A stretch of DNA of 64,000 nt from positions 1 to 64,000 of the forward strand of contig QKED01000003.1 in the NCBI GenBank assembly GCA_003252455.1, given 5' to 3'. Shown one piece after another: positions 1 to 64,000 of this stretch. Within the stretch, counting starts at the first letter, position 1, and every line of letters starts with the position of its first letter. The position numbers and the translations under genes are program-made. The notes beneath the pieces were generated by a model. That model made no database searches. It had not been told where the DNA came from and saw nothing but the letters and a program-made list of their open reading frames with translations. Source of the stretch: Gammaproteobacteria bacterium. Its GTDB lineage: Bacteria > Pseudomonadota > Gammaproteobacteria > Thiohalomonadales > Thiohalomonadaceae.

Positions 1-154
1 CGAGTGCTTGGGTGAACAGTGCGGTTGTGGGGTCGCTCATGGGATCGTCCAGATGGGGGATTGACTACGTGTTCAACACAAGATGTGGTGGTCGTGGTAA
101 GCCGTTGATCTTAGCGTCTACCCACACTGATCGCGAAAGAGCCGGAACCCTCCG

Positions 155-1348
155 ATGCAGCCCACCCAGCTCATGCGCACCGCCCTCTATCCTTATTGTC
201 AATCCATCCACTTCACGCGCTTCAACGCACTTTCGGATGTCGTTGCGGTCGCGGCACAAGCGAGGGCGATGACCGTCACCGCGCTAGGTAGGGCCCTGGG
301 GACCCTGCTCCGCGAGAAGTACGCCATCAAGCGTGTAGACCGGTTGATTGGTAATACGCATTTAGCTCAGGAGCGCGTGCTGCTCTACAGTGCTGTCGCC
401 AAGTGGTTCCCCGGTCTCGATCAGTCACCGATGATCCTCGTCAACTGGTCGACCCTGACCGATGACGAGTCTTATCACCTGCTGAGAGCCTCTGTTCCGC
501 TGGGAGGGCGATCGATGACGCTCTACGAAGAGGTTCACCCGCAGAAGGACTACGGCTCTCCTCGGGGTCATGAGGCTTTTCTGGACCAGCTCAAGGCGCT
601 ACTGCCTGAGCGATCGCGCCCGATTCTGGTGACCGATGCCGGGTTCAAGAATCCTTGGTTCAGGGCCGTCGAGGCGCTGGGTTGGGATTAGGTAGGCCGC
701 GTCAGGGGGACTGTCCAGCTCAGTCGCGAAGGGGAGCTATGGCACACTTGTCGGTCTATCTCATTGATTGCAAGTGAGTATTCGAAAGAGCTGGCGCTTT
801 GTATGGGGCGCTTCATGCTCGTCAAAACCAACCCGATGCCCGTGCAGCTCTATGGTTATCAGCAGAAGTCGAAGGTCCGGGTAAGCAAAACAGTCAAGGG
901 GCACAGGCGCAGCGATTCGGCCTACGCTGTCGGTGGGCGCGAGGCGGGGCTACTGGTCTCGAATCTACAGGGTGACGAGGCACTCGCCCGTCGTGTCGTC
1001 GGGATCTACAAGCAACGGATGCCGATCGAGGAGAGCTTTCGTGACACCAAGAGCATGGTCTACGGCTTGGGGCTCTCAGAGAGTCGCTCTCGGGGCACCG
1101 AGCGGCTAGCCAATTTGGTCATGATTTCTGGATTGGTGCAGTTCATCGCCTGGCTGTTGGGAAAGATCACGAAAATGCGAGGCGAAGACCGACTGCTTCA
1201 AGCAAACACGATTAGGAAGCGCAGAGTTTTATCGCTCAGCAATATCGGCCTGCATGTGCCTCGCAAGGGCGTCACTATCACACCACTTTCGAGAGAGGAG
1301 TTACGTAGCCTGAGAGCGGATATGGAGATCGCGATGGTGTTTGCGTGA
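155..1348 (+). pseudogene. IS4-family transposase, interrupted by amber codon
   Basis: DDE transposase of the IS4 family, about 397 codons, in one frame but split by a TAG at 689-691 (after Gly-Trp-Asp; the frame continues V-G-R-V-R-G). The family signature Y-x2-R-x3-E-x6-K is intact in the 3' half (Y-KQ-R-MPI-E-ESFRDT-K), and the second catalytic Asp sits in ILVTDAGF. The first catalytic Asp, expected in the LVDWS-type motif, is Asn here (LVNWS, codon AAC at 443-445). The element therefore carries two inactivating lesions. Terminal inverted repeats could not be placed with confidence. The right end probably lies near 1370, where homology to a different transposase begins. Family assignment is firm; loss of activity is inferred. 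Confidence 0.85.
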
Positions 1349-1373
1349 TGGGTGATTTTCGTGGGGATCCTTC

Positions 1374-1858
1374 AGCCTCGACGCCCAGGGCGTGATGGAG
1401 GGCTTCGCCTTGCACAAGGGTCATCGCTACGCCACCGTGGTGATGCATGCACAGAACTATCGTGTGCTCTGAGCCGGGGAAGGCAAGCGGCGCGTGGGCC
1501 CGCGCCACTTTTTCGCACGGCTCTGAGCCGGGTGCACCGACATCAAGGCTGTGGCGATGGACATGACACCCAACTTAAGGAGCTGTGGTTTGCCCCACGG
1601 TATGGTAGGCCATTCGCCACTGGCGGGAGTGGTTTCATCTGTGTCTTGAGGGTGGGATCGGCGTCCTGCTCCGATTCGCCAAACGCCTTCGGCCTTATCT
1701 GAGAGGGATTCTGACCAGCGCAAGGCTTCACCTGCATTCCAGTGGCCTGGAGGGTATCAATAACCGAATCAAGGTTATCATGCGCATAGCCTATGGTTTC
1801 AGGGACACGGAATTCCTTCCTGAAGATCAAGGCCGCCTTCCCGGGGAAGGCGCGATGA
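1374..1858 (+). pseudogene. ISL3-family transposase remnant (multiple frameshifts)
   Basis: Decayed ISL3-family transposase pieces. The first piece (from 1374) reads SLDAQGVMEGFALHKGHRYA, then a TGA where a Trp codon is usual, and later AVAMDM. After an apparent internal deletion, another frame (about 1620-1810) gives LLRFAKRLRPYL and GLEGINNRIKVIMRIAYGF, a hallmark of the ISL3 C-terminus. A further frame change near 1812 yields FLKIKAAFPGKAR and a TGA at 1856-1858. No intact product is possible. The N-terminal third is missing, and the fragment directly abuts the IS4-family element, so that insertion may have truncated it. Confidence 0.8.
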
Positions 1859-1863
1859 ACCAT

Positions 1864-1892
1864 AAAAAAGCGGTCATCACCGCCATTTTTTA
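1864..1892 (-). terminator. Bidirectional rho-independent terminator after ispH
   Basis: A six-base A run (1864-1869), stem GCGGT (1870-1874), loop CATC, stem ACCGC (1879-1883) and a T run (1886-1891). Read on the minus strand it ends the ribF-ispH transcription unit 26 bases after the ispH stop. Confidence 0.6.
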
Positions 1893-1917
1893 TTCATTTA
1901 CAAAATAGCTATCGACA

Positions 1918-2865
1918 TTATTGAAGGGGTTTCGGCAAAGAAAACACCACCTGCTCGCGCCGCGAGGGGTCGTCATCCACCCCGACCAGACCCAGCGACT
2001 CCAGACGTGCAATCACCTCCTCCACCAACACCTCGGGGGCCGAGGCACCGGCGGTCACCCCCACTCGCGTACACCCCTTGAACCACGCCGGGTCGATCTC
2101 GTTGGCGTTATCGATGAGATAGGCGTGCTCGGCACCGGCACGCTCGGCTACCTCGCGCAGGCGGTTGGAGTTGGAGGAGTTGGGTGAGCCGACCACGAGG
2201 ATGCAGTTGGCCTGCTCGGCCAGGTGCTTCACGGCATCCTGGCGGCTCTGGGTGGCATAGCAGATGTCGTCCTTACGTGGCCCTTGGATGGCTGGGAAGC
2301 GCATGCGCAGCGCCTCGATCATCACCGAGGCGTCATCCATGGAGAGGGTGGTCTGAGTGACGAAGGCGAGGCGCGCTGGGTCACGCACCTGTAACCTGGC
2401 CACATCCTCGGGGCGCTCGACCAGGTGGATGGTGCCTCCGGCCTCGGTGGGGAATTGGCCCATGGTCCCCTCTACCTCGGGGTGACCCGCGTGGCCGATG
2501 AGCACCACATCGATGCCGTCGCGGGCGTGGCGTGCCACCTGCAGGTGCACCTTGGTCACCAGTGGACAGGTGGCGTCGAAGACACGAAAACCGCGCGCCA
2601 GGGCACGCTCCTGCACCGACTTGGGCACGCCGTGGGCGCTGAAGATGAGGGTCGCCCCATCGGGCACCTCGTCCAGCCGCTCGATGAACACGGCCCCCTT
2701 GGCGCGCAGGTTGTCCACCACAAAACGATTGTGCACCACTTCGTGACGTACGTAGATGGGGGCTCCGAACAGCTCCAGGGCCCGCTCGACGATGGCGATG
2801 GCACGGTCGACCCCGGCGCAGAAGCCGCGCGGGTTAGCCATGAGGATCTGCGGCCGTTCAGCCAT
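1918..2865 (-). CDS. ispH: 4-hydroxy-3-methylbut-2-enyl diphosphate reductase IspH
   Basis: Last enzyme of the MEP isoprenoid pathway: a cytosolic [4Fe-4S] enzyme converting HMBPP to IPP and DMAPP. The 315-residue length is typical. The three cluster cysteines are visible at Cys16 (RGFC), Cys100 (DATCP) and about Cys202 (DDICYATQ), along with the HEVVHN motif (His41) and the THR/TQTTLS region. It is the distal gene of the ribF-ileS-lspA-fkpB-ispH cluster, 27 bases after fkpB. Other isoprenoid genes in this window are ispB and ispE. Identification is secure. Confidence 0.97.
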
Positions 2866-2892
2866 GGTGCTACCTCCGAATGGGTGAGGGCG

Positions 2893-3345
2893 TTAGTGGG
2901 GCGCTTGCACCGAGATCACCTCCACCTCCAGTTTGAGGTGGTGACCGGCCAGCGGGTGGTTGAAGTCGACCTCGACATGCTCACCGCCCACATGCCGCAC
3001 GGTGCCCGGCACCTCGTCACCGTTGGGCAGGGTGAAACCGATGATCACCCCCTCCTCGACGGTCAGCTCGGGACCGAAATCGGCCAGCGGGATGCGCTGC
3101 GTATTGCTCGGGTCGGGCTGACCGAAGGCCTGCTCGGGGGTCACTTCCAGGGTGTGGCTATCGCCCGCACTGAGACCGTAGAGCAGCTGTTCCAGCCCCT
3201 CGACCAGGGTACCATCACCGACAGTGAACGCCAGCGGCTCGTCGTCGCGGGTGGTATCGGCGATAGTACCGTCGGCCAGGGTGATGGAGTATTCGAGCAC
3301 CACACGGCTACCGGGGCCGATGGCAGATGATTCGCACATGGTCAT
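2893..3345 (-). CDS. fkpB: FKBP-type peptidyl-prolyl isomerase (FkpB/SlpA)
   Basis: A 150-residue SlpA-type FKBP, a cytosolic prolyl isomerase/chaperone with an insert-in-flap domain. Visible features are the opening beta strands (VVLEYSITLADGTIADTT), the central GLSAGDSHTLEVTPEQAFG segment and the flap around GDEVPGTV. Its place between lspA and ispH is the usual gammaproteobacterial order and supports fkpB over other FKBPs. The start MTMCESSA gives the usual family length. Confidence 0.92.
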   Translation of the reverse strand: MTMCESSAIGPGSRVVLEYSITLADGTIADTTRDDEPLAFTVGDGTLVEGLEQLLYGLSAGDSHTLEVTPEQAFGQPDPSNTQRIPLADFGPELTVEEGVIIGFTLPNGDEVPGTVRHVGGEHVEVDFNHPLAGHHLKLEVEVISVQAPH

Positions 3346-3417
3346 TTCCGAGTTGTTTGCTAGGTCGCTATTCTGCCACAGGCCAGCCTCGCACGGGAGG
3401 GCGACCCCGCGTGCCTA

Positions 3418-3924
3418 CTACTCCTTTGCCGCCTCCTTGCGTGCCAGGAGCAGTGCGTCGACCAGCAACAGGCCGACCCCCAGCGTGATGGCGGAGTCGG
3501 CGATATTGAAGGCGGGCCAGTGCCACTGCTGGTAGTAGACATCGATGAAGTCCACCACATAACCGTAGGCGACGCGATCGTAGAGGTTACCCAGGGCACC
3601 ACCGAGGATCAGCGCCAATCCCGCCGCCTCGATGCCTTTGCCCACGCGCACGCGCAGCAGCCAGACCAGCAGCACGACACTCACCAACAGGGCCACACCG
3701 GCAAAGAACCAGCGCTGCCACCCCCCTGCCTGGGCCAGGAAGCTGAACGCCGCGCCGGTGTTGTGCAGTAGGGTGAGGTTAAACATCGGCATCACTGCCA
3801 GCGGCTGGGCGTACTCCAGCGCACCGCTGGCCCACGCCTTGGTGAGCTGATCGAGCACCAGTGCCAACAGGGTGAGGCCCAGCCAGCGGGCCATCCCCCA
3901 GTTCCAGCCCTGCTTAAGGTCCAT
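3418..3924 (-). CDS. lspA: Lipoprotein signal peptidase II
   Basis: Inner-membrane aspartyl protease that removes the signal peptide of diacylglyceryl-modified prolipoproteins. At 168 residues with four hydrophobic helices it is the normal size. The catalytic Asp pair is visible as Asp116 (GNLYDRV) and Asp143 (FNIADS), with the conserved DQLTK motif near residue 25. The start codon overlaps the ileS stop by one base (TGATG), indicating translational coupling. Likely clients in this window are LolB, the TPR lipoprotein and the vWA lipoprotein. Confidence 0.97.
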
Positions 3925-6776
3925 CAGGCGTGCTCACGCGGCTCGCCGTCACCGGCCACGTTGTCGACGCAGCGGCCGCACAGCTCCGGGTGCTCTGCGT
4001 TGGCGCCCACATCCTCGCGGTGGTGCCAGCAGCGCACGCACTTGGCGTGGTCGCTGGGGGCGGCCACCACCCACAGCTCGTCACCGCCGTCGAGGGTGAC
4101 GTGGGCGCCGTTGTCCGGCGGGGTCTCGACCTTGTGGATGCGCGCGTAGGAGGTGATGAGCACAAAGCGCAGCTCGTCGCCGAGGCGGGCGAGGTCCGCA
4201 TGCAGCTCGCTGCCGCAGTAGAGGTCGACCTCGGCGTCGAGACCGGAGCCGATGCCCCCGGCCACGCGCAGCCGCTCCAGCTCCTTGCTCACCGCCTGAC
4301 GCACCTCCAGCACCTTGGCCCAGTAGCTGAGGCCCATGCCGTTATCGGCGGCCAGTTCCGGCAGCTCGTACCAGGTCTCGAAGAAGACCGAACCACCCTT
4401 GTCGCCCGGCAGCGCCTGCCAGATCTCGTCGGCGGTGAAGGTGAGGATGGGGGCGAGCCAGCGCACCATCGCCTGCATGATGTGGTAGAGCGCGGTCTGC
4501 GCCGAGCGGCGTGCGCGGCTGTCACGCTGGGTGGTGTACTGGCGGTCCTTGATGATGTCGAGGTAGAAGCTGCCGAGGTCCACCGAGCAGAAGTTGTGCA
4601 CCTTCTGGTAGACCAGGTGGTACTCGTAGCTCTCGTAGGCGGCGAGCAGCTCGTCCTGCAACTGACCGGTGCGCTCCACCGCCCAGCGGTCGAGGGCGAG
4701 CAGCTCGGTGGCGGGCACCAGGTCGCGACTCGGCTCGAAGCCGTTCAAGTTGGCCAGCAGGAAGCGCGCGGTGTTACGGATGCGCCGGTAGGCATCGGCG
4801 GTGCGCTTCAAGATCTCGTCGGAGACGCTCATCTCGCCGCGATAGTCGGTGGAGGCGACCCACAGGCGCAGGATGTCGGCGCCGAGGTTGTTGACCACCT
4901 TCTGCGGCGCGACCACGTTGCCCTTGGACTTGGACATCTTCTGCCCCTTGGCGTCCACCGTGAAGCCGTGGGTCAGCACCGCCTTGTAGGGGGCCTCGCC
5001 ACGGGTGGCGACCGAGGTGAGCAGGGAGGACTGGAACCAGCCGCGGTGCTGGTCGGAGCCCTCCAGGTAGAGGTCTGCGGGCCAGGTGAGGTAGTCACGC
5101 TGCTCCAGCACGCAGGCGTGGGTGACGCCCGAGTCGAACCAGACGTCGAGGGTGTCGACCACCTTGTCGTAGTCACCGGCGGCGTCGCCGAGCAGCTCGG
5201 CGGGCTCCAGGTCGAACCAGGCGTCGATGCCCTTCTCTTCGACACGCTTAGCCACCTCCTCGATGAGGCGGTTGGTCTCCGGGTGTAGCTCGCCGCTGAC
5301 CTTGTCGACGAACAGGGCGATGGGCACGCCCCAGGTGCGCTGACGCGAGATGCACCAGTCGGGGCGGTTGCCCACCATCCCCTCGATGCGCGCCTTGCCC
5401 CAGCCGGGGATCCACTCGGTCTTGTCGATGGCGACATTGGCCTGATCGCGCAGCCCAGCCTGGGTCATGCTGACGAACCACTGCGGCGTGGCGCGGAAGA
5501 TGATCGGCGTCTTGTGGCGCCAGCAGTGCGGGTAGGAGTGGCGGATCGCCTGGGCGTGCACCAGCCTGCCGCGCGCCTTGAGTACCTCCAGCACCGAGTC
5601 GTTGGCCTTGAACACATGCTGCCCCGCGAACAGCTCGGTGCCAGGGAGGAAGACACCGTCGCCGCCCACCGGGTTGTCGATCTTGAGGTGATAGCGCGCG
5701 CCGACCACATAGTCCTCCTGACCGTGGCCGGGGGCGGTGTGCACCGCGCCGGTACCCGCATCGGTGGTGACATGGTCACCGAGGATCACCGGCACCTCAC
5801 GGCTGTAGAAGGGGTGCGCCAGCTTGAGCCCTTCGAGATCCGCGCCCTTGCAGTAGGCGACCACGCGGTAATCCTGCACGTCCCAGCGCACCATGGCGTC
5901 CTTGAGCAGCGCCTCGGCGATGAGCAGCCGCTCGGGGCCGTGCTCGCCCACGCCGGGGCTCTGCACCAGGGCGTACTCCAGCTCCGGGTTGAGCGCCACC
6001 GCCTGGTTGGCGGGCAGGGTCCAGGGGGTGGTGGTCCAGATCACCACGGAGATGGGACCCTCGCCAGTACCGTTCTCGGTGTGGCGACAACGCGCCATCA
6101 GCGCCAGGTCGTCGAGCACCTCGAAACGCACGTCGATGGCCGGGGAGCTCTTGTCCTCGTACTCCACCTCCGCCTCGGCCAGGGCCGAGCCGCAGTCGGT
6201 GCACCAGTGCACCGGCTTGGAGCCCTTGTGCAGGTGGCCGTTGTCGATGATGCGGCCGAGGGCGCGGATGATGTTGGCCTCGAACTTGAAGTCCATGGTC
6301 AGGTAGGGGTTGTCCCACTCGCCGAAGACACCGAGTCGCTTGAAGTCCTCGCGCTGGCCGTTCACCTGCTGGGTGGCGTATTCGCGGCACGCCTGGCGGA
6401 ACTGCGCCGGGGTCACCTTCACGCCCGCCTTGCCCACCTTCTTTTCGACCTGCAACTCGATGGGCAGGCCGTGGCAGTCCCAGCCCGGCACGTAGGGGGC
6501 GTCGTAACCGCTGAGGGTGGCCGCCTTGACGATGATGTCCTTGAGGATCTTGTTCACCGCATGGCCGATGTGGATGTCACCATTGGCGTAGGGTGGGCCG
6601 TCGTGCAGCACGAACTTGGGGCGCCCGGCGCAGGCCGCGCGGATGGCGCCGTAGAGGTCGCCCTCGGCCCACGCCTTGAGCATCTCGGGTTCGCGCTGGG
6701 CGAGGTTGCCGCGCATGGGGAAATCGGTCTCGGGAAGATTCAGTGTCGGTTTGTAGTCAGCCACGTCTGTCACCAA
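3924..6776 (-). CDS. ileS: Isoleucine--tRNA ligase
   Basis: Class I aminoacyl-tRNA synthetase charging tRNA-Ile, 950 residues. Visible elements are the HIGH-type motif ([11 protein letters not shown], near residue 65), the CP1 editing region, the [10 protein letters not shown] catalytic loop, and a C-terminal zinc site (CVRCW ... CGRC) typical of the bacterial-type enzyme. The N-terminal [20 protein letters not shown] block fixes the start within a few residues. It lies between ribF (130-base gap) and lspA (one-base overlap). Confidence 0.98.
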
Positions 6777-6906
6777 TCGTGGGGCCTCGGGCCCGCTGAG
6801 AAAATGAGGATGTTCGGTTCAGGCGCCACCCATCGGGCGACCCGGATGCTTGCTGGAGGCACCGACGCGGACCGGGGCGCTACGCGCCGCCAACGGCCCC
6901 CGTCGG

Positions 6907-7890
6907 CTAACTAATTCGTATCTGCGCGTCCCCTTCTACGCCGCTGTGGTGATAGCGCCGGGCGAAGAAATCACGCGCGGTAGCCGCGTCATGCTCGATC
7001 TGTGCCTTGAGTGCGGGGAGGGAGTCGAAACGCTGTTCTGGGCGAATTTTGTAGAGAAAATCGACCATCACATGGCGCCCGTAGAGGTCGCCGGTGAAGT
7101 CGAACAGGTGCACCTCCAGCAGCGAGCGGGTGCCGCCCACGGTGGGACGGGTGCCCACATTGGCCACCCCGGCAACGGGCTCACCGGGCAGACCGAACAT
7201 CTCCACCGCAAACACGCCGTTGACCGGCGTCAATTGACGATGCAGAAAGAGGTTGGCGGTGGGAAAGTCGATGGTACGCCCAAGCTTATCGCCGTGCGCC
7301 ACCCGGCCGCACATACGATAGGGACGCCCGAGCAACTGCTCCGCCTCACCCATCGCGCCCTCCGCCAATGCCGCTCGGATGCGCGTACTGCTGACCCGCT
7401 CATCGGCGATGGCAAAGGTGTGCATATTGGTCACCTCGAAGCCGTGGCGCGCCCCCGCGGCACAGAGCAGGGCGAAATCACCACACCGACCGGCACCGAA
7501 GCGAAAATCGTCGCCCACCACCAGGTAGCGCACCCCGAGCCCCTCTACCAGCACCTGGCGGATAAACTCCTCGGCACTCAGTGCGGCCAACTTGCGGCGA
7601 AATTGCAGCAACATGACCCGTTCTACAGAGAATCGTCCGAGTGCCTTGATCTTCTCGCGCAACCGCGTGAGGCGCGGCACTAAGGCCTCGGTGCTGGCGG
7701 CACCGAAAAACTCCTGTGGCTGCGGCTCGAAGGTGATCACCGTGGTGGGCAGGCCGAGCTGCAGCCCCTTCTCGGCCAATTGACCGAGCACGGCCTGGTG
7801 ACCGAGGTGCACCCCATCGAAGTTTCCGATGGTGGCCACACAGCCGTGGTGTCGGGGTCGCAGATTGTGCAGGCCGCGGATCAGTTCCAT
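6907..7890 (-). CDS. ribF: Bifunctional riboflavin kinase/FAD synthetase
   Basis: Makes FMN and FAD from riboflavin. At 327 residues, it has an N-terminal adenylyltransferase domain with the nucleotidyl-transferase motif GNFDGVHLGHQ (near residue 22) and SSTRIRAAL (near residue 160). The C-terminal flavokinase domain has GRTIDFPTAN and the VNGVFAVEM strand. It is first in the ribF-ileS-lspA-fkpB-ispH unit. Confidence 0.97.
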   Translation of the reverse strand: MELIRGLHNLRPRHHGCVATIGNFDGVHLGHQAVLGQLAEKGLQLGLPTTVITFEPQPQEFFGAASTEALVPRLTRLREKIKALGRFSVERVMLLQFRRKLAALSAEEFIRQVLVEGLGVRYLVVGDDFRFGAGRCGDFALLCAAGARHGFEVTNMHTFAIADERVSSTRIRAALAEGAMGEAEQLLGRPYRMCGRVAHGDKLGRTIDFPTANLFLHRQLTPVNGVFAVEMFGLPGEPVAGVANVGTRPTVGGTRSLLEVHLFDFTGDLYGRHVMVDFLYKIRPEQRFDSLPALKAQIEHDAATARDFFARRYHHSGVEGDAQIRIS

Positions 7891-8236
7891 GAGGGGGGTC
7901 GCATCAGCTAGGCAATATAAACGCCCGATTATATGTCACTTGACGGCCTGGTGACAGTTGAGCCCGGTCAGGCGATCTCGCCCCCACCGGGCGCCGAAGA
8001 GGGGCCGTTCAGCCCCCCTTTCGCAAAGACCCTCCGCGCCCCCCGCCCTTGATAGACAAGAAGCCCTGGAAGGGGCGCACATGTGCCGCAGACGGGATGC
8101 CGCTCCTCCTCGACCCCGCGCTTCGTTGCATCGGCGTCGAGCCATAACGCAGAATAGGATTTGACAACGCCGACGCGGGTCAATAGAATGCGCCGTTTCA
8201 CAAACCCTGTGACCTGTTTCTTTAGGGAGATCAGAC
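7891..8236. other. Divergent intergenic region ribF / rpsT
   Basis: No credible gene. The ribF-proximal part has a perfect minus-strand TATAAT (complement at 7928-7933), a candidate -10 for ribF without a recognisable -35. The rpsT promoter is annotated separately. The rest (about 7960-8150) shows nothing I recognise; the overlapping open frames lack family resemblance. Confidence 0.5.
8161..8189 (+). promoter_or_regulatory. Sigma-70 promoter of rpsT
   Basis: A consensus -35 TTGACA (8161-8166), a 17-base spacer and -10 TAGAAT (8184-8189), about 45 bases before the rpsT start codon. An excellent match for a strong ribosomal-protein promoter. Confidence 0.8.
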
Positions 8237-8497
8237 TTGGCCAACTCAGCACAAGCCCGCAAGCGCGCCAAACAGGCGGACAAGCGCCGCGACCACAACG
8301 CCTCTATGCGCTCCTCCATGCGCACCGCCGTGAAGAAGGTTATCAATGCCATCGCCGCCGGTGACAAAGAGGGCGCCGCCGCCGCTTACAAGAGTGCCGT
8401 TCCGGCCCTCGACTCCATGGCTGGCAAGGGTCTGATCCACGCCAACAAGGCGGCCCGCCACAAGAGCCGTCTGAACGCCCGCATCCGCGCCATGTAA
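8237..8497 (+). CDS. rpsT: 30S ribosomal protein S20
   Basis: An 86-residue, Lys/Arg/Ala-rich small-subunit protein that binds 16S r[16 protein letters not shown] and the [16 protein letters not shown]-terminal part are diagnostic. Translation starts at TTG (8237-8239), with AGGGAGA about 8 bases upstream. A UUG start is also used by E. coli rpsT, where it takes part in autogenous translational control; a similar mechanism here is inferred. It is monocistronic, with its own promoter and terminator. Confidence 0.97.
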
Positions 8498-8543
8498 TCC
8501 CCTGGCCCTCGGGCCAGGTGTAGTGCACGTCGGATCGACGCAG

Positions 8544-8573
8544 AAAAGGTCACCCACCGGGTGGCCTTTTTGT
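8544..8573 (+). terminator. Rho-independent terminator of rpsT
   Basis: Stem AAAAGG-T-CACCC (8544-8555), loop ACC, return GGGTG-G-CCTTTT (8559-8570), with a U run. A second GC hairpin (CCTGGCCC/GGGCCAGG) lies just after the stop codon at about 8500-8518. Confidence 0.75.
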
Positions 8574-8621
8574 GTTTCTTCCGCCAAGATAGGGCGCGCC
8601 CAGCCGGATGGAGAAACACGC

Positions 8622-9590
8622 ATGGATATCCCACCCCGCCTCTCCATCATCGTCGTCAGCTACAACACCCGTGAGCTGACCCTGGAGGCGTTGCGTAGCG
8701 CCATCCGCGAGACCCGTAACACCCCCTTCGAGCTACTGGTGGTGGACAACCACTCCAGCGACGGCTCCGCCGAGGCGATCGCGCAGGCCTTTCCCCAGGC
8801 ACGCCTCTTCGCCCTACAGGAGAACCTCGGCTTTGCCGCGGCCAATAACCTGGCTGCCGCCTCGGCCCGGGGTGAACGTCTACTCCTGCTCAACCCCGAC
8901 ACCGTCACCCTAGACGCGGCCATCGACCGACTCATGGCCTTTGCCGACGCCCACCCCGAGGCGCAGATCTGGGGCGGGCGCACCCTGTTCGGCGACCGCC
9001 GCCTCAACCCCACCAGCAGTTGGCGCCACATGAACCTCTGGTCGCTCTTCTCCTACGCCCTCCTGCTCACCGCCCTGTTCAAGCGCAGCGAGCTGTTCGA
9101 CTACGAGGGCTATGGCGGGTGGCAACACGACCGGGAGCGGCAGGTCGACATCGTCAGTGGCTGCTTCTTCCTCCTCCCACGCACCCTTTGGGAGCGACTC
9201 GGAGGCTTCGACCCCACCTTCTATATGTATGCCGAGGAGGCGGATCTCTGCCTACGAGCACTCCCCCTCGGGGCACGTCCCATGGAGACGCCGACGGCGA
9301 CCATCATCCACTACGGTGGTCAGTCGGAGGCGCACCTGCACGGCATGTTCATCAAGCTGTTCGCGGCCAAGGTGACGCTGATGCGCCACCACTGGTCCCC
9401 GCCTGCCCAACGCCTCGGCGTGGCGCTGCTCAAGCTGGCTACCCTGCTGCGCAGTCAGTTCGCCTTTCCTCTGGCGGCACGACTCCGACGCAGCGACTCG
9501 CTGCGCCACAAGGCACAGGAGTGGCGCAAGGTGTGGGAGCGACGTGCGGAGTGGGAACGGGGCTTTCCGGAGCGCCTCAGGGGCGGGTGA
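8622..9590 (+). CDS. Family 2 glycosyltransferase (rhamnosyltransferase-like)
   Basis: Predicted inverting GT-A transferase of 322 residues, probably adding a sugar to a lipopolysaccharide or exopolysaccharide precursor at the membrane. It shows the GT2 opening [31 protein letters not shown], the DxD-type LLLNPDTV, and the acceptor-region [17 protein letters not shown] typical of WbbL-like enzymes. The start at 8622 was chosen because it follows GGAG and lies after the rpsT terminator. It runs convergently into proB with a 14-base overlap. The sugar specificity cannot be read. Confidence 0.85.
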
Positions 9591-10704
9591 TGACCAGGTT
9601 GTCGCGGTGGATCAGCTCGGGCTCATCCACATAGCCGAGGATCGCCTCGATCTGACTGCTCGGCTTACCGAGCAGGCGACGGGTCTCGTCACCGGAGTAG
9701 TTGGCCAGGCCACGCCCCACCTCTGTCCCCGACTCGTCCACACAGACCACCATCTCGCCGCGGGCGAAATTACCGCGCGCCTCGCGCACCCCCACCGGCA
9801 GCAGACTACGCCCCTGCTCGCGTACCACGCGCGCGGCGCCCGCGTCGAGCACCAGGGTGCCGCGCGTCTGAAGGTGGGCGGCGAGCCAGTGTTTGCGTGC
9901 GGCCTGGGGTGCCTCGGCAGGCTGGAACAGGGTGCCGAGCAGCTCTCCCTCGACCAGGCGTTCGAGCACCCTCTCCTCACGTCCATAGGCGATCAGCGTG
10001 GTGGCACCGGAGCGTGCGGCCATGCGCGCGGCGCGCACCTTGGTGAGCATGCCACCACGCCCCAGGCTGCCGGCGCTGCCACCGGCCATGGCATCGAGGC
10101 GGGCGTCGTTGGCCTGTACCTCGTGCAGCAGTTGGGCGTCGGGGTTGCTACGCGGGTCCTTATCGAACATGCCGTGTTGATCGGTGAGGATGATCAGCAC
10201 GTCGGCCTCGATCAGATTGGCTACCAAGGCGCCGAGGGTATCGTTGTCGCCGAAGCGGATCTCGTCGGTGACCACGGTGTCGTTTTCGTTGACCACCGGC
10301 ACCACACCGTAGCCGAGCAGGGTGCGTAGGGTACTGCGCGCGTTGAGGTAGCGCACGCGGTTGGAGAGGTCGTCGTGGGTAAGGAGGATCTGCGCGGTCT
10401 GTAGACCATGCTCGGAGAAGCGCGACTCGTAGGCCTGAACCAGACCCATCTGCCCGATGGCGGCGGTGGCCTGGAGTTCATGCAAGGCGTGAGGGCGCGC
10501 CTTCAGGCCGAGGCGACTCATCCCCTCGGCCACCGCGCCGGAGGAGACCAGCACCAACTCGATGCCACGCGAGCGCAGGTTGGCCATCTGGTTGACCCAG
10601 TCGCGGATCCCTTCGTGGTTGAGGCCGCGACCGTCGTTGGTCAGCAGGGCGCTACCGATCTTGATCACCCAACGGGCACTACGCCCGAGCTCGTCGCGTC
10701 GCAT
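9577..10704 (-). CDS. proB: Glutamate 5-kinase
   Basis: First enzyme of proline biosynthesis (glutamate to glutamyl-5-phosphate). The 375 residues comprise an amino-acid kinase domain ([39 protein letters not shown]-like GRGGMLTK) and a C-terminal PUA domain from about residue 280. It follows obgE by 8 bases in the rplU-rpmA-obgE-proB order common in gammaproteobacteria. Feedback inhibition by proline is a family property. Confidence 0.97.
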
Positions 10705-10712
10705 GGTCTGCG

Positions 10713-11780
<1,068 letters not shown>

Positions 11781-11814
11781 CTAATCGGGAGATCGGAAAA
11801 CCGCTCGCCCAACG

Positions 11815-11840
11815 AAAAAACCCCGTCATGGACGGGGTTT
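11815..11840 (-). terminator. Terminator after rpmA
   Basis: Stem AAACCCCGTC (11818-11827), loop ATG, stem GACGGGGTTT (11831-11840). The A run at 11815-11820 becomes a U tract on the minus strand. It sits between rpmA and obgE. Confidence 0.8.
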
Positions 11841-11866
11841 CATCGCAGAAGGCGTGCACCGAAGGC

Positions 11867-12124
11867 TTATTCGGTGACGATATCCACGAACTTGCGCCCC
11901 TCGGGGCCACGGGTCGTGAAGGAGACGACACCGTCGGCCTTGGCGAACAGGGTGTGGTCCTTGCCACAGCCGACGTTGAGACCGGCGTGGAAACGGGTGC
12001 CGCGCTGACGCACGATGATGGAACCGGCGCTCACTTCCTGACCACCAAAGCACTTCACGCCGAGGCGCTTGGAGATGGAATCGCGACCGTTGCGGGTACT
12101 ACCGCCAGCTTTTTTATGAGCCAT
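11867..12124 (-). CDS. rpmA: 50S ribosomal protein L27
   Basis: An 85-residue L27 at the peptidyl-transferase centre. [26 protein letters not shown] and [13 protein letters not shown] are diagnostic. The N-terminus is of the short unprocessed proteobacterial type. It is cotranscribed with rplU (60-base gap) and followed by a strong terminator. Confidence 0.98.
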
Positions 12125-12184
12125 TGTTCGTTACTCTCTGACTAGGCGCCCTCGGCGAGGGCTGTCTATGGAGGAGGAGCGGGA

Positions 12185-12496
12185 TCAGGCAGAGATGCCG
12201 GTGATCTCGATCTCGGTGTAGGCCTGACGGTGGCCCTGACGCTTCAGGTGGTGCTTGCGGCGGCGGAACTTGACGATACGCACCTTCTCACCACGACCGT
12301 GACCCTTGATCACCGCCGTCACCTTGCCACTCTCGACCTTGGGGGTACCGATCATGATGTTGTCGCCATCGGCAACCATCAGCACCTCATCCAGATCAAT
12401 GGAAGCGCCCACTTCGCTCTCGAGCTTCTCGACTCGCAGGGTCTGGCCCTGGGCCACTCGATATTGCTTGCCACCCGTCTTAATTACCGCGTACAT
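12185..12496 (-). CDS. rplU: 50S ribosomal protein L21
   Basis: A 103-residue L21 that binds 23S r[17 protein letters not shown] and [20 protein letters not shown] are diagnostic. The start was set at 12496 (MYAV), with GGAG upstream; the longer open frame has a non-homologous 16-residue extension. First gene of rplU-rpmA. Confidence 0.97.
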
Positions 12497-12601
12497 TGCA
12501 GCTTGATCTCCAGATTCATTAGCGGCGCGTGTGGCGCCTCCCACAAAAGACCAGCGATTCTATCCCCACTCCCCCGATAGATCAATGCCCACATCGGGCA
12601 A

Positions 12602-12631
12602 ATTACACTTCCCCGCCCCTTACCCGAGCAA
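12602..12631 (-). promoter_or_regulatory. Candidate promoter of rplU-rpmA
   Basis: Minus-strand -35 TTGCTC (complement at 12626-12631), 18-base spacer, -10 TGTAAT (complement at 12602-12607), 106 bases before the rplU start. A partial consensus match. Confidence 0.4.
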
Positions 12632-12678
12632 AACAGGGTGATTTTCTTGTTGCGGTGTATCTGAAAGGGAGTCGCCTT

Positions 12679-12687
12679 TGCTAGAAT
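12679..12687 (+). promoter_or_regulatory. Extended -10 promoter of ispB
   Basis: TGCTAGAAT fits the extended -10 form TGnTATAAT with one mismatch, 52 bases before the ispB start. The -35 position is poor, as expected for an extended -10 promoter. Confidence 0.45.
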
Positions 12688-12738
12688 CGCCCTCTCTTTT
12701 GTCTGCGGGGAGCAGAGCGGCACGCCCGAGCACCGCCC

Positions 12739-13707
12739 ATGAACATACAAGACCTCTACGCCCTGGTCGCCGATGAGCGCCGCGCCGTCGATGCGCTGAT
12801 CGAGCGCCGCCTCCACTCTGAGGTGGAACTGGTCAACCTGATTGGCCACTACATCGTCAACAGCGGCGGCAAGCGCCTGCGCCCGGTACTCCTGCTCCTC
12901 TCATCAGGCGCCTGCAACTACCAAGGCCGCGCCCACATCGACCTGGCCGCCGTGGTCGAATTCATCCATACCGCCACCCTGCTGCACGACGACGTAGTCG
13001 ACGCCTCTATGCTGCGCCGTGGACGCGAGACTGCCAACGCCGTCTGGGGTGACCAGGCCAGCGTGCTGGTCGGTGACTTCCTCTACTCACGCTCGTTCCA
13101 GATTATGGTCGAGGTGGGCAATATGCGGGTGATGGAGATCCTCGCCGGGGCCACCAACACCATCGCCGAAGGTGAGGTCAAGCAGCTGCTCAATGTACGA
13201 GACATCACCACCGACGAGGCACGCTACCTCGACGTGATCCGCAGCAAGACCGCCAAGTTGTTCGAGTCCGCGAGCCAGATCGGTGCGATCCTGAGCGGCG
13301 TCCCCGCCGAGCAGGAGCAGGCGATGGCCGCCTACGGCATGCACCTGGGCACTGCCTACCAACTCATCGACGATGTCCTCGACTACAGCGCCGACAGCGA
13401 GACCCTGGGCAAGAATATCGGTGACGACCTGGCCGAGGGGAAGCCCACGCTGCCCCTCATCTATGTCATCCGCTACGGCAGCGAGGCGCAGGCCGCCGTC
13501 GTGCGTCAGGCGATCGAGAGTGGCGGTAAAGAGTCTATCGAAAGCGTCACTTTGGCCATTGAATCCACCGGGGCCATCGAGTACACTGCGCGGGCTGCGC
13601 AACGAGAGGCCGAGATGGCCATCGACGCCCTCCAGGTGATTCCCGACTCGCCCTACAAACAGGCGATGATCGACCTGGCCCGCTTCGCAGTAGCGCGCAG
13701 CTACTGA
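12739..13707 (+). CDS. ispB: Long-chain polyprenyl diphosphate synthase (IspB type)
   Basis: Trans-prenyltransferase that builds the quinone side chain from FPP and IPP. At 322 residues, it shows the first Asp-rich motif at Asp84-85/Asp88 (LLHDDVVD), the second at about 211 (LIDDVLDY), GGKRLRP and KTAKLFE. It is divergent from rplU, the classical gammaproteobacterial arrangement. Product chain length (C40 or other) cannot be read with confidence. tRNA-Pro begins 28 bases after the stop and may be cotranscribed. Confidence 0.95.
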   Translation: MNIQDLYALVADERRAVDALIERRLHSEVELVNLIGHYIVNSGGKRLRPVLLLLSSGACNYQGRAHIDLAAVVEFIHTATLLHDDVVDASMLRRGRETANAVWGDQASVLVGDFLYSRSFQIMVEVGNMRVMEILAGATNTIAEGEVKQLLNVRDITTDEARYLDVIRSKTAKLFESASQIGAILSGVPAEQEQAMAAYGMHLGTAYQLIDDVLDYSADSETLGKNIGDDLAEGKPTLPLIYVIRYGSEAQAAVVRQAIESGGKESIESVTLAIESTGAIEYTARAAQREAEMAIDALQVIPDSPYKQAMIDLARFAVARSY

Positions 13708-13735
13708 TAAGCCAGAGCGGCACAGCAATCAGCTA

Positions 13736-13812
13736 CGGGGTGTAGCTCAGCCTGGTAGAGCACTGTCTTCGGGAGGCAGGGGCCGGAGGTTCGAATCCTC
13801 TCACCCCGACCA
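13736..13812 (+). tRNA. tRNA-Pro (CGG)
   Basis: A 77-base cloverleaf. The acceptor CGGGGTG pairs with CACCCCG, and the CCA is encoded (13810-13812). Anticodon stem CTGTC/GGCAG with loop TTCGGGA gives CGG; the T loop is TTCGAAT. It reads CCG codons. Confidence 0.95.
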
Positions 13813-13817
13813 ATACC

Positions 13818-13850
13818 GCAAAGCCCTCCTTCGTGAGGGCTTTTGCATTT
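13818..13850 (+). terminator. Terminator after tRNA-Pro
   Basis: GCAAAGCCCTC (13818-13828), a six-base loop, GAGGGCTTTTGC (13835-13846), with T-rich sequence after it. It ends the ispB/tRNA-Pro unit. Confidence 0.7.
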
Positions 13851-14020
13851 CTGGGCCACGCCGAGAGTGTGTCGCGCCAGCCCCCCGCATCGTCCGCCAA
13901 ATCGTCCTCAATCCGTCCCCGTTCGTCAGTCATTTTTCTGGAACATTTTGGCAACCCTCTGATTTAAAACGAAGATGTTCTCAATTGAAAAATTGTTGTG
14001 AACTGAATCCCACATTAGTC

Positions 14021-14048
14021 TTGACTTATATTCCCTGCCGCTTATATT
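14021..14048 (+). promoter_or_regulatory. Promoter of sulfur-globule-like gene
   Basis: -35 TTGACT (14021-14026), 16-base spacer, -10 TATATT (14043-14048), about 97 bases before the start codon. The surrounding 13930-14050 stretch is clearly AT-richer than its neighbours, consistent with a strongly expressed gene. Nothing else was seen between 13851 and 14020. Confidence 0.65.
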
Positions 14049-14144
14049 GTGTGGAGCATTGACGCTGAGGGCGCGCATTGCACGTTGCCCCATGTCTCGC
14101 TACCTGCATTGCCCTACATAACCAAAAACCAAGGAGTTTGTCCC

Positions 14145-14819
14145 ATGAAACTGCGCACTCTGATCGCTACCGCCGTGCTGGCCGCCACCTCCACCTCCAC
14201 CCTGGCATGGTGGGGTAACGATGGCTGGGGTAACGGCAACGGTTACAACGATGGTTACTACAACGGTGACGGCTACGGCGACGGCGATGTCGACGGCAGC
14301 ATGAACTTCAGCATGCGCGGTCGCAGCAGCGCCCGTGGCTATGGCAACAACAACTACCGTGGTTACAACGGCTACCGTGGTTACAACGGCTATGGCCCCT
14401 ACGGCTACGCCCCTTACGGTTACGCCCCCGCCTACGGCGCCCCGGTGAACGCCGAGCAGGCCGAGGCCGCCCGCAAGGCCTTCGAAGAGCAGCAGAAGGC
14501 GGCCTTCGAGGCCCGCCAGAAGGCCTTCGAAGCGCACCAGAAGATGATGGCCGAGCGCATGGGTACCGCCCCGATGATGCAGGCCCCGATGCAGATGGAG
14601 CGCCCCAACTTCACCCCCGAGATGAGCATGGAAGAGCGCAAGGCCGCGATGGATGCCTTCGCTGCCAAGCAGCGCGAGGCCGCCGAGGCCCGTATGAAGG
14701 CCGCCCAGGAGCAGGCCGACAAGCGTAAGGCCGAGGCCGAGGCCCGCATGGCCGAGCAGAAGGCCGCTATGGACGCCCGCATGCCGGCTGCCCCTGCAGC
14801 CCCCGCCGCTGCCCAGTAA
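14145..14819 (+). CDS. Sulfur-globule-family-like secreted protein
   Basis: A 224-residue exported protein: signal peptide MKLRTLIATAVLAATSTSTLA, then WWGNDGWGNGNG and a Gly/Tyr/Asn/Asp-rich half with tandem NGYRGYNGY, GPYGYAPYGYAP repeats and MNFSMRGR. This composition resembles the envelope proteins of periplasmic sulfur globules in purple sulfur bacteria. The C-terminal half (about 100-210) is Ala/Glu/Lys/Met-rich, with long heptad-like helices, suggesting a coiled coil, and ends in an Ala/Pro tail. AAGGAG lies 10 bases before the ATG at 14145, which starts the clear signal peptide. The gene stands alone between its own promoter and a strong terminator. Function is inferred from composition only. 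Confidence 0.6.
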   Translation: MKLRTLIATAVLAATSTSTLAWWGNDGWGNGNGYNDGYYNGDGYGDGDVDGSMNFSMRGRSSARGYGNNNYRGYNGYRGYNGYGPYGYAPYGYAPAYGAPVNAEQAEAARKAFEEQQKAAFEARQKAFEAHQKMMAERMGTAPMMQAPMQMERPNFTPEMSMEERKAAMDAFAAKQREAAEARMKAAQEQADKRKAEAEARMAEQKAAMDARMPAAPAAPAAAQ

Positions 14820-14853
14820 GCGACTTAGCGGTCGCGCAGCATAAGCGCCCAAG

Positions 14854-14890
14854 AAAAAGCCCCGCCGGGTCTCCCGGCGGGGCTTTTTTT
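14854..14890. terminator. Strong bidirectional terminator
   Basis: AAAAAGCCCCGCCGGG, loop TCT, CCCGGCGGGGC then seven T. A 12-base GC-rich stem with A and T tracts on both sides serves the sulfur-globule-like gene (+) and possibly the small ORF at 14935 (-). Confidence 0.9.
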
Positions 14891-14934
14891 ATCTACTGAC
14901 AAACGCGCACCAACGCTGACCGACGCAAGCGCCC

Positions 14935-15066
14935 CTACTGGGTGGGGAGAAAGAACCAGATCACCACCACGGAGAGGATGAACAGGGCCACCGCGAGACG
15001 CAGGACCCAGCGAAAGCGGCAGCTGAGGGTACCGGCACACTCTTTGGTTTTTTCCGCGAATGACAT
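14935..15066 (-). CDS. Small single-helix membrane protein (43 aa), unknown
   Basis: A short ORF with MSFAEKTKECAG at the start, two Cys near residues 10 and 15, an Arg-rich juxtamembrane stretch (RFRWVLRLAV) and one hydrophobic helix of about 20 residues (LAVALFILSVVVIWFFL), ending PTQ. A good ribosome binding site, CTGGAGCCGCCT, precedes the ATG. The ORF is enclosed by terminators on both sides. No family is recognised; the positive-inside rule suggests N-in topology. Confidence 0.45.
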   Translation of the reverse strand: MSFAEKTKECAGTLSCRFRWVLRLAVALFILSVVVIWFFLPTQ

Positions 15067-15148
15067 AGGCGGCTCCAGCCGGGATCGGGTCAAGGTGTCG
15101 GCTTAAGGTTAGCCCTTACAGGGGCGTGGGTCACCCTGGCACGAACAC

Positions 15149-15180
15149 AAAAAAAAACACCATGCCTGGGCATGGTGTTT
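15149..15180 (-). terminator. Terminator of tRNA-Met
   Basis: On the minus strand AAACACCATGCC-CA-GGCATGGTGTTT is followed by a long U tract (complement of the A run at 15149-15157). It lies four bases past the tRNA 3' end. Confidence 0.85.
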
Positions 15181-15184
15181 ATAT

Positions 15185-15261
15185 TGGTGGCGATGGCTGG
15201 ACTTGAACCAGCGACACCCGCATTATGAATGCGGTGCTCTAACCGACTGAGCTACATCGCC
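15185..15261 (-). tRNA. tRNA-Met (CAT), elongator
   Basis: A 77-base cloverleaf with acceptor GGCGATG/CATCGCC and encoded CCA (complement at 15185-15187). Anticodon stem CGCAT/ATGCG and loop TCATA give CAT. The C-G-type first pair and D-arm GCTCAGTCGGTTAGAGC fit the elongator, not the initiator. Confidence 0.93.
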
Positions 15262-15291
15262 TTTTTATCGCTGCTAGCAGCGAAGGCGCAC

Positions 15292-15320
15292 ATTATCGTG
15301 ACCCTCGGCGCGCATGTCAA
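15292..15320 (-). promoter_or_regulatory. Promoter of tRNA-Met
   Basis: Minus-strand TTGACA (complement at 15315-15320), 17-base spacer, GATAAT (complement at 15292-15297), followed by a GC-rich stretch of the kind found at stringently controlled stable-RNA promoters. A perfect 16-base palindrome, TCGCTGCTAGCAGCGA, lies between it and the tRNA. Confidence 0.75.
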
Positions 15321-15347
15321 CCCTTTGCGGGGGACTTTTTTCCCGCG

Positions 15348-16439
15348 CTAGACGTTGAAGCGGAAGTGCATGATATCGCCGTCTTGCACCACGTACTCCT
15401 TGCCCTCCAGACGCAGCTTACCCGCCTCCTTCGCGCCCTGCTCACCCTTGTAGGCGACAAAGTCGGTATAGGCGGTCACCTCCGCGCGGATGAAGCCCTT
15501 CTGAAAATCGGTGTGGATGACACCGGCCGCCTCCGGGGCGGTGGCGCCGATACGCACGGTCCAGGCGCGCACCTCCTTGACCCCGGCAGTGAAGTAGGTG
15601 TGCAGACCGAGCAGGCGGTAGCCAGCACGAATGACGCGATTGAGGCCGGGCTCTTCCAGACCCAGCTCTTCCAGGAATACGGCCTGCTCCTCGGCGTCCA
15701 GCTCCATCAGCTCCGCCTCGATGGCGGCGCACACCGGCACCACCACAGCCCCCTCCTTGAGCGCCAATGCCTCCACCTTGGCCAGGTGGGGGTTATCGTT
15801 GAAGCCGTCCTCGGCGACATTGGCGATATACATGGTGGGCTTCACGGTGAGCAGATGTACGTCGTAGAGCAGCGCCATCTCCTCCTTGTCGAGGCCCATG
15901 GAGCGCACCGGCGCGCCGGTGTCGAGGTGCGGGCGCACGCGCTCCAGCAGCGCCAGCTTGGCCTTGGCCTCTTTGTCGCCGCCCTTGGCCAGCTTCCCGA
16001 CGCGCAGGATGGCACGCTCGACCGTCTCCATGTCGGCCAGGGCCAACTCGGTGTTGATCACCTCGATGTCGTCCAGCGGGCTGATCTGCCCGGCCACGTG
16101 GACCACGTTGCCATCCTCGAAGCAACGCACCACGTGGGCGATGGCGTCGGTCTCACGGATGTTGGCGAGGAACTTGTTGCCCAACCCCTCGCCGCGCGAG
16201 GCACCCGCCACCAGACCAGCGATGTCGACAAACTCCATGGTGGTCGGCAACACCCGCTGTGGATTGACGATCTCGGCCAATTTGTCGAGGCGCGGGTCGG
16301 GCACACCGACCACACCCACGTTGGGCTCGATGGTGCAGAAGGGGTAGTTTTCCGCCTGGATACCGGCCTTGGTGAGGGCGTTGAAGAGGGTCGACTTACC
16401 GACGTTGGGCAGACCGACGATACCGCACTTGAATCCCAT
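15348..16439 (-). CDS. ychF: Redox-regulated ATPase/GTPase YchF
   Basis: Universally conserved Obg-related P-loop protein (OLA1/YchF) that prefers ATP and binds ribosomes. At 363 residues, it shows G1 [10 protein letters not shown]3 [10 protein letters not shown] and a C-terminal TGS-like domain ([36 protein letters not shown]). The ychF-specific NxxE in place of NKxD is plausible in IANVAED. Last gene of the pth-ychF pair, 48 bases after pth. Confidence 0.97.
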
Positions 16440-16487
16440 GATGTCACTCGCTTCTGCGGCGCCGCGCGGGCGTCCGGGTTGTGTGTG

Positions 16488-17069
16488 TCAGCGGCGCGAG
16501 TGCAGGCGGTGCACCGCCCGCTCCCACTCCCCCTCGAGCAGCGGCTCGACCTCCTCCAACGCCTCGTCGATGGCACGGTCGATGGCCACGCGGTCATCCA
16601 ACGGCGGCTTGCCGAGCACATAGCCGGTCACCGCGCGGGCGTCGCCCGGGTGACCGATACCGATGCGCAGGCGCGCATACCCGTTCCCGCCGAGGCGGGT
16701 GTGCAGGTCGCGCAGGCCGTTGTGACCACCATGACCACCACCGCGCTTGAGGCGCGCGATACCGACGCCGAGGTCGAGCTCGTCGTGGACAATGAGGATC
16801 TGTTCGGGGGGGATCTTGTAGAAGTTGGCCAGGGCGGCGACCGCCTGGCCACTGCGGTTCATGAAGGTGGTCGGTTTGATCAACCAGAGTTCATGCCCGC
16901 GAATCTGCAGGCGGGTGGCCAGGCCGTGAAACTTGCTTTCAGGGCGAAACTGGCCACCATACCTCTGCACCAGGGTGTCGAGAAACCAGAACCCGGCGTT
17001 GTGCCGGGTCTGTTCGTATTCGGGGCCGGGATTACCCAGCCCCGCGATCAGCCTGATCTCTCCACTCAA
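16488..17069 (-). CDS. pth: Peptidyl-tRNA hydrolase
   Basis: Releases peptide from prematurely dropped peptidyl-tRNA. At 193 residues, GLGNPG (Asn13), catalytic His23 (RHNAGF), PTTFMNRSGQAV and the HDELDL motif are all present. It lies in rplY-pth-ychF, 5 bases from the rplY stop, so it is cotranscribed. Confidence 0.97.
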   Translation of the reverse strand: MSGEIRLIAGLGNPGPEYEQTRHNAGFWFLDTLVQRYGGQFRPESKFHGLATRLQIRGHELWLIKPTTFMNRSGQAVAALANFYKIPPEQILIVHDELDLGVGIARLKRGGGHGGHNGLRDLHTRLGGNGYARLRIGIGHPGDARAVTGYVLGKPPLDDRVAIDRAIDEALEEVEPLLEGEWERAVHRLHSRR

Positions 17070-17074
17070 GGCAC

Positions 17075-17689
17075 TTACTCGGCGGAGGCCTCGTCGCTGG
17101 CACCGGCGCCACGCGGCAGGTGGATACTCACCACCGGCAGGTTGTGGTCCTCGCCATGGCTCAGCTCGACCAGAGAGACGCCCTCGGGCAGCTTCAGGTC
17201 GGTGAGGTGCAGCGGGTGATCCAGCTCCAGGGCGGAGAGGTCGACCTCGATGAACTCAGGCAGGTTGGAGGCCAGGCAGGTGACGGCCACTTCGGTCATG
17301 GTGTGGGTGACGATACCGCCGGCCTTCACGCCGGGGGCCACCGCCTCGTTGACGAAGTGCAGCGGCACGTTCATGTGCAGCACGGAGTCGGCGCTGGCAC
17401 GCTGGAAGTCGACGTGCATGATCAGGTCCTTGGCGGGGTGACGCTGCAGGTCCTTCAGCACCACTTTCTGGGTGCTCTCACCGAGCTTGAGGGTGAGGAT
17501 GTGGGAGTAGAACGCCTCGTTCTCCAGGTCGTGGTAGAGCTCGTTGTGGTCCACACTGATGGAAACGGGGGCGCTGTCGCCACCGTAGATAACGCCGGGC
17601 ACCATATTGGTACGACGCAGGCGGCGGCTCGCACCTTTCCCCAGGTCGGTACGCGGTTCGGCGGTGATGATGAAATCAACCTTGCTCAT
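17075..17689 (-). CDS. rplY: 50S ribosomal protein L25/general stress protein Ctc
   Basis: 5S rRNA-binding protein of the long Ctc type (204 residues), with an N-terminal L25 domain (RTDLGKGASRRLRR, VPGVIYGG, SHILTLKL) and a C-terminal TL5-like beta domain (HVDFQRASADSVLHMNVPLHF). The start at 17689 (MSKVDF) follows GGAGACTATTCC; the longer open frame reads through the prs terminator and was rejected. Confidence 0.95.
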   Translation of the reverse strand: MSKVDFIITAEPRTDLGKGASRRLRRTNMVPGVIYGGDSAPVSISVDHNELYHDLENEAFYSHILTLKLGESTQKVVLKDLQRHPAKDLIMHVDFQRASADSVLHMNVPLHFVNEAVAPGVKAGGIVTHTMTEVAVTCLASNLPEFIEVDLSALELDHPLHLTDLKLPEGVSLVELSHGEDHNLPVVSIHLPRGAGASDEASAE

Positions 17690-17710
17690 GGAATAGTCTC
17701 CTAGATGTAA

Positions 17711-17740
17711 AGAAAAACAGACCATCCACATGGATGGTCT
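17711..17740 (-). terminator. Terminator of prs
   Basis: AGACCATCCA (17719-17728) pairs with TGGATGGTCT (17731-17740). On the minus strand it is followed by GTTTTTCTTT. It sits between prs and rplY, so rplY needs read-through or its own start. Confidence 0.7.
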
Positions 17741-17801
17741 GTCTCCGGTCCACCTCTCCCGCGACCAGGTTCGGTGGGTATCGCGTGTAAGGGGTCGGGG
17801 C

Positions 17802-18749
17802 TCAGTCCATATAGAGCGAGCTGACCGACTCCTCGTTGTGAATTCGGCTCATGGTCTCGGCCAGCATCCCGGCGATGGAGAGCTGACGCAGACGCCCACA
17901 CTCACGCGCCCGCTGGGTCAGCGGGATGGTGTCGGTGACTACCATCTCGTCGAGCTGAGAGCCGGAGATATTGTCCAGCGCCGCGCCCGAGAGCACCGGG
18001 TGGGTGATGTAGGCGGAGACCTTGAGCGCACCGTGCTGCTTGAGCGCGGCGGCGGCCTGACAGAGGGTACCGGCGGTGTCGACCAGGTCGTCGATGAGGA
18101 TGCAGCTGCGCCCCTCGACGTCACCGATGATATGCATCACCTGGGCCACGTTGGCCTGTGGACGGCGCTTGTCGATGATCGCGAGATCGGCGTCGTCGAG
18201 GCGCTTGGCCAGGGCCCGGGCACGCACCACGCCGCCCACGTCCGGGGAGACCACGATGGTGGTCTCGTCCTTGTTCTTCCACACATCACCGAGCAGGATC
18301 GGCGAGGCGTAGACGTTGTCCACCGGGATGTCGAAGAAGCCTTGGATCTGGTCGGCGTGCAGGTCGACGGTGAGCACGCGGTTGACGCCGACGCTGGCGA
18401 TCATGTTGGCCACCACCTTGGCGGTGATGGGCACACGGGCCGAGCGCGGACGGCGGTCCTGGCGGGCGTAGCCGAAGTAGGGGATGACGGCGGTGACGCG
18501 GCGGGCGGAGGCACGACGCAAGGCATCGGCCATCACCAGCAGCTCCATCAGGTTATCGTTGGTCGGCTGACAGGTGGGCTGCACGATGAAGACGTCCTTA
18601 CCACGGACATTCTCCATGATCTCGACCATCACCTCGCCGTCGCTGAAGTGGGAGACGATCGCCTTCCCCAGCGGCATATTGAGGTAACCCACGATATCGC
18701 GCGCCAGTTGCGGGTTGGCATTTCCCGCGAACACCATCATGTCGGACAC
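17802..18749 (-). CDS. prs: Ribose-phosphate pyrophosphokinase
   Basis: Makes PRPP from ribose-5-phosphate and ATP for nucleotide, His and Trp synthesis. At 315 residues, class I motifs are visible: [10 protein letters not shown], the catalytic loop region [35 protein letters not shown] and the PRPP-binding DDLVDTAGT. It lies downstream of tRNA-Gln in the ispE-tRNA-Gln-prs order. Confidence 0.97.
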
Positions 18750-18824
18750 AGGGGACTCCTGCTGCAGGCTATGATCGGCACTTGGGCGGCGAGCACTTCA
18801 GGCTGGCCGCGTCTCCACTCGATT

Positions 18825-18899
18825 TGGCTGGGGTGCCAGGATTCGAACCTGGGAATGCCGGTACCAAAAACCGGTGCCTTACCGCTTGGCGACACCCCA
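18825..18899 (-). tRNA. tRNA-Gln (TTG)
   Basis: A 75-base cloverleaf with acceptor TGGGGTG/CACCCCA, encoded CCA, anticodon stem CCGGT/ACCGG and loop TTTTGGT, giving TTG. Its position between ispE and prs is conserved in gammaproteobacteria. Confidence 0.94.
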
Positions 18900-18937
18900 A
18901 AAAAACTCTCTTCTTCTCGCCGGACCCGCCCGATCGA

Positions 18938-19795
18938 CTAGGACGACTCCACCGCCAGCCGCTGCATGAGCGGCGAACGGTTGCAGCCTTGGGCGATGAA
19001 ACCGGCCCAGCCGGGCGGGCGCTGCTCGAACACCTCGCCCGCCGCCTCGCGTGTGGAGAAGGGGGCGAAGACACAGGCGCCGGTGCCGGTCATACGCGCC
19101 TCGGCGCGGGCCGAGAGCCAGTCGAGGGCCGCCTCTACGGGGGGGTGCAACTGGCGCACCACCGGCTCGCAGACGTTGCCACCTTGCCCGGCAAGAAAGT
19201 CCGCTATTGTGATGGGCGGGCAGTTTCTTGTCAATGCAGGGTGGCGGAAAACCGCCCCTGTATCCACATGGGTATTAGGGACCAAGACCAGGTACCAGGG
19301 CTCGGGCGGAGAGACCGGCACGAGCCGCTCTCCCACCCCCTCGGCCCAGGCAGCGAAGCCGCGCACGAAGACCGGCACGTCGGCCCCGAGCGTGAGGCCA
19401 AGTCCGGCCAAGCGGTCGACGCCGAGCCCCAGGCCCCAGAGGCGGTCGAGGGCCACCAGGGTGGTGGCGGCATCGGAGCTGCCTCCACCGAGCCCCCCTC
19501 CCATGGGCAGGCGCTTTTGCAGTCGGATCTCGACCCCGTGCGGCATCCCCCCCTGTGCCTGCAGCAGGCGTGCGGCGCGCACGATGAGGTCCTGCTCCGG
19601 GGGCACGCCGGGGATCGGGTCGAGCAGGGTGATCAAGCCGTCATCGGTAGGACGAAAATCGAGGCCGTCGCCATGGTCGAGAAACTGAAACAGGCTCTGC
19701 AGCTCGTGGTAGCCATCGGCACGCCGCCCGGTGATATGCAGAAAGAGATTGAGCTTGGCCGGGGCCGGCCAGTCACGCGACCACGCACCACTCAT
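18938..19795 (-). CDS. ispE: 4-diphosphocytidyl-2-C-methyl-D-erythritol kinase
   Basis: GHMP-family kinase of the MEP isoprenoid pathway. At 285 residues, PAPAKLNLFLHITGRRADGYH at the N-terminus and the ATP loop PMGGGLGGGSSDAA are diagnostic; TGTGACVF lies near the C-terminus. The start at 19795 (MSGAWS) overlaps the lolB stop as ATGA, indicating translational coupling; an earlier in-frame start lies inside lolB. Confidence 0.96.
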   Translation of the reverse strand: MSGAWSRDWPAPAKLNLFLHITGRRADGYHELQSLFQFLDHGDGLDFRPTDDGLITLLDPIPGVPPEQDLIVRAARLLQAQGGMPHGVEIRLQKRLPMGGGLGGGSSDAATTLVALDRLWGLGLGVDRLAGLGLTLGADVPVFVRGFAAWAEGVGERLVPVSPPEPWYLVLVPNTHVDTGAVFRHPALTRNCPPITIADFLAGQGGNVCEPVVRQLHPPVEAALDWLSARAEARMTGTGACVFAPFSTREAAGEVFEQRPPGWAGFIAQGCNRSPLMQRLAVESS

Positions 19796-20403
19796 GCGCC
19801 CCCCTCCATGTCGCGGTGCCAATCGCCGATCACCAGTTTGAGCGTGTAATCACCCCGGGTCGCCTCCAGGCGCCGTGGCAGGCTGAGGCCACCGGCATCC
19901 TGATAGGCGGGGAAGTCGAGGCTCCAACCGCGCTGCTGGAAGGTGAGGGCACGCCCCTCGGCGTCCAGGCGCAGCCCCTCCAGCGGGTCGTTGGGGGCCG
20001 GCAGGCCACGGACCCAATAGCGCAGGGCGCCGACCGGGATGGCCCAACCGAACTGCTCACGCAACAGCCCCTCGACGTCGTCGCTGAGTAGCTCCCGTCC
20101 ATCGCTCAAGGCCATGCGCACCGCGCCCCCCTGACCCTGGATCTGCGCCCCGCCCTGGCCCAGCGGGCCCTTGATCAGCAAGGCATAGGCGAGCCCCTGC
20201 TGCTGCCAATCGAGGGTCCCGCTCCACACCTCGACCTGATCGGTGAGCAGGTAGCGGCCGGTGAGGTGCCAGGGGTCGAGGGCCACCAGGCGCGCTTGGC
20301 GCGCGACCCAGGCACGCTCGGCCGCCGCCCCCTCCACCGGTGGGGTGAGCGGGGTGCAGGCGGCGAGCAGAAGCAGGAGGGCGAGGGGGGCCAGCAGGCG
20401 CAC
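19792..20403 (-). CDS. lolB: Outer-membrane lipoprotein insertion protein LolB
   Basis: Receives lipoproteins from LolA and inserts them in the outer membrane. The 203-residue precursor has lipobox LLAAC (Cys16). Conserved pieces are the Trp-rich WHLTGRYLL strand, YALLIKGPLGQGGAQIQGQGG, and LRYWVRGLPAP. Family sequence conservation is low, but the operon with ispE supports the call. Confidence 0.9.
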   Translation of the reverse strand: MRLLAPLALLLLLAACTPLTPPVEGAAAERAWVARQARLVALDPWHLTGRYLLTDQVEVWSGTLDWQQQGLAYALLIKGPLGQGGAQIQGQGGAVRMALSDGRELLSDDVEGLLREQFGWAIPVGALRYWVRGLPAPNDPLEGLRLDAEGRALTFQQRGWSLDFPAYQDAGGLSLPRRLEATRGDYTLKLVIGDWHRDMEGGA

Positions 20404-20414
20404 GGTGAACTCCG

Positions 20415-22136
20415 CTAGAGGCCCAGGCGCAGCAGGGTACGGCGCAGCACCGGGTGGTCGGGGAACTGCTTGCGTGCGGCGTCGAACACCTGCTGCGCCT
20501 CGGCCTTGCGCCCCATGCGGAACAGCAGTTCGCCGAGGTGGGCGGCGATCTCCCCGTCTTCGAGCATCTTGTTCGCCTTGCGCAGGTAGGTGAGCGACTC
20601 CGTGTACTGCCCCTGGCGGTAGAGCACCCAGCCCATGCTGTCGACGATGGCAGCGTCGGTAGGCATCAGCTTATAGGCCTGCTCGATATAGCGTCGCGCC
20701 TCCTCCAGGCGATCCGTGCGGTCCGCCAGGGTGAAGCCGAGGGCATTGAGGGCACGGGCGTTGTCTGGGTCCTGATGCAGGATCGCCTTGAGGTCGTGCT
20801 CGAGAATATCCAGGCGATCGATGCGCTCGGCGGTCATGGCGCGGGCGTAGAGCAGCTCCTCGTGGTCGGGGAAGAGCCGCAGACCACGCTCATAGACGGC
20901 GATGGCCTGGGCCGGTGCATCGTGCTCACTGAGCAGCTCCGCCTCGGCGAGGATCACCCGCACCTGGTCGTCGGGCTCCTCCATCTTCAGCCCCTGCAGG
21001 TAGCTGCGCCCGGCGGCCACCCCCTGCGACTTGGCCAGCAGCATGGCCACGCGAAAGCGCGCGTCGAGGTAGCGCTCACCCTGCTCCACGCGCTGGTACC
21101 AGTCGATGGCATCGCGCTGACGTCCACGCTCCTCGGCGATGGAGCCGAGAAGGAAGCGGGCCAGGTCGGCATGGCTCGGCAGCGCCAGCATCTTGGTCAG
21201 GTAGCGCTCCGCCGCCCCGAGGTCGCCGGACTGCATGGCCAACAGCGCCACCGCATGGATCACGTCGCCATTCTCCGGCAGTGCCTTGACCAGGGTGGCG
21301 TACTCGGCGCGCGCCTCGGGAAAGCGCTTCGCGGCCACCAGCAGCCGGGCGTACCCCAGGCGCAGGTTGTGGTCGTCGGGCACCAGCGCGAGGGTACGCT
21401 TGAGGGTGGCTATCGCCTCGGGCAGCTCGCCGCGACTATTGTGGATGTTGGCCCGCAACAGCAGGGCGCGCGGCCAATTGGGGCTGATCGCATCGACCCG
21501 GTCGAGGCGCTGCAGGGCGAGGTCGTAGCGCTCCTCCTCGGCGGCCAACTGGGCCACCGCGTAGTGCGCGTCACGCAGATTGGGGTAGGGGGCGGCCAGC
21601 TCCTCCAGCAGTTTGAGGGCCGGCCCGGCGCCGATGTGTGCGCTGTTCTGTTGCGACAGCAGCACCACCAGGATGGCGAAGCCACGCTCCGGCCCCTCTA
21701 GGTGGATCACCTGTTGCAGCTGTTCGCGGGCGGCCTCGGTCTGGCCGCTGCGCAGCAGCAGGGCAGCGAGCGACTGGCGGGCGTCCACATCCTTGGGGTC
21801 GAGGGAGACCCAGAGCTGGGCCGCCTCCTGCACCAGGGCGTAGTCCTGTGTGTAGACGGCGGTGCGTGTCGCCTGACGCGCCAGACGCGGCTCATGGGCC
21901 AGCTTCGCTGCCTGCATGAAGACCTGGGTGGCGGTGTGGTGGTCACCACGCTGCTCGGCGAAATCCCCCACCAGCATCATATAGATGAGCTGCCCCTCGG
22001 CGGGCCCCTCTTCGGCGGGGGCCGGGGCGAGCCGTTCAGCGACCGCCTCCTCACGACTCTGCTGGTCGCGCAACTGCTGTTGAGAGCAGGCGCTGAGCAG
22101 GAGTATGACGAGGAGAGGGGCGTAGCGACGGGACAT
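20415..22136 (-). CDS. TPR-repeat lipoprotein
   Basis: A 573-residue precursor with signal/lipobox LLLSAC (Cys17), then tetratricopeptide repeats over nearly the whole length (for example the RDAHYAVAQLAAEEERYDLALQRL and AIVDSMGWVLYRQGQYTESLTYLRKA segments). It is a probable periplasmic protein-interaction scaffold anchored in the outer membrane. This type of gene commonly precedes lolB in gammaproteobacteria. The start at 22136 was chosen for the signal peptide; the 32-residue upstream extension is unlikely. The partner is unknown. Confidence 0.85.
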   Translation of the reverse strand: MSRRYAPLLVILLLSACSQQQLRDQQSREEAVAERLAPAPAEEGPAEGQLIYMMLVGDFAEQRGDHHTATQVFMQAAKLAHEPRLARQATRTAVYTQDYALVQEAAQLWVSLDPKDVDARQSLAALLLRSGQTEAAREQLQQVIHLEGPERGFAILVVLLSQQNSAHIGAGPALKLLEELAAPYPNLRDAHYAVAQLAAEEERYDLALQRLDRVDAISPNWPRALLLRANIHNSRGELPEAIATLKRTLALVPDDHNLRLGYARLLVAAKRFPEARAEYATLVKALPENGDVIHAVALLAMQSGDLGAAERYLTKMLALPSHADLARFLLGSIAEERGRQRDAIDWYQRVEQGERYLDARFRVAMLLAKSQGVAAGRSYLQGLKMEEPDDQVRVILAEAELLSEHDAPAQAIAVYERGLRLFPDHEELLYARAMTAERIDRLDILEHDLKAILHQDPDNARALNALGFTLADRTDRLEEARRYIEQAYKLMPTDAAIVDSMGWVLYRQGQYTESLTYLRKANKMLEDGEIAAHLGELLFRMGRKAEAQQVFDAARKQFPDHPVLRRTLLRLGL

Positions 22137-22335
22137 GCGCGACTCCGATAGGGCAGCGATGTGGGCGGACGGGTGGTGACTATAACCGAGAATCGCCGCC
22201 AGCCGATACCCGCAAGCCAAATGCCGCTGCACAGAATGCCAAACGCCCCACAGCTTGTATGTGGCCCGTTATCCGTGCGCCCTTTGCGATCCGCGAGGCA
22301 CGGGCATTCAAGGGTTTAGGCCGGAGGCGCAAGAC

Positions 22336-22364
22336 TTGAAATGCCCTCTGGGGTCACGCAAAAT
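22336..22364 (+). promoter_or_regulatory. Candidate promoter of hemA
   Basis: TTGAAA (22336-22341), 17-base spacer, CAAAAT (22359-22364; four of six consensus bases), 36 bases before hemA. Confidence 0.4.
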
Positions 22365-22399
22365 TGTCTGTCCCATAAAAGGTTCGGATAGTCGCGCCC

Positions 22400-23662
22400 A
22401 TGTCCATACTCGCCCTCGGCCTCAACCACAAGACCGCCCCGGTCGAGATCCGGGAGAAGGTCGCGTTCGTGCCCGAGGCGATCAGCGAGGCGCTCTCCGA
22501 CCTGGTGAGCCGCCACGCGGTCAACGAGGCGGCCATCGTCTCGACCTGCAACCGCACCGAACTCTACTGCGGCGTACAGGAGGATGGCGGCGAAGAGGTG
22601 TTCGACTGGTTCAGTCGCTACCACAAGCTCGACCACGACAAGGTGCGCCCCTACGTCTATCAGCACCCCGACAGCCTCGCCGTGCGCCACATCTTGCGCG
22701 TGGCCAGCGGGCTCGACTCGCTGGTGCTCGGCGAACCGCAGATCCTCGGTCAGATCAAGCAGGCCTACACCACCGCCGACCAGGCAGGGACCATCGGCCA
22801 GACCCTCAACCGCCTGTTCCAGCACACCTTCTCGGTGGCCAAGCAGGTGCGCACCGACACCGCCATCGGTGCCAGCGCGGTCTCCGTCGCCTTCGCCGCG
22901 GTGACCCTCTCCAAGCAGATCTTCAGCGACCTCTCCAAACACACCGCGCTGCTCATCGGCGCCGGTGAGACCATCGAACTGGTCGCCCGCCACCTGCACG
23001 AGAACAAGATCGGCCGCATCATCGTCGCCAACCGCACCCTCTCGCGTGCCCATACCCTGGCGCAGAGTTTCGGCGGCTACGCCATCGAGCTGACCGAGAT
23101 CCCGGCCCACCTGCAGGAGGCCGACATCGTCATCTCCTCCACCGCCAGCCAACTGCCGATCCTCGGCAAGGGGGCGGTCGAGTCGGCGCTCAAGCGGCGC
23201 AAGCACCGCCCGATGTTCATGGTCGACATCGCCGTGCCGCGCGACATCGAGCCCGAGGTGGGCAAGCTCGACGACATCTACCTCTACACCGTCGACGACC
23301 TCCAGGAGATCATCGACGAGGGGCTGCGCTCGCGCCAGGAGGCGGCCAAGCAGGCCGAGGAGATCATCGACGTGCAGGTCGACCACTTCATGGGCTGGCT
23401 GCGCTCGCTCGACTCGGTCAACACCATCCGCGCCTTTCGCTGTCAGGCGGAGGCCCTGCGTGATGCCGCCCTGGCCCGCGCCACCGCCCAACTCAACGCC
23501 GGTCGACCCGCCGACCAGGTCCTCGCCGAGCTGGCCAATCAGCTCACCAACAAGCTGATCCACGCCCCCTCCGCGCAACTGCGCCAGGCCGGTTTCGACG
23601 GCCGCAACGACCTCATCGACGCCGCCTGCGAACTCTTCAATCTCAAGACCAGCGACCCCTAA
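22400..23662 (+). CDS. hemA: Glutamyl-tRNA reductase
   Basis: First committed enzyme of C5-pathway tetrapyrrole synthesis, reducing Glu-tRNA to glutamate-1-semialdehyde. The 420 residues include catalytic Cys50 (STCNRTE), [15 protein letters not shown], a Rossmann GAGETIEL motif and a C-terminal dimerisation helix. Divergent from the TPR-lipoprotein/lolB cluster and first in hemA-prfA-prmC. Confidence 0.97.
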
Positions 23663-23665
23663 CCC

Positions 23666-24751
23666 TTGAAACCCTCCCTGCTGCAAAAACTCGAAGCCCT
23701 CGCCGAACGTCATGAGGAGCTGAGCGCATTGCTCGGCGACCCCGGGGTGATCGGCAACCAGAACCGCTTTCGCGACTACTCCCAGGAGTACGCCCAGCTC
23801 ACCCCGCTGGTGGAGACCCGCGCCGCCTACCTGCAGGCCGAGGCGGACATCGACACCGCCGAGGCGATGCTGCGCGACGACGACGACGAGATGCGCGAGA
23901 TGGCCAAGGAGGAGCTGGCCGAGGCCAAGGCGCGCCACGAGCAGCTCGCCCTCGACCTGCAAAAGCTCCTGTTGCCCAAAGACCCCAACGACGAGCGCAA
24001 CACCTTCCTCGAAATCCGCGCCGGGACCGGCGGCGACGAGGCGGCGATCTTCGCCGGCGACCTGCTGCGCATGTACCTGCGCTACGCCGAGCGCCAGCGC
24101 TGGAAGGTCGAGATCATGAGCGAGAGCGAGGGCGAGCACGGTGGCTACAAAGAGGTGATCGCGCGTATCGAGGGGCAGCGGGTCTACTCGCGACTCAAGT
24201 TCGAGTCCGGCGCCCACCGCGTGCAGCGCGTGCCCGAGACCGAGTCCCAGGGGCGCATCCACACCTCCGCCTGCACCGTGGCGATCATGCCCGAGGTCGA
24301 TGATGTGGAGAAGGTCGACATCAACCCCGCCGACCTCAAGGTCGACACCTTCCGTGCCTCCGGTGCCGGGGGGCAGCACGTGAACAAGACCGACTCCGCC
24401 ATCCGCATCACCCACCTCCCCACCGGGGTGGTGGTGGAGTGTCAGGACGAGCGCTCGCAGCACAAGAATCGCGCCAAGGCGATGGCGGTGCTGGCCGCGC
24501 GCCTCTACTCCGCCCAGCTCGAAAAGCAGCAGGCCGAACAGGCCGCGCAGCGCCGCTCGCTGGTCGGCAGTGGCGACCGCTCCGAGCGCATCCGCACCTA
24601 CAACTACCCCCAGAGCCGGATCACCGACCACCGCATCAACCTCACCCTCTATAAGCTCGACGAGGTGATGGAGGGGGCGCTCGACCAGGTGATCGACCCG
24701 CTGGTGAGCGAATACCAGGCCGACCAACTCGCCGCCCTGAGCGAGGATTAA
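23666..24751 (+). CDS. prfA: Peptide chain release factor 1
   Basis: Recognises UAA and UAG and hydrolyses peptidyl-tRNA. At 361 residues, the GGQ motif lies at about 235 ([13 protein letters not shown]). The start is TTG at 23666, three bases after the hemA stop, which gives the canonical N-terminus [10 protein letters not shown]. PrmC, encoded next, methylates the GGQ glutamine. Confidence 0.97.
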
Positions 24752-24761
24752 CGGGCCGCCC

Positions 24762-25637
24762 GTGAGCGACGCGGCCCGCATCGACGCGCAGCTGGCGGCG
24801 GCCCGCGCGTGCCTCGCAGAGGTGAGCGACTCCCCACGCCTCGACGCCGAACTGCTGCTCTGCGCCGTGCTCAAACGCCCGCGCACCCACCTCTACACCT
24901 GGCCCGAGCAAGCGTTGGACGCCGACCAGCTCGCCCGCCTACACACCCTGCTCGACGCGCGCGCCGCCGGACACCCCATCGCCCACCTGCTCGGCGAGCG
25001 CGAGTTCTGGGGCCTACCGCTCCAAGTCACCCCAGACACGCTGATCCCACGCCCCGAGACCGAGCTGCTGGTGGAGCAGGCGCTGCTGCGCCTACCGCGC
25101 AATAAGCCGCTCAAGGTCGCCGACCTCGGCACCGGCAGCGGCGCCATCGCCCTGGCCATCGCCAGCGAACGGCCCGAGGCCGAGGTGCACGCGGTGGATG
25201 CCAGCCTGGAGGCGCTGAAGGTGGCCGAGGCCAACGCCGAGCGGCTCGGCCTTGGCAACGTGCACTTTCATCTCGGCAGCTGGCTCGCCCCATTGGCCGG
25301 GATGCAGTTCGACCTCATCGCCAGCAACCCGCCCTACATCCCAGAAGCAGATCCGCACCTAAGCCAGGGCGACGTGCGCTTCGAGCCACGCAGCGCCCTC
25401 GCCGCCGGGGCCGACGGCCTCGACGACATCCGCCAGATCATCCATGCGGCTCCCGCCCACCTCGCCCCCGGCGGCTGGCTGCTACTCGAACACGGCTACG
25501 ACCAGCGCGAGGCGCTGCTCGCACTGCTCGATGAACAGGGGTGGGTGAATGTCGCCGACCTCGACGACCTGGCCGGACAGCCACGCCTGGCCATCGGGCG
25601 TAGAGCCCTGGTTCAGGAAAGGAAGCCTAATGGCTAA
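24762..25637 (+). CDS. prmC: Release-factor glutamine methyltransferase PrmC/HemK
   Basis: SAM-dependent N5-glutamine methyltransferase acting on the GGQ motif of release factors. At 291 residues, it has an N-terminal helical domain, then a Rossmann methyltransferase with DLGTGSGAIALA and the catalytic NPPY (SNPPYIPEAD). The start is GTG (24762), 10 bases past prfA. Confidence 0.96.
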   Translation: MSDAARIDAQLAAARACLAEVSDSPRLDAELLLCAVLKRPRTHLYTWPEQALDADQLARLHTLLDARAAGHPIAHLLGEREFWGLPLQVTPDTLIPRPETELLVEQALLRLPRNKPLKVADLGTGSGAIALAIASERPEAEVHAVDASLEALKVAEANAERLGLGNVHFHLGSWLAPLAGMQFDLIASNPPYIPEADPHLSQGDVRFEPRSALAAGADGLDDIRQIIHAAPAHLAPGGWLLLEHGYDQREALLALLDEQGWVNVADLDDLAGQPRLAIGRRALVQERKPNG

Positions 25638-25688
25638 CGCGCCCACTAGCTATCCACACAGCGCGAGCGAACACGTTCGTGCAGACTT

Positions 25689-26402
25689 TTAGCCCAGCGC
25701 CCTGCGCCTACGCCGGGTAGCGCCGAGCAGACCGCCCAGCGGCAGCAACGCGGCGACGGCGACCCCGGGTTCGGGCACAGCATAGAGGGAGAGGCCTACA
25801 TTGAAACTTGACGTCTGATTATGCGTGGCTGCGGAGGTGGTGACGTAGTCACCACCGCTCACCACGCTGATGACGTAGGTCTGGCCCATCGCCAGCGTCA
25901 GTTGGCCGGTATCTGTGACACCTGAGCGAGAGAAGAGCGTATTGGCGCCACTGGTGACCGAGAATATGGAGCTGTGGCCCTGGGCAGGGTCGCCGGAGAT
26001 CAGGGTCAGGTCGTAGTCGAGAAAGAGGGGGACCAGCGCGGTAACCGTCACCGACATCGAGGAGTAACCGATATGACGTATGCTCGATCCGGAAGTGACG
26101 TCGCGCGTGGTCGTACCACTGCCGCTACCCGACATGCTCAGCAGGGTCCCATCCGAGGAGATGTTCGTCGTCTGCGCCGCCGCGGCATGATAATAGATGA
26201 CATATGTGGCCTGGCGACTATCGGTGAAGGTCCCCGCCGTGGTCTGCTCGACAGAGTCGCTCGCCCTAAGGGCATCGAGTACGTCCCTAACCTCTGTTCG
26301 CAACATCTGCGACGAAGAGTCCAAGACGAAGGAGGCCGCCCAGAGCGTGCCTGGGTGGGCGCAGAACAGAGCGAAGAGCAGCAAACTACGCAGGGATTGC
26401 AT
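25689..26402 (-). CDS. PEP-CTERM secreted protein, copy 1
   Basis: A 237-residue exported protein: signal peptide up to LWAASF, a beta-rich Ser/Thr/Gly body, and a C-terminal sorting signal with VPEPG, a hydrophobic stretch (VAVAALLPLGGLLGA) and TRRRRR. PEP-CTERM proteins are processed by exosortase and are associated with extracellular polysaccharide or surface sorting; no exosortase gene lies in the window. It is paralogous along its length to the next gene upstream (shared EQTTAGTFTDSR-type, LLSMSGSGSG, VPLFLDYDLTL, QTYVISV segments). The specific role is unknown. Confidence 0.85.
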   Translation of the reverse strand: MQSLRSLLLFALFCAHPGTLWAASFVLDSSSQMLRTEVRDVLDALRASDSVEQTTAGTFTDSRQATYVIYYHAAAAQTTNISSDGTLLSMSGSGSGTTTRDVTSGSSIRHIGYSSMSVTVTALVPLFLDYDLTLISGDPAQGHSSIFSVTSGANTLFSRSGVTDTGQLTLAMGQTYVISVVSGGDYVTTSAATHNQTSSFNVGLSLYAVPEPGVAVAALLPLGGLLGATRRRRRALG

Positions 26403-26467
26403 AACCAGTCACCTAGATATTGACGTTGAGGGCAGAAACCAAAGGGTATCGCCCCTTAGACCGCCCC

Positions 26468-26526
26468 ACAATACGGCCTTTGTCCTAGTTTGCCTGCGCT
26501 CATGAGAGCGCCCACACCCACGCGAC
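26468..26526 (-). repeat. Duplicated upstream block, copy 1
   Basis: Shared with the block at 27371-27427. It holds ACAATACGGCCTT (26468-26480), a dyad GCGCTC-ATGA-GAGCGC (26496-26511) and ACGCGAC (26520-26526). ACAAT begins 66 bases upstream of the start codon in both copies, so this is a probable promoter/operator. Confidence 0.6.
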
Positions 26527-26582
26527 ATCCCCCTGAACGGCGGCGAATATTACGCTTCAGGTGGCGCACGGATAGGGGCCGC

Positions 26583-27305
26583 TCAGCCCTGTACTTTTCG
26601 CCGCCGCCGCAACGCCACAAGCCCCCCGCCGAGCGCCAGAAACGAGGCCGCCGCGCTCCCAGGCTCTGGCACGGCATAGAGCGAGAGCGTCGCATCGAAG
26701 CTGGAGCTCTGGTTGTGTGCCGCGTTGGTCAGCGCCGTTGCGCCACCCGCCTCGACGCTGATCACATAGCTCTGGCCCGTCGCAAGATAGACCTGGCCGA
26801 CATCACTCAGGCTCCCTGAGAGCGAGAAGATCGTGCTCGCACCGCTGGTCACGGTAAACAGCGCCCTCTGCCCCCAGCTGCTGGAGCCAGCGACCAGGGT
26901 CAGGTCGTAGTCGAGAAAGAGTGGCACCAGCGGGGTGATGGTGACCGACATCGACGAGAGGCCGATGTGCGTGTAACTCGCTCCAGCGGTGTAGTATCGC
27001 TGAGTCGAACCGCTGCCCGTGCCCGACATGCTCAGCAACTCACCGTCGGAGCTGATGGTCGTCGCCTGCGCCGCTGAGGTTCGAGTGAGGACGCTATAAG
27101 TGTCTGTACGACTATCGTCGAAGAGTCCCGCCGTGGTCTGCTCGGTAATCCCTCCCGCCAGCACAACCGCTGTGTCAGTAATGGTCTGTGAATTGAGTTT
27201 CTGCGACGAGGCATCCAGGGTGAACGACGCCGCCCACAGCACGCCGGTGTGGGCGAACAACGAGCAGAGCAGGCCAAAGAGAAACAAACTACGTGGGTGT
27301 TGCAT
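26583..27305 (-). CDS. PEP-CTERM secreted protein, copy 2
   Basis: A 240-residue paralogue of the downstream copy: signal peptide MQHPRSLFLFGLLCSLF to LWAASF, a beta-rich body (FDDSRTDTYSV, LLSMSGTGSGSTQR, VPLFLDYDLTLVAG, FTVTSGASTIFSLSG) and sorting signal VPEPGSAAASFLALGGGLVALRRRR. The start at 27305 was chosen for the signal peptide and the conserved spacing to the upstream block. Two tandem copies with their own leaders indicate local duplication, then divergence. Confidence 0.85.
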   Translation of the reverse strand: MQHPRSLFLFGLLCSLFAHTGVLWAASFTLDASSQKLNSQTITDTAVVLAGGITEQTTAGLFDDSRTDTYSVLTRTSAAQATTISSDGELLSMSGTGSGSTQRYYTAGASYTHIGLSSMSVTITPLVPLFLDYDLTLVAGSSSWGQRALFTVTSGASTIFSLSGSLSDVGQVYLATGQSYVISVEAGGATALTNAAHNQSSSFDATLSLYAVPEPGSAAASFLALGGGLVALRRRRKVQG

Positions 27306-27370
27306 GACGAGCCCCCGAGAAATCGGCGTTGAGAATAGATCGCGAATGGTAGGGGTCACGCCACTACGCC

Positions 27371-27427
27371 ACAATACGGCCTTCGTGCTAGTCAACCTGT
27401 TCTAAGAACAGACCCAAGGCACGCGAC
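27371..27427 (-). repeat. Duplicated upstream block, copy 2
   Basis: Contains ACAATACGGCCTT (27371-27383), a dyad CTGTTC-TAA-GAACAG (27397-27411) and ACGCGAC (27421-27427). Position and symmetry of the dyad match copy 1, but the arm sequences differ. Confidence 0.6.
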
Positions 27428-27497
27428 AAGCGCCTGAAGGGGGCGGATTTTCACGTATCATAGGCGGCTTTCCGCACGCGCCAAGGAGCCGCCCCGC

Positions 27498-29063
27498 ATG
27501 AGCCGCACACTGCTCAAGTCCACCGCCATCGTCAGCGGCTCCACCTTCCTCTCGCGCATCCTCGGCTTTCTGCGCGACATGCTCTTCGCGCAGATCTTCG
27601 GCGCTGGCCCCGGCACCGACGCCTTCTTCGTCGCCTTCAAGATCCCCAACTTCATGCGCCGCCTGTTCGCCGAGGGGGCCTTCAACCAGGCCTTCGTGCC
27701 GGTGCTCTCGGAGTACAAGACGCAGCGCAGCGCCGAGGAGACGCGCGCCCTCATCGGCGCGGTGAGCGGTGCCCTCGGCTCGGTGCTGCTGGCGCTCACC
27801 TTGGCGGCGCTGTTCGCCTCGCCGCTGCTGGTGATGCTCTTCGCCCCCGGCTTCACCGACGAGCCGGTACGCTTCGCCCTCACCAGCGAGATGCTGCGCA
27901 TCACCTTCCCTTATCTTTTATTCATCTCCCTCACTGCCCTGCTCGGCAGCGTGCTCAACACCTGGGACCGCTTCGCCATCCCGGCGCTCACCCCCATCTG
28001 GCTCAACGTCTGCCTCATCGGCAGCGCACTGTGGATGAGCCAGTGGTTCGACCCGCCGATCATGGCCCTCGCCTGGGGCGTGTTCGCCGCCGGTATTGTC
28101 CAGCTGCTGTTTCAGATCCCCTTCGTCGCCCGCCTGGGGATGTTCGCCCGCCCCACCTGGGGGTGGCACGACAGCGGTGTGCGGCGCATCCTCAAGCTGA
28201 TGGTGCCCGCGCTGTTCGGCTCCTCGGTGGCGCAGATCAACCTGCTGCTCGACACCATCATCGCCTCCTTCCTCGCCGCCGGGTCGGTCTCCTGGCTCTA
28301 CTACTCCGACCGCCTGGTGGAGTTCCCGCTCGGCGTCTTCGGCATCGCCCTGGCCACGGTGATCCTGCCGAGCCTCTCCAAGCGCCACGCCGAGGCCGAC
28401 CCCGAGGCGTTCAGCGCCACCCTCGACTGGGGCCTGCGCTGGGTGCTGCTCATCGGCCTGCCCGCCGCCATCGGCCTGATGGTGCTGGCCGGGCCGCTGC
28501 TCGCCACGCTGTTCCAGTACGGCGAATTCAAGGGTGAGGACGTGCGCATGGCCAGCCTCAGCCTGATGGCCTACGGCCTCGGCCTCATCGGCTTCATGCT
28601 GGTGAAGGTGCTCACCCCCGGCTTCTACGCCCGCCAAGACACGCGCACCCCGGTGCGCATCGGCATCATCGCCATGGGGGTCAACATGGGCGCCAACCTG
28701 CTCTTCGTCGTGCCCATGGTCTGGCTCGACCTGCCCGGCCCGCACGCCGGTCTGGCCCTGGCCACCGCCGCCTCCGCCTTCGTCAACGCCGGGCTGCTCT
28801 ACCGGCGTCTGCGCGCGGAGGGCGTGTTCCACCTCCACCCCGGCTGGGGGCGCTTCCTGCTCCAGCTCGGCAGCGCCAACGGCGGCCTGCTGCTCGGCCT
28901 CTGGTGGTGGAGCGACTCGCTCGACACCTGGCTGGCCCTGGGGGCCGGGGCCCGCGCGTTGTGGCTCACGGCCTTGGTGGCCGGGGGCGGGGCAGGCTAT
29001 TTCCTCCTCCTGGCGCTGGTGGGGCTCAGGCCCAAGGCGCTGCTCGGGGGCGGGCGGATCTAG
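27498..29063 (+). CDS. murJ: Lipid II flippase MurJ
   Basis: MOP-superfamily flippase moving lipid II across the inner membrane for peptidoglycan synthesis. The 521 residues form about 14 hydrophobic helices. Family pieces are STFLSRILGFLRDML, GPGTDAFFVAFKIPNFMRRLFAEGAFNQAFVPVL, and SWLYYSDRLVEFPLGVFGIALATVILP. Arg and Asp residues in the early helices are present as expected. Divergent from the PEP-CTERM genes. Confidence 0.97.
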   Translation: MSRTLLKSTAIVSGSTFLSRILGFLRDMLFAQIFGAGPGTDAFFVAFKIPNFMRRLFAEGAFNQAFVPVLSEYKTQRSAEETRALIGAVSGALGSVLLALTLAALFASPLLVMLFAPGFTDEPVRFALTSEMLRITFPYLLFISLTALLGSVLNTWDRFAIPALTPIWLNVCLIGSALWMSQWFDPPIMALAWGVFAAGIVQLLFQIPFVARLGMFARPTWGWHDSGVRRILKLMVPALFGSSVAQINLLLDTIIASFLAAGSVSWLYYSDRLVEFPLGVFGIALATVILPSLSKRHAEADPEAFSATLDWGLRWVLLIGLPAAIGLMVLAGPLLATLFQYGEFKGEDVRMASLSLMAYGLGLIGFMLVKVLTPGFYARQDTRTPVRIGIIAMGVNMGANLLFVVPMVWLDLPGPHAGLALATAASAFVNAGLLYRRLRAEGVFHLHPGWGRFLLQLGSANGGLLLGLWWWSDSLDTWLALGAGARALWLTALVAGGGAGYFLLLALVGLRPKALLGGGRI

Positions 29064-29220
29064 GCCGCACATCGGCGCCACGTGCGCCGGGCGACAGAAC
29101 CACGGCGGGGTTCACACCCCAGGCGCGGCGGATCGCCGACACTAGCGCCTCCACCTCACGCTGCACGGGCCCACTGCCCCGGCCTGCACCGCGTGCCATC
29201 CGTCCGCCAGGAGGTCACCT

Positions 29221-29658
29221 ATGTACACCACGCTACTCGCCCTGCACCTGGTCTTCGCCGGTGTCTGGCTCGGCTGCGTCCTCACCGAGGCGCTGTTCGA
29301 GCGCGCCCTACTGGGCAAGGGGCGCGAGCAGGAGCGCATCCTCGCCCGGCTACACAAGCGCGTCGACCTCATCGTCGAGATCCCCGCCTTCACCCTGGTG
29401 CTCCTCACCGGCCTGTGGATGGCCCAGGGGCCCGCGTTCACCCCGCTACTGCACGCCAAGATCGGCTTCGGCGCTCTGGCCATCCTCACCAACCTCTACT
29501 GCGTCTGGCTGGTGTTCAAGCGCGCGGCCGCGGCCGAGCAGGACGACTGGGCGCTGTTCGCACGGCTCGACCACAAGCAGCACCTCTATGGCGCCCTGGT
29601 GCTGGTGGCGATCCTCGTCGCCCTAGGGCTGGGGATCACCCACCTCACCCCCGCCTGA
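29221..29658 (+). CDS. CopD-like four-helix membrane protein
   Basis: A 145-residue integral membrane protein with about four helices (residues 1-24, 50-68, 78-98, 120-142). The opening TLLALHLVFAGVWLGCV matches the His-x6-Trp-type motif of CopD/HemJ-like membrane proteins that bind haem or metals, with further His at 45, 79, 117 and 121. Substrate or cofactor is not established. GGAGG precedes the ATG. It stands alone between murJ and the convergent nik operon. Confidence 0.55.
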   Translation: MYTTLLALHLVFAGVWLGCVLTEALFERALLGKGREQERILARLHKRVDLIVEIPAFTLVLLTGLWMAQGPAFTPLLHAKIGFGALAILTNLYCVWLVFKRAAAAEQDDWALFARLDHKQHLYGALVLVAILVALGLGITHLTPA

Positions 29659-29688
29659 GCCCTGGGCGAGGCGCCTTGCCAACGGCTC

Positions 29689-30345
29689 CTATTGCGTCTC
29701 GATCCGCCCCGCGCGCAGCCACACCCGACGCATCCCCAGCGCCTCGATGAGGCGTGCGTCGTGGCTCACCAGCAGCATGGCCTGGTCGAGACCGTTCAGG
29801 ATCGCCACCAGGCGCGCGAACGCCGCCTCGTCGAGGCCGTTGCTCGGCTCGTCGAGCAGCAGCACCTCGGGCTCCATCGCCAGTACCGCCGCCAGCGACA
29901 CCAGGCGCTTCTCACCGCCGGAGAGCTGCCAGGTGATGCGCTCGCCGTAGCCGTGCAAGCCGAGTGCGTTCAGGGTCTGCTCCACACGATAGGCCGCCTC
30001 GTCGTGGCCGAGGCCGAGGTTGAGCGGGCCGAAGGCGACATCCTCGGCCACCGTGGGGCAGAAGAGTTGGTCGTCCGGGTCCTGAAACAGGAGCCCGGCG
30101 CGGGCGCGCACGGGGCGAAAGTCGTGCTCGCTCTGGCGTGGCTGGCCGAAGGCGTGCACCGCCCCCGCCTCGGGGTGGATGAGCCCGACCAGCAGGTGCA
30201 GCAGGCTGGTCTTGCCGCTGCCGTTGGCCCCGCATAGGGCGATGCGTTCGCCTGCGTGCAGGGCGAGGTCGACGCCGTCGAGCACCGGGCGGTCGTGGAA
30301 GTAGGCGAAACGCACGCCGCGCAGTTCGAGTAGCGGTGAGGTCAT
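29689..30345 (-). CDS. nikO: Nickel ECF transporter ATPase NikO
   Basis: ABC ATPase (218 residues) energising group-I ECF metal import. Walker A GANGSGKTS (near residue 38), signature LSGGEKRL, Walker B VLLLDEPSNGLDE, His-switch VSHD. Start overlaps the nikQ stop (ATGA). Nickel, not cobalt, is inferred from the NikK/NikL partners. Confidence 0.9.
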   Translation of the reverse strand: MTSPLLELRGVRFAYFHDRPVLDGVDLALHAGERIALCGANGSGKTSLLHLLVGLIHPEAGAVHAFGQPRQSEHDFRPVRARAGLLFQDPDDQLFCPTVAEDVAFGPLNLGLGHDEAAYRVEQTLNALGLHGYGERITWQLSGGEKRLVSLAAVLAMEPEVLLLDEPSNGLDEAAFARLVAILNGLDQAMLLVSHDARLIEALGMRRVWLRAGRIETQ

Positions 30346-31127
30346 ACCAGCAGCTCCCAGGCGAGCAGCGCGCCGAGGGTGGCACCGAAGAGCAGGGCGA
30401 ACTGCAGGTCGTGCGCCCCGGCGGGGGGGTGGCGGAAGTGGTGATAGTGGCCGTCGAAGCCGCGACAGCGCATCGCTGCCTGGATGCGCTCGGCACGCGC
30501 CAGGGCGCGCACCAGCAGCATGCCGAAGAGGTAGCCGTAGCTGCGCCAGGTATGCAGGTTGCTGCGCGGCACGAAGGCGCGGGCGCGCATCGCCAGGCGC
30601 AGGCGGGCGTACTCGCGCTGAATGAGGTCGAGGTAGCGCACGCTGAAGAGAAACAGCTGCACCAGTTTGTCCGGCAGGCGCAGGTGGTGCAGGGCGTGGC
30701 CCAGGGCCACCGTCTCCAGCGAGCCGACCAGGGCCAGGGCGGCGAGCAGCACGGCGTTGGCCTTGAGCGCGATGAGCAGGGCACGGTGCAGCCCCTCGAC
30801 ACTGGCGGGCAGGCCGAAGAGGGTGAAGAGCGGTGTGCCGGGCAGGGTAAAGGGGAGCAGGAGTAGGGCTGCGAGCATGAAGCCGTCGAGCACCAGCAGC
30901 GCCTTGAGCGTGGCGCGCAGCGGCAGCGCGGCGGCCAATGCCAAGGCCGAGGCGAGCAGCAGCGTGGCGAGTAGTGGCGGCCAGTGGCCGAGGCCCACCG
31001 CGACCAGGGCGAAGGCACCGAGGGCGAGGATACGCAGGCGCGCGTCGAGGGCGAGCAGCGGGGCGTCGGGGCGTACCGGCGCGAGGCCGCTCCAGAGCGC
31101 CCCCTGGCCGCGCTCGCCGCGACTCAC
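30342..31127 (-). CDS. nikQ: Nickel ECF transporter T component NikQ (CbiQ family)
   Basis: A 261-residue transmembrane coupling protein with several hydrophobic helices and the CbiQ-type coupling segments ending AxxxRG (RLAMRARAFVPR, AMRCRGFDGHY), which contact the ATPase. The GTG start overlaps the nikL stop as GTGA. Confidence 0.88.
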   Translation of the reverse strand: MSRGERGQGALWSGLAPVRPDAPLLALDARLRILALGAFALVAVGLGHWPPLLATLLLASALALAAALPLRATLKALLVLDGFMLAALLLLPFTLPGTPLFTLFGLPASVEGLHRALLIALKANAVLLAALALVGSLETVALGHALHHLRLPDKLVQLFLFSVRYLDLIQREYARLRLAMRARAFVPRSNLHTWRSYGYLFGMLLVRALARAERIQAAMRCRGFDGHYHHFRHPPAGAHDLQFALLFGATLGALLAWELLV

Positions 31128-31645
31128 CGGCGCCGACCGAAGTAGAACATCGCCAGACCGAAGAGGCCAGCGATATAACCGAGCCCGCCGATCACATCTT
31201 GCCAGCGGCGCTGTTGGGCCAGGGCGTCGAGCTGTTCGCGCAGCGGGCGTACCTGGGCGGCGATGGCGTGCTCCAACGCCTTGGCGTCCAAGTGGGTACT
31301 GCAGGTCGTGTCACTCACGGACGGGGTCGGCGCCGCTGGCGTCTCTCCCTCCAGGTCGAGGGAAAAGTGCGCGGCGTGGCCGTCGGCGCTCTGCGCGCTC
31401 ACCAGCAGCGCGCCACCCTCGGGCGGCAGCGGGAAGCTGAATTGCCCCTCGGCATCGCTCGACTGCTCGGCGAGGGTCTGGCCGTCGCGCATCAGCACCA
31501 CCGGCAGCTCGGCGGCACGCTTGCCGCCGGGAAAGTAGACATAGCCACTGATCTGCCCGCCGTCGCTCATGGCGAAGATGTTGAGCCGGTGCGCCTGGGC
31601 GCTGCCACTCACGGCCAGTAGCAGGGTGAGAAGTAGCCCGCGCAT
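31124..31645 (-). CDS. nikL: NikL-type accessory membrane component
   Basis: A 173-residue precursor with a signal sequence (MRGLLLTLLLAVSGSAQA), a mature N-terminus starting HRLNIFA, a carboxypeptidase-regulatory-like beta domain (ISGYVYFPGGKRA, SDAEGQFSFPLPPEGGALLV), a helical segment and a single C-terminal helix (IAGLFGLAMFYFG). This layout matches the NikL component described for NikKMLQO systems. The start shares one base with the nikM stop (TGATG). Confidence 0.8.
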   Translation of the reverse strand: MRGLLLTLLLAVSGSAQAHRLNIFAMSDGGQISGYVYFPGGKRAAELPVVLMRDGQTLAEQSSDAEGQFSFPLPPEGGALLVSAQSADGHAAHFSLDLEGETPAAPTPSVSDTTCSTHLDAKALEHAIAAQVRPLREQLDALAQQRRWQDVIGGLGYIAGLFGLAMFYFGRRR

Positions 31646-32256
31646 CAGTGCAGCCTCAGCACCAGGGCGCTCGGTTGCACCCGATGTAGCAACAGTACGG
31701 CGGCGGCGGTGAGCGCCCCCTCCAGCAGGATCACCGGCAGGTTGGCTACCACGGCCAGCTGCCCGGCGAGCCAGAACTCCCCCCCGGAGAGGCCGAGGCT
31801 CAGCGCCACCAGACAGGCCGCGAGCAGGATCGCCCCACCCCCGGCCAGCGCCCCGCGCACCACGGCACCACGCGGGGTGGTGGCACAGAGCGCGTCCCCC
31901 CCACACAGGCGCGCGGCGAGCAGTGCGGGCACCGCCATGTTGAGCGTGTTGACCCCGAGGGAGGTGATGCCACCAAAGCCGAACAGCAGCGCCTGGAGGG
32001 TGAGGACGATGAGCAGCACCGGGAACACCACCCAGCCGAGCAGCAGTCCCGCCAGGCCGAGCAGCATCAGGTGCGCACTGCTCGGCCCAACCGGCACGTG
32101 CACCAGGCTGGCGACGAAGAGCAGGGCGCAGAGCAGCGCCGCCTTGGGTGTCTGCTCCGCGTCCAGCGCGCGCAGCCCCTTGGCCACGCCGAGCAGGGTC
32201 AGGCCACTGCCGACCAGTAGCACGGGGGGGGAGAGGATTCCGTCGACGATGTGCAC
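31645..32256 (-). CDS. nikM: Nickel ECF transporter S component NikM
   Basis: A 203-residue substrate-binding membrane protein of the CbiM/NikM family. The N-terminus is Met-His (MHIVDGILSPP); in this family the N-terminal Met/His are metal ligands, so the start must be the GTG at 32256. Also visible are PVGPSSAHLMLLGLAGLLLG, FGFGGITSLGVNTLNMAVPAL. RBS GAGTGAG lies within the end of nikK. Confidence 0.93.
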   Translation of the reverse strand: MHIVDGILSPPVLLVGSGLTLLGVAKGLRALDAEQTPKAALLCALLFVASLVHVPVGPSSAHLMLLGLAGLLLGWVVFPVLLIVLTLQALLFGFGGITSLGVNTLNMAVPALLAARLCGGDALCATTPRGAVVRGALAGGGAILLAACLVALSLGLSGGEFWLAGQLAVVANLPVILLEGALTAAAVLLLHRVQPSALVLRLH

Positions 32257-32259
32257 CGC

Positions 32260-33015
32260 TCACTCCATCTCGCGAAAATAGAGCCAGAGCAGTCCACCCA
32301 ACTCCACCGCGGCCGGCTCCCCGTCGGGGCCGGGACGCGCCTCGCCGTCGACCAGCGCCGCCAGCCCCCACCAGCCGGCACGCGGGGCGCTGAAGTGGAA
32401 GGTGCCGTTGGCGTCGGCGCGCAGCTCGAAGGTGGTGTAGGGGCCACCGGGCAGGGAGAGACCGTCGCTGTTACGCCACTCCGCCTCGATGGGGGCGAAG
32501 GGCACCGGCTCCCCATCCTGCAACACCACCCCACTGAAGGTGGCGCCGCGCCAGAGGGCGAAGGGGCGAGTGAGGGGCAGGATCTCCACCGGCAGCCCGA
32601 GTGGGGCGTCCCAACCGCTGCCAGCATCGAAGGCATCCACCACCACCTGGGTGTAGTGGGTGATCCACTTGCCCTCGGCGGGCTCCCAGTAGGGGGCGGG
32701 CTCGACCAGGAAGCGGTAGGTGCCGGGGCCGGGCACGCGGTAATCGAGGTGGTAGCAGGGCTGCCCCTGGCACTTGTCGGCCACCAGCTTGTCGTCCAGC
32801 GGCTGCTCGCCCCCCTCCACCACCACGGCCATGCGCGCGGGCTTGGCCATCGCCATCACCGGACCGTTCTCCTGCGGATGGGTGAAGCGCAGGTCGAGGC
32901 GCAGCTGCGTGCCGCTGGCGGCGTCGAGCAGTGGTACGGAGGGGATCAGCTCCTGAAAGTGGGCCTGGGCGAGGCACGGGAGCAGCAGCAGTGCGGGGAG
33001 ATAACAGCGGTTCAT
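32260..33015 (-). CDS. nikK: NikK-type periplasmic DUF4198 protein
   Basis: A 251-residue secreted protein: signal peptide to CLAQA, mature start HFQELIPS (N-terminal His expected to bind metal), then two beta domains characteristic of DUF4198/NikK (LRFTHPQENGPVM, GPGTYRFLVEPAPYWEPAEGKWITHYTQVVVDAF, GWWGLAALVDG). First gene of nikKMLQO; probably delivers or senses Ni2+ outside NikM. Confidence 0.85.
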   Translation of the reverse strand: MNRCYLPALLLLPCLAQAHFQELIPSVPLLDAASGTQLRLDLRFTHPQENGPVMAMAKPARMAVVVEGGEQPLDDKLVADKCQGQPCYHLDYRVPGPGTYRFLVEPAPYWEPAEGKWITHYTQVVVDAFDAGSGWDAPLGLPVEILPLTRPFALWRGATFSGVVLQDGEPVPFAPIEAEWRNSDGLSLPGGPYTTFELRADANGTFHFSAPRAGWWGLAALVDGEARPGPDGEPAAVELGGLLWLYFREME

Positions 33016-33155
33016 GGGCGCGTCGCGATAAGCAAAGTCCTGATGATAGCAGGCTGGCCCTGCGCTACAAGGGAACGCGCAGGTACCGGCGCAGGATTGC
33101 CCTGTGCAAGGGCTTTGACCAGAATAGGGCGCTGATACGTGGAGGGAGTCCCATA

Positions 33156-34151
33156 ATGGAGTGGTATCACATCGTCGGCCTCGCCCTCGTGGCGCTGGTG
33201 GCGTGGCTGTGGCGTGAGATCTACGCCTTCTATCTGATCTTTACCCAAAAAAAGGTGAAGTCGCACAGCAGCATCCGCCTCATCGAAGAGCAAGCCCCAA
33301 GTTGGAAGAACAAGCACAAGGCCGAGGGTTTTCACCGCGACCTGGAGGCGGCCGGCTTCGAGCTGCTCGCCGTCTACCGCGTCCCCGAGGTGCAGAACAT
33401 GCTCCTCGGTGCCTTCCGGCGGCCCAGTGACGGCTGGCTCGGCGCGATCCTGGATGTACCGGGTCACGGCTGCTTTGTCGAGGTGGCCATCCCCTACAGC
33501 GACCTGAGCGGGCTGACCGTGAGCAGCAACCCGATGGTCATCGGTCTCGACCAGATGCCGGGCCAGCACAAAGAGTCGCACCCCGACGCCGACCTCGCCA
33601 CCCTCCTCGCGCGCACCGCCGAACTCATCGAAGAGAAGCCAATCCTCCCGCTCGACCGCGAGAGCTTCGCTGCCCACGTGCAGGATGAGTACCTGCGCGA
33701 GATCAAATGGCGCAACGACAAGGGCGGCGTCAGCGCGGAGGAGATGCGTCGCATCGCCGAGGCCAACGGCACCGAGGTGGACGACGAGATGATCGCCGAG
33801 GCCACCCGCACCATGCGTGAAGAGCACGCCGAGCACCTGCGCCGCGAAGCCCTCGCGCAATTCCTCGACCAGCACCACATCACCCCGGCACGCTTCGAGG
33901 ATTGGTCCGAGCGCCTGCTCGTGGTACTGGCCAACGACACTCGCGCCGAACTGCTCGACACCCTCGACGAGCGCTTCGACCTCAGCCAAGAGCAGCGCGC
34001 CCGCCTCGGGCGCCTCGCCAGCAGCGCCCCCGAGGCGGCCAAGGCCTTCGACGCCGCCTTCGCCGAACTCTTCACCGATGGCAAAGCCCTCGGCAGCGTC
34101 GAGCAGCCCACCGCAGCCGCCATCTACCTGCTACCGGAAGAGAAGGGGTAA
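33156..34151 (+). CDS. Membrane-anchored protein of unknown function, A
   Basis: 331 residues with one N-terminal helix (VGLALVALVAWLWREIYAFYLIF), then Lys-rich KKVKSH, a mixed alpha/beta region (about 40-170, with FRRPSDGWLGAILDV, VAIPYSDLSGLTVSSNP) and a highly charged helical C-terminal half. The start at 33156 follows GGAGGGAG and gives the membrane helix. The next gene starts 3 bases later and has the same architecture, so the two are probable diverged paralogues acting together. Divergent from nikK. No family recognised. Confidence 0.7.
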   Translation: MEWYHIVGLALVALVAWLWREIYAFYLIFTQKKVKSHSSIRLIEEQAPSWKNKHKAEGFHRDLEAAGFELLAVYRVPEVQNMLLGAFRRPSDGWLGAILDVPGHGCFVEVAIPYSDLSGLTVSSNPMVIGLDQMPGQHKESHPDADLATLLARTAELIEEKPILPLDRESFAAHVQDEYLREIKWRNDKGGVSAEEMRRIAEANGTEVDDEMIAEATRTMREEHAEHLRREALAQFLDQHHITPARFEDWSERLLVVLANDTRAELLDTLDERFDLSQEQRARLGRLASSAPEAAKAFDAAFAELFTDGKALGSVEQPTAAAIYLLPEEKG

Positions 34152-34154
34152 GCC

Positions 34155-35156
34155 ATGCTCTGGGATATCCTCGCCTTCCTCGGTTGGGCCCTGCTCGCCA
34201 TCGTCGCCGTGGTCGGCAGCGTGGTGATCTACCTCCTCTACCGCCTCTGGCGCGGGGTGAAAAAGGCCAGCCGCAACTTCAACCCCTTCTACTCCGCCCC
34301 GGCACATCTCACCCTGCGCATCCCCGACAACCAGCGCCTGCGCCCGCCGCGCGAGTGGAAGGCGCTGCGCGCAGCAGGCTATCGCTATCGCGGCTGCCTG
34401 CGGCTCGAAGTCGGGATGTACGGCATGGGCTACATTCGCCTCATCCTCTTCCTAGCCCCGGAAAATCGCGGGCTGCTCATCCGCGCCGAGACCGGAGCGG
34501 GCGACAACTGGTGGCAGGCGCACCTCATGGGCCGCGACAAACGCCTGCACACCTGGATCAACTGCCAGAGCGAGCGCACCGCCTTCTGGACCCCCGGCAA
34601 AGAGAAGGTGCACTGGGCCGGTGGCGACCTCGAAGCCCTCACCAGTGCCCTGCGCCGCGAGCAGGAGGGCGCTGCCCCGCTGCCGAGCGAACTGCCGCAA
34701 CTGCGCCGCTGGCTCGCCGGGCACTACCTCTTTCACCGCCTCGGCCTCTACCTCACCACCCCCGACCGCACCACCCTGCGCCACATGCTCGACGACGACG
34801 AGATAGACGACGACAGCATCGAGCCGCTCATGAAACAGTACGCAGAGATCCGCGACCTCAAACTGAGCCAACTCGTCACCTGCCTCTACGTCTACCTGGC
34901 CAACAGCAGCGCCGGGGCCTGGTCACTGCACCGCGCAGAGAGCTTCGTGGTCCACGAGCGCATGACCTGGGCGCGCGCCGCCGAGGTGCTGCCAGAGGCA
35001 CTGCGGCCCGGGTCTGGTGAAGAGGCGTTGAGTGGAACGGATCTGTTGCAGCGGCTGCATCAGCTCAACGAAGGGCTGCCGCAGGACCAGCGCTTGCAGG
35101 TGCTGGCGCGCTATGAGCAGCCGTTTGCCGCTACACTCTTCGCCCCGGCGAGTTAG
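34155..35156 (+). CDS. Membrane-anchored protein of unknown function, B
   Basis: 333 residues with an N-terminal helix (ILAFLGWALLAIVAVVGSVVIYLLY), basic RLWRGVKKASR, then an alpha/beta domain with GYRYRGCLRLEVGMYGMGYIRLILF and DNWWQAHLMG, WINCQSERTAFWTPG, and a charged C-terminal half with an acidic DDDEIDDDS stretch. Layout (helix, about 130-residue domain, charged helical tail) parallels the upstream gene with little sequence identity. Function unknown. Confidence 0.7.
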   Translation: MLWDILAFLGWALLAIVAVVGSVVIYLLYRLWRGVKKASRNFNPFYSAPAHLTLRIPDNQRLRPPREWKALRAAGYRYRGCLRLEVGMYGMGYIRLILFLAPENRGLLIRAETGAGDNWWQAHLMGRDKRLHTWINCQSERTAFWTPGKEKVHWAGGDLEALTSALRREQEGAAPLPSELPQLRRWLAGHYLFHRLGLYLTTPDRTTLRHMLDDDEIDDDSIEPLMKQYAEIRDLKLSQLVTCLYVYLANSSAGAWSLHRAESFVVHERMTWARAAEVLPEALRPGSGEEALSGTDLLQRLHQLNEGLPQDQRLQVLARYEQPFAATLFAPAS

Positions 35157-35159
35157 GCC

Positions 35160-35507
35160 TCACGCCCCGCTGTAAGGTCCGAGAAAACGCTCGCCGTTGA
35201 AATGAATGAGGTGCGAGGGTACATCCGCGACCCACACCTCCGTCTCCCAGGCGATCTCGCCGACATAGCGGCTCATGATGACGCGATTGGGAAAGGCCGT
35301 GACATAGACCAACCCCGCACTCGACCCAGCAAACAGCTGGGCCAGCTCGGCGTGACGCTTGCCATCGACCGGGCCGTGACTGGTGACCGACTCCACCAAC
35401 AGCAGCCAGTTTTTCTCGGTGTAGTGCAGCACCACATCGGGCATCTTGCCGTGCGCGTCGACCACTACACTTGGCCTTGGTCTAGAGCTTCCGCCGTAAC
35501 TTTCCGA
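35160..35507 (-). pseudogene. BsuBI/PstI-type restriction endonuclease, C-terminal remnant
   Basis: About 115 codons open back to a TGA at 35508-35510. The KMPDVVLHYTEKNWLLLVES, SHGPVDGKRHAELAQLF and IAWETEVWVADVPSHLIHFN segments are characteristic of the C-terminal catalytic part of BsuBI/PstI-family type II enzymes, cleaving at CTGCAG in the characterised members. The N-terminal two thirds are missing and no cognate methyltransferase is in the window, so this is a relic of a lost restriction-modification system. Confidence 0.75.
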
Positions 35508-36182
35508 TCATAAGTGGGGTTGATAGCACATAGGCAAACCCCTGACCTTCGGTATTTGAGTTGCGTGGACAAAGTGGGACCCCTTCCCTCGGGCGGGGTT
35601 GTGTTGTCCTCGGCCCTCAAACGGCAATATGCGCCCCTCCGACTTCCACAACGGTCCAGACCGACTTCGGCTTTGCCTTATACGGCCCAGTTGGCGGCTC
35701 TGACTTCACCACCCTTGTGGATCTCCCGTGCTGCACGACCTATCTTCCACCACATGCCATCCCTGCTACCCAGAGAGCCCCACACAGTGATTCCGTTATC
35801 TCGCTGTGTGACGATGGCCTTCCCCTGCGGACCAGAGGGTCGGCAACTCCAATTAAGTGACGAGGCTACATTTAGGTGCGCTTTCGCTACGGCCTGTGGC
35901 TTTGCCCTAGGGAACTCATGACCCTCGATTACTCGGGTGCCACTCCCCGGTGCTAGAAAGGCAGACGGATAACTCCTTTCTCGGGACTTTAACCCGCTAG
36001 ATAGCTCGCCGATCATGGCGAACTGCCAGGTCTTGAAGTAACGTAAGATCTTGCTTGTTTTATAAGGGGTTTCACTGTTTCTAGGTAAACCACTTTATCT
36101 CTCTACGGAACGAAGGCATTCATGTAATGACAACGCATCTCGTAACTCTGCTCCGTCCATAAATACTCACACTTTCGCTTCC
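35508..36182. other. Gene-poor, AT-richer stretch beside restriction remnant
   Basis: About 675 bases with clearly lower GC than both sides. Open frames on both strands lack any family resemblance, start-site support or neighbour codon use. It may be degraded cargo of the same insertion as the restriction gene, or non-coding RNA; I could not identify it. Confidence 0.5.
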
Positions 36183-37778
36183 CTATTCCTTCACCCCTCG
36201 TTGTTTGGCAGGGTCTCCATTCAGCCACTCTACTCGATAGAGGTCGCGGCGGCGGTCGCGGCTGTTTTGTACGCTGCCATGCTTACGTAGTTCCACCAGT
36301 TTGTCGAGGTCGAGGTCGGCGACCAGGGTCATCTCGGTGTTGGGGGTTGCCTCGGCGATGATGGCATCGTGGGGGAAGTAGAAGTCCGCGGGGGTGAGGA
36401 TGGCGGCCTGGGAGTATTGGATGTCCATATTTTCGACATTGGGCAGGTTGCCGACTGAGCCGGTGGCGACGACGTAGATCTCGTTCTCCACCGCGCGTGC
36501 GGCGGCGCAGGTGCGTACGCGCATGTAGGCGTTTTTGGTGTCGGTCCAGTAGGGGACGAAGAGGATATCGATGCCCTGTTCGGCGAGCAGGCGGGGTAGT
36601 TCAGGGAACTCCACGTCGTAGCAGACGAGGATGCCGATGCGCCCAGCGTCGGTATCGAAGGCACGCAGGCGATCACCCCCTTCGAGGCCCCAGTAGGCGT
36701 TTTCATCCGGGGTGATGTGTAGCTTCTCTTGTACGTCGGCAGTGCCGTCACGACGACAGAGCCAAGCGGCGTTGCGCAGGTGGCCATCGCGATAGAAGGG
36801 CATGCTGCCGGCGATAATGTTGACGTTGTAGGAGAGGGCGAGGTCGAGCAAGGCGTCGCGAAGTCCTTCAGAGTGTTCGGCGAGGGCGCGGATGGCGTCT
36901 GCGGGGGTGACGTCACGCGGTTGCATGGCCATCAACGGGGCGCTGAAGAACTCGGGGAAGAGGATGAAGTCGGCCTGATAGCTGGAGACGGCGTCGACGA
37001 AGAATTCGATCTGTTTGGTCAGCTCCTCGAAGGAGCCCGCGGAGCGCATTTGCCACTGCACGGCGCCTACACGTACGCGACGCTTTTCGGCGCCGATCAG
37101 TTTGTCGCGCTGTGCCTTGGGTTGGTAGTGGATGTTGTTCCACTCTAGCAGTGTGGCGTAGGCGCCGGATTCCTGGTCTTCAGGCATGTAGCCGGTGATG
37201 AGGCGGCGCACGTGGAAGTCGTTGGCCAACTGGAAGCTGAGGATCGGGTCGCGCAGCTCCTTGCGTTTGACCTGTTCGATGTACTGTCCAGGTGTGAGGC
37301 GTTGGGCATGTTTGTGGTAGCCGGGGATGCGGCCGCCGGCGACGATGCGGCGTAGATTGAGGCGTTCGCACAGCTCTTTACGCGCGTCGTAGAGGCGGCG
37401 GCCCAGGCGCAGGTCGCGATAGTCGGGGTGGACGAAGATGTCGACGCCGTAAAGGGTGTCGCCCTCGGTGGTGTGGGGGGTGAGGTAGCCGTTGCCGGTG
37501 ATGGCGGCGTAGGTGTGCTGGTCGCCGAAGCGGTCGTAATCGACGATCAGGGCGATGGCGGCGGCGATCACCTTGCCGTTGTCTTCGATGCAGATCTGGC
37601 CCTCGGGAAAGCGGTCGATCTGCGCCTTGAACTGGTCGTAGGTCCACGCCCCGCCGAGGCGGGAGTAGACCTTGTCCATGATGTGCTGGATGTCGGCGTA
37701 GTCACCTAGGCGCGTGTTGCGCAGGAGCAGTTTATGCCCCTTGCGCCGCTTGCCGCCTTTGTCGCTCTTTTTGCTCAT
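36183..37778 (-). CDS. GNAT acetyltransferase / nitrilase-superfamily amidohydrolase fusion
   Basis: 531 residues in two domains. Residues 15-200 are a GNAT acetyltransferase fold (LYGVDIFVHPDYRDLRLGRRLYDAR as the acetyl-CoA region). Residues 232-505 are a carbon-nitrogen hydrolase with the full triad Glu276 (FPEFFSAP), Lys352 (EKLHIT) and Cys386 (LVCYDVEFPEL). The N-terminus is Lys/Arg-rich. The fusion is a known bacterial arrangement; substrates are unknown. Both active sites look intact. Confidence 0.9.
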   Translation of the reverse strand: MSKKSDKGGKRRKGHKLLLRNTRLGDYADIQHIMDKVYSRLGGAWTYDQFKAQIDRFPEGQICIEDNGKVIAAAIALIVDYDRFGDQHTYAAITGNGYLTPHTTEGDTLYGVDIFVHPDYRDLRLGRRLYDARKELCERLNLRRIVAGGRIPGYHKHAQRLTPGQYIEQVKRKELRDPILSFQLANDFHVRRLITGYMPEDQESGAYATLLEWNNIHYQPKAQRDKLIGAEKRRVRVGAVQWQMRSAGSFEELTKQIEFFVDAVSSYQADFILFPEFFSAPLMAMQPRDVTPADAIRALAEHSEGLRDALLDLALSYNVNIIAGSMPFYRDGHLRNAAWLCRRDGTADVQEKLHITPDENAYWGLEGGDRLRAFDTDAGRIGILVCYDVEFPELPRLLAEQGIDILFVPYWTDTKNAYMRVRTCAAARAVENEIYVVATGSVGNLPNVENMDIQYSQAAILTPADFYFPHDAIIAEATPNTEMTLVADLDLDKLVELRKHGSVQNSRDRRRDLYRVEWLNGDPAKQRGVKE

Positions 37779-37846
37779 GCCCCTCGGCCTCTGAGTGGAG
37801 TGGAGGGGAGAGGATACCCGGGCTCAACCGGGTGGGGTAGGGGCGA

Positions 37847-38032
37847 TTACTTGGGCTTGTGGTTGTCGCAGACGAAGTTTTCGTTCACCCGTTGACCGCT
37901 TTCCGCTGGCTGACCCAAGAGACCGGCCATGCAGTGGGCGGCCCCCTGAGCGGTGTAGGAGACGGTCGCGCAGGTGGCGCAACGCACCTCGGGGTTGTCG
38001 TGCATGCCAAAGTTGGGGCGCAGGTCGCTCAT
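37847..38032 (-). CDS. Small Cys-rich protein (61 aa), unknown
   Basis: A compact protein with Cys18-x2-Cys21, Cys34 and Cys55-x2-His58, suggesting a zinc or iron-sulfur site; no signal peptide or membrane helix. A strong RBS (AAGGAGAG) precedes the ATG, supporting expression. It follows the divergent CoA-binding region and precedes the GNAT-nitrilase gene on the same strand. Family not recognised. Confidence 0.65.
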   Translation of the reverse strand: MSDLRPNFGMHDNPEVRCATCATVSYTAQGAAHCMAGLLGQPAESGQRVNENFVCDNHKPK

Positions 38033-38149
38033 GAATCTCTCTCCTTATTAGTATTGCCTTATAAGGCTTGGGTGGATCGATACAGTGGCTTGTGGATTGG
38101 GGGGAAGGGGATAAAAACCAAGTGTAATGGTCGGAAATTGGTGTCCCAG

Positions 38150-38557
38150 TTAGAACTGCTTGGTCTTCAGCATGACCAGGGTGCAGCCCTGGATCACTTC
38201 GCACCCCTGGCGGCGCAACGCCTCCTCAAGTTCTGGGGACTCAGTACCTGGATTGAAGATAGCTCGTGTTGGAGTAAGGGCAAGGATCGCCTTGTGTAGT
38301 GGCGCGCTACGTTCGGGGCCTATGTACATGGTCAGGGTGTGGACCGGGGCATTGACCATCGCCAGATCGGGTACCACCTTCACCCCCTCCACCTCGGCCA
38401 GTTTGGGGTGGACGGGGACCACCTGATAGCCATGGGTCATCAGCAGGCGCTGTGCCTGATGGGCATAGCGGACCGGCTTATGGCTGGCACCCAGGATCAC
38501 CACACGGTGGTCGGCAGGGTCGGTGGGAAAGCGCTGGTCGAAGGGGTTGTGGCTCAT
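38150..38557 (-). CDS. CoA-binding domain protein (YccU-like)
   Basis: A 135-residue single Rossmann CoA-binding domain like the N-terminal part of succinyl-CoA synthetase alpha: VVILGASHKPVRYAHQAQRLL, VVPVHPKLAEVEGVKVVPDL, IFNPGTESPELEEAL. It is a member of the small YccU family, whose role is not established. It is divergent from the methyltransferase gene at 38634. Confidence 0.88.
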   Translation of the reverse strand: MSHNPFDQRFPTDPADHRVVILGASHKPVRYAHQAQRLLMTHGYQVVPVHPKLAEVEGVKVVPDLAMVNAPVHTLTMYIGPERSAPLHKAILALTPTRAIFNPGTESPELEEALRRQGCEVIQGCTLVMLKTKQF

Positions 38558-38633
38558 GCAGGTCTCCTTGCAGTGCAGGCTTCAGAGCCTATCATGGGGA
38601 CTCTGATCAACGCATATCCCACAGGAGAGATCG

Positions 38634-39227
38634 ATGGAGAAGCCCTTCGCCCAGTCGTGCGAGGAGAATCGCGCCCCCATCCTCGCTGAGCTGTCGCGGC
38701 TCTATCACGACCGTCATGCTGTGCTGGAGGTGGGCTCGGGTACGGGTCAGCACGCGGTCTATTTCGCCCCCGCGCTGCCGCACCTGGTGTGGCACACCTC
38801 CGACCGGGCCGAGAATCACGCGGGGATTCGACGTTGGCTGGAGGAGGCGGGGTTGCCCAATGTGCGCGCGCCGCTGCTGCTCGATGTACTCCAGCCGGTC
38901 TGGCCCGAGGCCGAGGTGGATGCGGTCTTCTCCGCCAATACTGTGCACATCATGGCTTGGCCGATGGTGGAGGCGCTGTTTGCCGGGGTCGGGGCGCGGT
39001 TACCGAGCGGCGGTCTCTTCACCCTCTACGGGCCGTTCAACTACCACGGTGGATACACCAGCGAGAGCAATGCACGGTTCGATGCCTGGCTCAAGGGGCG
39101 TGACCCGGAGAGTGGCATCCGTGACTTCGAGGCCTTGGAGCGACTCGCGGTACTGGCCGGGATGCTGTTACAGGAGGATCGGGCCATGCCCTGCAACAAC
39201 CGCCTGCTGAGCTGGCGCAAGCGGTGA
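38634..39227 (+). CDS. DUF938-family SAM-dependent methyltransferase
   Basis: A 197-residue class I methyltransferase fold: CEENRAPILAEL, SAM motif LEVGSGTGQHAVYFA, FSANTVHIMAWP, LYGPFNYHGGYTSESN, IRDFEAL. These match the DUF938 family. Substrate unknown. GGAGAG precedes the ATG. Confidence 0.88.
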   Translation: MEKPFAQSCEENRAPILAELSRLYHDRHAVLEVGSGTGQHAVYFAPALPHLVWHTSDRAENHAGIRRWLEEAGLPNVRAPLLLDVLQPVWPEAEVDAVFSANTVHIMAWPMVEALFAGVGARLPSGGLFTLYGPFNYHGGYTSESNARFDAWLKGRDPESGIRDFEALERLAVLAGMLLQEDRAMPCNNRLLSWRKR

Positions 39228-39306
39228 AGCCGGGTGATACGGGGCAAGCGGTCGGCGGGCCCCGGGGGCGCCCCGCTGGCGCCTGGTGTACTGGTCCGTG
39301 CCCGGA

Positions 39307-40944
39307 TTACTCCCCGCTGCGGGTGGGCGGGGCAGCGGGGGTGAGACCGGCGGCGAGGTCGATGAGGCCGAGGAAGGCGCCACGCTCGCCGTTGGGGTCT
39401 TCGCCCCGGGCGCCTTGGGCGAGCCTCTTCACCTCGGGGTAGCCGAAGGCGTGGACGTATTTGCCGCCACGCAGGTTCTCGGCAAAGGCGGCCACGGCGG
39501 CGGCGAAGCGCAAGTCGTCGTCCATCTTGGCGGCGGGAAGGATGGCATCGACCGGTACCACCTGCTCCAGCAAGCGGCTCTGCTCCTCGCCGGGGCGCTT
39601 GTAGCGCAGGCGCAGGAAGGCGAGTTCGTTGCCATGGGGTTGATTGGCCTCGGGCTGGTAGCGTAGCGGGTCGGTGAAACCGCCCTTGCTGCCGACGGGG
39701 ACCAGCTCGTAGAGGGCGGTGACCTGGTGCCCGGCGCCCACTTCGCCCGCATCTACCGCGTCGTTGTTGAAATCCTCCCGCGCCAGCAGGCGGTTCTCGT
39801 AGCCGATGAGGCGGTATTCACGCACCTGCCCGGGGTTGAATTCGACCTGGATCTTCACATCGCGGGCGACGGTGAAGAGGGTGGCGTCGACCTGCTGCGC
39901 GAGCAGGCGGTTGGCCTCGGCGGCGTTGTCGATGTAGGCGTACTGCCCGTCGCCCTTGTCGGCCAACTGCTCCATCATCGCCTCGTTGAGGTTGCCACGC
40001 CCAAAGCCGAGGGTGGTGAGGGCGATGCCGCGCTTGCGCTGCTGGGAGACCATATCGATGAGCGCGTCGGTGTCGGTGAGGCCGACGTTGAAGTCGCCGT
40101 CGGTGCCGAGCAGCACGCGATTGATGCCACCTTGGATGTAGTTCTGCGCGGCCACCTCGTAGGCCAGGGTGATGCCCGAGGCACCGGCGGTGGAGCCGCC
40201 CGCTTCGAGGCCATCGATGGCGGCGAGGATGTCGCCGCTGTGGTCGCCGGGGGTCGCCTTGAGCGCCAGGCCGCTGGAGCCGGCGTAGGTGACGATGGCT
40301 ACGCGGTCGTCGGCGCGCAGTTGGCGGGTGAGCATGCGCAGCCCCTTCTTCAGCAGCGGCAGGCGGTCGGGGCCGTGCATGGAGCCGGAGGTGTCGAGCA
40401 GGAAGACCAGGTTGGCGGGCGGGCGCGGCGTCTCGGGGAGCACGGCGCTGACGCTGACGCGCAGCAGTAGGGTGTCGGGATTCCACGGCGTGGGGGCGAC
40501 GGCGCTGCGGATATCCAGCGGGTGTTCGGCCCCCTCTTTGGGGTGCGGATAGGCGTAGTGGAAGTAGTTGATCAGCTCTTCACTGCGCACGGCGTCCTGG
40601 GGCGGTAGTTCGCCGTCGTTGAGGAAGCGGCGCACGTTGGTGTAGGCGCCGGTGTCGACGTCGATGCTGAAGGTGGAGACCGGCGCATCGCTCACCAACT
40701 GTACCGGGTTGGCCTCCAGGTCGGCATAGCGGTCACGCGACGCCTCCTGCACCGGCGCGCGCACGCTCATGGGCATCGCCCCGCCCAGGGGCTGGGGGGT
40801 GGCCAGCTTGGCGCGGACCGCGACGTTGGGGGCGGGGGCCGGGGCGACCTGCGAGGGGTCGACCTCGCGGGCGTCGTTGTAGTGGGTGCCACAGGCGCTC
40901 AGCAGGAGCGGGGCGATGAGCAGGGCGAGGCGCGGTTGAAACAT
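39307..40944 (-). CDS. vWA-domain lipoprotein (YfbK-like)
   Basis: A 545-residue precursor with lipobox LLLSAC (Cys18), an N-terminal vWF-type region (STFSIDVDTGAYTNVRRFLNDG), a von Willebrand A domain with the MIDAS motif LLDTSGSMHG and a C-terminal DUF3520-like part (YRLIGYENRLL, EDFNNDAVDAGEVGAGHQVTALYEL). It is predicted to face the periplasm and bind a divalent metal. Role unknown. The gene runs convergently to the DUF938 gene. Confidence 0.9.
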   Translation of the reverse strand: MFQPRLALLIAPLLLSACGTHYNDAREVDPSQVAPAPAPNVAVRAKLATPQPLGGAMPMSVRAPVQEASRDRYADLEANPVQLVSDAPVSTFSIDVDTGAYTNVRRFLNDGELPPQDAVRSEELINYFHYAYPHPKEGAEHPLDIRSAVAPTPWNPDTLLLRVSVSAVLPETPRPPANLVFLLDTSGSMHGPDRLPLLKKGLRMLTRQLRADDRVAIVTYAGSSGLALKATPGDHSGDILAAIDGLEAGGSTAGASGITLAYEVAAQNYIQGGINRVLLGTDGDFNVGLTDTDALIDMVSQQRKRGIALTTLGFGRGNLNEAMMEQLADKGDGQYAYIDNAAEANRLLAQQVDATLFTVARDVKIQVEFNPGQVREYRLIGYENRLLAREDFNNDAVDAGEVGAGHQVTALYELVPVGSKGGFTDPLRYQPEANQPHGNELAFLRLRYKRPGEEQSRLLEQVVPVDAILPAAKMDDDLRFAAAVAAFAENLRGGKYVHAFGYPEVKRLAQGARGEDPNGERGAFLGLIDLAAGLTPAAPPTRSGE

Positions 40945-41026
40945 GCTGGGGTCTCCCGGGTTGGCCTTGCAGGACTATGCCAACAATCTGACCGGGGCTC
41001 CAGACGTCTGGTTCACGCCACGGTGA

Positions 41027-41692
41027 CTATTTTCCTGCGAGGTAGGTGCGGTCGTCGAAGGTGCGCAGCCACTCCGGTTTGAACAGCGCCAGGCTGGCGG
41101 CGAACATGCCGGTGAAAAAGCCCTCGGCAAAGCCCATCATGGGGGTGAAGATGAGGTAGTCGCGGCGGATGATCTCGAACGGATAGGAGCCGAAGCCGAT
41201 GAGGATCACCGAGGCGACCCCCAGGGTGGCGATCATCGCTAGGCCCCCGGTGAGGTAGCCGTTGACCAGGGTGTAGACAAAAAAGGTGCGGCGTAGGTAG
41301 CGTCGGGTGAGGGCGTGGATGCCCACCGAGAGGGCGATGGGTACGCCCCCCATGATCAGCACGTTGAGCGGGTAGGCGAGCCAAGAGCCGTGTAGGCTCA
41401 GGGTGCTGCCGAGCACCAGCAGACTGCTGGCGATGAAGGCGAAGGCGGGACCGAACATGAGCACGAAGAGGGTGGCGCCGAGCAGGTGGAAGTCGAGCCC
41501 CGGGTGGATCCCCGCCTTCATGCGCCAGAGCACCAGTAGGGCCACAACGCTGCCGAACAGCAGGTTGGCCTTGCGATTGTGGTGCAGCGCCGACCAGTCC
41601 GCACGCCACAGGGCCAGCCCGAGGAGCAGGACGAAGGCGAGGGCGGCGAGCCAGTAGAGTGCCTCAGGGAGGATGCCGGGGACGATATTCAT
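41027..41692 (-). CDS. Orphan CbiM-like membrane protein
   Basis: A 221-residue protein with about six hydrophobic helices, resembling ECF metal-transport S components (HLLGATLFVLMFGPAFAFIASSLLVLGS, YPLNVLIMGGVPIALS). Unlike the NikM at 31.6 kb it lacks the N-terminal Met-His ligand pair, and no ATPase or T component is adjacent. It could share the nik energising module or act alone. Directly upstream is a dyad that occupies the leader, and no Shine-Dalgarno is seen. Confidence 0.75.
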   Translation of the reverse strand: MNIVPGILPEALYWLAALAFVLLLGLALWRADWSALHHNRKANLLFGSVVALLVLWRMKAGIHPGLDFHLLGATLFVLMFGPAFAFIASSLLVLGSTLSLHGSWLAYPLNVLIMGGVPIALSVGIHALTRRYLRRTFFVYTLVNGYLTGGLAMIATLGVASVILIGFGSYPFEIIRRDYLIFTPMMGFAEGFFTGMFAASLALFKPEWLRTFDDRTYLAGK

Positions 41693-41694
41693 GG

Positions 41695-41716
41695 CATATT
41701 AGTTTTGGCTAATGTG
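41695..41716 (-). promoter_or_regulatory. Dyad in leader of CbiM-like gene
   Basis: CATATTAG (41695-41702), TTTTGG, CTAATGTG (41709-41716): seven of eight arm positions symmetric, 3 to 24 bases before the ATG. An operator for a metal regulator or an RNA element; identity unknown. Confidence 0.4.
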
Positions 41717-41942
41717 ACAGTGAAGTCTAGTCAGTTCCGCCCGTCGCCTCAATGGCCGTTGGCACTCCTCCCAGATACGGCCCCGCGTGCCGCGTGAACC
41801 TCGCTAGGTTCAATGGGTTACCCGACGTGTACCCTTGCCGCGACCGCCACTGTACGTGACCGGCTGATGGCAACGGTGCAGTGGTCTCGGGGCCGATGTT
41901 CTATGCTAGGCGTTCTGACCAGCCACACACGAGAGTGTCCTC

Positions 41943-42326
41943 ATGCGAATCCTCCACACCATGCTGCGGGTCGGCGACCTCGACCGCTCCATTGCCTTTT
42001 ACACCCAGGTGCTCGGCATGCGTCTGTTGCGGCAGCAGGCGTACCCGGATGGCGAGTTTACCCTCGCCTTTTTGGGGTATGGCGATGAGCGGGAGCAGGC
42101 GGTGATCGAGTTGACCTACAACTGGGGTGTGAGTGAGTACACCATGGGCAGCGGCTACGGTCACATCGCCCTGGAGGTGGACGATGTCTATCAGGCCGCC
42201 GCGGCGATCCGCGCCCAAGGTGGCACGATCCTGCGCGAAGCGGGGCCGATGAACGCCGGTAGCACCATCATCGCCTTCGTCGCCGATCCCGACGGCTACC
42301 CTATCGAACTGATCGGCAAGCGCTGA
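41943..42326 (+). CDS. gloA: Lactoylglutathione lyase (glyoxalase I)
   Basis: Converts the methylglyoxal-glutathione hemithioacetal to S-lactoylglutathione. At 127 residues, the metal ligands are all present: His5, Glu56 (VIELTYN), His74 (GHIALEV) and Glu122 (PIELIG). The short form is of the E. coli, Ni2+-activated type, which fits with the nickel importer in this window (inference). Confidence 0.95.
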
Positions 42327-42414
42327 ACGCCACGGCGTGCCGCAGGCGAGGTGCGGGAGTATACTGGCCCTCAGCGGCCCCATCCGCCGGGGCTAGGCGA
42401 GGAGTGAGAGGTCG

Positions 42415-43665
42415 ATGTCCAACGTCCAAGAGATCAAGGTCAACGTCGCCGATCTACGTGTCGGTATGTACGTCTCGCGCCTCGATCGCCCCTGGTTGGA
42501 GACCCCCTTTCTGCTGCAGGGTTTTCGCATCAACGACCAGGGCGACCTGGAGGCGCTGCGTAGCAACTGCAACTACGTGTTCGTCGACCAGGTGGCCAGC
42601 GATGCCGACCTGGCCTCCACCCTCGGCAACCTCGGGCGGCGTATGCCGCTGCACCCTGCGCATGTCGACGCCCCCTCGCCGACCCCCAATGCCGCCACCC
42701 CTCGCTATATCGACAGCGTGCCGATGGAGGAGGAGATCGAGTCGGCCAAGCGCGTCAACAGCGATACCGAAGGGGCCGTGCGCGAGGCCTTCCAGACCCT
42801 GCGCAACGGCGGTAAGGTCGACTTCGAGCAGCTTGAAGAGAGCGTCCAGCCCATGGTCGACTCGGTGCTGCGCAACCCCGATGCCCTCATCTGGCTCTCG
42901 CTGCTGAAGAAGAAGGGCTCCTACACCTATCAACACTCGCTCAGTGTCTCGGTCTTCGCCGCGGCCTTCGGCCGCCAGTTGGGCATGGACCGCAGCGCCA
43001 TCGATCAGCTCGCCCTCGGCGCCCTGCTATTCGACATCGGCAAGTCGCGTCTGCCCACCACCCTGCTCAATAAGCGCGAGCGGCTCAACGAAGACGAGAT
43101 GAACCTCATCCGTCGTCACGTAGCCATCGGCGTCAAACTGCTACTCGACAGTGGACGCTTCTCCAAGCGGGTGATCGAGATGGTCGCCACCCATCATGAG
43201 CGTTACGACGGCAGCGGCTACCCCCGAGGCCTCAAGGGCAACACCATACCGCTGTTCGGGCGTATCGCCGCCATCGTCGACTGTTTCGACGCCATCACCA
43301 GCAATCGGGCCTACGCCAGCGCCATGTCCGCCGCCGAGGCGGTGCACAACCTCTACGAGTGGCGCGACAAGGACTTTCAGGGCGAGCTGGTCGAGCAGTT
43401 CATCCAGGCCATCGGCATATACCCCGCTGGCACCCTGGTGGAGCTGAACAACGGTGCCGTGGGTGTGGTGATCGCGCAAAACCGCGTGCGCCGACTGCGT
43501 CCGCGCCTGATGCTGATCCTCGACGCCCTCAAGCAGCCGCTCAAGGAGCTACCGATCCTCGATCTGATGCAGGTGACGCGTGACGCCGACGGCATGCCCC
43601 TCGACATCTCACACACACTCGCCCCGGGCAGCTACGGCATCGACCCGGTCGAGCTGTTCATATGA
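42415..43665 (+). CDS. HD-GYP domain protein lacking the HD histidine
   Basis: 416 residues: an N-terminal DUF3391 domain (VADLRVGMYVSRLDRPWLETPF), a linker and an HD-GYP domain (about 165-330). His174, His260-His261-Glu262 and Gly268-Tyr269-Pro270 are present, but the HD pair is Phe206-Asp207 (LLFDIGK), so a metal-binding His is lost. Active enzymes hydrolyse c-di-GMP; this one may be a binding or protein-interaction module. It overlaps the next gene by 4 bases (ATGA). Confidence 0.88.
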   Translation: MSNVQEIKVNVADLRVGMYVSRLDRPWLETPFLLQGFRINDQGDLEALRSNCNYVFVDQVASDADLASTLGNLGRRMPLHPAHVDAPSPTPNAATPRYIDSVPMEEEIESAKRVNSDTEGAVREAFQTLRNGGKVDFEQLEESVQPMVDSVLRNPDALIWLSLLKKKGSYTYQHSLSVSVFAAAFGRQLGMDRSAIDQLALGALLFDIGKSRLPTTLLNKRERLNEDEMNLIRRHVAIGVKLLLDSGRFSKRVIEMVATHHERYDGSGYPRGLKGNTIPLFGRIAAIVDCFDAITSNRAYASAMSAAEAVHNLYEWRDKDFQGELVEQFIQAIGIYPAGTLVELNNGAVGVVIAQNRVRRLRPRLMLILDALKQPLKELPILDLMQVTRDADGMPLDISHTLAPGSYGIDPVELFI

Positions 43666-44981
43666 GTAACCCCTTCGGGCCCGTCCCCCCGCCCAGCGTC
43701 TCCTTGCCGCTGCCGCCGCCGCGTTTCGACCTGTTGCTCCCCTCGTTGGCACAGATGCTCGGCCCGCGCGACGAAGGGGGGGGACACGGCGTCGCCCTGC
43801 TGCTCATCAACATCAACCACTTCAAGCGGGTCAATACCCTCTACGGCTATGCCAACGGTGACCGCGTGCTCTCCGAGATCTACCAGCGCCTGGGGAGTGT
43901 GCGCCGCCCGCAGGACCTGCTGCTGCGTATCGACGGTAACCGCTTTGCCATGCTCCTCGATGGCCTGCGCGGTTCCGGACACGCCATCCTCGCCGCGGCC
44001 AAGGTACAGCGCACCCTGGAGACCCCTTTCCTCATGCTCGAAGGGCAGTTGCGCATCAGTAGCACCATCGGCATCGCCCTCGCCCCTGAGGATGGCAACG
44101 ACAACGAGGCCCTGCTCAAGCACGCCGAACTGGCGCAGAGCGGTGCGCGTGATCGTGGTGAGAAGTACATGCTCTTCACCGAGCTGGGCAAGGAGCGCAA
44201 CAGCGAGCGTAACTGGGTACTCTCCGCCGCCCTGGAGATGGCGCTGGAGCGGCGCGAGTTCATCCTCCACTTTCAGCCCCAGGTCGACCCCCACACGCGC
44301 AAGCTGCACGGCGCCGAGGTGCTGCTGCGCTGGCACCGCCCCGGTTACGAGCAGGTCTCACCCGGACAGTTCATCCCCCTGGTCGAGCGCGATCAGGAGC
44401 TGATGCGTGAGATCACCCTGTGGATCCTCAACGGTGCGCTGCAGCGCCTCGCCGAGTGGAGTGGGCGTGGTCACCACATCACCCTCTCGGTCAACCTCTC
44501 CGCCGGACTGATCCATGACATGGAGCTGGTGGAGTGGGTGCGTAGTGGTCTGCTCATCTGGAATGTGCCCGCCGAGCAGCTCACCCTGGAGGTGACCGAG
44601 AGCGCCATTCTCGAACGCCCCGAGGAGAGCATCTTGGTGATGCACCGGCTGCGCGAGCTGGGGGTGAAGATCTCCATCGACGACTTCGGCACGGGTCAGG
44701 CCTCGTTGGCCTACTTTCGTGACATCCCCGCCACCGAGCTGAAGGTGGACAAATCCTTTGTCCAGGAGATCCACTCCCACGCCGCCAGCGACCACATCGT
44801 CCACACCATCATCGACCTGGCACACCGCTTCAACATGCTGGTGGTCGCCGAGGGGGTGGAGGAGGAGGCGACCCTGGAGCGGCTCAAGGCGCTGGAGTGC
44901 GACCTGATCCAGGGCCACATCTTCGCCCCGGCCATGGGCGAAGACGAGTTCATCGACTGGGTCGAAAAGTTCACCGCTTGA
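43662..44981 (+). CDS. Degenerate-GGDEF/EAL c-di-GMP phosphodiesterase
   Basis: 439 residues. A Pro-rich start is followed by a GGDEF domain whose signature is Asp-Gly-Asn-Arg-Phe (not a cyclase). The EAL domain has the key positions intact: GAEVLLRW (EAL position EVL), VNLSAG, DDFGTG, ELKVDKSF, AEGVE, QGH. It is predicted to be an active phosphodiesterase with a regulatory GGDEF. Translational overlap with the HD-GYP gene suggests a functional pair. Confidence 0.92.
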   Translation: MSNPFGPVPPPSVSLPLPPPRFDLLLPSLAQMLGPRDEGGGHGVALLLININHFKRVNTLYGYANGDRVLSEIYQRLGSVRRPQDLLLRIDGNRFAMLLDGLRGSGHAILAAAKVQRTLETPFLMLEGQLRISSTIGIALAPEDGNDNEALLKHAELAQSGARDRGEKYMLFTELGKERNSERNWVLSAALEMALERREFILHFQPQVDPHTRKLHGAEVLLRWHRPGYEQVSPGQFIPLVERDQELMREITLWILNGALQRLAEWSGRGHHITLSVNLSAGLIHDMELVEWVRSGLLIWNVPAEQLTLEVTESAILERPEESILVMHRLRELGVKISIDDFGTGQASLAYFRDIPATELKVDKSFVQEIHSHAASDHIVHTIIDLAHRFNMLVVAEGVEEEATLERLKALECDLIQGHIFAPAMGEDEFIDWVEKFTA

Positions 44982-45382
44982 GCCCTTGCCTACCCCGGGT
45001 CTTCCCCTCGCTTCCTTCGAGTCAGGTGGGGGATCTTGCGGGTGGCGGGTCAAGGCGTCGGCTCCCCTTCTGGCACGGCACGACCGTTAAGTAACCCCGA
45101 GTGTCTGTCCAGGCATAGTGCGTGAAGTTTGGCGCCCAAGGCACCGAAGAGACAATGGCGGGTGCGGCCACTGGTTCAAGCGTGCCCGGGGCGGGGCATG
45201 CACTGGGCGATGCCACTGCTGCGCGTGCGTACTCTGTGGCCCTTCGTGCCGCGCTGGCAGAGGATGCGCGGTGGCGGTCAACGGCCGCGGAGCGGCGGCT
45301 AGGCATGGGGTATTTGGGTATAATGCCGGGTTCTGTCTGCGGCGCCCGGTGGCGCCCACCCCTACACAAGCGAGCGAGATCC
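44982..45382 (+). promoter_or_regulatory. Intergenic region with valS -10 element
   Basis: 400 bases without a credible gene. A perfect TATAAT at 45319-45324 lies 58 bases before valS; the -35 is poor. The valS frame is open upstream to 45122, but that extension is not homologous to ValRS. Confidence 0.45.
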
Positions 45383-48190
45383 ATGGACAAAGCCTACGAC
45401 CCCCACGCCATCGAACAGCGCTGGTACCAGACCTGGGAAGAGCAGGGCTACTTCGCCCCCCAGGGTGGCGAGAAGCCCTACTGCATCATGATCCCGCCGC
45501 CCAACGTCACCGGCAGCCTGCACATGGGCCACGCCTTCCAGGACACCATCATGGATGCCCTGACCCGCTACCACCGCATGCAGGGCGACAACACCCTGTG
45601 GCAGCCGGGCACCGACCACGCCGGCATCGCCACGCAGATGGTGGTGGAGCGCCGCCTGGCCGCGCAGGGGCAGAGCCGCCACGACCTCGGTCGCGAGCAG
45701 TTCATCGACAAGGTGTGGGAGTGGAAGGCCGAGTCCGGCGGCCACATCACCCGCCAGCTGCGGCGCATGGGCGCCAGCCCAGACTGGTCGCGCGAGCGCT
45801 TCACCATGGACGACGGCCTCTCCGACGCGGTCAAGGAGGTCTTCGTGCGCCTGTTCGACGAGGGGCTCATCTATCGCGGCAAGCGCCTGGTGAACTGGGA
45901 CCCGGTGCTGCACACCGCCGTCTCCGACCTGGAGGTGGTGAGCGAGGAGGAGCAGGGTTACCTCTGGCACTTCCGCTACCCACTCACCGACGGCTCCGGC
46001 CACCTCGTCGTCGCCACCACCCGTCCCGAGACCATGCTCGGCGACTCCGCCGTCGCCATCCACCCGGAAGACGAGCGCTACCAGGCGATGGTGGGTAAAA
46101 CCATCACCCTGCCGCTGGTGGGCCGCGAGATCCCGATCATCGCCGACGACTACGTCGACCCCGAGTTCGGTACCGGCTGCGTCAAGATCACCCCGGCGCA
46201 CGACTTCAACGACTACCAGATGGGCCTGCGCCACGGCCTGCCGATGCACAACATCTTCACCGTCGACGCCAAGATCAACGCGGAGGCGCCGGAGAAGTAT
46301 CGCGGCAAGGACCGCTACGAGGCGCGCGACGAGATCGTCCACGACCTGCGCGAGCTGGAGCTGCTGGAGAAGATCGACGACCACAAGCTGATGGTCCCGC
46401 GCGGCGACCGCACCGGCACCGTCATCGAGCCCCTCCTCACCGACCAGTGGTTCGTCGACCTGACCCGAGAGACCCAGGAGGATGGTCGCCCCGGCGGCTG
46501 GGCCGAGATCACCAAGCCTGCGCTGGACGTGGTGCGCAGTGGCGAGGTCACCTTCACGCCGAAGAACTGGGAGAACACCTACTTCCAGTGGCTGGAGAAC
46601 ATCCAGGACTGGTGCATCAGCCGCCAGATCTGGTGGGGCCACCGCATCCCCGCCTGGTACGACGCCCACGGCAACGTCTTCGTCGGTCGCGACGAGGCCG
46701 AGGTCCGGGCAAAGCATAACCTCGGGTCCGACGTCGCCCTGCGCCAGGATGAGGACGTGCTCGACACCTGGTTCTCCTCCGCCCTCTGGCCCTTCTCCAC
46801 CCTCGGCTGGCCCAACGTCGACGACGCGGCGCTGAAGACCTTCTACCCCACCAGCGTGCTGGTCACCGGCTTCGACATCATCTTCTTCTGGGTCGCGCGC
46901 ATGGTGATGATGGGCAAGAAGTTCATGGGCGACGTGCCGTTCCGCGAGATCTACATCCACGGCCTGGTGCGTGACGCCCACGGCCAGAAGATGTCCAAGT
47001 CCAAGGGCAACGTGCTCGATCCGATTGATCTGATTGACGGCATCGACCTCGAGAGCCTGGTGCAGAAGCGCACCACCGGCCTGATGCAGCCGGAGATGGC
47101 CAAGAAGATCGAGAAGAACACCCGCAAGGAGTTCCCCGAGGGGATCAACCCCTACGGCACCGACGCCCTGCGCTTCACCTTCGCCGCGATGGCCTCCACC
47201 GGGCGCGACATCAACTTCGACATCGGCCGTATCGAGGGCTACCGCAACTACTGCAACAAGCTGTGGAACGCCGCGCGCTACGTGCTGATGAACACTGAAG
47301 ATCAGGATTGTGGACAAAATGGTGGGGAGATGAGCTTCTCCGCCGCCGACCGCTGGATCAAGTCGCGTCTCGCCGCCACCATCGCCACGGTCAACGCCGC
47401 CGTCGGCAACTACCGCTTCGACCTCGCCGCCAGCGCCATCTACGAGTTCACCTGGGACACCTACTGCGACTGGTACCTGGAACTCTCCAAGCCGGTGCTC
47501 ACCGGTGGCGATGCATCCGAGGCCGAACTACGCGGCACCCGCCACACCCTGGTGGGCGTGCTGGAGACCCTGCTGCGCCTCGCCCACCCGATCATGCCCT
47601 ACATCACCGAGGAGATCTGGCAGCGCATCGCCCCCCTCGCAGGGAAAGGTGGCGGCACGATCATGCTGGAGGCCTTTCCGCAGGACGCCGACTACAGCAG
47701 CGATGCCGACGCAGAGGCCGACATGGAGTGGGTCATGGGCCTCATCATGGGCGTGCGCAAGATCCGCTCCGGCATGAACATCGCCCCGAGCAAGGCGCTG
47801 CCCGTGCTGCTGCAAGACGCCTCCGAGCAGGACCGCGCCCGCGTCGAGGCCAACCGCAACCTGCTCATCCGCCTCGCCCGCCTCGAAGCCCTCACCGTCC
47901 TCGACGCCGGAGACGAGGCCGCCGAATCCGCCACCGCCCTGGTCGGCGAGATGAAGGTGCTCATCCCCCTCGCCGGTCTCATCGACAAAGACGCCGAGCT
48001 GGCGCGCCTCGATAAGGAGATCGACAAACTGACCAAGGAGGTGGGCCGCCTCGGCGGCAAACTCTCCAACGAGAAGTTCGTCAGCGGCGCCCCCCTTGAC
48101 GTGGTCGAGAAGGAGCGCGCCAAGCTGGCCGAGGCCGAGGCGGCGCTCGCCTCGCTCAAGGAGCAGAGGGAGAAGATTGCGCGGTTGTGA
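45383..48190 (+). CDS. valS: Valine--tRNA ligase
   Basis: Class I synthetase charging tRNA-Val, 935 residues. Motifs: [16 protein letters not shown] (HIGH type), the editing domain with [20 protein letters not shown], the [10 protein letters not shown] loop, and a C-terminal coiled-coil arm ([20 protein letters not shown]) characteristic of ValRS. The start at 45383 gives [20 protein letters not shown]. Confidence 0.98.
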
Positions 48191-48208
48191 GGTGCAGCTT
48201 GCAGAATG

Positions 48209-48236
48209 GTGACAGCCCCCGTAAGGGGGCTATCAC
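48209..48236 (+). terminator. Hairpin after valS
   Basis: GTGACAGCCCCC, loop GTAA, GGGGGCTATCAC (one mismatch). No U tract follows; a possible weak terminator marking the boundary to the accessory island. Confidence 0.4.
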
Positions 48237-48245
48237 GGTGAGTTT

Positions 48246-48683
48246 ATGAACGTTAAGGGATGGATTGTCATAATGTCAGCTGAGCAAGCGGAATCTGCAC
48301 ATAAAAGTCTCAGTGAAAAGCTGATTTTCGCGCTCACCGACTCAGAAAACGCATGTTTCCTCTCAGTCACTGCGGTGGTGACATCCACTTTGGTTAGTGT
48401 TTTCACTAGGACTGCCTCGGTTTTTGGAAGCGCAGGCACAGTCATCTTGCTCTTTGGTGTACTACTGACCATGAGAGAACCTCTACGAAAATCGCCTTCG
48501 CAGCGGCACAAAGAAAAATATGTCATAGATTGTGGTTTCATTACTGAAGGCGTAGGTGAGGGCCCAGAAGCTGAGCAAGTAAGGGCTGACTTCGACGCCA
48601 CCCGCCAGGGCTTTTGGTATCTCGTCATTGGAACTGCGTGGAGCGGCTATGCGAGTTACGTAATGGAGTGGATGCTCGGCTAG
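48246..48683 (+). CDS. Small multi-helix membrane protein, unknown
   Basis: 145 residues (alternative start Met at 48273). Two adjacent hydrophobic helices (about 37-55 and 58-77), a charged cytosolic middle (REPLRKSPSQRHKEK) and a third helix near the C-terminus (GFWYLVIGTAWSGYASYVMEW). Base composition is visibly less GC-rich than valS, suggesting transfer. First gene of a run of unfamiliar same-strand genes. A membrane effector is possible but unproven. Confidence 0.6.
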   Translation: MNVKGWIVIMSAEQAESAHKSLSEKLIFALTDSENACFLSVTAVVTSTLVSVFTRTASVFGSAGTVILLFGVLLTMREPLRKSPSQRHKEKYVIDCGFITEGVGEGPEAEQVRADFDATRQGFWYLVIGTAWSGYASYVMEWMLG

Positions 48684-48741
48684 ACTGATGGCTGGAGTCC
48701 TGTCGATCGGACAAGATCACAAGGGACAGAGGGATTTGCAA

Positions 48742-49146
48742 ATGGATGTGATGGAACAAGCCGACTGGCTCTACGACCGAGCCGAGGGCCGCAAAAAGCA
48801 CCGCTGGAAGTACGATGAAGCGGGCTTTCATCCCTCACCGAAGGGCCCCGTCGGAAAGTGCCATGCCTCCATCACCGATGAGCTGGCACAATCGCTACTA
48901 CGCAAAGGGGTTCCCTACTTTCTTCCCGGCTCTACCACTGCGGAGCATGTCTATGCGGTCTATCGCGGGGTCATCTATGAGGCAGCGCCGACACAACCGG
49001 GTCTCTCTTGGCACGGCTATCCATGGCGCGGAGACCTCGGCGCGGGTCCATTACCGCCTAGGATTGTTCGGCAGCTCAGAGAGATGGCCGAGCATGATGG
49101 CTACCACAAGGAGTTCGAGGCGTGGCTGAAGCAGTACGGTCGATAG
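48742..49146 (+). CDS. Unknown protein adjacent to ImmA/IrrE protease
   Basis: 134 residues from MDVMEQADW. Notable parts: GKCHASITDELAQSLLRKGV, HVYAVYRGVIYEAAP, SWHGYPWRGD and a Tyr/Trp-rich acidic C-terminus. No signal peptide or membrane helix. The next gene starts inside it (25-base overlap), so they are translationally coupled. Start chosen with GAGGG about 9 bases upstream. Family not recognised. Confidence 0.6.
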   Translation: MDVMEQADWLYDRAEGRKKHRWKYDEAGFHPSPKGPVGKCHASITDELAQSLLRKGVPYFLPGSTTAEHVYAVYRGVIYEAAPTQPGLSWHGYPWRGDLGAGPLPPRIVRQLREMAEHDGYHKEFEAWLKQYGR

Positions 49147-50558
49147 GTTCCGAGCACGGGCTGAGATTCGAGATCGCCGAATCTGCGCACGAGGTGCGCT
49201 GGCCAGGCCTCGCTTGGCTGGAGCTCACCGCATGGATCGGCCCGCATAAGGTCTGGTGCCAAACGGATGGGGACCGAGAGGGGCCGGTCAGCTGGACCTG
49301 GGTCGACCTCCTGGCTGGGCTGGCGCGTGCCTGGCCGTGGTTACTGTTGGAGGAGGGTAGTCCGCTTCCACTCGAAATTACCACGCCGAATCAGTTACGC
49401 AGTGAGGCGGAGGCGCGCTGGGCACGCTATCCCCGTGCGGTTGCCGAACGCGAAGAGGAGGAGCTGTTCGGTTTCATGATGAATCATGACCTTGCGCGCT
49501 TCTTGAGAGGTATCTACCTTCCCACCCTTTGGGTCGAGCGCGTAGGCAAGGAGTATATGCTCTGGTCGCTCGAATTCGACGCGCCGGTCATGCGCCCTGC
49601 GGCCGAGGTGGTTGGCTGTTTAGAGGCGCTCGGTGACTCTCTTGCCGAGCATCTTGCTCCGTCGACTGAGGCACGTGCGGTACAAGCCGCTGCTCAGTGG
49701 CAGGGGCGAATGCAGAGGGTGAACGAAACCACTCTCACCTACGCCACCGGTCTATCCGCTAGTGAGATCGAGCAGTTGGCTGGCGATGAGTCACCAGCAG
49801 AATTCTTCTCGTGCGACACAGATGACACGGACCCTGTGACCCGGTTGGAGCAGAGCGAATTGCTCGCCGTCGCTCGTATGACCAAGGGTGTCGCTTGGCG
49901 ATCGCGTGCGATTATCCTCGGGCACATCAAAGAGCTGCACAAGAGTGACACACCGCTCCTTGATGAGTGGGTTAGTCGGCTTCCTGCGCTCGATAGGTAC
50001 GGAACGCTCGCCTACCAACAAGGCTATGAGTTAGCGCGACGCTTACGTACGGTCTGCGCATGCACAACGGGCCCTGTCGATATCGAAGCGCTGATGCGGG
50101 AGTTAGGCGTGACGCTCAAGGAGATCCAACTACCTGAGGCGACTGGGGTCGACGCGATCGCCGCCTGGGGACCCAATCATGGCCCGGCCATCTTGCTCAA
50201 TCGCGCAGCCCGCCCTGGCACACCCTTTGGCTATCGCGCGACGCTCGCGCATGAGCTGTGCCACCTGCTCTGTGACCGTGCCACTGCGTTGCCGCTCGTC
50301 GAGGTGCTGGGCGGACAGGTGCCTAAACACCCAGAACAGAGGGCTAACGCCTTTGCCGCCGAGTTTCTTCTTCCCCAAAAGGAGGCGGCGGAGCGCGTGC
50401 GTCATGCGTCGAGTGTCGTCGAGGCCGCTGCCGAGCTGAGCCGAACCTATCAGGTCAGCCGAGAACTCACCTTCCGCCAGATCACCAATAGCTCCCTCGA
50501 ATTGAATGCACAGGATCGCTTGGCGCTGGATCAGTGGAAGTCAGCGCGGGCTGAATAG
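49122..50558 (+). CDS. ImmA/IrrE-type zinc metallopeptidase with novel N-terminal domain
   Basis: 478 residues from a GTG. The C-terminal third (about 300-450) is an ImmA/IrrE-like peptidase: zinc motif His377-Glu378-Leu-Cys-His381 (ATLAHELCHLLCD), third ligand probably Glu414 in NAFAAEFLLP. The first 300 residues are unfamiliar, with a Trp-rich start (VRWPGLAWLELTAWIG) and no obvious helix-turn-helix. Relatives cleave repressors to induce phage, mobile-element or stress genes. The fusion and neighbours suggest a defence or element-control role (inference). Confidence 0.75.
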   Translation: MAEAVRSIGSEHGLRFEIAESAHEVRWPGLAWLELTAWIGPHKVWCQTDGDREGPVSWTWVDLLAGLARAWPWLLLEEGSPLPLEITTPNQLRSEAEARWARYPRAVAEREEEELFGFMMNHDLARFLRGIYLPTLWVERVGKEYMLWSLEFDAPVMRPAAEVVGCLEALGDSLAEHLAPSTEARAVQAAAQWQGRMQRVNETTLTYATGLSASEIEQLAGDESPAEFFSCDTDDTDPVTRLEQSELLAVARMTKGVAWRSRAIILGHIKELHKSDTPLLDEWVSRLPALDRYGTLAYQQGYELARRLRTVCACTTGPVDIEALMRELGVTLKEIQLPEATGVDAIAAWGPNHGPAILLNRAARPGTPFGYRATLAHELCHLLCDRATALPLVEVLGGQVPKHPEQRANAFAAEFLLPQKEAAERVRHASSVVEAAAELSRTYQVSRELTFRQITNSSLELNAQDRLALDQWKSARAE

Positions 50559-50635
50559 CTCTCTTCGAATGAAGTGCACTCTGCGGTGGTGGATGACGTT
50601 TTATCCAGATTCACGCCATATCGAGAAGTTGTTCG

Positions 50636-51304
50636 ATGACTCTCCTGCTTACTCTTTCAGAGACCGATCTAGAGACGAGCATCGCAGGCACCGGACTTCT
50701 GCTCGACCATAAACGCCCCATTCCCTACGAGCTGACTTTTTCCCACCTCCCCGCCCAAGACCCCGAATCCCCCATCGACGCCATCGAGTGGGGCATTCAC
50801 CTCCGCGACGTTGAAGGCCGCCCCTGGAGCGCCACCGGTCGCACCCCGAGCGACTTCCTGCTCGAACGCCTCGCCGCCACCCAGTTCGACAACTGGCGCC
50901 TCTGCCTGCCCGTCGACGATGCCCCCGACGCGCTTCGCGCCCTGTTCGACGCCCCCCTCTGCGCGAATATCCGCTACAGCAGCGACGACCGTCTCTACCG
51001 CTCCCTACGCCTGCGCGGCGAGTGGGTACAGGTGATGTGCAGATCCTCCACCCTTTACTTTGACCTGGCGCTCAACAGTACCGATGAGTTGCTCTATGCG
51101 CGCCTTCAGGCTGGATACTGCTACGACCAAAACACCCCCTTGAGTACTCTCTCGCGCATGGATGAACTCCCCGCCTTACTGTTCGAGGTGGGCGAACCGG
51201 CCCTGCTCTTCAGGCGTAACACGGGTTACCTGGACGCGGATGGACAGTGGAGCGAGAGCGTATGGCCGCAGCCGCTACGCTTCTCGCCGAGCGAAACACG
51301 GTAG
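50636..51304 (+). CDS. Protein of unknown function in ImmA/IrrE island
   Basis: 222 residues, soluble, mixed alpha/beta, with no recognised motif. Segments such as LLLDHKRPIPYELTFSHLPAQ and SSTLYFDLALNSTDELLYARLQAGY look like a real folded protein. It lies 77 bases after the protease gene on the same strand and ends convergently against the LysR gene. It may be the last gene of the island. Confidence 0.55.
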   Translation: MTLLLTLSETDLETSIAGTGLLLDHKRPIPYELTFSHLPAQDPESPIDAIEWGIHLRDVEGRPWSATGRTPSDFLLERLAATQFDNWRLCLPVDDAPDALRALFDAPLCANIRYSSDDRLYRSLRLRGEWVQVMCRSSTLYFDLALNSTDELLYARLQAGYCYDQNTPLSTLSRMDELPALLFEVGEPALLFRRNTGYLDADGQWSESVWPQPLRFSPSETR

Positions 51305-51311
51305 CTCACCT

Positions 51312-52196
51312 TCAACGACCGAGATGGGGGGTGTGCGCCAGCATCTCGCGGATCGCCTGACGCAGGCGTGCCACCACCTGGGCGTCGGTCTCACCGCCGG
51401 TGAGCAGCACCAGCTCCACGTCGGGCAGGGTGGGGAGGGCGTGGTCTAGGCGTTGCAGGTCGCCCTCCAGCCAGCGGGCACTGCGCACGCCGACACCGAG
51501 TCCGGCGCGCACCGCGGCGCGCAGCCCCGCCAGGCTCGGGGTGGAGAGCACCAGGCGCCAGGGCAGACCGGCGCGGTCGAGGGCGGCGAGCACCGCGTTG
51601 CGGAAGATGCACGGCGCCACCGGCAGCACCAGCGGCAGGGGCGTGCCCGGCTCCCAGGCAAAGCCCTCGGCGGCCACCCACACCCGTGGCAGGCGCTCGA
51701 TGAACTCCCCCTGGGCCCCGGGCGGGAAGGCCTCGCCGGGGTCCTGAAACAGCACGGTGAGGTCCAGTTCGCCGCTGGCCACCGCCTCGCGCAGACGCAG
51801 GTTGGCGTCTACCCGCACCTCCAACTGCACGCCAGGGTGGAGCCGGGTGAAGTGCGCCAACAGGTCGGCCAGACCCCCTTCGGCGATCTCCTGTGCGGCT
51901 CCGAGACGCACGCGCCCCTGGAGCCGCGTCTGCGCCAGGGCACCGAGCGCCTCGTCGTTGAGCGCCAGCAGGCGACGGGCGTAGCCGAGCAGCAACTCGC
52001 CCCGCTCGGTGGGCGCCAGATTGCGTGTGTCGCGCAGTAGCAGTGGGCCGCCGACGCGCTCCTCCAGGCGGCGGATCTGCTGGCTGACGGTCGATTGGGT
52101 GCGGTGCAGCCGTTCCGCCGCACGGGTAAAGCCCTCGCCCTCCACCACGGTGACGAAGGTGCGTAGCAGCTCCAGGTCCAGCTCTCGGATATTCAT
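51312..52196 (-). CDS. LysR-family transcriptional regulator
   Basis: 294 residues: an N-terminal winged helix-turn-helix (LELLRTFVTVVEGEGFTRAAERLHRTQSTVSQQIRRLEE) and a periplasmic-binding-like effector domain (about 90-290). Divergent from the tautomerase/flavoprotein/GST operon with a 103-base gap, the usual arrangement for a LysR regulator of the neighbouring operon. The gap holds an AT-rich GATTAAATCATTTC-type sequence suitable for a LysR T-n11-A site. Effector unknown. Confidence 0.9.
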   Translation of the reverse strand: MNIRELDLELLRTFVTVVEGEGFTRAAERLHRTQSTVSQQIRRLEERVGGPLLLRDTRNLAPTERGELLLGYARRLLALNDEALGALAQTRLQGRVRLGAAQEIAEGGLADLLAHFTRLHPGVQLEVRVDANLRLREAVASGELDLTVLFQDPGEAFPPGAQGEFIERLPRVWVAAEGFAWEPGTPLPLVLPVAPCIFRNAVLAALDRAGLPWRLVLSTPSLAGLRAAVRAGLGVGVRSARWLEGDLQRLDHALPTLPDVELVLLTGGETDAQVVARLRQAIREMLAHTPHLGR

Positions 52197-52299
52197 CGCA
52201 AAATCGAATAAGTGTTATGCGATTAAATCATTTCACAAATGGGTGCGAGGGGGCCACCCTTTGCACAAAACAATCCACGCCGACCGCAAGGAGCCTCCC

Positions 52300-52701
52300 A
52301 TGCCCTACATCGACCTGCGCCTCTCCCGTACCCCGACCACAGAACAGGCCGCGCGCCTCGCCGAGGGGATCACCGACGCCATGGCCCAGCTCATGGGCAA
52401 GCGCCGCGCCGTTACCGCCGTGCATATCGCCAGTGACGACAAGCGTGCTGACGCCAGCCTCTGGACCATCGCCGCAGTCCCCGTCACCCAGCCTACCGCC
52501 TATCTCGATGTGAAGATCACCCAAGGCACCAACACCCCCGAGGAGAAGGCCGCCCTCATCGCCAGGCTCGACCGGCTCCTACGCGACACCCTCGGCGAGC
52601 TGGCCGAGGCGAGCTACATCCTCATCCACGAGGTGAGCGCCGACGCCTGGGGTTACGCCGGGCGCACCCAGGCCGCGCGCAAGCTGGAGGCGAGCCAATG
52701 A
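52300..52701 (+). CDS. Tautomerase-family protein
   Basis: 133 residues of the 4-oxalocrotonate tautomerase superfamily. After Met removal the catalytic Pro1 is exposed (MPYIDLRLSRTPT). The length suggests a doubled beta-alpha-beta unit. AAGGAG precedes the ATG, which was chosen over an upstream open frame for the Pro. First gene of a coupled three-gene operon; substrate unknown. Confidence 0.85.
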   Translation: MPYIDLRLSRTPTTEQAARLAEGITDAMAQLMGKRRAVTAVHIASDDKRADASLWTIAAVPVTQPTAYLDVKITQGTNTPEEKAALIARLDRLLRDTLGELAEASYILIHEVSADAWGYAGRTQAARKLEASQ

Positions 52702-53189
52702 CCTTTCACCCTGGCGAGCTTGCCGCGCAACAGCGCTTCACCCCCGAGGCCGACGACGCGCGGCGCGACGCCCTCGCACGCATCATCGGCCACACGCTGA
52801 GCGACGGGCAGTGGCGCTTTATCGACCAGCGCCCCTTCTTCTTCCTCGCCACCGCCAGTGCCGACGGTGCCTGTGACTGCAGCTTTCGCGGCAGCGAGTC
52901 GGGGCAGGCGAGTGCCGCTCGCGTCATCGATGCGCAGACGCTCTGGTTCCCCGACTACCCCGGTAACGGCCTGTTCAACAGCCTTGGCAACCTCGTCAGC
53001 AATCCACAGCTCGGCCTGCTCTTCATCGACTTCGCCGCCCAGCGCCGCCTGCGCGTCAACGGCCACGCCGAACTGCTCGACACCCCGAAGGCGTGGGCCG
53101 CACACTGGCCCGACGCCCCCCGCGCCGTGCGCGTGCAGGTCGAGCAGGTCTACTGGAACTGCTCCAAGCGCATACCCATCCAGCCCTGA
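52698..53189 (+). CDS. Pyridoxamine 5'-phosphate oxidase-family flavoprotein
   Basis: 163 residues with a split-barrel FMN-binding fold: QRPFFFLATASADGACDCSFRG, LWFPDYPGNGLFNSLGNLVSNPQLGLLFIDF, RLRVNGHAEL. Start overlaps the tautomerase stop (ATGA). It may be an FMN-dependent reductase/oxidase acting with the tautomerase and GST in detoxification (inference). Confidence 0.85.
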   Translation: MTFHPGELAAQQRFTPEADDARRDALARIIGHTLSDGQWRFIDQRPFFFLATASADGACDCSFRGSESGQASAARVIDAQTLWFPDYPGNGLFNSLGNLVSNPQLGLLFIDFAAQRRLRVNGHAELLDTPKAWAAHWPDAPRAVRVQVEQVYWNCSKRIPIQP

Positions 53190-53200
53190 CAGGAGTCCCC

Positions 53201-53797
53201 ATGTCCGCCATCACCCTCTACGAACACCCCCTCTCCGGCAACTGCTACAAGGTGCGCCTGCTCCTCGCCCTGCTCGGCCTCGACTACCAGAGCGAGCAGG
53301 TCGATATCCTCAAAGGCGCGAGCCAGACCGCCGAATTCAAACAGATGAACCCGCGTGGGCAGATCCCCGTGCTGCGCGATGGCGAAGCACTGATCTGGGA
53401 CTCCATGGCGATCCTCGTCTACCTCGCCCGCCGCTACGGCGGCGACGCCTGGCGGCCCAGCGACGCCCTCGGTGAGGCGCAGGTGATGCAGTGGCTCGCC
53501 CTCTCCGAGAACGAGCTGCTCTACGGCCTCGCCCGCGCCCGTGCCGTCAAGGTGCTCGGTCGCCCCTTCGATCTGGCCCAGTGCCAGGCCGAAGGCCACG
53601 CCGGGCTCGGCGTGCTGGAGGGGCGGTTGCAGGAGAGTGAGTGGTTGATCGGCGAGCGCCCCACCATCGCCGACATCGCCTGCTACCCCTACGTGCGCCT
53701 CGCGCCCATGGGTGAGGTGAGCCTGGAGGGCTACCCCGCCGTGCGTAGCTGGATGGCCCGGCTGGAGGCGCTGCCCGCCTTCGTCCCCTTCGATTAG
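53201..53797 (+). CDS. Glutathione S-transferase
   Basis: 198 residues with a thioredoxin-like N-terminal domain (ITLYEHPLSGNCYKVRLLLAL, the conserved cis-Pro in GQIPVL, and IWDSMAILVYLA) and an all-helical C-terminal domain (ADIACYPYVRLAP). Third gene of the LysR-linked operon, 11 bases after the flavoprotein. Likely conjugates an electrophile. Confidence 0.9.
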   Translation: MSAITLYEHPLSGNCYKVRLLLALLGLDYQSEQVDILKGASQTAEFKQMNPRGQIPVLRDGEALIWDSMAILVYLARRYGGDAWRPSDALGEAQVMQWLALSENELLYGLARARAVKVLGRPFDLAQCQAEGHAGLGVLEGRLQESEWLIGERPTIADIACYPYVRLAPMGEVSLEGYPAVRSWMARLEALPAFVPFD

Positions 53798-53826
53798 GAG
53801 AACCCACAACCACCCGGCATGGAGAG

Positions 53827-53927
53827 GCGGAGTCACAAGCCCACGGCTTGTGTCGGGAGTCAGGCCAGGCCGTGGTCAAGCCGTTGGCTTGACGCTCCAA
53901 GGCGCATTGCCACGCAGCGCGAGGTGC
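53827..53927. repeat. REP-like palindromic repeat, copy 1
   Basis: A 101-base unit repeated at 53966-54066. Its 69-base core (53830-53898) is bounded by GGAG(T/C)C and GCTCC, with two internal palindromes of type CAAGCC-nnn-GGCTTG. Probably a mobile REP/MITE-like element. Confidence 0.75.
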
Positions 53928-53965
53928 ATGAGGCCATCGCCCCGTGACCCCAGGTGGCCGGTAGC

Positions 53966-54066
53966 GCGGAGCCACAAGCCAACGGCTTGTATCGGGAGTC
54001 TGGCCAGGCCGTGGTCAAGCCGTTGGCTTAACGCTCCAAGGCGCATCGCCACGCAGCGCGTGGTGC
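53966..54066. repeat. REP-like palindromic repeat, copy 2
   Basis: Same 101-base unit as copy 1, about 90 percent identical, period 139 bases. Core 53969-54037. The remaining bases 54067-54383 up to the RRM gene hold nothing else I recognise. Confidence 0.75.
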
Positions 54067-54383
54067 CAGGGGCAGTAACTCCCCCAGGCAGGTAGCACGC
54101 CGAATCCCGCAAGGAGCACAGCGGGTCGCAGGGCTCGGCGCGTTGAATTTTGGCGGCGCAATTGGAGCATGGCCCTGGATTTCGCGCGTTTCATCCGGGC
54201 TACGGTCGCTGTTTGCGCGCAGGGGGGGAGGAACTGAGCGAAAAAGGTCTGCTGACCGACGGATGGCGACGAGTGTCGCCAGCCACAACGAGAAAGGGGG
54301 CCGAAGCCCCCTTTCTGTTGCATCTCATGTGCTCTGTATGCGTCAGGGCCTCGCGGCCCGCAACAGCTCACATCAGCTGCGGC

Positions 54384-54656
54384 TCAGTAGCGTCGACCGC
54401 CGCCACCGTGCTCGGCGCGCGGCTTGGCCTGATTGACCTTCACTGCGCGGCCACGGATCTGCTGATCGTTGAGGCCCTTGATGGCGGCATCCGCCTCGGA
54501 GTTATTGGGCATCTCGACGAAGCCGAAACCCTTGGACTGGCCGGTCATACGGTCGATCAGCACGGAGCAGCTATCCACGGTACCAAAGGCCTCGAAGGCC
54601 TCGCGCAGGTCGCCATCGGTCACACTATAGGCAAGGTTGCCAACATATATATTCAT
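54384..54656 (-). CDS. RRM-domain RNA-binding protein
   Basis: A 90-residue single RNA-recognition motif: RNP2 IYVGNL (3-8), RNP1 KGFGFVEM (42-49), and a Gly/Arg-rich tail (HGGGGRRY). Bacterial proteins of this kind are often cold-induced RNA chaperones. The upstream leader on the minus strand is AT-rich. Partner RNAs unknown. Confidence 0.93.
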   Translation of the reverse strand: MNIYVGNLAYSVTDGDLREAFEAFGTVDSCSVLIDRMTGQSKGFGFVEMPNNSEADAAIKGLNDQQIRGRAVKVNQAKPRAEHGGGGRRY

Positions 54657-55223
<567 letters not shown>

Positions 55224-55297
55224 TGACGGGGAGAGAATCCGCCCCTCGCTGTAGGAGCGCCCCATGGGCGCGATGGCCTTGCGAAGCAATGGGCACA

Positions 55298-55365
55298 GAG
55301 CCACACGCCAACGGCTTGTGAGGGGGGGGGGGCTAGGCACGGTCAAGCCGTTGGCTTGGCGCTCC
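55298..55365. repeat. REP-like palindromic repeat, copy 3
   Basis: A diverged 68-base copy of the core at 53830-53898, with GAGCCACACGCCAACGGCTTG at one end and GTCAAGCCGTTGGCTTGGCG at the other and a 10-G run in the middle. It lies 57 bases before the DUF255 gene. Confidence 0.65.
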
Positions 55366-55422
55366 GGCTTGGCGCTCCGGCTTGGGGTGGCGATGGGGGG
55401 CGACCGTCCCCACATCCCTGGG

Positions 55423-57768
55423 ATGCGCAGCCTAACTCTTCCCCAAATCTCCCTAACCCTCCTGGGCCTGCTGCTCGCCTTCACCACCGGAGCCACCCCC
55501 ATGCACCCACCCGAACTCGCCGCCCGCCTGGCCGAGGCGCTCGCCGTCCAGGGGGCGGATTACCGCCCGCGCACGGAGCACTTCAACGCCGACGGTGCGC
55601 CCAAGTACACCAACCGGCTGATCCTGGAGCCCTCGCCCTACCTGCACCAGCACGCGCACAACCCGGTGGATTGGTACCCCTGGGGCGAGGAGGCGCTGGC
55701 CAAGGCGCGCGCGGAGAACCGGCCGATCCTGGTCTCCATCGGTTACGCCACCTGCCACTGGTGCCACGTGATGGAGCGCGAGAGCTTCGAGGACGAGTCG
55801 GTGGCGGCGCTGCTCAACGCCTACTTCGTGCCGATCAAGGTGGACCGCGAGCAGCGCCCGGACCTGGATGCCGCCTACATGGCCGCCTCGCTGTTGCAGA
55901 ACGGCAGCGGCGGTTGGCCGCTCAACGTGCTGCTGACGCCCGAGGGCGAGCCCTTCTTCTCCGGCACCTACTTCCCGCGCGACAACTTCATCGCCCTCTT
56001 AAATCGCGCCCAGGAGATCTGGCGCAGCGACGAGGCGGGGCTGCGCAGTCAGGCGCACGACCTGGCGGCGGGGATCCGGCGTATGCACGCGGCGCGTCAC
56101 GGCGCGGCGGCGCTGCCTAAGGAGGCGGCGCAGTCGGCGGCGGCGGCCATCATTGGGCAGTACGACGAGTTCGAGGGGGGCTTTGGTCAGGCGCCCAAGT
56201 TCCCCCACGAGGGGCATCTGTTGCTGCTGCTCGACCAGGCGGAGCGCCACGGCGACCGCATGGCGCGCGAGGCGGCGCTCGGCACCCTGCGTGCCATGGC
56301 GCGCGGCGGCATCCACGACCAGGTGGGCGGCGGCTTCGCCCGCTACAGCACCGACAACAGCTGGCTGGTGCCGCACTTCGAGAAGATGCTCTACAACCAG
56401 GCGCTGCTCGCCCGCGCCTACCTGCACGCCTACCGCCTCAGCGGCGAGGCCAGCCTCGCCCGCGTGGTGCGCCGCACCCTCGACTACACCCTGCGTGAGA
56501 TGCAGGCCCCGGAGGGCGGCTTCTACTCGGCCACCGATGCGGACAGTGAGGGCCGTGAGGGGGCCTTCTTCGTCTGGCGCGAGGAGGCGTTGGACACCGT
56601 GCTCGACGAGGAGGAGATGCAGTTGGCCCGCGCCATCTTCGAGATCCGCCCGCATGGCAACTTCGAGGGCGACACCATCCTCCATCTGCCGCGTCCGCTG
56701 GCGGAGGTGGCCAAGGCGCAAGGGAGCGACGAGGCGACCCTCACCACGCGCCTCGACACCCTGCTCGACAAGCTCTACACCGAGCGCGAGCGGCGCATCC
56801 ACCCGCTGCGCGACGACAAGCAGCTCACCGCCTGGAACGGCATGCTCATCACCGCCCTGGCCGAGGCGGGCTGGTGGTTGCACGAGCCGCGCTACCTCGA
56901 CGCCGCGCGCCATGCCGCCGACTTTTTGTGGCGGCACAACCGCCACCGTGAAGGCCAGCTCTACCGTGCCCACCTGAACGGCGGCTCCTCGACCCCCGCC
57001 ACGGCGGAGGACTACGCCTACCTCGGCGAGGGGCTGGTGGCGCTCTACGATGCCGATGGCGACCCGGCGTGGCTCGCCCGCGCCCGCGAGCTGGCCGATG
57101 CGCTCATCGCGCGCTTCGCCGACCCGGACCACGGCGGCCTCTACATGAGCGAGAACAGCGACCTGGGTGGCTTCACCCGCCTCATCGAGAGTCACGACGG
57201 CGCCATCCCCTCGGGCAACTCGGTGGGGCTGCGCCTCTTCACCCGGCTGGCGCGGCGCACGGGCGAGCCGCGCTACCGCGAGGCCGCCGAGCGGCTGCTC
57301 GGCGCCTTCGCCGCGCAGATCGCTCAGCAGCCGAGCGCTTACAGCTATATGTTGCTCGCCGCCGAGGAGCTGCGCGCCGGGGAGGTGGGGCCGCTCGCCT
57401 ACAGTGCCAACGGCGCCCTGCGCCTGGAGCTGCGCCGTGCCGAGGGTGGCGCTGTGCGCATCCGCCTCAGCCTGCGCGAGGGGTGGCACTGCAACGCCGC
57501 CGAGGTGAACGACCCCGAGTTGGTGCCGACGCGCATCGAGGGGGAGGGGGGCTGGCAGCTCGATGGGGTGGGGTATCCGCCCGGCGAGAGGGTCGCCCTC
57601 GGCAGTGCCGAGCCTGTTGCGCTCTATCAGGGCGACCTCGTGTTGGTGGCGACGCCGCGCTGGGTCGGGGAGGGGCGGCGTGGGCCGCTGCACATCGTGG
57701 TGGCGGTGCAGCTCTGTGGCTCCGGGCTCTGTCTGGCCCCGGAGCGGATCACCCTGCAACTGCCCTGA
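55423..57768 (+). CDS. Secreted DUF255 thioredoxin-like protein with DsbD-alpha-like C-terminus
   Basis: 781 residues from MRSLTLPQ, which gives an N-terminal hydrophobic signal ([14 protein letters not shown]). Residues about 60-220 are the DUF255 thioredoxin-like domain with CxxC Cys111-x2-Cys114 ([11 protein letters not shown]). An alpha/alpha-toroid region follows ([45 protein letters not shown]). The last about 120 residues resemble the DsbD N-terminal domain, including [15 protein letters not shown] with a Cys pair. It probably works in thiol-redox exchange in the periplasm. The fusion is unusual. Confidence 0.82.
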
Positions 57769-57890
57769 GGGGATTTTTCTTCGCGTGGTGCGGCAGGGCA
57801 CATTCGATACGTGGGGTTTGGGATAGTCTAGGGCGCGTGGTGCTCCGAGCCAGCACCCTGACCATCGACCGTTCACCAGGAGTCCCGACA

Positions 57891-58274
57891 ATGATGAAAC
57901 GATTTCTCCCCCTGTTGGCCCTCACCGCCCTGAGCGGCGCCCCGCTCCAGGCCGATGAGCTGCACGAACTCGCCGAGGCGGTGTGCAAGCGTGGTCTTGA
58001 GTGTGCCCGTCCGCAGATCGAGGCGATGCGCGCGCAGATGCCGCCCGAGATGGTGCAGATGATGGAGCAGACCCTCTCCGGGGCCTACTGCCAGCAGAGC
58101 AACTGGGTGACGGTCGACCGTGTCACTCACCCCAAGGAGTACGAGGCGGTGCGCCGCTGTCTGCAGGCGATGAACACCGCCAGCTGCGACCTCTATCTGG
58201 GCGAGGAGGAGATGCACCTGCCCGAGTGCGACGAGCTGCAGCGTATGGCCGAGGAGCAGGAGTCGCGTCAGTAG
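57891..58274 (+). CDS. Periplasmic six-Cys protein, unknown
   Basis: A 127-residue precursor with signal peptide MMKRFLPLLALTALSGAPLQA and six Cys in the mature part (32, 38, 67, 90, 99, 113), enough for three disulfides, and many acidic residues. AGGAG lies before the ATG. It follows the secreted thiol-redox gene by 122 bases, a plausible client (inference). Family not recognised. Confidence 0.7.
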   Translation: MMKRFLPLLALTALSGAPLQADELHELAEAVCKRGLECARPQIEAMRAQMPPEMVQMMEQTLSGAYCQQSNWVTVDRVTHPKEYEAVRRCLQAMNTASCDLYLGEEEMHLPECDELQRMAEEQESRQ

Positions 58275-58292
58275 GCGGACCCGCGCGCCGGC

Positions 58293-58327
58293 AGACCCGA
58301 TAGGCCCCTACGGCCTGTCGGGTCTTT
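58293..58327 (+). terminator. Rho-independent terminator
   Basis: AGACCCGATAGGCC, loop CCTAC, GGCCTGTCGGGTCT, then TTTTT: a 14-base stem with one mismatch. Confidence 0.85.
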
Positions 58328-58555
58328 TTGCGTCTGGGCGGCACGAACGGCGAACTTTCGTGACCCATAACACAATCGAGTGACCGGGAAGCGGGGAACA
58401 CTTTACTATAGCGGTCATACCCGCCCTCATTTTGGTGCATGTGCCGGTGTGGGGGGGAAGAGGGAGGCGCCTCTGGGTGCTGCGCAGGCAGCCACGGGGC
58501 CACGCAGGATGGCGAGTGGCCGACTGCTCGACTGACAACAGAGAGGTTCACTCCC

Positions 58556-59422
58556 ATGCAACGACTTACCCGCTACCTCTGTAGCCTGCTGCTTGCCCTG
58601 CCCCTGTGGGCCCACGCCGAGGGGGGCGCCCCCACGGAGGTGATGGCCCAGGACTACAGCTTTGGCGTGCTCTCCCAGCGCAGCGCCGTGCTCACCGCGC
58701 AGTACTGGAACCCGATCCTCGACTATGTCGAGAAGAGGAGTGGCGTACGCCTCACACTCAAGCTCGCGCGCACCGCCCCCGACTCCAACGCCGCCACCGA
58801 GCGCGGCGAGTACGACTTCGTCTACTCCAACACCATCTTCCAGCCGAAGATGGCCGAGGCCAACTACCAGGTGATCCTGCGCCCACGCGCCGAGGCGATC
58901 CGCGGTCAGATCGTCACCCTCGCGGACTCACCCATCCAACGCCTGGAGGAGCTGCAGGGTCACGAGGTGGGCTTCCCCTCGTTGGCCGCCTTCGTCGGCT
59001 ATGCCGTACCGATGAATCAGCTACTGCACGAGGGTATCGAGGTGACCCCGGTGTTCGGTGGTAACCAGGAGGGGATCATGGGCCAACTCAAGGTCGGTCG
59101 GGTTATCGCCGCCGGGGTCAACAGCCTGGTGATGCGGGCCTTCGCCGCGCGCGAGGGGGTCGAGTATCGCGTGCTCTGGCAGTCCGACGAGTTCCTCAAT
59201 CTGCCGATCAACGCGCACCCACGCGTGCCGCCGACGGTGGTCGAGAGGGTGCGTGCCGCCCTCGACGGCATGGATGCCGACCCGGAGGGGGCCGCCATCC
59301 TCGCGGCCAGCGCCCAGGTGATCGGGCAGAAGGGCGACCTCGGTTTTCGTGCCTCCTCCCAGGAGGACTACCACAGCTACATCGAGTTCTATCGCACCAC
59401 GCTGGTAAAGGACATCAAATAG
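58556..59422 (+). CDS. PhnD-like phosphate/phosphonate-type periplasmic binding protein
   Basis: A 288-residue precursor with signal peptide to LWAHA. It is a type 2 periplasmic-binding fold of the PhnD family (YSFGVLSQRSAVLTAQYWNPILDYVEKRSGV, GEYDFVYSNTIF, LEELQGHEVGFPS, YSFR-like end). No ABC permease or ATPase is adjacent. The gene 3 bases downstream is a membrane GGDEF sensor, so this is probably a signalling receptor, not a transporter subunit. Ligand unknown. Confidence 0.85.
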   Translation: MQRLTRYLCSLLLALPLWAHAEGGAPTEVMAQDYSFGVLSQRSAVLTAQYWNPILDYVEKRSGVRLTLKLARTAPDSNAATERGEYDFVYSNTIFQPKMAEANYQVILRPRAEAIRGQIVTLADSPIQRLEELQGHEVGFPSLAAFVGYAVPMNQLLHEGIEVTPVFGGNQEGIMGQLKVGRVIAAGVNSLVMRAFAAREGVEYRVLWQSDEFLNLPINAHPRVPPTVVERVRAALDGMDADPEGAAILAASAQVIGQKGDLGFRASSQEDYHSYIEFYRTTLVKDIK

Positions 59423-59425
59423 CCC

Positions 59426-61450
59426 ATGCTTTCGCGTCTCTGGCACCATCTCCCCTTCGCGGGGCGCCTGCTGGTCACCGCCAGCATCGCCCTGCTCACC
59501 GCCGGATTGGTGATGGTGGGTGTGGCTGCGCGCCAGGAGGCCCGCGACAGTCAGAGCGACCTGCAGCAGACCCTCGACCAGGAGCTGGTCACCCTGCCCA
59601 ACGCCCTGGCCGAGGTGGTGGCCATCGGCGACTTCTCCACCCTGCAGCAGACCCTCGACTACTATGTCGCCCGTCCGCTCATCGTCGACGCCAAGTTCGT
59701 CGACGTGAAGGGGGTGGTGCTACGCAGCGAGGAGTCGCAACGCTCCAGCCGCACACCGCACTGGTTTCTCGACCTGTTCGGTTTTCACCAACTGGAGGGG
59801 ACCACCCCGGTGTTGGTGGGGGGGCGCGAGTATGGCCGCCTCAGCCTGACCCTCAGCCCGCGCATGTTCGCCGACCGGGTCTGGACCCGTCTGCTGCAGC
59901 ACATGGCGATCCTGCTGTTGGCGGTGGTGATCGACTTCATCGGCATCTGGCTGGTGCTGCGCTTCGGACTGCGCCCGCTGCGGCGTCTGGAGCAGGCCAC
60001 CGAGTCCATCGCCGGGGGGGAGTTCGACATCCGCCTCGACGAGGTGGGCAGCCCGGAGATGCGCCACCTTATTCGTGGCTTCAACCGCATGGCCGCCGGA
60101 CTCAAGCAGGGGGCCGAGGAGCTGCGTAGCTCGGAGGAGCGCCTGCAGCTGGCGATCAACGGCGTCAACGACGGCATCTGGGACTGGAACCTGGTGAGCG
60201 ACGAGGTCTACTTCTCGCCCAAGTGGAAGAACATGATCGGCTACAGTGCCACGGAGCTCGGCAACACCATCGAGACCTTTCGCGCCCTGATGCACCCGGA
60301 CGATGCCGACCCGGTGTTCGAGAAGCTGGAGCGGGTGCTCGCCGACCCGCACAGCGACAGCTACCTCACCGAGTTTCGTCTGCACACCAAGGAGGGGGGG
60401 TGGCGCTGGATCCTCGGGCGCGGCACCATCCTGCGCGACGAGCACGGCGTCGCCTACCGCATGGCCGGCTCACACACCGACATCACCCAGCGCAAGCGCT
60501 ACGAAGAGGCGCTGGCCGCCGAGCGCATGCGCCTCGACGCCATCCTGCGCGGTACCAACGCCGGCTCCTGGGAGTGGAACCTGCAGACCGGCGAGGCGGT
60601 GTTCAACGAGCGCTGGGCCGAGATCATCGGCTATCGCCTCATCGACCTCGCCCCCACCTCGCTGGAGACCTGGAAGCGCTTCACCCACCCCGACGACCTG
60701 GAGCGGGCACAGGAGGCGCTGGAGCGCCACCTGCGTGGCGAGAGCGACTTCTACGACTGCGAGCTGCGCATGCGCCATCGCGACGGCCACTGGGTCTGGG
60801 TGCTCGACCGGGGGCGCCTGGTGGGGCGTACCGAGAGGGGGCAGCCGCGCCTCATGTCGGGCATCCACCTCGACATCACCGAGCGCAAGCAGCTCGAAGA
60901 GCAGATCCGCCACCAGGCGCTCTACGACACCCTCACCAACCTGCCCAACCGTCGTCTACTCAACGACCGCCTGGCCCAGGCGCTGGTCGGCTGCAAGCGC
61001 ACCGGCTGTCACGCCGCGCTGCTGTTCCTCGACCTGGACAACTTCAAGCCGCTCAACGACCAGTACGGCCACAAGGTCGGCGACCTGCTCCTGGTGGAGG
61101 CGGCGCGGCGTCTGAGTGGCAACCTGCGCGAGAGTGATACGGTGGCGCGCTTCGGGGGCGACGAGTTCGTCGTGCTCGTCGGGCGCCTCTGCAGCGAGGC
61201 CGGGGCGTCGCGCGCCGATGTGGAGCTGATCGCGCAGAAGCTCCTCGCACGCCTCTCCGAGCCCTATCGGCTGGAGGTCCACAGCGCCGAGCGCACCAGC
61301 CAGATCACCCACACCTGCACCGTCAGCATCGGTATCGCCCTCTTCACTGGCGATGATGGCGAGGCGGACGACATCCTGCGCTGGGCCGATCTGGCCATGT
61401 ACCAGGCCAAGGCCGCCGGGCGCAACACCCTGCGTTTCTACTCCCCCTAG
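59426..61450 (+). CDS. HAMP-PAS-PAS-GGDEF membrane diguanylate cyclase
   Basis: 674 residues: helix (about 15-35), a periplasmic domain (about 40-155), helix (160-185), HAMP (about 185-235), two PAS domains (about 240-365 and 370-495, each with a PAC-like W(R/V)W segment and HTDITQRKRYEE or HLDITERKQLEE linkers), and a GGDEF domain with intact FGGDEFVVL. It makes c-di-GMP in response to a periplasmic signal, probably from the PhnD-like protein encoded just upstream. The RxxD inhibition site is not evident. Confidence 0.93.
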   Translation: MLSRLWHHLPFAGRLLVTASIALLTAGLVMVGVAARQEARDSQSDLQQTLDQELVTLPNALAEVVAIGDFSTLQQTLDYYVARPLIVDAKFVDVKGVVLRSEESQRSSRTPHWFLDLFGFHQLEGTTPVLVGGREYGRLSLTLSPRMFADRVWTRLLQHMAILLLAVVIDFIGIWLVLRFGLRPLRRLEQATESIAGGEFDIRLDEVGSPEMRHLIRGFNRMAAGLKQGAEELRSSEERLQLAINGVNDGIWDWNLVSDEVYFSPKWKNMIGYSATELGNTIETFRALMHPDDADPVFEKLERVLADPHSDSYLTEFRLHTKEGGWRWILGRGTILRDEHGVAYRMAGSHTDITQRKRYEEALAAERMRLDAILRGTNAGSWEWNLQTGEAVFNERWAEIIGYRLIDLAPTSLETWKRFTHPDDLERAQEALERHLRGESDFYDCELRMRHRDGHWVWVLDRGRLVGRTERGQPRLMSGIHLDITERKQLEEQIRHQALYDTLTNLPNRRLLNDRLAQALVGCKRTGCHAALLFLDLDNFKPLNDQYGHKVGDLLLVEAARRLSGNLRESDTVARFGGDEFVVLVGRLCSEAGASRADVELIAQKLLARLSEPYRLEVHSAERTSQITHTCTVSIGIALFTGDDGEADDILRWADLAMYQAKAAGRNTLRFYSP

Positions 61451-62670
61451 CCCGGCTGGCCGTCAACGCGCGGGCTCAGGTAGATGCGCCCATAGCGCCA
61501 CACCCAGGGGCCGAGTGCCCCCAGCCAGAGCAGCGCGGCGGCCAGGTTGAGGCCGCTGCTCACCCCCCAGCCGAGCGGCAGTTCCGCCGCCACGCGCAGG
61601 GCCAAGACCAGCCCGAGCAGGCGCAGGGCGAGCCAGCTCAGACCATCGAGCGCCAAGGTGCGCCCCGAGTGGCCCCGGCTCACCCGTGTCGCCATGGCGA
61701 TCACCATCGCCCCAGCGAAACCGATGGTCAGGGTATGCAGAGGCGCGCGCGCCAGCCACAGCTCACCACTGGTCAGCTCTACCAGCGCCTGTAGCACAAA
61801 CAGCCCCATGCCGAGGGGGAAGGCGGCGAAGGCCAGGTGCAACACCCACAGCAGCTTCTCACGACGTGCCGCCCAGAACCCCCAGTGGCGTGCCAGGTAG
61901 AGCCCCCCGAGCAGCAGTGGCAGGTCCCCCGCCAGGCGTAGGAGCGGTAGCTGCCCCAGCTCGCCGCCCAGATGCAGCAGCAGTGCCGGCCACAGGCCCA
62001 GGAGTAGCCCGCGTGGCTGGACCAGGCGGTACTGCGGGATGACCACGCTGGAGAAGAACGGCAGCATGCGGTGTGCCACGAGCAGCAGCAACGGGATGAG
62101 AAAGAGCCACAGGCCGAGTTGTACGCCACGCCCGACACAGGCCCAGTTGCCGTTGAGCAGCGAGACCAGCGTCTGCAGCCCGGCGAGCAGCGCCACGCCG
62201 AGCGCGACCAGGAGTGACCACTCGTAGAAGCGGTCCGCCCCCTTGGCCCCGCGCGTCACCTGGAGCAGGTGCCACACCCCGATGGCCAGGCCGAGCAGCC
62301 AGACCCCGAAGCCGAAGGCGAACAGCCCCACACCGCCCCACACCCCGAGCCACGCCAGCCCCATGCCGAGCCCCATGAGCGCGGCCACGCGGCTGTAGTG
62401 GTGGCGGGCGATGGGCGTGGTACGCAACCAGCGCGGGAAGGTCGTCATGAGAAAACCGAAGATAAAGAAGGGGAAGAGGCCGAAGAGCAGCAGCACCGGG
62501 TGGAGCCAACTGGCGGGCAGGGCCGGGCCCGGCAACAGCGCCACACCGAAGGTGCGCCCGGCCAGCTCCAGGGCCCAGAAGAGCATCGGCAGTAGTAGCT
62601 GCACGGCACCGAGGAGAAAAAAGGGGCGGTGCGGTGCGGCGGTGAGGATGCTGAGATGTGGTTGGCGCAT
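61447..62670 (-). CDS. nnrS: NnrS-family haem/copper membrane protein
   Basis: A 407-residue protein with about 12 hydrophobic helices. It shows NnrS family features: N-terminal HRPFFLLGA, HPVLLLFGLFPFFIFGFLMTTFPRW, RMLPFFSSVVIPQYR and HTLTIGFAGAMVIAMATRVSRGHSGR. NnrS contributes to nitric-oxide stress tolerance in denitrifiers. It converges on the cyclase gene with a 4-base overlap and has an FNR/DNR-like site upstream. Confidence 0.92.
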   Translation of the reverse strand: MRQPHLSILTAAPHRPFFLLGAVQLLLPMLFWALELAGRTFGVALLPGPALPASWLHPVLLLFGLFPFFIFGFLMTTFPRWLRTTPIARHHYSRVAALMGLGMGLAWLGVWGGVGLFAFGFGVWLLGLAIGVWHLLQVTRGAKGADRFYEWSLLVALGVALLAGLQTLVSLLNGNWACVGRGVQLGLWLFLIPLLLLVAHRMLPFFSSVVIPQYRLVQPRGLLLGLWPALLLHLGGELGQLPLLRLAGDLPLLLGGLYLARHWGFWAARREKLLWVLHLAFAAFPLGMGLFVLQALVELTSGELWLARAPLHTLTIGFAGAMVIAMATRVSRGHSGRTLALDGLSWLALRLLGLVLALRVAAELPLGWGVSSGLNLAAALLWLGALGPWVWRYGRIYLSPRVDGQPG

Positions 62671-62726
62671 GCGCGGGCCCTCGTGGAGTGAGGGTGTGAT
62701 CCTCGACCCTGAGCGGCCGCCTCGCC

Positions 62727-62740
62727 TTAATCTGCGTCAA
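62727..62740 (-). promoter_or_regulatory. FNR/DNR-like box upstream of nnrS
   Basis: TTAAT-CTGC-GTCAA (minus TTGAC-GCAG-ATTAA) differs from TTGAT-N4-ATCAA at two positions and lies 57 bases before the nnrS start, suitable for NO/O2-responsive activation. Confidence 0.5.
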
Positions 62741-62970
62741 TGGCGCGCTGGGGCCGGGGCACGCGCAGACCTTGGCCCGATCGCTATGCAAGGCACTGAG
62801 AACAGCCATCTCTAGGCAGAGTGAGCCCTCACTTTGAGCCTGCCCGGGGTGCCTGCGTGGCGGGCCGTTTTCAGTCCTGCCGGTGCGGATTGCGCCAAGG
62901 GGCCGGGCGTCGCGCCACCCGCCGGGCTGTGGCACCATCCCCCCTTCGCTTGCCGCCACGAGTCATCGCT

Positions 62971-63567
62971 ATGTCTACCCCCTGCCTCATCAGCCTACAC
63001 GGCGTGCAGATCCACCCCTATCTGGACGACCTCGCCGAGCTGCGCATCCGCGTCTTTCGTGAATACCCCTACCTCTACGACGGTACCCCGGCGTACGAGG
63101 CACGCTACATCGAGACCTACGCCCGTGCCTCCGAGAGCCTCTTCGTCCTCGCCCTCGACGGCGAGCGGGTGGTGGGCTGTTCCACCGGCGTGCCCATGGG
63201 CGACGAGGAGGAGGCCTTTCGCCGCCCCTTCCTCGACCACGGTTACGACCCCGAGCGCATCTTCTACTTCGGCGAGTCGGTGCTGCTGCCCGAGTATCGC
63301 GGGCTCGGCTTAGGTGGGCGCTTCTTCGACGAGCGCGAGGCCTATGCCCGACGCCTCGGACGCTTCGACCTCACCTGCTTCTGCGCCGTGCAACGGGCGG
63401 ATGATCACCCGCGTCGCCCCTCGGGTTACCGCCCCCTCGACCCCTTCTGGGAGAGGCGCGGCTATCGCAAGCACCCGGAGCTCAGCACCACCTTCAGTTG
63501 GAAGGAGCAGGACGACGCAGGGGAGAGCCCCAAGCCGATGACCTTCTGGCTGCGGGCGCTCGATTGA
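62971..63567 (+). CDS. GNAT-family N-acetyltransferase
   Basis: 198 residues. The acetyl-CoA loop region is LPEYRGLGLGGRFFDEREAYA, with an upstream VGCSTGVPM strand and a C-terminal PLDPFWERRGYRKHPE. The start at 62971 gives MSTPCLISLHG. Substrate unknown. Confidence 0.85.
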   Translation: MSTPCLISLHGVQIHPYLDDLAELRIRVFREYPYLYDGTPAYEARYIETYARASESLFVLALDGERVVGCSTGVPMGDEEEAFRRPFLDHGYDPERIFYFGESVLLPEYRGLGLGGRFFDEREAYARRLGRFDLTCFCAVQRADDHPRRPSGYRPLDPFWERRGYRKHPELSTTFSWKEQDDAGESPKPMTFWLRALD

Positions 63568-63855
63568 ACCCAGTCTGCATTCCCACGCAGAGCGTGGGAA
63601 CGAGCGGGGAGCGTGAGGCCCACCCGGCCCCGCGCGGCAGAGTCTCGGCACCCGCCGAGAATCCACTGCTGGGCATCTGGAGTACACGCCTCGGCGTGTA
63701 TGTTCCCTGGTATCCAGGCTCCGCCTGGATACCCCGCTCTTCACGGCTCTGCCGCTAGCCCAACCGTGGAGGCCCACCCGGCCCCGCGCGGCAGAGCCGC
63801 AAGAGCAAGGTCCCGAGGCAGAGCCTCGGCACCAGTACCTCATAGGCGGCGGTCC
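63568..63855. repeat. Intergenic cluster of perfect hairpins
   Basis: Holds TTCCCACGC-aga-GCGTGGGAA (63580-63600), TCTCGGC-accc-GCCGAGA (63643-63660), TACACGCC-tc-GGCGTGTA (63683-63700), GGTATCCAGGC-tcc-GCCTGGATACC (63709-63733) and CCGAGGC-aga-GCCTCGG (63813-63829). A 28-base exact direct repeat lies at 63615-63642 and 63769-63796. No coding potential. Confidence 0.7.
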
Positions 63856-63999
63856 TCACCCACCCCGACGCGCCACCCACACCGTGTGCCACGCCCCCTT
63901 CTGGCCCGCGTGCGCACGCACGCGCTGCTCGTCGACCAAGAAGCCGACATAGCGCAGCCGCTCGCTAAAGGGGGCGTCGGGCCCGGCGGACCAGACCGC
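63856..63999 (-). CDS. C-terminal end of an unidentified gene (runs off window)
   Basis: 47 codons open from the window edge to a TGA (complement 63856-63858). The residues end RLRYVGFLVDEQRVRAHAGQ ... WHTVWVARRGG, with neighbour-like codon use. The tail could be from a methyltransferase or similar enzyme, but I cannot assign it. Confidence 0.45.
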   Translation of the reverse strand, partial: AVWSAGPDAPFSERLRYVGFLVDEQRVRAHAGQKGAWHTVWVARRGG

Positions 64000-64000
64000 C

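Follow-up and report, generated by a model that had tools for sequence, protein, structure and literature searches.

The protein coat of bacterial sulfur globules is poorly understood, including the relation of SgpD to the other Sgp proteins. That SGPs matter for sulfur storage has its basis in published work on Beggiatoa leptomitoformis, where transposon insertion into an sgp gene coincides with losing both the globules and lithotrophic growth (PMC7356093, excerpts). The gene at positions 14145–14819 of the window (the whole analysed stretch of DNA, 64,000 nucleotides) encodes a protein with an N-terminal half rich in Gly, Tyr and Asn and a C-terminal half that is predicted to be helical. Is this a sulfur globule protein (SGP), and to what is its helical half related?

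A single open frame runs from ATG at 14145 to TAA at 14819 (224 codons). Its features and those of its flanks are collected in Table 1. Two promoter-like sites were found in the scanned region, compared with a mean of 0.5 in shuffled sequences. A terminator scan picked up part of the hairpin given in the table, at 14867–14885. Since a hairpin and a T run follow the frame, the gene looks monocistronic. It stands alone between a tRNA-Pro gene and a tRNA-Met gene, with no other sgp gene beside it. Beyond the tRNA genes lie, on the left, what we take from its translation to be an IspB-like gene and, on the right, presumably a YchF-like gene. A plasmid home was considered for the frame and rejected, as tblastn gave no match.

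Table 1. Features of the gene at 14145–14819 and of its flanks, in positions of the window
Feature	Position	Strand	Basis or remark
tRNA-Pro, left flank, outside the gene	13736..13812	+	
Sigma-70-like promoter, TTGACT-N16-TATATT	14021..14048	+	10/12 consensus positions
Ribosome-binding site, AAGGAG	14131..14136	+	Sequence; eight bases 5' of ATG 14145
Putative Sec-type signal peptide, residues 1–21, likely cut A21/W22	14145..14207	+	Sequence
SGP domain (PF17228), residues 22–111, Gly/Tyr/Asn/Trp-rich	14208..14477	+	Profile match
Predicted helix 1, residues 103–141, amphipathic, opening at junction AP-VNAEQ	14451..14567	+	Model, hydrophobic moment
Predicted Pro/Met-containing linker, residues 142–161	14568..14627	+	Model
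Predicted helix 2, residues 162–212, Ala-rich, salt-bridge-rich	14628..14780	+	Model, salt-bridge count
Ala/Pro C-terminal end and stop codon	14781..14819	+	Sequence
Intrinsic terminator, hairpin then T run	14858..14884	+	Sequence; 12-bp stem, 3-base loop
tRNA-Met, right flank, outside the gene	15185..15261	-	

The Gly/Tyr half was examined with family profiles. PF17228 (Sulphur globule protein) matched residues 22–111 with an E value of 2.3e-13 and 51.2 bits, the curated cut-off being 26.7. The match was lost when this half was shuffled (0 of 10 shuffles matched), so the likeness to SGPs exceeds mere composition, and a composition artefact was ruled out as the source of the match. An earlier note, made from the letters of this DNA, had described this half as resembling sulfur globule proteins, pointed to WWGN and MNFSM motifs and proposed a profile search against the Sgp proteins. 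Both motifs are present, and the search returned the SGP family, not an unrelated Gly-rich one. NCBIfam gave sub-threshold matches only. Residues 22–100 contain 28% Gly, 19% Tyr, 14% Asn and 4% Trp, and Glu and Lys are absent. An MKLR start and a hydrophobic stretch were recognized by eye in residues 1–21, and A21, W22, W23 and G24 are invariant across 17 family members. AlphaFold2 predicted residues 1–100 to be disordered (pLDDT <50). The mature protein has a mass of 22.3 kDa. Cysteine is absent from the whole protein, which makes it less likely that this protein is joined covalently to the sulfur by a disulfide or persulfide. The protein is likely a coat protein of intracellular sulfur granules.

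The host assembly (4.58 Mb, 118 contigs, 99.7% complete) contains three SGP genes, including this one. The other two encode tail-less paralogues of 132 aa (contig C63) and 125 aa (contig C84). Both match PF17228, and they are 76% and 56% identical to protein 14145–14819 over about 100 residues. These two genes are scattered and do not stand in tandem with the frame at 14145–14819. The C84 copy has a TTGACA-like site upstream; the same pattern found none for the C63 copy.

The genome also contains dsrA (569.9 bits) and, some 300 bases from it, a dsrB-like gene; soxB is present as well (886 bits, cut-off 550). The photosynthetic reaction centre family PF00124 had no match in the genome, which ruled out a phototrophic host. 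Judged by gene content, the host is a chemotrophic sulfur oxidiser of the Dsr/Sox route. The earlier note had taken the gene as a pointer to a sulfur-oxidising host and named sox and dsr genes as the check; the two genes bear it out.

In the host's own family, dsrA was above the cut-off in 15 of 20 genomes, and protein 14145–14819 matched 9 of the 20 at 1e-3. Across the class, 369 genomes were searched with SGP profile A2 (five tailed SGPs) at 1e-5 and with dsrA at 1e-60. SGPs were found in 46 genomes and dsrA in 117 (both in 40, SGP only in 6, dsrA only in 77, neither in 246); A2 was built on tailed proteins, and tail-less SGPs may be missed in these counts. The co-occurrence of SGP and dsrA had an odds ratio of 21 (P = 1e-16, Fisher test, kinship ignored). 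The SGP genomes without dsrA at 1e-60 were G086, G152, G204, G256, G301 and G334, two of which are incomplete (81% and 55%). PF00124 was found in none of 21 genomes with SGP matches and in 6 of the 369 class genomes. None of these six was among the 117 with dsrA, and the class sample therefore missed the phototrophic Chromatiaceae, which were reached via the order of genome G366 instead.

Residues 101–224 contain 31% Ala, 14% Glu, 11% Met, 10% Gln, 8% Lys, 8% Arg and 1% Gly, and Tyr and Trp are absent. An AlphaFold2 model from an alignment of five sequences has helices at residues 103–141 and 162–212, mostly with pLDDT of about 60–79, the mean pLDDT of the model being 53.5. The hydrophobic moment of helix 1 was above that of shuffles (P = 0.029), whereas the hydrophobic stripe of helix 2 was not (P = 0.64). 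Net i/i+3–4 salt bridges numbered 11 in helix 1 (P = 0.000, 1000 shuffles) and 12 in helix 2 (shuffle mean 0.7, P = 0.002). In the model, the tail looks less like a classic coiled coil than like an amphipathic helix followed by a stiff, charged one. The coiled-coil half described in the earlier note is in part retained: helix 1 is amphipathic as it would require, but helix 2 is without a stripe and both helices are rich in salt bridges. The Ala/Pro C-terminal end has a similar counterpart in the tail-less paralogues. A relation to solved structures was sought with phmmer and rejected (best E value 0.02, short helical matches only). A TolA-like match of the tail was weak (E = 0.28).

For comparison, SgpD of Allochromatium vinosum was recovered by its published terminator hairpin, which was sought in 210 genomes of the order of G366. 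One match was found, in genome G488; the gene is at 836–1441 of locus L070 and its product is P0001 (Alvin_2515). The locus has the published promoter TTGATA-N13-TTATATACT, the first 22 residues of its product resemble a signal peptide, and another gene follows 216 bases downstream. From the sgpD stop codon to the hairpin (L070:1444–1501) we counted about 56 nt, and 45 nt are printed (PMC10386293, excerpts). P0001 begins with the signal peptide and WYAAPYQPVAP; then come a stretch whose first residues are SAEQ, a linker rich in Pro and the second helix. PF17228 did not match it. In the excerpted text of PMC10386293, the SAEQ stretch was modelled as a helix, and helices are placed at residues 13–58 and 126–142 of the mature protein. 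SgpD is described there as a possible coiled coil, and the same paper cautions about coiled-coil predictions. It is further reported as the most abundant globule protein, co-localising with sulfur globules in vivo, and is called almost restricted to Chromatiaceae; its deletion left globule size, number and turnover unchanged in A. vinosum (PMC10386293, excerpts).

The tail was compared with SgpD through profiles. A comparison by hhalign of SgpD with A2, which contains protein 14145–14819 and four other tailed SGPs, gave an E value of 2e-12 over 121 columns; three near-identical Thiodiazotropha rows dominate this profile. A local rerun scored 58.6 (E = 1.3e-8), whereas reversed SgpD scored 24.0 and the maxima of 100 shuffles each were 29.7 (full), 32.0 (region-wise) and 47.5 (hydrophobic/charge pattern kept). 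Judged by these profile scores, tailed SGPs as a group are related to SgpD by the tail module.

The direct comparison of protein 14145–14819 with SgpD was not significant, with a BLASTP E value of 0.11 (single comparison); for the tail and SgpD, class-preserving shuffles gave a z of 0.0, and 97 of 200 shuffles scored as well. The tail of 14145–14819 beat 200 of 200 class-preserving shuffles against the tails of L024, L045 and L053, and SgpD did the same against L024, L025, L026, L028 and L041. Against most other tested tails, the 14145–14819 tail did not clearly beat such shuffles. L024 was matched by both and is therefore a bridge. We infer the relation between protein 14145–14819 and SgpD via intermediates, the Sedimenticola and Thiodiazotropha proteins. 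Since the direct pair is without significance, the protein was not filed as SgpD; it is an SGP with a tail probably related to SgpD. A junction motif, a Pro-rich end followed by [TSN]-x-[ED]-Q, opens most tails and SgpD (40 of 48 scored rows, from 51 loci), and is illustrative, as the pattern was written after the sequences had been viewed. The junction of L024 reads TPQLTEEQ.

Judged from predicted proteins, the helical tail is not unique to protein 14145–14819, and the class has tailed SGPs in seven or more of its families. The earlier note had regarded the helical half as an added extension. As a private feature of this protein the extension had to be given up, with tailed SGPs widespread and a related module standing alone as SgpD of A. 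vinosum. In the host's own family, 10 of 20 genomes encode an SGP whose tail is charged and helical (G000, G001, G003, G004, G005, G006, G007, G008, G010 and G012; that of G006 is cut by a contig end). The other own-family tails are short, about 45–72 aa with one helix, and only L007 among them (3e-5) reaches the tail profile at 1e-4. Tail lengths across tailed SGPs range from about 45 to 180 aa. Long tails matching the tail profile A3 at 1e-5 or better occurred in families f46, f49, f118, f137, f141 and f153, which with the host's own family makes seven, and A3 included members of all but f118 and the matches of those families are by construction. A composition-based tail call marked 26 of 54 distinct proteins (one protein per locus), with L019 and L027 miscalled, the start of L053 placed too early and the tailed L044, L048, L050 and L055 omitted.

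The neighbour genes of the tailed gene were compared with those of 18 other loci. Only L009 (G012, own family) shared one, ychF, which is 79% identical to that near the frame at 14145–14819. Since L009 has its tailed SGP beside this shared ychF, this one at least is probably an orthologue. The tailed SGPs of L024, L025, L026 and L028 are 38–43% identical to protein 14145–14819 in full alignment. A model of the Sedimenticola protein (L024) has helices at 100–138 and 187–244, with a mean pLDDT of 51.6. In a Thiodiazotropha symbiont, three sulfur globule protein types are highly expressed, the tailed ones not being specified in the excerpt (PMC11171427).

Other architectures were seen alongside these proteins. 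In Magnetovibrio blakemorei MV-1, a 506-aa frame (L027:3503–5020, + strand) starts with a helix-hairpin-helix (PF14520, 1.3e-6), continues through a part rich in Lys, Ala and Pro, a single stretch that looks by eye like a membrane span, and a Met-rich part, and ends in a C-terminal SGP domain (PF17228, 1e-7). From this order of parts, its product looks like a membrane-anchored sulfur globule protein. Just upstream is an SGP-like frame (PF17228, 21.2 bits, under the cut-off). In G155, a 394-aa frame (L052:48–1229, + strand) adjoins a tailed sgp gene, upstream of it, and encodes what looks by eye like a membrane span, along with a C-terminal part similar to SGP tails; its product is a possible candidate for a membrane partner. 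Proteins of L056, L060 and L064 (G262, G150 and G357, family f132) contain two SGP-like blocks per chain, an internal duplication of the SGP domain.

In the Chromatium order, tail profile A3 at 1e-6 matched 83 of 210 genomes. Of these 83, 50 had the architecture of their protein determined (30 taken directly from the search, 20 fetched by place). These 50 proteins comprised 37 with an SGP domain and a tail and 13 with a tail only (SgpD type); near-copies were counted repeatedly, 21 of the 37 coming from one genus (g271). A tail-less sgp gene was directly beside 34 of the 37 tailed SGPs and 0 of the 13 SgpD-type genes (Fisher P = 1.6e-9, kinship ignored, some flanks spanning only some hundred bases).

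A quick-method tree built from 59 tail modules over 139 columns grouped every one of the 13 SgpD-type tails into a single clade (SH-aLRT 98). SGP domain plus tail versus tail only was a single change of state in this tree. The 14145–14819 tail was on a long branch (1.73) with no firm place, and no starred set held it. Because the fused form occurs in seven families and the solo form in one, loss of the SGP domain toward SgpD is the simpler direction in the unrooted tree. SgpD may be a tailed SGP minus its Gly/Tyr domain. In a wider form, SgpD, the least understood of the A. vinosum globule proteins, would be a derived tailed SGP, the two-module form would be ancestral in chemotrophic gammaproteobacteria, and a two-layer coat plan would be shared, with the helical layer covalently tied to the SGP layer in the majority of lineages and detached in the SgpD clade alone; we hold this wider form to be an evenly balanced proposition. 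Gene transfer is a possible alternative history of the fused and solo forms.

We consider it probable that protein 14145–14819 belongs to the envelope of periplasmic sulfur globules and has two modules, an SGP domain and an SgpD-related helical part. Its export would be Sec-dependent. The N-terminal module, of the SGP type known from SgpA/B/C, would bind the globule and form a Gly/Tyr layer on it. The C-terminal module, an amphipathic and then charged helical layer, would face outward or pack between SGP subunits. The tail would in this way add a second layer to a coat otherwise made of the two tail-less SGP paralogues. Counted against this explanation are the non-significant direct match to SgpD, the linker without P-x2-P, the short own-family tails, the low-confidence models, the 6 of 46 SGP genomes without dsrA and the lack of an adjoining sgp gene.

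The helical tail might have an independent origin, its likeness to SgpD being convergent and both serving as charged spacers on the globule. Helices rich in Ala, Glu, Lys and Gln arise easily, the direct SgpD comparison fails the class-preserving control, tail length is variable (about 45–180 aa), and the 14145–14819 tail is on its 1.73 branch outside every starred set. We nevertheless judge this origin unlikely: against L024, L045 and L053 the same tail outscored every one of 200 class-preserving shuffles, module order and spacing agree, and most tails and SgpD have the junction motif in common, a motif chosen after viewing and so illustrative.

Rather doubtful, in our view, is an anchoring or cross-linking role of the helical half, which the earlier note had suggested as possible; the half would form a true coiled coil with itself or with a membrane or peptidoglycan partner. 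This role is compatible with the preferred reading of the N-terminal half and competes with it only over the function of the tail. The moment of helix 1 (P = 0.029) and the description of SgpD as a possible coiled coil (PMC10386293, excerpts) agree with it, and the TolA-like match is listed on the same side, though not significant (E = 0.28). However, helix 2 has no hydrophobic stripe (P = 0.64), both helices have the abundant i/i+3–4 salt bridges of lone charged helices, and the A. vinosum paper cautions on coiled-coil predictions and saw no visible effect of the sgpD deletion (PMC10386293, excerpts). The protein could also be a Gly/Tyr-rich periplasmic or surface protein unconnected with globules and SGP-like by composition. 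Gly-rich sequences are prone to false matches, and weak off-family matches to TrAA12 and Synaphin were indeed obtained, but the PF17228 score of 51.2 bits against a cut-off of 26.7, the 0 of 10 shuffles and the genome's two clear SGP paralogues, alongside dsr and sox, make such a protein very improbable.

The preferred reading, an SGP domain joined to an SgpD-related module, suggests how SGP-type and SgpD-type coat proteins are related. No statement of such an architecture was found in the searched, mostly open-access literature on sulfur globule proteins. The two-module proteins offer a testable link: the helical module is widespread and mostly comes joined to an SGP domain, which would make SgpD exceptional. 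Natural constructs for finding the globule-binding module are either part by itself (SGP domain or tail) and the two combined.

Among known systems, SgpA/B/C, compared via PF17228, resemble protein 14145–14819 in the putative Sec-type start, the likely A/WW mature end and the Gly/Tyr/Asn-rich domain. SgpA–C are 11–13 kDa (PMC10386293, excerpts), and protein 14145–14819 is larger because of its 120-residue helical half. The tailed SGP of L009 has the same SGP domain, helical tail and neighbouring ychF, but its tail is only 47 residues, one helix by length. The tailed SGPs of Sedimenticola (L024) and of Candidatus Thiodiazotropha and a lucinid symbiont (L025, L026 and L028) also combine an SGP domain with a two-helix tail. 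Each of their genes is 68–90 bases downstream of a tail-less sgp gene, whereas the gene at 14145–14819 is solitary. SgpD differs in two respects: it is without the Gly/Tyr SGP domain, and its linker is long with a P-x2-P run, whereas the linker of protein 14145–14819 is short with four prolines not spaced P-x2-P. The two proteins are alike in the putative signal peptide, the Trp-led mature start (W-Y in SgpD) and the succession of helix, Pro-bearing linker and helix. Their junctions read AP-SAEQ in SgpD and AP-VNAEQ in protein 14145–14819, and both are encoded by stand-alone genes with their own promoter and terminator.
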